A DNA stretch of 37,262 nucleotides from Scytalidium lignicola (taxonomy: Eukaryota > Ascomycota > Leotiomycetes), in the NCBI GenBank assembly GCA_002812745.2, contig NCSJ02000392.1, positions 1 through 37,262 on the forward strand, read 5' to 3'. Shown piece after piece: positions 1 through 37,262 of the stretch; the stretch's first letter is position 1; every line of letters begins with the position of its first letter. The notes beneath the pieces were generated by a model. That model was not told the DNA's origin, did not search any database, and was given only the letters and a program-made list of their open reading frames with translations. The translations under genes and the position numbers were made by a program.

Positions 1-200
1 AGATTTTGTAGAATTAGAATAATATTTTCATCGTAACATAGGTAATTTTCTCTGTTTAGATAGAAATTGTATAGCAAGTTGTATGGGTCGGCTATCTCGC
101 GAAAGGTGACGAGATTTTTTGAGGTGACGAGAAAAAAATGTGCCAACCACCCCTAGGTGGTTGGTAGCGAAAATTTCCCACCGTCCGAGCGCCCACCAAC
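1..200 (+). mobile_element. 3' tail of a pogo-like element (family B, copy 1)
   Basis: This segment matches base for base, with scattered transitions, the segment at about 23998-24200, which lies directly downstream of a degraded pogo-type transposase. Shared landmarks are the opening agattttgtagaattaga, a duplicated ggtgacgaga / ggtgatggac stretch, a near-perfect hairpin (ccaaccaccc...ggtggttgg at about 143-164) and the end caccaactattag. It is therefore the right end of a second copy whose body lies outside the window. The left boundary is not visible. The exact last base is uncertain by a few bases, because a TA target duplication could sit inside ctattaggta. Confidence 0.75.
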
Positions 201-315
201 TATTAGGTATGTCTCCTTTACTTTGAAAATCGTGCGGGATCATCACGCCTCGCGCATACTCCTTGCTCTGCTTACAAAACTGTACCATGCTGAACAGCAA
301 ACACGCATGGTATCC

Positions 316-373
316 CTTGCTAGTGCTGAATACACCTTGCTAGTGCTGAATACACCTTGCTAGTGCTGAATAC
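316..373. repeat. 20-bp tandem repeat, 2.9 copies
   Basis: The unit cttgctagtgctgaatacac occurs at 316-335 and 336-355, with a partial copy at 356-373. The copies are identical, so the array is recent. It lies between the pogo tail and the left arm of the next element. Confidence 0.95.
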
Positions 374-392
374 TGTGGTACACATTGAGTGC

Positions 393-438
393 TGGAACCG
401 GTCAGCGGGAGCGCTTGGAACCGGTCAGCGGGAGCGCC
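393..438. repeat. 23-bp direct duplication at the outer edge of a TIR
   Basis: The 23-bp unit starting tggaaccggtcagcgggagc is present twice in tandem (393-415 and 416-438), differing at the final base. The inner copy merges into the left terminal inverted repeat of the element at 424-1203. The duplication may therefore reflect slippage or an aberrant transposition event at that end. Confidence 0.9.
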
Positions 439-625
439 TAAATTGCGGACAGCTACACTAAAACAGCTAAGATACTAAAGCGTACTAATCCCAAAAAGGC
501 AAGTGAATTCGTATACTTTTAACAGGGGTTTATATTCCACTATTTTATTAGGTTAATGTATTTTTGTACTTGGAAAAAATTTTCAGGTTACATTGTACAA
601 ACTTGTGTAAGTTATTATAGTACTA

Positions 626-850
626 TCCCTTCTCCCGGTGAAAATGGTTGCAGTTATGCAAATAGTTGCAATTATGCAAATTATGCGAAATAGGTAGATT
701 CTGTCCAATCATAGTGGCTATTTAGCTCCCCAACCGAAATTGAGCTGACATTGTCTAGCGACTCTGATTGGACAGAATCTACCTATTTCGCATAATTTGC
801 ATAATTGCAACTATTTGCATAACTGCAACCATTTTCACCGGGAGAAGGGA
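626..850. mobile_element. 225-bp MITE with perfect 86-bp inverted arms
   Basis: The arms 626-711 and 765-850 are exact reverse complements over all 86 bases, separated by a 53-bp spacer. The element starts tcccttctcccgg, ends ccgggagaaggga, and is flanked on both sides by TA (624-625 and 851-852). TA duplications are typical of Tc1/mariner and pogo-type insertions. There is no ORF, so it is non-autonomous. The arms contain iterated ttatgcaaa motifs. The single strand would fold into a very stable hairpin. The lack of any mismatch shows recent insertion or gene conversion, and no RIP damage. The host element around it is clearly older. Confidence 0.93.
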
Positions 851-851
851 T

Positions 852-1012
852 AACAGCTTGTAGCTTATAGCATATAACCTGTAGCTTGTAGCTGGTAGCT
901 TATAGCTTATAGTGACAAATAGATTATAGCATGTAGTAGCTTATGGCATATAGTAGCTTGTAGCCTGTAATTATAATGCATTATAACGTTGTAATAGCCT
1001 GTAAAAGCTTAT
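852..1012. repeat. Degenerate low-complexity tract of tagctt/gtagcttata units
   Basis: The tract consists of irregular repeats of tagctt, gtagct and tatagc (for example agcttgtagcttatagcata). No unit length is constant. It is a low-complexity filler inside the degraded TIR element, immediately right of the MITE. Confidence 0.8.
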
Positions 1013-1222
1013 CGCAACTCGTAAATATATCTTAGCAAATTTTACTAAGTACAAACGTATTAACTTAATTTGGAATAACATCAAATTCTTTACTTACAAG
1101 ATTCGCAAACTAACTTGCCCTTTAGGTTTTGGTGTATTTGCTATGGTAGTATCTTGGCAATTTTAGTATAGTTATCCGCAATTCAGGCGCTCCCCCAGTC
1201 AGCATCTTGTTACTAGCGCGTA

Positions 1223-3577
1223 ATCGTCGGGCCTCAGGCAAGCGCATTGCCCGACAAAACTCGCATTCGCTCGTAGTCGGTGGAAGCGAGTGTGGCCGCA
1301 AAGCGAGTGTGGCCACTTCTTTTTTTTGTATGGTAAACGCACACAAATTAAATACACCCCACCATCACTTCTTTCCTCTGAATATATCCTTTGCTTGCGC
1401 AAACATGTCTACACCTACCAAAGAACGTATTCGTCAGGCTAAAGAATGGTTAGCTGAAAACCCTACAGAAAGCCAACATGTTGCAGCCAAACTATTCAAA
1501 GTTAATAGATCAAGCTTGAATATGGCAATTCGGAGGGGTAATAGTGTTCAGCATGGAGGTCAAAATAAGATCTTGACAATTAGTCAAGAACGAGCTGTAC
1601 ATTCCTTTATTAAATCATACCTTGAGAATGGCCAACTTCCTACTAAAGATATTATATTTGGAGTTATTTGTTATATCCAAAAAGAAGGTAATCGACCTTC
1701 TCCATCTTATAGTTGGTTTCGCAAATGGTAGAAAGCTCAACCTGGCCTCCATAAAATCAAGACTAAACCGATTGCTCGAAATCGAGTTACTGCTCAAGAT
1801 ATAGAAGAAGTCCAAGATTGGTTTCGACGTTACAAATCGGCAATTAAAAAGTATGATATTCGAAAGTACAATTTGTATAATTTCGACGAATCTGGCTTTT
1901 GAATTGGTTGTCCTAAAGGAGTAGAGGTATTAGTTCCAACTGAGTTAACTGAGGTATGAATTCTTTAATCCAATTTAACATTTGAACTAATAATTAACTT
2001 AGCTTTACTCTTTAAGTCCTGAAAATCGACGATCTGTGACTATGGTTAAAACCATTTGTGCTAATGGAGAATCTCCTATTCCTCCTATAGCAATCGTTGA
2101 AGGTAAATACCATATGGTATCATGGTATAAAGATTAATTGAAAGGTTCAGAAGTAATTCATTTGTCAAAGAATAGATATATTACAAACAACATAACTCTT
2201 CGATTCTTAGAGTACTTTATTCGACATACACATACAAGTCCTGATCAACTATACAAATTACTACTAATAGACAATCAAAGTAGTCATACAAACCCTGAAT
2301 TGACATTGTTAGCTAGAAGTAACAATATAATATTATTTACCTTTCCATTACATTTTACTCATTGTATGCAGCCTCTAGATGTAGGAGTATTCCAGCCATA
2401 CAAGTACTGGCATAATAAAGCTATTTAAAGTGTTACAGAATCCTTTGATTTCGAATATACGTTAAGTTCTTTCTTTTGAGATTTACTTACAATTCAACAA
2501 GAAACTTTCAAAAAGACTATAATTCAGAATGCTTTCAAAAAGGCTAGTATATGGCCAATTGACAAAGAAGTTACTTTTACACTTATAAAGAAATATATGA
2601 AAGTGGAATCCAAAAAGGAATCGACTATAGAATATGAATTACCTAAACCAGGAATTCCTGAAACAATTCGCCAAGTCCAATATCAACTTGGAGAGCTTAA
2701 ACCAAAGGTCATGGATCTTTTAAGCTCTCCATCTCAACGCAAATTTGAGTCTTTTATTCGTGGAGCTCAATTAGTATTAGATGAAGGAGAATTCACCAAA
2801 TTCGATCAAGATATGGCATTAGGAGAGCTTGTGGCTAAGAAACCATCAAATCGAAAGAGGCTACAAAAAGGAGGAGAATTAACTGTTGAAGCAGCTTACT
2901 CATGGATTGAAGAGAAAGAACGAAAGGAAGCAGAGAAAGCAGCCNAAAAAAGAAGTTAGAATGCTCCGTCAAATAGTTAATAAAGAGAAAAAGGATTAGA
3001 AGGCAGCATGGGTTGCATGGCGTAAGAAGGAATCACTTAGAAAGAAGGCAATTAAACAGCTTCCTCGTGGTGTAATAGGTAAACCAGTTTTGTACAAAGA
3101 GCATACTCCTCCATCATTCCCAGAGCCTGGAAAAGAGCCAATTAACCAGAAGCTTACAGTTACACCAATAGTTGATTTAACAGAGATTCCACTTCATAGA
3201 CCATCTCAAACACCTATACAACATACGATCAGAACAAGCTTCACAAAGTCAGAGTTACAGGAAGGAGCACAGCAAGTGGAACAACAAGAACAACAGGAGG
3301 AGGACAGTGATGACTCAGAGTAAAGCTTTATTCACTTAGATTTAGAAGGTGAATTTGGATATAATTGCACTTCAAGCGATTCAGACAGTTCATTGAGTTC
3401 CGATGAATCCAGCGAAGGAGGATATTACAAGTTGTGGTAGTTAGTATTCAATTTATATGCGTTTACCATACNAAAAAAAAGAAGTGGCCACACTCGCTTT
3501 GCGGCCACACTCGCTTCCACCGACTACGAGCGAATGCGAGTTTTGTCGGGCAATGCGCTTGCCTGAGGCCCGACGAT
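1223..3577 (+). mobile_element. Complete pogo/Fot1-like DNA transposon, 2355 bp
   Basis: Terminal inverted repeats of about 119 bp lie at 1223-1340 and 3459-3577. They begin atcgtcgggcctcaggcaag and match almost perfectly across the whole length, including an internal direct pair gcgagtgtggcc. The dinucleotide TA flanks both ends (1221-1222, 3578-3579), the target duplication of the Tc1/mariner/pogo superfamily. The inside is a single transposase gene in the plus orientation. An N precedes the A-run in the right TIR (3472). The TIRs are nearly identical, so the insertion is young, but the transposase is already disabled by stop codons. Confidence 0.95.
1405..3323 (+). pseudogene. Pogo-type DDE transposase, disrupted
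   Basis: Conceptual protein of about 620 residues starting at ATG 1405 (MSTPTKERIRQAKEW). The N-terminal 40 residues form a helix-turn-helix of the Psq/CENP-B type (HVAAKLFKVNRSSLNMAI). A DDE_1 catalytic core follows: the first Asp in YNFDESGF (1885-1887), the second in LLIDNQSSH (2270-2272) and the third in QPLDVGVF (2378-2380). A 49-bp intron (1954-2002) joins ELTE to LYSLSPENRR in frame. The C-terminus is charged and lysine/glutamate-rich, ending QQEEDSDDSE. In-frame stops occur at 1729 (TAG), 1900 (TGA), 2135 (TAA), 2426 (TAA), 2477 (TGA) and 2997 (TAG), most explicable as C-to-T changes in CAA, CAG or CGA. A frame change at the N of 2945 may only be unresolved A-run length. All three catalytic Asp codons remain. 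Confidence 0.9.
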
Positions 3578-4627
3578 TATAGCTGAACCTTTCATCCCTG
3601 TGAGGTTGAACCATATTCAACAATTAGTTGGTTGCTCTCAGTTATACTTTACAGCTATACAAGAAGCTCACCTATGATCCTTAATATGAAAATTGTAGTT
3701 TAGAAAAACTACTAACGATATATGGTTTATAGCTTACGATTTATTCTTTGACATTATTAGTCAATTTGGCAAATTCAAGCGATTCTATTGGTGAGAAGTC
3801 TAAAATGGTCAATTGTAAAGAGTCCGAAGAATATTATCGTCATTCAAGAGTAACTTGTAATAATTACATCATAAAGTACAGGTGAAGGTAATGCTAAGGC
3901 CAGCTGTAACTTGAAGTGTAAATGAAAGACCTTACAAGTAATTTAAAGTGATATAATTATAGAATACAGTTTGATTAACGGATTAGCTGTACAAATTGAA
4001 ACAAATTTCGAGTACATGTAGAGTTATATTTAGAAGGGGAAAGCGTTTGTGGGTTATCAGTCTGCCTATAGTCGAGACAACACGGGTTAACCGTAGTTTT
4101 TTACTTAGTTCAATTTCAAGGGTTTGCTGGCATGTGGAGAAAAGTTCCAATATTATATTGCTTTTGCAGTCATGGTTCGTTGGAGAAATGATCAATTCCA
4201 AATCGAGCATCGCCTCTTAATCGCATATTGTGAAAATTTTGAATTTGTATTGGTACAGATATCCGGATATGCCCTGAGGTGATACTTGAAGCTGATCAAT
4301 CTGATTACTCATGGAAGCAGTTAATAAGCCTCAAGGAATTATAGAAATTCGAGGCTGAGACAGAGCCATGTTATCATTTAAGGCGCAGTAAATAGGCCGG
4401 TACGATGCTAATTTGGAACCACAGGTTCAAAACGAGACTAAGGGCACACCCCGAGAGTTTATCTGATGTTGAAAAAAATTCTAATAGCTTTAGAAAGCAA
4501 GAGACAGAAAGGTGAATCGTTCAATGGCTGCTATATATGCATATCTAGCTATTTTACACGACAATATGATTATGATGTTTGCTGAGGGTCCCCCGGCTCA
4601 GCGCGGAACGTAAAATAAAGAATATGG
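3578..4627. other. Intergenic, no gene recognised
   Basis: The sequence is moderately AT-rich between the pogo element and the 3' end of the amino acid permease gene. Short open frames at 3983-4220 on both strands overlap each other and resemble no family I know. A stretch near 3623-3641 (attagttggttgctctca) loosely resembles the reverse complement of the family B pogo end. It could be a relic of a left terminus, but the match is short. Confidence 0.6.
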
Positions 4628-6282
4628 TTAGGAATCACCTGCAGTGACACCAGAATTGTCTGTACATGAGAATGCACCACCTGGGAATCAAAATCATTAT
4701 CAGTTATGTAGACTTCGAGCGATAGGCCACTTTAAGGTGGAATTCACTTACCAATGGTGCCATCAGCGTATGCAGCGATGATTTGTTTGATGACAGAGTA
4801 ATTGCCAGCAACACACATGAATGCTCCTAGGAGAATTAAGGAGATGTGGAAGAGCCACTGTAGCTTCCTCAACAGGCCCTCCTTCCGGTAATGTCCAAAA
4901 TCGTACAGCCAAAATAACGCAGGAAGCATAATTGTCAAGGGAGCGAAGCAGAATGACCCAATCATGGCAATTATGAAGCTAAAAATCGGAATCGCCTCAC
5001 ACAGGATGAATCCAATAGCTCCGATACTGGCCGTGCAACCAAGCCAAGTACCCCAGTGGACGATGCTATTGTCTTGAAGGTGCTTCGAGTTGCGTAGAAT
5101 CCGCACGAAGATGTATTTGGCAGCAACATGCATGTAGAGGCACGCAGAGACCACCAACCCGAAGAATCCAATTGCGTATGCAGCAATCTCGATGATACGG
5201 CCGGCACTTCCAAGCGAGGGGTTTGCAACCCACTGGCCACACCATCTATAGACAACCAGACTGAAAGCGAGGTATGTCATCTGAACAAGCACCATGCAGC
5301 AGTATACAGCCTTATTGTAGTCCTTTGGGTTCTTCATCTCAGAAATTACAGGCAGAAAGACCGGAGTTCCAGCAGACGACGCGAAAATGGTGAGGGAAGC
5401 TCCAACACCAGTAATAAAATCGGGACTGGCAATGACATGATAACCAAGCTCGAAATCACCTGTCCGAGGAGCAATGGCTGGTCTGTCTCTCGTAGTGACC
5501 CCGATGCTACATGTGATTAGCATGATATCTTGTTGAACTACCGGTGGAAAGAAATTACACAACGATGAAGACCGCGACATAGATAGAGGCAAATCCGATA
5601 TAGGTAAGGATTCCAATTTGGTGAAGTTTTCGAAAACTAGCAAGCGCAACGGCGAGTATGGTCGCTACGAGTGTAAACCATACAGTGCATACTGTCATCG
5701 ATTAGTCTCTTACACCAAAAACTCAACAGATGGAGACCTACTTCCGTGCTTAGAGAAGACATTGAGCGCAATCGAAATACCTAGGATGCCGGAACCGGCG
5801 CAGAGTATGCAGGCAATTATGAACATTGCACCAGTAAACTCTCGGAAGAAAACACCGCCAACTAGCTGGGCCATGTCCGCAACACTATGGCAACCAGGGT
5901 GACTATTTCGGAAGTTGCCTAGAACAATTGCTGAATATGTATTAACCAACCCCCAGCCTATGACCGAAAGGGAACCACCCACAGCACCCAGGTCAAACAT
6001 GGCAGTGGGAATACTAAGGACACCGGTTGCGAAGATGACTGTAAAATATTAGCATACCTGAAGTCCCATAACCGCATCACTATGGCTACCCTTCAAAAAG
6101 ATGGCTGAAGCTTTCGGCCATGATACCGTCCTAAAGTCGACCACGTCCTCGCCCCTCTTAAATATCTCAACCGCATTGGCTACCTCATCAGAATTGACTA
6201 CCTCAACGTCACCAGCGCTGATACTATCATTACTATGGCTTATGTGGCCCTTGTCGTCGGTCAGTTCCTTTTCGGTGCCCAT
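4628..6282 (-). CDS. Amino acid permease, AAAP family (Mtr-like neutral amino acid transporter)
   Basis: This gene encodes a plasma-membrane amino acid:proton symporter of the Aa_trans/AAAP family, closest by eye to fungal N-type/Mtr neutral amino acid permeases. Five exons read on the minus strand: 6282-6090, 6038-5742, 5691-5559, 5506-4752 and 4680-4628, giving 476 residues. Introns are 51, 50, 52 and 71 bp with GT...AG ends, and all phases fit. A hydrophilic N-tail of about 55 residues precedes FRTVSWPKAS and the first membrane segment (IFATGVLSIPTAM). Other recognisable family blocks are GAVGGSLSVIGWGLVNTY, GVTTRDRPAIAPRTG, FLPVISEMKNPKDY, SLVVYRWCGQW, HVAAKYIFVRILRNSKHL and VHWGTWLGC. 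About 11 membrane helices are expected. The last exon adds the usual polar C-terminus (AFSCTDNSGV). No stop or frameshift is seen, so the gene looks functional. The short ORF translations without splicing would truncate it. Confidence 0.93.
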
Positions 6283-6988
6283 ATTGTCACGTTATCTCCA
6301 GTGCAAAAAGACACTTTTCGCCGCACTTATCTCCAAACGTGTCCGATATTAGTCATTAAGCATTATGTATGCAGAGGCTCGAGAGAGTGGTCAACCTTAA
6401 TATAAGATATTTTTCAGCTCGACCAAAGGCGCTCAGTTTCATTACTGTACTACAGTATCTTCACCAGATAGCGAGAGATAAAGATTAAAAATAAGAGCCT
6501 ATAAGAGCCTGTAAAATACGTGCTGGATGCATTCAAACTGGGGTCTCCAAGATACAGTGATCTAATCAAGCAAAAGTGGTGTTCGGTACAGTATCCAGAG
6601 ATGCTGGTGGGTCGCAACAGAGCGGCATGAACTGGGGGTAGACTACGGGACGGTAAGGCAGGATCGATTCCTTCTTTACATAGGTTGTTTCCTATCTTAT
6701 CTTCAAGCAAACCTTAACTCTCTGGGATACTGTATCTGCCGATCTCGCCGAGACGGCCAAGGAAAAATTTCCAGTCAGTGTACGAAAAATCGCATAAGTC
6801 TAAGCGAAACATGGTCGAATCATGGTGACCCTGAATTCCTTATGTTCCCTCCAATATCTGGCCGTCAATTATATAAGCCGTAGAGATTCAGCGATTTATA
6901 TACTCCAAATTCTACAACATCTCGTTAGCCCTGGGATCTTAGAAAACAGAATTCGGTTTCAGTCAACCTGATTTTGGAAAATCCCATC
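6283..6988. promoter_or_regulatory. Divergent promoter region with GATA motifs
   Basis: About 700 bp separate the divergent starts of the amino acid permease (minus) and the lipocalin-like gene (plus). HGATAR-type sites, the binding motif of fungal nitrogen-regulatory GATA factors (AreA/Nit2 class), occur at 6292-6297, 6327-6332 and 6697-6702 (as TTATCT) and at 6476-6481 (AGATAA). Sites close to the permease start would fit nitrogen control. This is inferred from motif matches only; single GATA motifs are common by chance. Confidence 0.45.
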
Positions 6989-7630
6989 ATGATGTCTCTA
7001 CGCTGGTCGAGTATTTGCAGGGTATTTTGTCGGAATGCAATGCGGACTATGCCATCTCCATCACTCCTCCTTAGCATCACTCCTTACCAAGTCAGAGCAA
7101 ATCATATGACATCCAAGGATATCAATTCTCCTGAAACAAAACCATTGTCTATCCGTCAGCAACTAGCCGGCGCCTGGGAGCTAATTAACTACTATGCCTA
7201 CCTTCCAAACAACCCATCCGATATATTCTACCCCTTGGGACCTGACGCGACTGGCATCCTAATGTACACGCCTGACGGGTATATGTCAGTGCAGTTGCTC
7301 ATGCCAGGCCAGGCTCGATTCGAACGGGAGGACGGTTCTGAGAAGCAGTGGGCAGAGGTTGGTAAGAGCAGCACCACCTACACGGGGCCATTCTACCTGG
7401 ACGAACGGGGTGACGCACAGGGTAGACCCATCCTAATACACGATATGAGAGTCTCGAGTTTGCCATATTTTAAAGGGGAGAAGCAGAGGCGTCTCTTATG
7501 TTTCAGCGAGGAGGAAGATGGCAGGTACCTGGTACTGAAAGTGGACGGCACTATGAAGATGGGCGGGAAGCAGAGGTTTGTTGAACTGAGGTGGAGGAAG
7601 CTGCCGCACAATGAGAAGATGATGTCTTGA
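6989..7630 (+). CDS. Lipocalin-like domain protein, possibly mitochondrial
   Basis: Intronless frame of 213 residues from ATG 6989 (a second ATG follows at once; the open frame extends to a TTG at 6974). From about residue 52 the protein matches the fungal/bacterial lipocalin-like family (Lipocalin_5 type): QLAGAWELINYYAY, then FYPLGPDATGILMYTPDGYMS, a GPFYLDE segment and a C-terminal barrel strand series (RFVELRWRKL). Members are small beta-barrel proteins often encoded beside oxidoreductases, amidases or cyclases of catabolic or secondary pathways; a ligand is not known. The first 40 residues are rich in Arg and Ser and have no acidic residue, like a mitochondrial presequence. A later start at MTSKD (7106) would give a cytosolic form. 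The frame is intact. Confidence 0.8.
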   Translation: MMSLRWSSICRVFCRNAMRTMPSPSLLLSITPYQVRANHMTSKDINSPETKPLSIRQQLAGAWELINYYAYLPNNPSDIFYPLGPDATGILMYTPDGYMSVQLLMPGQARFEREDGSEKQWAEVGKSSTTYTGPFYLDERGDAQGRPILIHDMRVSSLPYFKGEKQRRLLCFSEEEDGRYLVLKVDGTMKMGGKQRFVELRWRKLPHNEKMMS

Positions 7631-7980
7631 ATATTAACTGTAAATTAAAAATTTACACTTCTTAAATTACTAAAAACATCTCTTCCTTTTTATGTTCTGA
7701 TCAAGTAAAATTAGTGAACAGAAAAATGCTATTAAATTATTATTTTTTATAAAAATATAAATAACTTAGGTTCTGTTAAATATGTTTTTTATATATTTAT
7801 GAAAAATAAAAAATAAATTATGTAAAATAGTATAATTTTTAAGTGCCGGTCATTCAATTAACTATAATAGCAACTCTGAATAATTAACAGGATCATCATC
7901 AGCAATATAGCCTAATAGAGAGGTAAAAATAAGTAAAGGTGGGAGTGTAAGAAGGGTAGTTAACCTACCTTCAAGTTTAA
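7631..7980. other. AT-rich intergenic, possible amidase remnant at the right edge
   Basis: The stretch 7631-7850 is very AT-rich with nothing recognisable. The minus-strand translation of about 7860-7980 continues the amidase pseudogene's frame without a clear motif and may be its decayed continuation. Confidence 0.5.
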
Positions 7981-8424
7981 TAATCCTCTTATTTGATGCT
8001 ATAACGGGACGAGGCTTTAGACTGGCGATGCCGTTGAAGGATGCGAGCCGACCAGCCTTCCCGAGCCACTCGCTACTTGAGCCGCCACAGGAGTCACTAG
8101 TTATCTACATATAGGTTCTACACATTGCCAATCCCCGATGTATCAGAAGTTCCTTCTAAGAAAACGTCCCCACACTCATCATGTGCACTGATTCAGTGGT
8201 TTCCCATAGTCGGACTAACACTGGCCAGAACTCACCAGCCGGCGTCCACATCGAGAATCTGCGTTATGACGGTGGTCTCAAAATCGGGCACCCACTCCTG
8301 CCCGTCCGCTACCCGGTCGTCTTTAGGGCAGCACGCCGGTGAGCACTATGCTGGCATTGCAATTTACAGCAATGGTATGGCCGGCCAGCACCAAGCATGC
8401 TGGCTCACGAAGCGCCGTAGGCAT
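7981..8424 (-). pseudogene. Amidase-signature family enzyme, decayed fragment
   Basis: The GC-richer island reads on the minus strand as broken blocks of an amidase-signature hydrolase (the family that cleaves amide bonds with a Lys-cisSer-Ser triad). In order: LAGHTIAVNCNASIVLTGV from 8424 downward (normally L-x-G-K-T-V-A-x-K-D-N-x-x-x-x-G-V-P); after a stop at 8323-8325 and a frame change, VPDFETTVITQILD (normally VPDxDATVVTRIL); DVFLEGTSDTSGIGNV; a GGSSS block; and FNGIASLKP (normally xxGIxGLKPT). The catalytic Lys position reads Asn (8362-8364). Part of the segment between GGSSS and GLKP is missing. Several stops and frame changes leave no usable product. The plus-strand open frame over the same bases is a shadow. 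It sits head-on between the lipocalin-like and cyclase genes. Confidence 0.7.
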
Positions 8425-8980
8425 CTTCTTATCTAGCTAATAAGTGATGCAGGGACAAATCAGGTTCTACCAAGTATGCATTTACTATCTTCATATAGCT
8501 GTAGTTCACAAATACTGTATTAGTCTTATCGTGGTTTAGTACTAAGAGGCGTTATCACTCAGTCCTTAGTTCTACTTGTACCTACTACAAGTAGAGTGCT
8601 AATTTCTTGAAAAGGTGGGATACGTTTGGATACGTTGATAATGAACCTTGAGACAGTTCCAACCAGTCGGATAGAAACCATACGTTTTATGGAGCCGACC
8701 TGAACTAATAATAACATAAGCCGAACGAGTCTCTACTTATATGAGATGATTTATTATTCACAAAGATTAAAGTGGGAGAATCAATTTCATGATCGGATAT
8801 GCGCCGAGCTACCCCCACCCTTAAATATTATCGATAGGAGTCAATCCTCCAATAACTGTTAAGTAAATCAGGGCTCTTCCTGTGAGGATATCTATCCAAA
8901 GGCTCCGAAATCTTTTACATGAATGCTTTCTTCTCTCATATATTCAACCTTGTCCCTTTAGAATCCGTCTCGCTGTGCAC
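8425..8980. other. Intergenic upstream of the cyclase gene
   Basis: No gene is recognised. A short inverted repeat (tctacttgtacctactacaagtaga, about 8570-8595) could form a small hairpin. The rest is presumed promoter and 5' UTR of the cyclase-family gene. Confidence 0.6.
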
Positions 8981-9965
8981 ATGGCGTCATCACTTCTTCA
9001 CATGTTCTATCGCCATCCCACTTCCGGGTTTTGTGCTTCTCAAATTTCATCCTCTGCACTGTTCCTTCGGGCTGCTAATGGCAGCTTTCGTAATTATGTC
9101 AAGTATCGACGATACGCAACAGTCTCGGGCAAGAAGCCTAAGATTGTTGACCTGAGTCGCGAATTGTATCATCGTGCTCTCGCGCATCCTTTCCACCCTC
9201 CGGTCATAATAACACCATGGGATACACATCAGCCAAAGCAGGAAGGAGACACAGTCTTGCGTTCGGCTTCGTATTCTATCTCATTCAGCGATCATGCAGG
9301 AACCCACGTCGATGCACCGAAACACTTCGATCCGTCTCCAGGAGCGTTGTCAGTTGACCAGATGCCGCTCGAGACTTTCTACACAGAAGGAATTGCACTG
9401 GATCTATCCCACGTGGAGCTCAAGGCATCTATTAGTATTCCAGAAATGGAGGAAGCATTGAAGAAGAGCGGGGAGGAGATTAAAGAGGGTGACACCGGTG
9501 CGTTTCCAGCCGGTGTATTTGGCTGACACTCCATAATTAATATCTGAAAAGTTTTGCTTTACATGGCGTTCAACAAGCGAGTTCATCAGGACGATCCACG
9601 ATGGCAGGTGAGTGAATTGGACATGCCACCATCCTAAGGATCAACCTTGCCGATCTAGAACGAGATTTCTAACGAGGCCCATCCAGCACGACTTTCCGGG
9701 TCTGGCACCAGAGTCGGTCCACTGGCTTGCGGACAAGGGTTGCAAGCTTTTTGGAGTAGAGGCGGTCTCGCCAGCACCAGAAGGTGAGCTCAACTTTAAG
9801 GCCCACAACATTTGCGGCGAGCGAGGCATTACGCATATGGAAGCGATGGACAATTTAGATCAAGTGATTGGCAAGGGGAGATTCAGGTTCATTGGATTCC
9901 CGCTGAAGTTCAGAGGAGGGAGTGGAAGCCCAATTAGAGCGGTTGCAGTCTTCGAATCGATGTGA
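8981..9965 (+). CDS. Cyclase-family hydrolase (kynurenine-formamidase-like)
   Basis: Three exons (8981-9497, 9552-9607, 9687-9965) encode 283 residues; the introns are 54 and 79 bp, phases 1 and 0. The family (Cyclase, PF04199 type) contains metal-dependent hydrolases such as bacterial N-formylkynurenine formamidase. Visible signatures: the opening VDLSRELYHRA, the metal-binding motif HAGTHVDAPKHF, EIKEGDT joined by splicing to VLLYMAF, the helix FPGLAPESVHWLADKG, then KLFGVEA, ICGERGITHMEAMDNLD and GFPLKFRGGSGSPIRAVAV at the end. ATG 8981 is chosen as the first in-frame Met. The N-terminal 50 residues (FRNYVKYRRYATVSGKK) look like a mitochondrial targeting sequence. No disruption is seen. 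A direct role in tryptophan breakdown is possible but unproven, since many fungal paralogues act on other substrates. Confidence 0.9.
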
Positions 9966-10767
9966 AATCGGTTCATGTATTTATACACTTCTCGGGTTGG
10001 GATTCCAAGGATCCGTCCTGTATGAATTTGGTTGCACTTAGGTTGCACTATCGAATGCAATACTTCTTTAGATGGTGGTACCAAAATAATTGATATGCTC
10101 TACCATAAATTCTCTCGTCTTAAAAATGATTATTAACTTAACTAATGTTGCTTAGTTTGTTATATGTCAGAACGCAGAGGTTAGACTATTGTAAATATAA
10201 GTCGTACGTCAGAGGCTCACATTGCTATGTGCTTGCATTTTATCTAGTAGAAAATGGGTAAGCCGAAAACGCTCTTTACGTACTCCAGCGGGTAGTTAAC
10301 TAATAATTACTACTTCATTCGGCCAACTACCAGCTCGAACAGACATTTTCTAAAACCTTAACTGAGCTGCTGTTACTATCAAAGATCTTCCATGAAGGTG
10401 CTGACGTTTGCTTTTGACTTTCTTACAGTAGCTTAAGGCAATTAGGAGAATTTATACCGGTGTTAATTACGGCGTTTTAGATTAACTAGGTAGACTGTAA
10501 TTTTAAAACCTGCAATTTCTTGAGGTTAATATGAACCGCAATTAGGAATAAAGGACAGTCTCGTGTAGTTAACTTTCAATTAATTTAACCAATTGATTCT
10601 TCTACAGGGCGTCACCCCACGGATAGTTGTAGGAGAAGTGGGATTGAAGCGAAGATTGGTCATTGAAGTGGGATGTAAGGGTCAAAGTAGTTTGGGAGTT
10701 GATAGAAAGGGGACTTCCACCAGTCGTGGTCTTCATCCGACCCGAGTGCCAGATTTTCATGCGATGA
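9966..10767. other. Intergenic, no gene recognised
   Basis: AT-rich sequence, with a GC-richer part from about 10590. The small open frame at 10593-10775 has no recognisable domain and leads into the GH16-like pseudogene, so it may be part of that gene's decayed 5' portion. Confidence 0.55.
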
Positions 10768-11295
10768 GTCTATAACGGTGCTACAATCAGGTCCTCATCT
10801 CATGAAGTAGCCAACGATGGCGTCCGTATTCTGACCTCTTGTTACGCTTGCAAATAGTCGTCACTTCTGACCTTCTAGGACAGTTTATACCAAGCAGCAT
10901 TTCAGTGTCTCAGCCGGAGGTGGCCTTGATTTTACTGCACAGTTCATTGCTCCTGTGATCAAGGGTACATGGTCAGCGTTCTGGCTTAAATGCTACTTCG
11001 GGGTGGCTACCTGACATTAACATGACTGAGTGGAGGGGAAACAGGGATATCAGTTTCAACACCTTCAATACCAGCAGCCATGTTTCATAGGATAATGCGA
11101 TATACCCAAGTCCGAGAAATTGGCACACAATGATTTGCCAGTTGAGGGATTCCGGGAATGGGAAGGATGCACGAGCTAAGTTTTACCTGAATGGGGGGCT
11201 TAAGACGACGCAGGTTGGAGCTGGTTATATTGGGAAGGGTTTCTACATCATCGTTGATTCCCAAATGGAGGGGAGCAACGCAGGTCCTCACTATG
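10768..11295 (+). pseudogene. GH16-like glycosidase (concanavalin-A fold), decayed
   Basis: Translation in shifting frames gives the layout of a fungal GH16-type endoglucanase-like protein. First comes VANDGVRILTS (10768 onward, then stops). A frame from 10901 reads FSVSAGGGLDFTAQF, IAPVIKGTWSAFWL. After a +1 shift at about 11003 come DINMTEWRGNRDISFNTFNT, one TAG at 11088-11090, NWHTMICQLRDSGNGKDARA, KFYLNG and FYIIVDSQMEGSN, up to a GTAAGT donor at 11296. The GH16 catalytic signature E-x-D-x-(x)-E reads D-I-N-M-T-E: the nucleophile Glu is Asp (11013-11015) and the central Asp is Asn (11019-11021, a G-to-A change), while the acid/base Glu stays (11028-11030). The gene is dead through frameshift, stops and active-site loss. 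The last exon was not found. Confidence 0.72.
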
Positions 11296-12146
11296 GTAAG
11301 TGCTAATGTAATTAGTACTGCAGACGATGTAATAACCAACAGAGAATAGATACAACCTTTAAGGTGAGGGATCTCAAGCTACCAGTTACAAATAAAACTA
11401 GACCTCTTCGGGACGATCACTTTATCTATGTGTTCCTTGAGAATATGGCGCAAGTGCAAGCATAAAATATCCGAACAAACTTTTTATCTAGCNAAATCGA
11501 GAGACCCATGCCAAGCAGTTAGTAGCATTAGAGGAGAGGGACTTTCTCTCGAATAGTTTTTCGCCCCTCACTAGTATTAACTCAGAGTCAAGTTTATTGT
11601 TTTTATTTCATTTGAGGTTGAAATAACTATCATTTTAATCAAATAGTTCTCTTTACATCAAAATTACAAGTCCTTGAAGTTTAAAACTAAGACGGGGTTA
11701 ATTAACTACCCTTATCAATTTTAAAGAGGGAGACAGTGAAAGACGGGACATTTTAAAAAGAAGCTGACGATAATTGTAAACTAAAGCATTAAAAAGTAAA
11801 TTCTTGTCTAGAGTATAGAGGTGATATAGCATATTTAATTTGTCCGGTTAAAGTATTCATACAAGATCAACGTCAATAACATAAGTAGACTACTTAATGC
11901 TTAAAAAAGTAAAACTGAGCGTTTCCGGGCTATAGTTACATACTAACGTGTGAGGAAATCTGGGGTAACACATTATGAGGCCTCTTTCATACCGACAATC
12001 AATTCTTATTCTATTACTTATGAGACTTAATATATGGAAACAATTTAAAGTTAATAGAACTCTTCAGATATTTGAGTGTTTGGTTTTAATCTTTCATAAT
12101 TTGGTTTTAAACCCCTTTTAACCTTCTCCACCTTTATCCTTGACAT
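11296..12146. other. AT-rich intergenic
   Basis: Nothing coding is recognised. A single N lies at 11493. The sequence becomes increasingly AT-rich toward the APC permease promoter. Confidence 0.6.
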
Positions 12147-12262
12147 TGATAACAAACTGTCAGCCATAGCAGATAAGGAAAATATCTTAAACAGCTAAAA
12201 AAAATTAGCCTCTTATCTTCAAATTAAGATCTGCATTACTTCGGAAACTTCAAACCAGATAA
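12147..12262 (+). promoter_or_regulatory. Cluster of four GATA sites upstream of the APC permease
   Basis: HGATAR motifs stand at 12147-12152 (TGATAA), 12171-12176 (AGATAA), 12213-12218 (TTATCT, reverse) and 12257-12262 (AGATAA). That is four within 116 bp, ending about 115 bp before the start codon at 12377. Such clusters are the target of AreA/Nit2-type activators that switch on transport of secondary nitrogen sources. The arrangement fits the amine or amino acid permease downstream. Confidence 0.55.
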
Positions 12263-12376
12263 AGAGCTTATTTTCCCGTTCATATTAACCTCCAAAAAAT
12301 TTTCCCCTCCAAACGATTCTTGTTTTGATTCCTATAACGCTGACCAATCTTCTCGTTACTATTTCCACACTGCAGA

Positions 12377-14083
12377 ATGGCTGACAGGAAACCAGAGCAA
12401 CTGGAGAGAACAACCAGCGGGGTAAAGCTTGCGGACTCTGAGGTTCTTGCGATACTGGGGAAAAAGCAGGTTTTGAAGCGTCGTTTTGGATTCTGGACTC
12501 TCTTCGGATTCGCGGTCTGCGAATTGATTACATGGGAGACTGTTCTCGCATTGTTCAGCCAGGGACTCAACAACGGAGGTCCAGCTGGTCTTGTATTTGG
12601 TTTCCTGATCGCATGGCTTTCGACATTATCTGTATATACAGTCATCTCTGAGTTGGCGTCCATAGCACCCATTGCGTCGGGCCAGTATTACTGGGTGTAT
12701 ATGCTTGCACCGGCAAAGTACAAGAAATCCTTTAGCTATCTTGTGGGATGGCTCACATCTCTAGCTTGGGTAGCGACGGTAGCTACAGAGACCATCTTCG
12801 CTGGAACAATTATCCAAGGATTACTGATTCTTAACTATCCTGACTATGACCCAAAGCCTTACCAGGGGACCTTGTTTGCCTGGCTAGTCACGACAGTCGG
12901 TGTATTCATCAACGTCGTGATCCCTGACCAGCTCCCACGATTTGAGATCGTCATTCTCGTCCTTCATGTCGCTGGCTTTATTGCCATTCTTGCCACACTT
13001 TGGGCGACCTCACCACATGGCAGTGCTTCGGATGTATTTCTAACTGCATTCAATGAAGGCGGCTGGCCAACACAAGGACTCTCCTACTGCGTCGGGTTCC
13101 TCGGCAACGTTGCGACCTTTGTTGGAGCAGACGCTAGCGTCCATATGGCGGAGGAAGTCGAAGACGCTGCATCCAGCATTCCTCGAGTCATTACCAGCAG
13201 CATGATCTTCAATGGCTTGGTTGGTTTCGCCATGATGCTAACAGTCCTATTCTGTCTTGGTGATGCTGACACTGTCCTCGCAACTGAAACAGGCTTTCCG
13301 TTCATCCAAGTATTTTACGACTCAGTGCAGAATAAGGCTGGAGCAGTCGCCATGGGGGCCATCGTGCTGGTACTTACCTGGGCCTGCGCAATTGGAATCA
13401 CTACGACCGCATCGCGCATGACTTGGGCGTTTGCGCGCGACAAAGGCATGCCCTTCTCTAAGTACTTAAGTAAGGTCGCCAAGTACAATTCTATCCCAAT
13501 CATTGCCGTTGTGGCCGTATGTAGTTTAGCATGCCTGCTTAGCCTGATATATATTGGATCGGAAACCGCTTTTAACGATGTAATCTCCTTAACCATCACT
13601 GGTTTTTACGGTTCATACCTCCTCCCGTCGGTGTTGCTTTTCTACCATCGCCTGAAAGGGAATGTAGGAGGACATAGTACTAATAAGATTGCATCTGTTG
13701 CTCCGCAAACCCTCATCACCACAGACGAGGAAAAATCGACTATCCAGGACGAGCTGGAAATCGCTCTCCCGCCGCTGAACTGGGGGCCGTGGCATATTCC
13801 CGGTTTGCTGGGGATCCTGAACAACGCATATGCATGCGTGTACATGGTCTTTGTGATATTCTGGTCTGTCTGGCCACCCGAGACGCCTGTCACCGCGTTG
13901 ACGATGAATTATAGCGCAGTGGTAACCGGAGGGGTGCTCATTTTTGCAGGGCTGTGGTACATACTGAGGGCCAGGAGAGAATATAAGGGCCCGCTAGTTG
14001 ACCTGGAAGCTGCGAGCATTTTAAGGAGAGCTAGTCTTCTCTCGAGGGAGGATGCCGCGGTAGGGGAAACAGTAACTAATTAA
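12377..14083 (+). CDS. APC-superfamily permease (choline/GABA/amino acid type)
   Basis: Intronless gene for a 568-residue integral membrane transporter of the fungal amino acid/choline transporter group (relatives include GABA, choline and biotin-precursor permeases of yeast). A soluble N-tail ends in LKRRFGFWTLFGFAV. Then follow the family blocks ETVLALFSQGLNNGGPAGLV, SELASIAPIASGQYYWVYML, GWLTSLAWVATVATET, HMAEEVEDAASSIPRVI (the conserved loop of this family), ITTTASRMTWAFARDKGMPF and, before the last two helices, LNWGPWHIPG. About 12 membrane helices are expected. Substrate cannot be read from sequence; GABA, choline or another small amine are the leading choices. The frame is intact with ordinary codon use. 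The GATA cluster upstream points to nitrogen regulation. Minus-strand open frames over the same span are shadows. Confidence 0.92.
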   Translation: MADRKPEQLERTTSGVKLADSEVLAILGKKQVLKRRFGFWTLFGFAVCELITWETVLALFSQGLNNGGPAGLVFGFLIAWLSTLSVYTVISELASIAPIASGQYYWVYMLAPAKYKKSFSYLVGWLTSLAWVATVATETIFAGTIIQGLLILNYPDYDPKPYQGTLFAWLVTTVGVFINVVIPDQLPRFEIVILVLHVAGFIAILATLWATSPHGSASDVFLTAFNEGGWPTQGLSYCVGFLGNVATFVGADASVHMAEEVEDAASSIPRVITSSMIFNGLVGFAMMLTVLFCLGDADTVLATETGFPFIQVFYDSVQNKAGAVAMGAIVLVLTWACAIGITTTASRMTWAFARDKGMPFSKYLSKVAKYNSIPIIAVVAVCSLACLLSLIYIGSETAFNDVISLTITGFYGSYLLPSVLLFYHRLKGNVGGHSTNKIASVAPQTLITTDEEKSTIQDELEIALPPLNWGPWHIPGLLGILNNAYACVYMVFVIFWSVWPPETPVTALTMNYSAVVTGGVLIFAGLWYILRARREYKGPLVDLEAASILRRASLLSREDAAVGETVTN

Positions 14084-14826
14084 TAAATAAGAGACTTCAT
14101 GCTTTATATATGAAATACACTGTAAGGAGACAGACTTCATGCCTCGGATTTAGTTAAAGATTGAAGTGAGCTTACATGATCGATTTTAACTTTATACATT
14201 TCACCTTTACATGACATTTTATCAATCTTCTAAAAGTTATTATTATAAAGATTAACCTTTTTATAACCTGTATTAAACTTATTAAGTTATAATTAAATTT
14301 GATATATATATATAAGTTAGTCAATTATTTTTTGTTATACAAATCTCGCTTCCGTATGTGTCGGATGAATGAACAAGTAAATTACGTTTTGACTTCTGTA
14401 TAAACTCTGAAGTATTAAGATTTACAGATCAACACGATAATCACTTGTGATCAAGATCTTTCATCGAGATCAAATTTACGTGATCCTTTTACTACTCTTT
14501 CTTATATTAATTGTACTGTAATTGTATAGTAAGATAGTCAATTGACTTCACTTCTATGATCAGTATGCTTACTTTTTTACCGTTCAATCTGACAGTATAC
14601 GCCCAAAAAGGAGAATATAATTTAAAGGTTACTTAAAGCACTTATACTGTAAATAAAATAGATAAAAAGCAACGGTGAACCCTCTTCTATACACTAAGTT
14701 ACAATCTGTATTATCTATTATAGCAATTGACAAAGCTCTGTTCCACACAATCTATATGTGCAGTTGTTGCCGCTTGTACTTTGAGCTCTGATAAGAGTAG
14801 CGAATCCCGGGCCGTTTTAGAGTGAA
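14084..14826. other. AT-rich intergenic, 3' flank of permease
   Basis: Holds a short (TA)n run near 14303-14316 and no recognisable gene. It ends at the GT microsatellite that marks the likely 3' end of LINE-A. Confidence 0.6.
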
Positions 14827-14842
14827 GTGTGTGTGTGTGTGT
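14827..14842. repeat. (GT)8 microsatellite at the LINE-A 3' end
   Basis: Eight GT units. Read in the LINE-A direction (minus strand) this is an (AC)n tail, a position where many LINEs carry a simple-repeat tail. It is taken as the element's likely 3' terminus. Confidence 0.8.
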
Positions 14843-15639
14843 TTCTATTTAACGTCTGGCGGGCACGTGTCTAGACACGTGTCCTGGAGGAACCCTACGG
14901 ATTATAAGACGCTAGAGGGGAAAGCCCTCTAGGATGCTATCTAGTTTACTAGTACAGAGCTTTTTAATAGCAGCTGTATTTATACAGTTCTACGGCCACT
15001 GGCCTGCTATCTCTCGCGAATGATTACAATTATCACCAGCTTGCGATTAGTCCTCCTTGCCGTTGACTCGATGCCTTGTTTCTCCTCAGCTTTCCACTCG
15101 TTTTTGGTTTTATAAAAGGAAAATAAGATAACAATTAATAATACAGACAAAGGAAAGGGTTTGTGGATAGGCTTTTGGGGCCTTATAAGCTGTTAGTGGT
15201 TTTTACGGTCTGTGATACTCTCTGTCATAGCAACAGCAAATCTTTATAAAATATTTAGATTCTATAATCCAGTTTGCTAGTGTTGTAGCTCTCTTTGTAA
15301 TCTTAAGTAACCATGGAAGTACTTCTGATGTAAGCAGATCATGAATCCTTTTGTGGATAGTACTCTTTTTGCAGAAGTAAAAGTAAAGTGGTGATTTAGT
15401 CTGTTTGCAAGAGCAAGATAAGATTGTATTTTTATGATTAAACTGCTTATGATATACAATAAAGTCCTTATGCTGTAAACAGGCTACGAGTATATAACCT
15501 AGGGTATTACATGGTATTTGAAGTTTGTTGACAGGGCATAACTTATCATTAGGTTTTGATAATTTGCAAGGGTTGTAAAAGCTCAGAGTTGTATAAGAGC
15601 TTATTTTGCAGTTGCCCGTGGGATTTGTTTTAAGAATGC

Positions 15640-16100
15640 AAGAGTGTAAATTGTGTCTGCTGGCGAGGGGAGTAATGCCCTCTCCTTGGCAGTTAAGTCA
15701 ACATCTTCGTTACCAGGGATATTTAGATGTCCAAGGACTTATCAGACTTGTACTGATCCAGGAGTAGCTTCAGGATAACAGATCCGTAATGGCTACTTAT
15801 AAGCTACTTCGTAGAACTTTGTAAAGATAACTTGTGATAAACTTGTTGAGGATGCAAGAAGTTGCATTACGACTTCGAGGTTATCGAGAAAGATCCAGAG
15901 ATCAGTAGTATACCTTGAAAAAGGGGAATTAAGGGTTATTTTTGCTTTGCAAAGGGCTATAACAACTTCAGCATCAAAGACCTTAGCATTACAGCCAAGG
16001 GAGAAGGCTTTTCAGTCTCTTTGATGTCTGTTTTGATAAATTACAACTCTACTACTAGTAGTACTGTTTGTAGCTTTGCTTTTTGAGCTATCTAAGAAGA
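15640..16100 (-). pseudogene. LINE-A RNase H domain remnant
   Basis: Minus-strand translation with scattered stops gives AFSLGCNAKVFDAEVVIAL, then FLDNLEVVMQLLASSTS, and the C-terminal block VLGHLNIPGNEDVDLTAKER. These match the RNase H domain of fungal LINEs (normally xxGPNAEVFDAE, and VPGHxGIPGNExADxxAK). The RNase H sits 3' of the reverse transcriptase as expected in Tad/I elements. It is inactive through stops. The exact edges are approximate. Confidence 0.78.
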
Positions 16101-16941
16101 CTTGTAGGTCTAGTCATAGGATTAACAGAAGAAAGTCTAAAAAGTCTTTTGCAACCTCTTCTTTCATCTGGCCTTGCAAACTATTAATCTAAGTAGTTAT
16201 TTTTATGCAGGACTCCTTGATCTTCCACAGGGCATATTGAATTAGATTGACTTTTTCTGATTTAAGAAGAGTTAATAAGAACTATGCTAATCAAGTATTT
16301 GGTCTTTTATCCTGAAGAATTTTATCTGTACAAACTTATAAAGGATACAACAGATCTAGACGAGTTGTGCAAGTTGCAAAGGTCTATGAGATTAGGTTAA
16401 GTTTGATCTTTAGTGGCTGTAATTATGACTCCTTGTATAAAGCAGAGGTTTAGGTAGTTTGGTAAACTAGGAGAATTGCATGGGCACTTGTAAGAATTAT
16501 CTTTTCTAGTAGCTGGAGGTGTAAAAGAATACTATTACTAGTCCGTTTTAGAGTAGCTTCTTTATAAGCTACTCTTGATCTCCTAGGCCACCAGGTTTCA
16601 GTTGTATAATAGCCTTTCTTTAAGATATAAGCTATTATAACTTGTTGGAGAAAAATAAGAGGGACCTTGTAAGTAGTTTTCCTTAGAGAACAAAGAGCAT
16701 TGTTAACTGTAAGTGCTTTTGCGGATAAAATGCAAACATACTATTTAAAGTTAAGTTTGTGGTCAAAGAAAACTCTTAACTATTATAATAGTTTGATAAC
16801 TTCTTAGATTATATATATTCTAACTTTTACTTATAAGCTAGCAGATAAATACAAGTCCTTTGTATTTCTAGTAAAATGTATTAGTTCTGACTTTTTAAGA
16901 TCAAAAGTTATCTTTTCCTCTAAACCTTAGTTAAGTACTTT

Positions 16942-17133
16942 TTAAAGGTTCTTTTGAAGTATCTTGTAATTACTTTGTAAGTTTGTCAAAATTATAAGTA
17001 AGCTTATATTGTTTGCATACTTAAATCTATTTGTTAGTCTGCTTAACCAGAAGAGTAAGGTAATGTATAACATAAAGAGAATTAAGGAGATTAGTAAGCC
17101 TTGTAGAAGGCTGTACCAGATATTCGTTAACAA
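16942..17133 (-). pseudogene. LINE-A reverse transcriptase core remnant with YANN in place of YADD
   Basis: The open segment reads LLQGLLISLILFMLYITLLF and then RFKYANNISLLIILTNLQSN. This corresponds to the reverse transcriptase palm blocks G-x-P-Q-G-S-P-x-S-P-x-L-F and F-x-Y-A-D-D. Both catalytic aspartates of the YADD box have become Asn (codons AAC and AAT at 17013-17008), each a single G-to-A change, and the Pro and Ser residues of the first block are also lost by transitions. Further palm and finger blocks are too degraded to delimit. Confidence 0.85.
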
Positions 17134-18723
17134 GCTTGTTTCTCTGTTAAGGCGGATCTTAACAGACTAGCCAATAGTAAAAGACTGTATTTATTAGACT
17201 AGATAATCTGGCCAGCCTTGCTCTTGTAGTCTATGGACAAGTTGTCCAGGAAGGACTATATCAAATATACTTTTAATGTTCATTATTAGAAAAGAAGTTT
17301 TAAACTTGTTAACTAAAGTTATCTTTATATTGTATGTTAAGCAAGTTATTAAGTTTACTGCAGATCATAAAGGAAGGGCTCCAAATTGCTGTTTGCCTGT
17401 GATTTGTAGGATTATTGCTAGTTATACCATTTTACAGGTAATTAGTCTTTCTAAGCCTTTTTCAAATACTAAGAGAAGTACAATTAGCTAATAAGATCTT
17501 GAGGAGAAGTAGTCTGCCTTATTTGGTTTAAGGATAATCACAAGAATTACAATCTGGAAACAGGTTAGATAATAGCCTGTAGATAAGTATTTTTGAAAAA
17601 GAAAAAGTATTAAAAGCTTAATTTAAGGTTAAGTTAGTTGAAGAATCTTGGTAAGGATCTCATCTAAACTAAGAATAATATTTCCAACCTTTAAAATAGC
17701 TTTACAGATATCTTACATTGTAATTTCCAGAAAGGGGATTACTCTTAGAGTAATTGTCAAGGTATTGAAGGGGATATCACTTGCTTCTGCAGTATTAGTA
17801 AGAAGTTCTTTGATTAGAAGGTCTCTCTTCTCCTTTATGCTTTTTATAATAAGGTTAATAAAATCTTGTAGATTAACTAGAAGAAGGTTATGATAATTCC
17901 TGATGGACTAATGTTACTTTGTCATTTTAAATATATTATTAATTTCTTTTACCAAGTTAAGCTTGTTAGACTAGAAGTCTTGTTTTGCTTTACAAACTGA
18001 ATTTCATAGGTTGTAAGCTGTTTTAGTAGTAGATAAAGACTAGCTTGCTTATACAACTATTTTGTAGTTATTGTCCTATTATAGCTAACTAGTGTTTTAT
18101 CTTAGAGTTCTGATGGTTGATAAAGAATAAACATCATTAATAACTTTTGTTAATTTTACAATTGTCAAGTTTAGTATAGTAGATGATAGAATATCTGTTA
18201 GAGTTGGTAAGTTAATCAGCATTATTTGTAAAGTGTTTATAAACTATTCTAGGTCAAGAGTTTTAAGTTGTAATCTTTTAACTAGTTCTTGCTCATGGGC
18301 ATTCCAGTTAATTGTAATAAAAAGAGGGCTATGGTCTGAGGTTACATCCATATGCTCTACTTTTGTTGTTAAAGCATTTAAGGGGCTTGTAATAAAAGCT
18401 AAGTCAAGTATATTACCAATGTTTTGAGTAGATTCTCCAACCTTTGTAATATAAGTAAAGTTGTAAGTTTCAAGCCAGGCTGTTAAGGTATTTGCTTGTT
18501 TAAAGATAGAAAGGTAGTCTAAGTCTTATATTAGATAATGTAGATTGAAATCGCTTGTAATAAATATAGACTGTAAAAGTGGTTGTAGGACTGTAAGAAG
18601 TGTTTTGACAGTTGCCCTTATGTCTATACTACTGAGCAAGGCATTATAAATGTTAATAATATTTAGAGGGGTTATGTTATGACCTTGAAGTTGTAAGAAA
18701 ATAAGGTCCCTTAAAATAACAAG

Positions 18724-19047
18724 TTATAATTGGTCTGTTTTGAGTCCAATGCTCTTCCGGACATAAGAGATTACCTGTAGGTGAGTTTCCCAGTTGTCAA
18801 GTAGAGTGAAAGCCTCATACATTAGATGAGGCTTTGTAATTTGTCGTTTCCAATCTGTAAAAATATATAATTCTTGGATAAGAATAATATTAATAGAAGA
18901 GTCATTTGTTGGTGTAAGTACTATTTCATGTGAAGTAGTACCTCTTCCTACGTTGATCTGTAATAATGTAAGAGGTTTAGCCAGGTAACAATGGTTGTTA
19001 AGCATTAAAGGTAAGTAGTGAAAAGGGATTTGTAGTCTTAACTGCAA
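18724..19047 (-). pseudogene. LINE-A endonuclease (AP-endonuclease-like) N-terminus
   Basis: The minus-strand frame of 107 residues includes LLQINVGRGTTSHEIVLTPT, IILIQELYIFTDWKRQITK and HLMYEAFTLLDNWE. These blocks correspond to the first strands of the exonuclease-endonuclease-phosphatase domain of fungal LINE ORF2 (N-V-G-R-G, then I-Q-E with the catalytic Glu). The frame then ends at a stop at 18724 and continues only as broken pieces. The start overlaps the end of the ORF1 frame by about 50 bases. Confidence 0.8.
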
Positions 19048-19498
19048 AGTATTGATAGACGGACACTGTTATAAGGGGATCTGACAGAAGCCACTGAACT
19101 AGTGTTGTTGGAAGAGTTATAGATGGAGCTACTCCGTCCATCTGTATATCATTAGGTATTGTCCTAGTACAGTTTGTGGATAGGCAGGCTTTTTTCCAGT
19201 CCATTTTGCTGGCCTGAATAATAATGAAGCGTTCAGCTTTTGTAAGTGTCCGATTTGGAGTTGGCCGGACAGGGCATTTCAGGTCGTCTGCCAGATGGGG
19301 GCCTCCGCAATGTGCACATCTTGCCGGACAAAAATGCGGTTTTACGGTTGCACAGCGGGTGGAATGGTTCTCTTCAATGTGATTGTTAGATCCGCAAACA
19401 CGGCAGCGTTGAGGACGGGAGCAGCTTCTAGTGTTGTGCCAAAAGAAGCATCTTGTGCATTGAATATTCTTTGGTTTTGGAACCAGCAGATGGACAGT
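18998..19498 (-). CDS. LINE-A ORF1 C-terminal part with three zinc knuckles (partial)
   Basis: Open frame of about 166 codons without an initiator, read from 19498. It has the ordered Cys/His motifs typical of Tad-type ORF1 proteins: CTRCFFWHNTRSC, then CRVCGSNNHIEENH, then CAHCGGPHLADDLKC, followed by PVRPTPNRTLTKAERFI and MDWKKAC. In the family ORF1 binds the element RNA. Composition here is near normal and no cysteine is lost, in contrast to the RIP-worn ORF2 next to it. The N-terminal part of ORF1 is missing, so it is a fragment. Confidence 0.8.
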   Translation of the reverse strand, partial: TVHLLVPKPKNIQCTRCFFWHNTRSCSRPQRCRVCGSNNHIEENHSTRCATVKPHFCPARCAHCGGPHLADDLKCPVRPTPNRTLTKAERFIIIQASKMDWKKACLSTNCTRTIPNDIQMDGVAPSITLPTTLVQWLLSDPLITVSVYQYFAVKTTNPFSLLTFNA

Positions 19499-19507
19499 TT
19501 AGAGTGA

Positions 19508-19696
19508 AGTCTTAGGGTAGTTGGTAGAATAGTGGTTACGTACACGTGATATTCACGTGCTCGGTATAAACTAGTCCCGATTAGGTAGTGGGAGCGAGCG
19601 AAGCTCCTATAGCTTCGCTCTACTAAAACAAAACATCTCCGCGCGCCCAAATCGACTTTTTGGAAATAACTCGACAACCACGCTACCTACCAGCAA
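19508..19696. other. Junction between head-to-head LINEs with a 10-bp-stem hairpin
   Basis: Contains a perfect inverted repeat, gagcgaagct (19596-19605) and agcttcgctc (19611-19620), with a 5-base loop, preceded by attaggtagtg. A related sequence with G-to-A type changes occurs at about 32454-32500. The stretch may be the 5' end of LINE-B or part of another repeat; the boundaries cannot be set from one copy. Confidence 0.5.
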
Positions 19697-20035
19697 TTGG
19701 ACAACAAGAATCGATTTCTCGAGGTCAGCTCCATGCCGCCTGGTGGTAAGGAGCTCCTTGTGGACCATGGCTGCCCAAAAGTAGGGAAGAAAGGGAAGGA
19801 CCTCAATGAACAGCGGATTTACCTCTTCCAGGAAACCGAAGCCCTGATCGAATATGTCGGTTGGAAACTAGTTACAGAGGGTTATGAGGGCTGTAAGGCT
19901 TGTCCCATACTATCTGACAACGCCTTGGACTTCCTAAGGGCTGTGAAATTGTTCCTCAGAGGCTTGAAGGATAATCATGACAAGCTTAGAAGTATAACAT
20001 TTGATATAGCAGATGATAAAATGGACAAGATATAA
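19697..20035 (+). CDS. Probable LINE-B ORF1 N-terminal fragment
   Basis: Open frame of 112 codons from ATG 19697 (MDNKNRFLEVSSMPPGGKEL), rich in charged residues, with no recognised domain. It ends in a double stop (20033-20038) and the same frame direction continues as a RIP-degraded ORF1 with zinc-knuckle relics (about 20795-20990). I infer that it is the start of LINE-B ORF1. Composition drops from normal to extremely AT-rich within a few tens of bases near 20000. An alternative is an unrelated host gene fragment joined to the element. Confidence 0.5.
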   Translation: MDNKNRFLEVSSMPPGGKELLVDHGCPKVGKKGKDLNEQRIYLFQETEALIEYVGWKLVTEGYEGCKACPILSDNALDFLRAVKLFLRGLKDNHDKLRSITFDIADDKMDKI

Positions 20036-22449
20036 TAAGAGTTCAGAGATTAATTCAACAAGTTAGCTAGCATCATTCAAGGCTGTATTACTAAGAGTAG
20101 ATTATTATAAACAACAGAATTATCATAAGCAGGTATTACATCCTTTAACAAGGATGTTAATATATCCTTATACATTAAAGTTATAACTACTGTTATAGTT
20201 ATTAGAAGTTGAATTACATCTAGAACTAAGGAAATACATATTAAGTTTACAAACAAGTTTACAATTAAGAACTTTAAAAGTTAAAAGGACCTTTTAGAAA
20301 GGCTTACCAAGCTCTTGAATAAAGTTATATCCAAAGTCTTAAGTATAAGCTAAAATGTTAATAATAACACTTAGATTACCATGTTAAGTATAAATTGTAT
20401 AAGTATAGTATAAATATTATTAAGTAAAGACATTTATGTATATGTTAAAGATAGATTAACTACAAATAAACTCTTGTATAACTAGAAAGAATAAAAGAGT
20501 ATACTAAACAAGAGTATTAAAGTGATAATCCTTACTTACAAGGTAATAGTCTTTAGTATTAAGATTATAACCATAAATATGAACAACTAAATTAATGTTA
20601 TTACAAAGATCAGGAGATTTAATGTGAAGATGGAGAAGATGAAGATTAAGAGGATACATTAGTTAAACAAGCTTATAAATAAACTATTTAATGTTATGGT
20701 TATTGAATTTACTTGATTAGAAGATGTAAATACTTTAATTAAAATAAAAGGTTTATTATAAGATGGATACTAGAAGAGAATCTAGTGTTATAACAAGGAA
20801 TGCTAAGCTGTACAATGTTATGGATGTTATAAATATAATTACATTATAATTGTATATAACAAAACCCTTATTTGTGAATATTACTTGTTAGTAGACTATA
20901 AAACCAGTAAACACTTAGATAAGAAGGATTATACTAAATTTAAATGTTTACTTTGTAAAGGATATTATCTAGTATAATCATAAGGCTATGATTATAAGAA
21001 GAGGATTATCAACAAGATTATAAAGGTAAAGAGACATTTTATAGAGAACCTTTATTTCCTAGTTACAAATATAACTTCAAGAATATCTAAGGTTAACTTA
21101 TATAAACAACAGTCAGAGTTAGTAGGAAAAGAAAGTAGAAGAGTCTAAATTAATGAAATAAGAGAATTATAATAAGAAAACTAAGCTACTTAAGCTTTTA
21201 AAATGTTAATTTAGATATTAAGTAAAATCCTTAAGCCTTTGTTATAACTTAGTATCCTTAAAATGAAGAGAACTTATTAAGTAGAGGTTATTAATAAGCA
21301 TATAGAAGTGCTTAAGAATAAGAACTTAATAATAATCCTCAGACAACGAATATAAGTTATACTAGTTATAATTATATTATTTCAATTATAATAACATTTA
21401 ATTTAGTAATCTTTAACTAGGACAAGATGGAAATTAAAAGTTTAACAAGGTATAATTAAGAACTATCTTTNAAAAATGCTATTCACAGAGGTTTAGATTA
21501 AAAGAAACAAGAAAACCCTTGTTTACTAAATAATAGAACAATTACAATTAAAACAAATTATAGTGTTATAATATAATGTTCAAAAATCATATAAAGTTAT
21601 AATAGTCTTACTTATAAACAAGAAAGTTAAGGAATATAATGTTATTACAATTTAGGAATTATACTTGAATTTAACTAAAGAGCTTTAGAAAATATACAAC
21701 TTATACTTAGATAAATATTAAGTGTATATGTAGATTATAAAAGAATAATCTTATGTTTACTTCTTTATAAACATTACTAAAATTGATAAGGAGATTATTA
21801 AGATTATAAGTAAAGGGTATAATGTCCTTATAACTTATATCAAAGTCAAAGTGAAGGGAGTAAATAAGAAGTTCTTCATTTATAATATTTATAATCTTTA
21901 TAACAAAGGACTAAGCTAAGGAGAAGATTAGGCAAAATTTGTAAACAGAGAATATAAAGAGTTATTAACTAGGAGTACTCTTTTATATTTAAATTAAGCA
22001 TTAGCCAAGTACAAAAACAACTTATAAATGGTAATAAGAGACTTTAACTTATATTATAAGAAGTAATTTAGAAATAAACTATTCAAAGAGAAAGATAATA
22101 ATTAAATAAACTTCTTGATATTATTAATAGAAGAAAATGGATTAGAATTAACATTAGAGTTAAGCATTATTATTAAGTTAGCAAATAATATTAAACAGAA
22201 TATAAAGGGAATAAATATAGACTTAATGTAAGTTATATAAGAAATTCAGGACAGGATTTATACATGTAAGATAAACAAAAGGCTTGATTATATATCTGAT
22301 TACTACTTAATAGCCACAAAGATTAACATTAAGCTTAATTCTTTTCTAGTAATGTACAAGAAGGCCTTCAAGTAATTAAATGTTAAATTATTAGTTATTA
22401 TAATTAAGGAATAACTCTTAATGATCTAAGACCTTACCTTACTTACAAA
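19697..22449 (+). mobile_element. LINE-B: Tad-like non-LTR retrotransposon, heavily RIP-degraded, truncated
   Basis: Plus-strand conceptual translation, ignoring many stops, gives an ORF1 zinc-knuckle zone (about 20795-20990, for example AVQCYGCYKYNYI and KFKCLLCKGYYLV, with several Cys replaced by Tyr). The ORF2 endonuclease follows: IIQCSKII... then ITIQELYLNLTKELQ from about 21640, FFIYNIYNLYNKG, RDFNLYYKK and RLDYISDYYLIATKIN near 22280-22315. The catalytic motif S-D-H reads S-D-Y (22295-22303; CAC to TAC). The element stops at 22449, where the hAT-like repeat begins; reverse transcriptase was not found after it. It stands head to head with LINE-A. Confidence 0.75.
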
Positions 22450-23007
22450 TAGACTGGCTGATCGGTCCAGACCGGACCAGACCGTGGGTTTTGTGGGGAC
22501 CGTTTCGAGACCGTGGTCTGTACGGTCTGAAGCCAAAATTTTGAGACCAGACCGTACGGTCTACGGTCTGAAGCTAAAATTTTAAGACCAGACCGTGAGA
22601 CTACGGTCTGGTCCGACAACAAATGTGGGGACTGAATATTAGTGTCAGACCGTACGGTCTGGTCTCCACAGTCTAGTCCAGCCAGACTGTACAGTCTGAC
22701 GCTAATATTCCTTAACCAGGTAAAGCTTATTTCCAATTTAGGTTATATTACCGTTATGGTCTAGCGTTATGGTCTCACGGTCCAGACCGTACGGTCTACA
22801 GTCTGAGATTAAAATTTTGAGACCAAACTGTGAGACTACAGTCTGGTCTGACAACAAAAGTGAGGACCGTTTCATGGTTCGGTCTCAAGGTTTTGAGACC
22901 GAACCCTATGGCTTACGGTCTCGCTTAAATTTTTGCGGACGAGACCATGTGGCTTACAGTCTCGTCCGGACGGGACCACGGTCCAATGCAACAGTCCGGC
23001 CAGTCTA
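22450..23007. repeat. hAT-like non-autonomous element with dense agaccgtacggtct palindromes
   Basis: The region is filled with copies of the half-site ggtct/agacc. The perfect 14-bp palindrome agaccgtacggtct occurs at 22549-22562, 22647-22660 and 22784-22797, and a transition-mutated version, agactgtacagtct, at 22684-22697. The ends are short inverted repeats: tagactggctg at 22450-22460 and cggccagtcta at 22998-23007. Many subterminal repeats between short TIRs is the pattern of hAT-type elements. No 8-bp target duplication is visible and there is no credible coding frame. It retains moderate GC content between two AT-rich blocks. Confidence 0.6.
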
Positions 23008-23039
23008 TGTATATTCTTCAGTTGTTAAACATCAAGATA

Positions 23040-24200
23040 TTTTGACTATATAAACATAACTATAAAAAAAGTTATATAACAAGCACTTCAACGCCTTAAG
23101 CCTAAATATACAATAGTTTTCTTTTTNCTACAATTTAACTGATATTCAAGAGCAAACCTTACAAGAAGATATTATACATTATACTTTTTATAATAGTAGT
23201 ATATAGCCAATTGATATTAAAAAGGCACTTTCTTAACTTTGATTTTATTCTATTCTTACTTGCTTAGAAGAACTAACATTTCCAACTCTTCCTTCTATGC
23301 CTAAAACTATGTAGTATAATATTCAAGCATTAGAAAAGCTTGAAAATTATATTCCAAAAGTGTTTTCTAACCCTTTTACACAGTATTTCCTGTCAACAAT
23401 TAAAGGTACTAAATATACTCTTAAGTTAGTAGATCTTACTCAAGCTGAATAAATTACAACTATAATAAGTTGAAAGGAATTAAACATAGCAAAAGTAAGA
23501 AGTAAGAAGAGAGTAACTAAATCCAAGTATGGAAGTATTATATTCAATCTTCCTAAATTGATTAGAGAGAAGAAAAANGCAAGAAGAGCTAGCTTTGGAA
23601 AAACAAGTTAAAATACTATAAAAAAAAGCAAAAANGTACAGCTTAAAAAGATATATCTAGAAGACTTGAAGATATAGAAAGCAAAGGAAAGAGAGTATAA
23701 AGCTACAATCACAAAAATTACTTGATATAAGAAGAACAAAGAGCATCTTGTACTACCAGAATTACACCTTGAAACACTTAATATACCAGTTAATCTAATT
23801 ACAATTCAACGATCTATTACTTCATTTGACAAAGACAAAGACAAAGATATCAATATTATACTAGAAAGCACATATATAAGAATAAAACCCCCTTTTCCAA
23901 GGTCAGTTACCATTATAGAAGATCTTATTATTAGCTCTACTACTACTACCGAATTATCACAAGAAACAGAGAATATAAGGCTGTCATAGATGGATTAAGA
24001 TTTTGTAGAATTAGAGTAGTTATTTCATCATAGCAAAGATATCTTCCTTTATTTAGATAAAATTTGTATGGCAATTTACATGTCTCGGCTATCTCACGAA
24101 AGGTGATGGACTTTTTTAAGGTGATGGACTTTTTTTACCAACCACCCAAGGGTGGTTGGTAAGTGATATTTTCCCACCTCCGAGCGCAACCAACTATTAG
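23040..24200 (+). mobile_element. 3' half of a second pogo-like element (family B), RIP-degraded
   Basis: Plus-strand translation with stops gives the C-terminal half of a pogo-type transposase: DIQEQTLQEDIIHYTFYNSS then PIDIKKA (equivalent to the family A stretch ETFKKTIIQNAFKKASIWPI), LTFPTLPSMPKTM, YNIQALEKLENYIPKVFSNP, QYFLSTIKGTKYTLKL and a Lys/Glu-rich tail. The catalytic core and left TIR are missing, so the element is 5'-truncated at the hAT-like repeat. The right end at about 24200 matches the segment at 1-200, with a hairpin accaaccaccc/gggtggttggt at 24137-24160. Ns lie at 23127, 23578 and 23635. Confidence 0.8.
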
Positions 24201-24201
24201 T

Positions 24202-24740
24202 ATGTTTAGATGCCTGCGCGCCGAGTTGGCACACATGCGCCTAGGTGGATCAGTCGTCAACGTTGCATCGACTGCTGGCTTAATCGGTCTAGCTATGGAT
24301 GTGCCTTACTCTGTCAGCAAGCGTGGGATTAAGTTAGTCGGTCTTGTTTATTATTTATCTTATACTTATTATTTCCTTCCCCTGCCCCACGTCGCAGTTT
24401 CTTGCCTTTCATTTTTTATATATGGGTGCAAATTGATCACTGCTTACTCCGTACAGAGAAAGGACCTTACGCCTTGCAGACCATCGGTTTAATTCGTACT
24501 GCTGCTAAGGAAATGGCTTCAAAGGACATCAGGGTCAACTGCGTCGCTCCCGCCGCTATTGAGACGCCCATGCTGGGGAGGACAAGTTAAATGCTGCTGA
24601 CCGAGATCCGGAGGAATACACCGTTGGCAAGACTTGGAAGCGTCCAGGAGGTGGCCAAGACCATTGTATTTCTATTGAGTAGTGACAGCTCCTTCGCTAC
24701 TGGTGCTGTTTACACCGTAGACGGAGGAATGACATGTTAG
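24202..24740 (+). pseudogene. Short-chain dehydrogenase/reductase, 5' lost to a transposon
   Basis: The C-terminal half of a classical SDR. From 24202: FRCLRAELAHMRLGGSVVNV, ASTAGLIGLAMDVPYSVSK, carrying the catalytic Ser (VNVASTAG) and the YxxxK motif (YSVSK). After about 160 bases that look like an intron (24323-24479, GTGGG...TTGCAG) it continues GLIRTAAKEMASKDIRVNCV, APAAIETPML, an in-frame TAA at about 24588, then LARLGSVQEVAKTIVFLLSS and GAVYTVDGGMTC with a TAG ending at 24740. The Rossmann nucleotide-binding half (TGxxxGxG) is absent; its place is taken by the pogo end at 24200. The intron phase does not restore the frame. The gene cannot make an enzyme. Confidence 0.85.
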
Positions 24741-25645
24741 AGCTCCTCGAAACTATTTAATTGCCCTACTATATTAGCTGGACTCTCCCTGTAGATAGGG
24801 AGATAGGTTGCTGTTAAGTCTAAATTTAAAACCAATGAAAATCAATCGCATATTATTCATTATTTGTGCCCTATAATCCGCTCTCCATCTTAAATTCTGC
24901 AAATCATTGGGCTGCCTTCATACAATGTGCACCCTAAACTCTGAAAGGAAAATTCCGAACAGTATGACGAGCTGGTGGTCCGCTTCTTGGATTCTTTTAC
25001 TATTTCTGTGACACAGTATGAAATTCCACCAGCTGTTAAGTGATGTAATAATAACTTCTTTGGAATCCCAATAGAATTTCCCTTAGTATTATTGCTGTAA
25101 TTGTTTAGACAAATTGACGTTTGCGTCGAGTCCTAGTGTTGGCGATACAGGCAATACCGCATTCGCACTAGGCATGTCAATTATGATTGACACAGGCTTT
25201 CGCGATTTGCAATCCATCTCTTGCAAAATTATTTATGAAGGACTGCCCTGGAGTTTCGTGTGGCTGATGTCTTTCCTGGTATAAACAAGTCTCTTTTGAG
25301 TCTTGAAAATAACCACTAATATGTCCATAATATATAGATCGCCACGTATACGTTAATTTATCTGATACAGAACTTATACTTCCATTCGCTAGTACCCAGG
25401 GCCACTACTTGCACGTTCAAGCTTGGTACATTCTTATTTCCAGCGGTAGTTAGATTTTGAAGTGAGAGTATAAACTTTTGAATGCTGAAAGAGAGTCCCA
25501 TCATAGCTATGGCGCATTGTTTACTCAGTAGGGGGCAAATTTCACCGGGCAATTGACCAACAGCGTAAAACGTGTGGTTCGCTTCACATTTATTCGACAC
25601 ATTCGATTAATGCTTTCAAATTCATGAACTCTAATCAATTATGTA
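24741..25645. other. Intergenic, no gene recognised
   Basis: Moderately AT-rich. An open frame on the minus strand at 25358-25600 has no recognisable domain. The final bases (ctaatcaattatgtag, to 25646) look like the branch point and acceptor of an intron leading into the P450 fragment, whose upstream exon was not found. Confidence 0.55.
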
Positions 25646-26044
25646 GGACCAGTATTTCGAGTCTCTCCAAACGAGCTCTCCTTTGCCTCCGTGGGTTCCT
25701 GGAAAGCTACATATGACCATCAGAAGGCTGGAAACCTAATTCTAATTAAGAGTAAGTTCTACGAAATGTATGGCTCCGGATATAAGTCATTGTCTATTGG
25801 CAGGAAACGAGATCCAAAAAGGCATGGCTCAATGAAAAGAAATCTCTCCGCTGCGTTCTCAACACGAGCGCTCATGGAGCAAGAATCGGTAGTCAATTCT
25901 TGCGTTGATGGATTTGTAAGATTGGGATATGAGGGAGTCTCAAGCGAAGGATCTCAACCTGACTAAATGGTATGAAATGATATCTTCTGATATTTTAGGG
26001 GAAATGGCCTTTGGGGAATCGTTTCATGCAGTCTCACCACATCG
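25646..26044 (+). pseudogene. Cytochrome P450, N-terminal-region fragment
   Basis: A frame from 25646 reads GPVFRVSPNELSFASVGSWK (the beta-1/B-helix block of fungal P450s, P-x-V-R-I-S-P-N-E-L-S-F), then RDPKRHGSMKRNLSAAFSTR, ALMEQESVVNS (the C-helix block with a basic residue before the A-F-S motif). After a +1 frame change near 25925 it continues DLNLTKWYEMISSDILGEMA and FGESFHA (normally D-x-x-x-D-L-A-F-G-E-S-F), up to a GTAAAT donor at 26045. About 130 of some 500 residues are present. The I-helix, ExxR and heme-Cys motifs are missing from this window, so it is a truncated pseudogene. Confidence 0.85.
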
Positions 26045-27174
26045 GTAAATAACCATGTGTATATAGTAGTGCTGACAGCTGCCAAGCAATCTAAATACTC
26101 AGAGGCCTGGTCATATCTCAACTATAAAAGCTAATAATAACCATAAAATGTCACTTGGTTGATGGTTTATCTTGCTAGCTTTTAACTATTAAATTTAAGT
26201 CACTACGGTACCTTTTCTTGTCTTACCAAAAATATTTCCCAAAATTGGTCTACTCGTTCAAAATAATATATTTTCAAGTTTTTTTTTTTGCTGAATTTAT
26301 TGTTTCCTAGAAATCAAAGGTTATAAATTATAATAGAAGTGGAAGATGCCGTTCACCATCGTCTTCTACAAAGTAAGGCATTTGTAATACACCACCCCCC
26401 AACCCCTGGCGTGCCACCCTGGTTGCCCCCTGCTCAGAATTTTGCAGCAGAACACACAATTGATTTTGGCAAATATTCTCATAAACGTGAAAATGATAGG
26501 CGTTACATAGTGAGGCTAATTCTTTATAAATTAGTTATAAGATTCTACTAGAAAAACCTCCTAGGGGGCTTCAGGCTAAGATGAAACCTACAGTTTCAAG
26601 TTGCTAATTCCTCCCTTTACACCATGGTAGGGGAGTTTTAAAACACTATCACCTACGTTAGAAGTATATATTAGATAAGTGCGATTATAATAAGCACTAA
26701 TTAAACTGAATAGCCAAGCCAATTATAAAAGACTATGCTTTCCCTCCTGACGCTTATCATTCTTATTTGATTTCTCATACAATTTCCTTAGATAAATTGA
26801 CATTTCGAGCCAACACGGCAAAACCAGAACACTTCTGATACACTGTGTCAGGAGTAGATATTCAGAGAGATATTGTCGCCTGTTTGGTCCGAAATTTTAA
26901 TTTTGGAAATTTGTAGCTTTGAGACAGCACATATCGGAGTCAAACTCTATACTTCTCACAAAGAAAGACGTGATGTCATTCGCTAAATTATCCGCAACCT
27001 ATAACATGATTCAAGAAAGAGAAATATTCTATATAATTTCCACAAGCAAAGAGGTCGCATGATAAGATTGCAGAACTAGATCGGCAGGTGGAGGGGGGCT
27101 AATGATCCCCAGAATCGTCCTTGTCCCATGCGACACATGAATCATGATTCGCCATATCAGTCAACTAAAATCCT
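26045..27174. other. Intergenic, no gene recognised
   Basis: AT-rich sequence with a T-run at 26280-26289. The open frame at 26339-26551 could be a decayed P450 exon but shows no diagnostic motif. The remainder is the 3' flank of the methyltransferase gene. Confidence 0.55.
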
Positions 27175-28083
27175 TCACCGAGACTTTTTCTTCTCGGACA
27201 ATTCCACATCGCCTGCAGATAGAGGCTTTTTCGCGGATACTGCTATATATCTAACCAACTTTCGATTGACATACCCTTGGTACCCGGCTACCGTGTTTAC
27301 AAACCATGGCTGGAGACCGAGAAAGGTAATGATGAGATATGGGATAAGTGCCACGATAAAAAATAATCTAACCATAGGAAGAGTATTATCCGTCAGATCC
27401 GTCACAACAACATCTTCAAACCCGGCCTCTTCCAATATAGCTTCCAACACACCTCGCTTGAACCGAGCATTCGATGGCATCGCAGCATATTTATTAATCA
27501 CCGCCCACGAATTCCGGACCTCTTCGGATTCTTTGTCGAGATCAACATGATCATACTCATATAAAGCAAGGGAGCCACCAGGTCGAATGACACGAAAAAA
27601 CTCTGCAGCTGCTACCTCGGGTTCAGTTGCATGAACAAATGTTTCCATTGTGTAAGCCCCGTCGAAGCTGCCATCTGCAAAAGCGTCCAGGTGATGATAA
27701 TCACCCTTAGTGACAGTGACCTTTCCAGCAAATCCTGCAGCATTGATATTGCGTTGTGCCTTGGCAATATGCCGGTCAACAACATCGATACCCTGGACCT
27801 GATAGCCGCTCTCAGCTAGGTGTATGGCGACATACCCGTACCCGCATCCCGCGTCCAAGACTTTCGAACCGTTCTCTAAATCCAATGTATGAATCAGGTG
27901 GTCTTCCATAGCTCTTAGAGACCTGTTAATAGGAAAAGGCCAATATGTACCAAGCGGATAGAAGCCAAAGTGGCGTGTCCCACCCAACATCAACCTGTAT
28001 CCAATTCTCGATTCAAGGGAGCTATAGTAGGCTTGAAGCGATTCGTTCTGGCGAATGAGGGGCTCTTTGTCGGCGGAAGACAT
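27175..28083 (-). CDS. SAM-dependent methyltransferase, sterol-methyltransferase-like, membrane-anchored
   Basis: Intronless gene of 302 residues from ATG 28083 (MSSADKEPLIRQNES); the open frame extends further upstream only from a TTG. The class I methyltransferase fold is clear: motif I VLDAGCGYGYVAIHLAESGY at about residues 75-94, the acidic end of strand 2 in GIDVVD, the GDYHHLDAFADGSFDGAYTM block, ETFVHATEP and RVIRPGGSLALYEYDHVD. The closest group by eye is the sterol C24-methyltransferase/gamma-tocopherol-like set often found in fungal metabolite clusters. Unlike soluble relatives it has a C-terminal hydrophobic stretch (LFFIVALIPYLIITFLGL) that could anchor it in the ER membrane. It is divergent from the membrane-protein gene at 29135. 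The substrate is unknown. The frame is intact. Confidence 0.88.
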   Translation of the reverse strand: MSSADKEPLIRQNESLQAYYSSLESRIGYRLMLGGTRHFGFYPLGTYWPFPINRSLRAMEDHLIHTLDLENGSKVLDAGCGYGYVAIHLAESGYQVQGIDVVDRHIAKAQRNINAAGFAGKVTVTKGDYHHLDAFADGSFDGAYTMETFVHATEPEVAAAEFFRVIRPGGSLALYEYDHVDLDKESEEVRNSWAVINKYAAMPSNARFKRGVLEAILEEAGFEDVVVTDLTDNTLPMVRLFFIVALIPYLIITFLGLQPWFVNTVAGYQGYVNRKLVRYIAVSAKKPLSAGDVELSEKKKSR

Positions 28084-29134
28084 GCTTAGAGGACGTCGGT
28101 CTGTAAGGAGAGCGGGAAGAGGGTTCGGGTAGGATTCGAGCAGGTCGCAGTGAAATCTTTCGCGATGAAGTTGAAACGGCAGAGGGCCGCAGCACAAGGC
28201 TATATCACCCGGGCGGCAACCTGAATTGTGGCCGTTATGTGCTTGGAATCTGACAAATGATCATGATATAGTCAGGATCAAACCACCAAACAACAGAGAA
28301 ATGATGGAAGCGATTGAATTGTCGTCCAACGCACACACACCCCAAGTGGGATTTACATTGTACCTCTTGTATTAAGCGATCCAGTTGAATGACAGAATTT
28401 TTTGTCTTTGGAGCATATAATTGGCTGGATTTTACTCCATCCCTGAGTAGCATTTTAAGCTTCGGGACCTTCCCGGAATGTCGAACAAATTACACGTGTT
28501 ATCCAAACACGCCAAGTTACAGTAGCCGCCGACATAACTTGCTCTCAAACCCCTTTAAACTTATGGATGTGTAAACACAATCCCCCGACATGCATACTGC
28601 AGACCCGTGATCAAGGATGAGATAGGGAGTCGAACTAGTTGTTGATTTTCTGCAGCAATGACATCCTATCGCGTTGTTTCGCTTGCCGCCATCCTAGGAA
28701 TGGTGGGCTGCAAGAAGCGCCTGTGTGGTTCAAATATCAGCGAAGGAGTGGAAATCTAGGTCAGTTCCGTTTCATGTCATTTGTTAGCCTAATATTACAA
28801 AACAGAACCCTGAAGAGGAATTGTTGTGTCTTCCCAATGGTGGCATGTCTACCACAACTGCCCGCGGCAGGAGCTGCAGCGCAGTTCGATAGTAGCTTAC
28901 ATTGTCTGGCGCCGCCAATAATCGTCAGCTAGAATTTGTATAGCCCTGGCCAACTGATTAGGTCTATGATGATACCCTATCTGCAAGCCGTGTTTGAGAG
29001 GTCATAATCTGAGTTGGTGTTTCGACAGTTGTACAACCGTGGGTCTTATACAACATATATCATCTTCGATCGCTCGAAGATTATGGGCGCGTTACCAATC
29101 AATCATACTTCCTATACTTCTGCATTTGTTGCTG
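28084..29134. other. Divergent intergenic region with a possible 5' exon of the membrane-protein gene
   Basis: About 1 kb between divergent starts. An ATG at 28657 opens a short frame (MTSYRVVSLAAILGMVGC) that resembles a signal peptide. An intron-like GTCAGT...CCTAAT...ACAG segment follows at about 28760-28806. It could be a leader exon for the gene downstream, whose in-frame start lacks the signal peptide usual in its family, but I could not find a phase-consistent splice. Confidence 0.4.
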
Positions 29135-30610
29135 ATGCCACCGTTCGGCGTACAAGAGTTTCGCTCTGCCAACTTCACCGGCCTTAATCTCACATTAACC
29201 CAGCCCGCTCACATCGCTTCTACTCAGGCGTCCACTCAAGGCTGGACACCATCACCAAATGGCCGAGGTTCGATTGACATTATATGGAGCTGTGTCGTGA
29301 CGATGTTTCTTTGCTCTTGGTCTGCTCTCTGCCTCCAGCTCCCGTCTAGGACGGACTCGCAGTTTGATATCCTTTGGCGCAGAAGCTGGCTTACGGCCCT
29401 TTGTGCACTTGGCCCTGAATTTACCTTCCAGTTAGCTTTGGGTCAGTGGTGCTCTGCTCGACAATCCGTCAGAGATTTCCATGCCTCTGGCATTACTTCG
29501 TGGACGATGAAGCATGCTTTTCATGCTGACTCTGGAGGGTTCTTCCTTCGCACACCCGACTTCAGAGAGATCCCGATTGATGCAAAACAGCTCCTTTACC
29601 TGATTAACCACCAGTATATCAAGGACCCTGAATTAACTGAAAATGATATCGATGGTAAGAACAGAGTGGACGTCCTTCTTCGGCTGATCTCTATTGGTCA
29701 AATATTATGGTTCTGTGTCACTTTGATCGCTCGGGGAGCACAAGGCTTGTTTATTACTGGGATGGAGCTTACAACAGCGGCGTTTATTCTTTGCAGTTTC
29801 GGTACGACATTCTGCTGGTGGAACAAGGGTGCGGACATAGCGGTACCAGAAACATTGACCTCGGAAACTACCATGGCTCAGATTTTGATAGAAGGCGGGG
29901 ATGCAGCAGGAAAGCCTTATCACCGAACCCCTTTAGACTTCATTAGTCGAGAAGAATGGCATTGGTCTTTATATTGGACACATTGGATCAACATCCTTCG
30001 GAGAATCCATATTATCTTCGCCCCAACAAGCTTACCGCATGACAGGATTGAAAACACCGTCTGGCATGACTTAAAAGCGCGTGGAGCATTTCCAGCGTTT
30101 ATGATGCTCTCTCTACTATACTCAGCCATCTTTCTCTCTCTCTGGAACGATCACTTTCCCACTAAGACAGAACAACTACTATGGAGAATAGCGAGCCTCT
30201 CAATGCTAGGCTCCATCGTTCTATACTTTATGATTACCGGCTATGCTTGGGTTTGGTATCCTGCTCTTCAAAAATACTTTCAAACCAGAGCATATTTTCG
30301 AAAATCCGAGAGTGAGACAAAAACAGCACTGGAGGAACAAGTAGAAATCGCTGTAGAAAGATCTGCACAAGGGTTAAAAGCTAGGTCGAGATTATCGGAT
30401 ATTGCAGCCAGATTACGAAACAACTCGATCCTTAAGGATCCATCCCTGGATGTACCTCTGAAAGCCACATTACCCATATACGTGGTTGGATTCTTTTACT
30501 GCTGTTCGCGAACTGCCATATGGATTCTTGACATAATCCAATTTCGCTCTTTACCTTCGAGTGCCTATACAACAGTTAATTGGGGTGGTTTCTTTGCTCA
30601 CTTAGGGTAA
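29135..30610 (+). CDS. Fungal multipass integral membrane protein of unknown function
   Basis: Frame of 491 residues from ATG 29135; it stays open upstream to about 28994 without another ATG. It belongs to a large uncharacterised Pezizomycotina family recognised by GWTPSPNGRGSIDIIWSCVV near the N-terminus, then FLCSWSALCLQLPS, ALCALGPEFTFQLALGQW, DFHASGITSWTMKHAFHAD, GGFFLRTPDF, DAKQLLYLINHQYI, TPLDFISREEWHWSLYWTHW and NILRR. About six or seven membrane helices alternate with long soluble loops, and the acidic/charged loop near residues 385-420 may be cytosolic. Family members often have a signal peptide; here the residues upstream of the first ATG are hydrophobic (SIILPILLHLLL), so a missed 5' exon is plausible. 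No biochemical role is known. The body of the gene is undisturbed. Confidence 0.85.
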   Translation: MPPFGVQEFRSANFTGLNLTLTQPAHIASTQASTQGWTPSPNGRGSIDIIWSCVVTMFLCSWSALCLQLPSRTDSQFDILWRRSWLTALCALGPEFTFQLALGQWCSARQSVRDFHASGITSWTMKHAFHADSGGFFLRTPDFREIPIDAKQLLYLINHQYIKDPELTENDIDGKNRVDVLLRLISIGQILWFCVTLIARGAQGLFITGMELTTAAFILCSFGTTFCWWNKGADIAVPETLTSETTMAQILIEGGDAAGKPYHRTPLDFISREEWHWSLYWTHWINILRRIHIIFAPTSLPHDRIENTVWHDLKARGAFPAFMMLSLLYSAIFLSLWNDHFPTKTEQLLWRIASLSMLGSIVLYFMITGYAWVWYPALQKYFQTRAYFRKSESETKTALEEQVEIAVERSAQGLKARSRLSDIAARLRNNSILKDPSLDVPLKATLPIYVVGFFYCCSRTAIWILDIIQFRSLPSSAYTTVNWGGFFAHLG

Positions 30611-31228
30611 ATTCACTCTATAGAGATTTGGAATTCCGGCGGGGGTAGGGGGTTATAGATACAGACTGAGCCATTCGACTTTCATAAAATAAAGTGAAAA
30701 TATTTCTTTTCTTTCCGAGATTGATTCACTAGTTTAGTTTAACTATGTGTTATTTGCAGTATTTAGTCTTGATTTTTACATATATTTATTTATTTACATT
30801 GTTGTGTATTGTAATTATATATTTATATATTGTTTTTATATTAATACTTTACGGAGAAACCCAACTTTTAATTAACTAGTAGATATAAGAATCAAAATGA
30901 AGACTACAAATATACGTTAAAAACGTTATCCTTAGTAGATATATAAAAAACCTTAAACTAAATTGTGCGATAGATGGCCATTAGCTTTCAAAGAAATTAT
31001 CAAAATCAATTTGAACTTGCAAAAAAGGGTCAATTGTTTTAAAACACTTAAACTGTTAGGCAATTTATACTGAATTCAGAGGTAGAAATACAGTAGTCAT
31101 AGACATTAACGGTTTCATTCATTCAACTTACCTCCGAACTTATAATAATTAAGATGTCATTAGATTCTTAAGTCTAGCAATGATTTATTTTGCGGGAGAC
31201 AATACAAGTATAATGAGAGTTGTTATTT
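30611..31228. other. AT-rich intergenic between convergent genes
   Basis: Runs of tatttat/atatata and no recognisable coding sequence; presumed 3' UTRs of the membrane protein (plus) and the small secreted protein (minus). Confidence 0.65.
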
Positions 31229-31691
31229 TTAGGCGCCAATATTACAAGGTGCTCCACCACAACAGTATCCATGACCTGCGCCACCAAAAGCTCCCTCAAA
31301 GTTGATGTTGTGACATCCATCGCTAGTTTGCCAGAACTCTGCATTCCAGTTATAACCTCCCTTGCTCGTCTCTTGACAACTATAAAATAAGTCATTTATT
31401 AGCCCTTGCTAGTATTACGGTAAAAGGTAGATGAAATTTTTTTAAGTTTGAGTAATCTATGGGAATCTTGGGTACATACAGGACTTTGCATGCACCTTCG
31501 TGGGTACAGAAAGACGGGTTTACTGCTCCGCAGGTATATGTCGACCCCGCGTGATGGTCGAGGATGTTGAGCACCGTATTGCAGCCCTCTGAACACTCCT
31601 CATCGAGGCTCAACTGGCCATAGAAGGCACTCGCATTGCCAGCAAGGATTGCAAGTGTGCCTAGGAATTGAATTATGACCGAGTTCTTCAT
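31229..31691 (-). CDS. Small secreted cysteine-rich protein (effector-like)
   Basis: Two exons (31691-31480 and 31379-31229) joined over a 100-bp intron in phase 2 encode 120 residues. The first 22 form a textbook signal peptide (MKNSVIIQFLGTLAILAGNA then SA, cleavage before FYGQL). The mature chain of about 98 residues has ten cysteines, including a CC pair, with spacing EEC-EGC-TC-FC-AC-LC-GC-YCC-PC, and a Gly-rich end (GAFGGAGHGYCCGGAPCNIG). An even number of cysteines and small size suggest a disulfide-stabilised extracellular protein. I do not recognise the family. Reading through the intron gives a false 99-residue product. It lies about 0.7 kb from the RIP-degraded copia block, a setting common for candidate effectors in plant-associated fungi, but no host is known. 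Confidence 0.8.
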
Positions 31692-32390
31692 AATGCTTAT
31701 TACTTAAGGAAGAGAGTTTTGATAAACTAGGAAATATGAGAGTAGCAGATGCTGAAATCAGAATAAAAAGAAATAGTTAAACTTTTAGGAATGTTGAGAG
31801 ATTTTGTTCCCTACTTATACTGTACCTTTCTAGGACAAGAACTCAGAAAGTCCAACAGTATTAATAACGTGGATCAACAAACTGCGGCCACCTCTTCAAG
31901 TCGTGCTAAAGAGTCATACAGCAAGCATGGCAATCAGAGCCTTCCTTCTCTAACGTAAGCTTATATTCGCGATGGGATGCCAGGTGGAGCAATAATACAC
32001 ATTTGTTGTCTTCACAATATGTATCGGTGTGCTAATTAAGGTGTTGAAAATGGAGTTCCACATCGTCACATCCTTACAGGATACAGTCAAATTTACCATC
32101 CAACCGTATCCCAATATGCGTAGAGCTTCATTCAGGGTCAAAGCTGGATCGGGGCTTGGAAGGATGCGACTCGCGTAGAAACTAATTATGTTAACATCTT
32201 TTGATTATAACGTGTACGAGAAGGTGTAATATAATAGATTGACTGTTGTATTTATAAGCTTACTTGACTACATACAATTAGTTCTTTACTTAATTTAATT
32301 TATTGCTAATAAAGTTAAGGATTATATTTATATATAAGTTATATTCAAGTCTTAACTAGCGCATTTGTTTAACTTATATGGTAAAATAAA
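31692..32390. other. Promoter of the secreted protein; possible gene relic on the minus strand
   Basis: The minus-strand frame around 32190-31950 reads ALTLNEALRILGYGW and later DVTMWNSIFNTLI, which faintly resembles the start of fungal sulfotransferase-like P-loop proteins (SLxEALxILGY...MW). The nucleotide-binding loop is not seen. I treat it as non-coding with a possible relic. Confidence 0.35.
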
Positions 32391-35217
32391 TATGTTATCG
32401 TTAGTGGACTAGTCATGTATAGACATGATCAGTCATATACTAGTTAGTCTTAATTAGGTAGTGAGGAGCTGTAGCCTTAAGCTATAACTTCATCTTACCA
32501 CCTTTACAATTAATCAACCATCAACACAACTAGTATATTACCTATAAAGTAACGTATTATGTGTTATCGGTAATGTACTGACATTGATCAATTTGTACAT
32601 ACAAATCAGGAAACTATAACCTCGTTTTATAATAATCCGGTGGCTTGTCTTGTTGTCAAGGTTTTGAGGCTTATTTGTGTTTGTTTACAAAGTATCCTTC
32701 TTAAGAAGCTCTTCTTCTGCTTAGAACTTATAAGTCTTCAGTTAAAGGGGAGAAGCATTATATTTCAAAGGAAATATATTATTTCTTGTCAAATCTAAGT
32801 AGTTAGCCTTTTGACCTTTTGAAAATACTCTTTTATAACCTTTCACTTTTATTTGAATATACTCCTTTATAATATACTCCTTATAACAAATACTACTCTT
32901 TATAATACTCTTATAACTTTAAAGATTATTATACTCTTTTTATAACTTTTATAACTTATAATTATAACTTAAACCTTACTTAATCTTATACTTTACTTTT
33001 GAATTATACTTATCAAACTCTTATATAACATACATATATATAAAAGAATATTTAAAGGAAACTATACTTAAGAAGACTTGTTAAGAAGTTATAAATATCT
33101 TTAAATATAACTAAAAAGCCTTTAAACTTCAAAGTCTATTACTTATAAGTAAATATTCTTTATATTAAAGTATAACTAATTTTAATATTTAAGTTACTTA
33201 TATATCTTGAAGTTAATACTTATATATAAGGATGTTAAGTATAAAAGAATAAGAAGAATAAAAGGAAAAGACAAAGAGATGGAAATATAAAATACATATT
33301 AAAAGTACATTATTAAAAGGCTTAGAAGAATTCTTAACTACTAAAGTTTATAAATATAAATCTAACAGAATTAACAATTTTAACCTTTAAGACTTATTCT
33401 AAGAGGATTTCGAATATTTCACAATAAATAACTTTTATACAATTCCTTATAAAGAATTGTAAATTTATATATATATATCTATTATAATAATGTTTGTATA
33501 ATAGTTAATAATAAGAATAAGTTGATTATATAAATGTTATATAACATACTTAAGAAAGAAGAATAATATATATAAACTAAAAAANGACTTTAACAAAGTT
33601 ATTTAAGATCTTCAAAAAGGGTTTATTACTTTTATAGTTATTAGACTAAGAACAAACCTTACAACCTTATAACCTAGTCTTTATATAACTTTATACCTTA
33701 TTTCATCTTATAAAAGTTAACAACTTACTTTTTTTTATAACTTAACAAAGTAATGAATAATTAACATTTAGAATTAAAAGATAATTATAAGAATAGTATT
33801 ATAAATAACTAAACAAGTAAATGTAAAATAACCTTAACTTTTCATTATATAAAGTTAATAAATATATTTTTAAGATTTTAAAAGTCTTGACTAAAGAATA
33901 AAAGTATAATAAAACTAATAACAACTTTAACCTTAAGTTAATTATCTTCAAAGATATTTACAAAAGAGTAAAACTATTAAAAACAAACTTTATAAAGGTA
34001 TTCCTTACAATGTTGAAAAGGTTAGTTTAAAATCATTTTTATAATAATCAATTGTTAAAACATACTTTTAAAAAGGTATATATTAACCTTTGTAACTTCT
34101 TTGAAAAACTTAATTATTATTGTTGAAATCTAAGTAAATAGAATTATATTACTTTAACTTTGATTGTATTTAAGAATTATAAGAAAACAACTTAAGAGTA
34201 TATATAATTACTTATTAATAAACTTTAAGAATTATAATATAACCTTTATCTAACTTTAAAAAATGTTAAATTTCTTTATAATAAGATAATTATAACTTGT
34301 TAAGGATTACTTACATATAAGTATATAATAATAAACTTACCTTTAGACTTAAGATAGTTTATTAATAAACTCTAATCTTCGATTATTATATATAAGAAGG
34401 AACAAGAGCAAAACAAGACTTTCTTCATAAATTATCATTACTTTAACAAGAATTTAATTAGTCATAAACATAAAGACCTTTTAAACTAAAACTTTGAACA
34501 ATATACTATGAATATACTTATATTCTACTAATAAAACAAGTATTTTATATATAAGAAAAAANGGTTATTACTTATAAAAGTACTTACAAGAGAAATAAGA
34601 TGAGGAGAAGGCTAGATTCAAGGCTAAGAATATAAATTAATTTAATATTAAAGTTTATAATTTTAACAAACATTTTGATGAATACTTTAAATAATATATT
34701 ATTGATTATGAAGGTGACAATTTAAAAGAGGAATTAAAGACTACTTTTAAAGCTCTTTTAATAAACAAGAACAATGAACTTAAACAAGATAATAACAATA
34801 ATAATCTTCTTATAACTTTTATTACTTTGTTTAATAATCTTTTAGTACTGTTATAAAGCTTGTAAATAAGGCTTTTATGTACTAACTCATTATTAAAGTG
34901 CTTACTCTAATCATTAAAACACTTACACTTACACTTACTAAAGTAATTATAAGTGTATACAATATAACCAACATAACAAGATATAATTCTAAACAGTTTT
35001 ATAAAATCATAATTAATACAAGAACCTCCAAATACTTTATAACCAGTTATAACCAATTTCAAGCCTTATAACAAGTAGACAAAAGTATTATACTTAACAA
35101 TGTTATACAAGGTATAATAATTATATAATTTAGTATAGGATTTACTTCCTTAATAAGCTTTATAATAATAATTACACTTATTAATCAAATAGAATTTTAC
35201 ATTATTCAAGTAGATAT
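32390..35217 (+). mobile_element. Ty1/copia-like retrotransposon (gag and protease), extremely RIP-degraded
   Basis: One of the most AT-biased blocks of the window. A candidate 5' LTR region (about 32390-32700) has tgttatcg(t/g)ta motifs at 32392 and 32562. From about 33290 the plus strand reads as a gag protein with many stops; from 34330 it gives FINKLQSSIIIYKKEQEQNK, NFEQYTMNILIFY, a zinc-knuckle relic with Cys replaced by Tyr, FNIKVYNFNKHFDEYFKQYI and LKQDNNNNNLLITFITLFNN. This leads into an aspartic protease block, IIINTRTSKYFITSYNQFQA, where the family has D-T-G-A-S-K-Y. The D-T-G-A codons (35015-35026) have changed by three G-to-A steps. The sequence stops at 35217, just after the protease, at the start of the integrase element. 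Confidence 0.75.
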
Positions 35218-35218
35218 A

Positions 35219-35310
35219 TGTTCTAGGCCATACGCCAACCCTGACCATTGGCCAACGGCCTAGGCCATACAGCAATTTGACAGTTGGCCTATGGCCTAGG
35301 CCATACGCAA
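35219..35310. repeat. Left-end subterminal repeats of the integrase element
   Basis: The motif ctaggccatac occurs three times in direct orientation (35223, 35260 and 35296), twice as part of the palindrome ggcctaggcc (35257-35266 and 35293-35302). Inverted fragments ttggcc and ccaac lie between. Repeats of this kind at the boundary of a degraded copia element mark the probable left terminus of the inserted DNA transposon. Confidence 0.7.
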
Positions 35311-37262
35311 ACTACTGATTCAACTTACCTACCCCACCATGGCGGTGTAGCTTATATTTCTCCCACTTTGCTACCTTTCTCCTACTTTGCTACCATTAAT
35401 TGAATAATTCTTTACTCAAAATGGCTTCAATTGAATCAATCAACCCATTCCCTAACGATGTTCACTTTGCTTTCCAAGATTATACATATGGCAAAGGCTA
35501 TATTAATAAAGAACAAATCAATCCAGAACATTGGCAAAGAATACATATGTTTTTGGACAACCCAAGCCTTAAACCTGAAAATCAAGTAGATACCAACTTG
35601 AAACACAGAGCACTTACTCAATTTGAGCTTCAGAATGGCCAATTATATCAATTAGCAAATTCAAATCATCCAAAACCAAGATATGCTATTTAAGATAATA
35701 AGGTATTTGATATTATTATTCAAGAGTATATCAAACTCCTTTATACAAGGTATAATAAAGTATAATCTGTTATTGAGCAAAATTATTATAGAATCAAATA
35801 TCAAGATGTTATATAAGTACTTAAAAAAGTGCAAAAACTGTATGTTAAACAGGTTATCTATTATAAAAGCTCCTTTTGAACTTATAATTTCAGAACAAGC
35901 TTAAGAACAAATTCAAGTTGATTTGATTAATATAAGGCATGAACTTTCTGGCTAATATAAATAAATATTACATATTAAAGACTATTTTACCAAATATTCA
36001 CAGTTATATACTCTTAAAAGCAAGGAATCCTTTTTAATAGCTTGAGCATTTAACTAATTTATTATAACCTTCTTACCTCTTAAAATTGTATAATATGACA
36101 ATAACAAGGAATTCAAAGGTGCTTTCCTTATTATATTACAAAAATATAATATTCAAATTATTAATAAAAAGCCTTGAATACTTTAAACTTAAGGTTTGGT
36201 TGAGCAAGTAAATAGAGTGATTAAAGTTAAATCAGGGTATAGAAAGCAGATAATAGTTCAACTGAATAAGTTAATGATTTAGTAAAGGTTGTCTTAACAA
36301 TAAACACTCAAAAATACTTAACAATCAATTGCCTTCTTGTTGAATTACTATTCAGAGATTGTAATACTTTTATTGATTAGCTAGATAGTTAAAAACAAAA
36401 AGACCTTTCAATTAGAATACTTCAGGAGGATTCTAATAAGGCTCTTATTTTTGAGAGTAATTTAGAACCTGACTTATTAATTGATCTACAACTATTATCC
36501 TTAAGCAATTCAAGAGTTATTATTAATATTCAATCACTATCACACTCTTAATTTACTATGCAAATTAGCCTTGAAACAAGCTTAGAAATCAATGTACAAA
36601 TTACTCCATTAATCAAGAATTCTCTTGAACAATAATATGATGCTAAAACCAATATTGAAACTAGTATTAAGGTTGAATCTTCTATGACTATGGCTTTTAT
36701 AACTATTATAATTACAATTACTAGAATTATAGCAAATCAACCTATAGATTCAGTGATTCAGCAAGCTTAAAAATCAACACAAAAAGCAAGGATTAGAATA
36801 ATAAAAAAAGTACTCTAAAAAGCATACTATTCAGCATTTTAAGGTTAGAGATATTGTCTTAATCAAGATTCCTAAGGAGGACAGAACAGCCACTGATAAT
36901 CGACAGTTGTACAGCCAAATATTAGCTGAACCACATCATAATAGATATCAAGTTATTACTCAATCAGGAGTCCTTGAACACTTGATGCCTACCAAGGAAT
37001 TAAGGGTAGTTGATCAAAGCCTTTGGTCAGATATTAACATTCCAAAAACCACCAAAAAGGTTACATTAACTGTAACAGTTAAGGAGGCATCTACTAGCTA
37101 GCGAATTGGTATATCATGCTAGTGTAAAGGTCAGTATAACACCAAAAGATGTCGTTGTTTCAAGGAAGGAAAGGATTGTACAGTATATTGTCATAAGGAC
37201 GAGTATGATTGTGGAAGGTTGTCAAGGCTAGTTATTCGCACTGAACAAGCCTTAATTGAACT
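35220..37262 (+). mobile_element. KRBA2/Ginger-like integrase-type DNA transposon, partial (runs off the window)
   Basis: It begins at the ggcctaggcc repeats and encodes a retroviral-type integrase without gag, protease or reverse transcriptase, followed by a cysteine-rich C-terminus. That arrangement is what Ginger-type cut-and-paste elements and the related KRBA2-like genes show. It appears inserted into the copia protease region at about 35218. The right end lies beyond 37262, so the TIR and target duplication cannot be tested here. RIP-like stops are frequent but milder than in the copia host. Confidence 0.65.
35421..37262 (+). pseudogene. Retroviral-type integrase with C-terminal CXC-like module, disrupted
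   Basis: From ATG 35421 (MASIESINPFPNDVHFAFQD) an N-terminal domain of about 90 residues precedes a zinc-binding segment (KKCKNC, about 35830) and the integrase catalytic core. The core has Asp in QVDLINIRHELSG (35920-35922), KDYFTKYSQLYTLKSKESF, Asp in YDNNKEFKGAF (36097-36099) and Glu in GLVEQVNR (36202-36204), a D,D-35-E type spacing. Then come KVRDIVLIKIPKEDRTA-like sequence, LYSQILAEPHHNRYQVI and a Cys-rich end, CKGQYNTKRCRCFKEGKDC then TVYCHKDEYDCG (37114-37220). Stops occur at many former Gln codons (for example 35691, 37099, 37120), with a frameshift in the A-run near 35822 and further ones near 36210-36240. The stop codon of the gene lies outside the window. Confidence 0.75.

Follow-up and report, generated by a model that had tools for sequence, protein, structure and literature searches.

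At its right-hand end, a contig of the leotiomycete Scytalidium lignicola carries an integrase-coding sequence directly behind the remains of a retroelement, which raises the question of whether the integrase belongs to those remains or to a mobile element of its own. The window analyzed here is the whole contig (C324, 37,262 bp). It holds the left 2044 bp of the element (35219 to 37262), and the right end is absent because the element runs off the contig end. A sequence-only reading had already noted that only the left end was present and had proposed an integrase-only element of KRBA2/Ginger type, with a cysteine-rich tail, in a filamentous ascomycete; the host is indeed one. We conclude that the element is very probably a Ginger2-type cut-and-paste DNA transposon whose copy in the window is inactive. 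The first base of the element is exactly 35219, where the sequence opens with TGTTCTAGGCC. The features are as follows.

33200 to 35218, + strand: host repeat, an AT-rich decayed piece of a Copia-like retroelement (its left limit is set by the query)
35215 to 35218, no strand: left copy of the target TATA, directly before the first element base
35219 to 35316, + strand: left terminal inverted repeat (TIR), with reverse-orientation matches at right ends elsewhere
35224 to 35238, + strand: 15-bp TIR motif TAGGCCATACGCCAA, with a further copy at 35297 to 35311 and a degenerate one near 35261
35421 to 37262, + strand: decayed transposase gene, truncated by the contig end
35727 to 35841, + strand: degraded integrase H2C2 zinc-binding domain, placed via alignment to relatives
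35905 to 36231, + strand: integrase catalytic core (D at 35920 to 35922, D at 36097 to 36099, E at 36202 to 36204)
36805 to 37098, + strand: C-terminal integrase segment behind a variable linker, at a guess SH3-like
37117 to 37218, + strand: CXC-type cysteine cluster, with one cysteine altered and one stop in the window copy

Alignment to an open-frame copy from the same genome shows that both catalytic aspartates and the glutamate are still present in the window copy. The same comparison revealed 21 in-frame stops and three frame changes, and the window copy is therefore dead. Its C-terminal integrase segment (36805 to 37098) is 67% identical to that of the open-frame copy, and positions 37123 to 37260 are 85% identical to that copy's tail, which bears out the cysteine-rich, CXC-like tail of the sequence-only reading. 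Between the window and four other copies, substitutions from C:G to T:A (213 to 235) outnumber the reverse (72 to 100). Classic CpA-directed RIP was not established as the cause of decay, the CpA/TpG preference being weak (Fisher P = 0.02 to 0.5).

We searched the S. lignicola genome (46.85 Mb, 664 contigs) for further copies, whose existence had been anticipated. The window element has at least 68 DNA matches on dozens of contigs (from the best 40 of 70 candidates scored), far above chance, and at least 13 other places match it at 71 to 91% DNA identity across about 1.8 to 2.1 kb. A 98-amino-acid C-terminal block is matched at 46 places, the window among them. The mould genome holds dozens of copies, mostly decayed. 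On C68, a copy retains one uninterrupted frame of 676 codons spanning the whole protein; at one zinc-ligand position, this open-frame copy (P0001) deviates from the family.

We examined 29 loci, including the window, and both ends were present in 15. These two-ended copies measure 2,201 to 2,573 bp from end to end, and L010, a relative with 91% identity to the window copy, measures 2,293 bp; with the C63 copy (2,065 bp), full-size copies range overall from about 2.1 to 2.6 kb. Each element has a single integrase gene, of H2C2 and DD34E type and with a CXC-type tail. In self-comparisons, 10 of the 15 have inverted arms of 107 to 168 bp, and shorter arms occur in L014 (61 bp), L025 (51 bp), and L028 (82 bp). 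Only arm pieces of 21 and 24 bp were recovered in L011, the right end of which is 99% identical to the window TIR over 100 bp, and inverted arms were not found in L018. The window stretch from 35217 to 35316 matches, in reverse, beyond the right ends of the copies on C177 (99%), C366 (81%), and C100 (82%) and partly on C657. The outermost bases are TGTTC on the left, in the window as well as in the other copies whose ends were examined, and GAACA on the right. A genome search with a TIR-end pattern found 139 ends and none for the reversed pattern; because the pattern includes TAT, this search carries no evidence on the target. L016 (C355:27348-32133) consists of two copies in head-to-tail order with one TATA common to both.

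The sequence-only reading had taken a repeated ggcctaggcc to mark the element ends and had expected it, inverted, at a right end. Inverted repeats are indeed found at the far ends of other copies. The palindrome GGCCTAGGCC (ggcctaggcc) is present at two places in the window, 35257 and 35293, and outside it in only 3 of the 15 two-ended copies (L010, L011, and L014), and it was accordingly rejected as a hallmark of the family. What is conserved in the TIRs is instead a repeated 15-mer, TAGSCCATACRCMAA, which with its variants recurs every 36 to 40 bp; 11 of the 15 two-ended copies show this array in one or both TIRs. In the window, three 23-nt repeats are spaced by 37 and 36. We consider the spaced 15-mers to be putative transposase sites.

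The flanks of the copies define the target. Identical 4-bp flanks border 13 of the 15 two-ended copies (TATA in 10; TATC, TATG, and TATT once each), the exceptions being L018 (CATG/TATA) and L023 (TATA/TGTA). Flank identity at other lengths was found in 0/15 copies at 3 or 5 bp, 10/15 at 2 bp, and 4/15 at 6 bp, the last being TATATA runs. Among seven further full-size copies, four have matching flanks, all TATA (C68, C656, C58, and C355b), although C355b is not independent because its left TATA is common to it and a neighboring copy. The other three have unlike 4-mers (C63, TATA/AATA; C27, AATA/TATA; C339, TATT/AATG). The target duplication, which the sequence-only reading had put at 4 to 6 bp, is thus 4 bp long in 17 of the 22 full-size copies. 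Flanks paired across different copies likewise agree at 4 bp in 111 of 210 cases; as TATA flanks often match between copies, the 4-bp length is proven best by the three non-TATA pairs. The six-base target fits RTATNY in 14/15 copies (20/22 with the further copies; flank background, 0.78%) and RTATAY in 11/15 (16/22; flank background, 0.29%).

The site in the window is also known in its unoccupied state. The genome contains at least six nearly full-length relatives of the repeat at 33200 to 35218, and all six of the other copies of the interrupted repeat that were compared run through the insertion site. These unoccupied paralogues read GATATA (four copies) or AATATA (two copies) followed by C or T, and the window at the same point reads GATATA and then the transposon. 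The repeat is therefore not part of the transposon but its landing site. We call it Copia-like because its copy at C252:3040-5070 (- strand) has an integrase match and then an RVT_2 match on the same strand. An integrase-bearing element has jumped into a retroelement, and the window alone could mislead in this respect.

Short copies repeat the pattern. Six TIR-to-TIR pairs of 85 to 398 bp, chosen from the genome-wide TIR-end matches, have TATA on both sides in every case. When the flanks of the short C628 copy are joined, they match at least 38 other genome places (from the best 40 of 97 candidates), and all 38 matches cross the junction. Five of these loci, representing four distinct sites, were aligned, and each has a single target copy, which is TATA at two sites and TATG or TATT at the others. 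For the short copy on C19, a genome search of the same kind matched only the right flank beyond the copy itself, and no empty site was shown. L061 (C131) was ruled out as a short copy, as its two ends face the same way and form no pair. By eye, the interiors of the short copies L049 to L053 are partly unlike, as if they belonged to several non-autonomous families.

To characterize the transposase, we aligned 55 protein rows, namely, 54 picked from at least 120 listed relatives and the genome's own open-frame copy. The integrase assignment of the sequence-only reading holds under profile searches: the rve domain scores above the Pfam cut-off in P0001, and a PDB profile search retrieved the PFV (E = 2.8e-24) and Ty3 (E = 2.3e-14) integrases. 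Across the alignment, rve is present in 53/55 rows and Integrase_H2C2 (PF17921) in 48/55. The spacing between D260 and E295 is 34 residues. The closest named relatives, among the matches listed, include Metarhizium proteins (P0013, 62%). The motif YPYY is absent from all 55 rows. GP[YF] is absent from the query and present in eight rows: it lies in the core in P0059, P0062, and P0065, probably in the core in P0066 and P0070, in the linker in P0056, and toward the C terminus, well beyond the integrase part, in P0106; P0054 also has it. As a control, the genome's own Gypsy integrase (L071) carries GPY. In a tree of 52 of the 55 rows (P0050, P0068, and P0076 were dropped as short) with the genome's own Gypsy and Copia, the relatives stand apart from both (support, 95/94); the long branches of the Gypsy and Copia sequences make the placement unsure.

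The claim that the element is integrase only, without a reverse transcriptase (RT), is likewise upheld. None of 150 RVT_1 matches (the best 150 of 285 candidates scored) and none of 127 listed RVT_2 genome matches lie inside the 15 two-ended copies, as judged by eye with profiles that would miss very decayed RTs. The sequence-only reading had named a long terminal repeat (LTR) or an RT as the mark of an ordinary gypsy-type retroelement; the copies contain no LTR and no listed RT match, and the retroelement remains upstream are the Copia-like landing site.

The C-terminal cysteines follow a CXC-type pattern of our own making (C-x-C...C...C-x-C...C...C) in 42 of the 55 rows, including snail, crustacean, and sea-cucumber rows and four of the five rotifer rows. 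Some of the 13 rows without it, such as P0068 and P0070, end early; others include P0117, P0024, P0043, and P0064. The name CXC rests on the cysteine spacing, because the Pfam CXC models score below their cut-offs on P0001 (preSET_CXC, 14.6 bits against 23.3, E = 0.047; TCR, 9.0 against 23.5); preSET_CXC reaches an E value of ≤0.01 in one of the 55 rows.

According to the available text of PMC2836005 (Bao et al. 2010), Ginger2 elements have TIRs of 50 to 180 bp, a 4-bp target site duplication, the target RTATAY, and TGTNR ends, and their transposase has H2C2 and DDE domains but neither YPYY nor GPY/F. TIRs, a 4-bp duplication, an RTATAY target, H2C2 plus DDE, and a query protein free of YPYY and GPY/F are all found here, so that structure, duplication, target, and domains place the element with Ginger2 as described in print. 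The ends agree in TGT, but the element has TGTTC in place of TGTNR, and for this reason we file it as Ginger2-type without assigning it to a Ginger2 family. TGTNR is also the pattern of Gypsy and Ginger1 and is therefore descriptive of Ginger2 rather than separating. The KRBA2/Ginger assignment of the sequence-only reading is thus borne out and narrowed to Ginger2 as opposed to Ginger1, on the strength of the RTATAY target and the absence of YPYY.

The CXC tail, the TGTTC ends, and the arrays of 15-bp TIR motifs might instead point to a distinct superfamily beside Ginger2. The departure from TGTNR would fit this, as would the absence of the words CXC and tesmin from the founding paper (PMC2836005) and the separation, in the tree, of nine animal-side rows from the remaining 43 relatives (supports of 94/80 and 87/70, not the strongest class). 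All other tested features fit Ginger2, however, and the CXC tail is also present in animal relatives, including one from Littorina saxatilis, for which a Ginger2 has been published. A separate superfamily is therefore improbable. Even less probable is a Ginger1 element (GIN type). Inverted repeats, a 4-bp duplication, and TG ends are common to both types, and Ulp1 or PHD domains, which are Ginger1 traits, occur in the relatives P0097, P0106, P0107, and P0114; but Ginger1 inserts at CCGG/CCGT and its protein carries YPYY and GPY/F (available text of PMC2836005), whereas the target here is RTATAY and the query lacks both motifs. Finally, a leftover integrase region of an ordinary Gypsy or Copia LTR retroelement, as the integrase-like protein and the Copia-like element directly upstream might suggest, is refuted by copies that are bounded by inverted repeats instead of LTRs and hold the integrase gene within 2.2 to 2.6 kb from end to end and by unoccupied sites at which the upstream element is uninterrupted, and the lack of listed RT matches inside the copies and of GP[YF] in the query, against the GPY of the genome's own Gypsy, makes such an origin scarcely credible.

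For the Ginger2-type transposon, we propose that a single protein, comprising a retrovirus-like integrase and an added C-terminal CXC-type cysteine cluster, would recognize the inverted repeats (mostly 107 to 168 bp) via the spaced copies of the 15-bp motif. It would join the TG...CA ends to the two strands of an R-TATA-Y target at points separated by four bases, and the four-base stagger would lead to duplication of TATA or a close variant. The duplications and the unoccupied sites together show that the ends are joined at TATA with a 4-bp stagger. The CXC tail may bind zinc and have a DNA-binding role. The element is presumably excised as DNA. We saw neither an excision event nor a footprint, and cut and paste is assigned from the family; the inverted repeats, the absence of RT matches, and short copies unable to encode the protein are consistent with it.

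Elsewhere in the window, Pfam identifies ordinary genes for an amino-acid transporter (4744 to 5664, - strand), a Lipocalin_5 protein (6929 to 7630), a cyclase (8867 to 9523), and an amino-acid permease (12344 to 14083), as well as a SAM methyltransferase (PF08241; 27178 to 28260, - strand). Near the latter, a P450-like piece (25628 to 25966) was noted by eye and has no Pfam hit. Pieces at 1150 to 1731 and 2480 to 2959 resemble pogo/Fot1-type transposases by eye, with no such Pfam family, and a cysteine-rich, knuckle-like open reading frame at 18998 to 19498 (- strand) resembles by eye the first open reading frame of a Tad-type LINE, also with no Pfam hit.

The Ginger2 kind is already known, mainly from animals and slime moulds, and the available text of PMC2836005 gives for fungi a single Malassezia protein without TIRs. 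Beyond the papers cited here, searches of open-access papers, judged from titles, abstract starts, and counts, listed none recognizable as a structural description of a fungal Ginger2 family or as a report of a CXC tail in Ginger2-like proteins, and no papers on transposable elements of S. lignicola were found in the open-access literature. The present work adds an ascomycete family whose anatomy is complete and for which duplicated targets, empty sites, and short non-autonomous copies are all documented, and it draws attention to a conserved cysteine cluster at the C terminus of the transposase that lends itself to testing. Annotation should benefit too, as such fungal proteins are recorded as SCAN domain-containing protein 3 or hypothetical protein. 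It is possible, if rather doubtful, that the CXC cluster, so far unreported in Ginger2 transposases, goes back to their ancestor, has been retained in fungi as in rotifers, molluscs, and crustaceans, and reads the 15-bp motif or TATA. If so, animal KRBA2-like genes would be tamed or live members of the Ginger2 line with a sequence-reading tail.

Compared with the Ginger2 elements in the available text of PMC2836005, the element shares TIRs of tens to less than 300 bp and the TGT start. It differs in its fifth base (C), in being slightly smaller (Ginger2 is near 2.8 kb in several families), in combining a fungal host with a complete inverted-repeat anatomy, and in its CXC tail, undescribed in that text. 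The same source places in Ginger2 the integrase-bearing DNA elements TDD-4 and TDD-5 of Dictyostelium, with 5-bp duplications and TIRs of 260 to 297 bp, against 4 bp and mostly 107 to 168 bp here. In Metarhizium brunneum V275, DNA/Ginger-2 is listed among the repeat classes (PMC11457142, available text); given the Metarhizium proteins among the closest named relatives, it is likely the same kind, although the entry is a class label only, without element structure. The IS481 family (NCBIfam NF033577) comprises related DDE transposases, which P0001 matches at E = 3e-19, under the curated cut-off; the IS481EU elements of parabasalids have duplications of about 4, 15, or 25 bp (PMC10045372, available text). 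Styx of Zymoseptoria, likened here by its description in the available text of PMC10853768, is fungal, has inverted repeats and an integrase coding sequence, and has many decayed copies, but its TIRs are 36 bp and its target duplications 6 bp long. Among animal proteins, the KRBA2-like and SCAN domain-containing protein 3-like P0098 and P0106 (28% and 26% identity in alignment A1) have the same architecture to the last cysteines.
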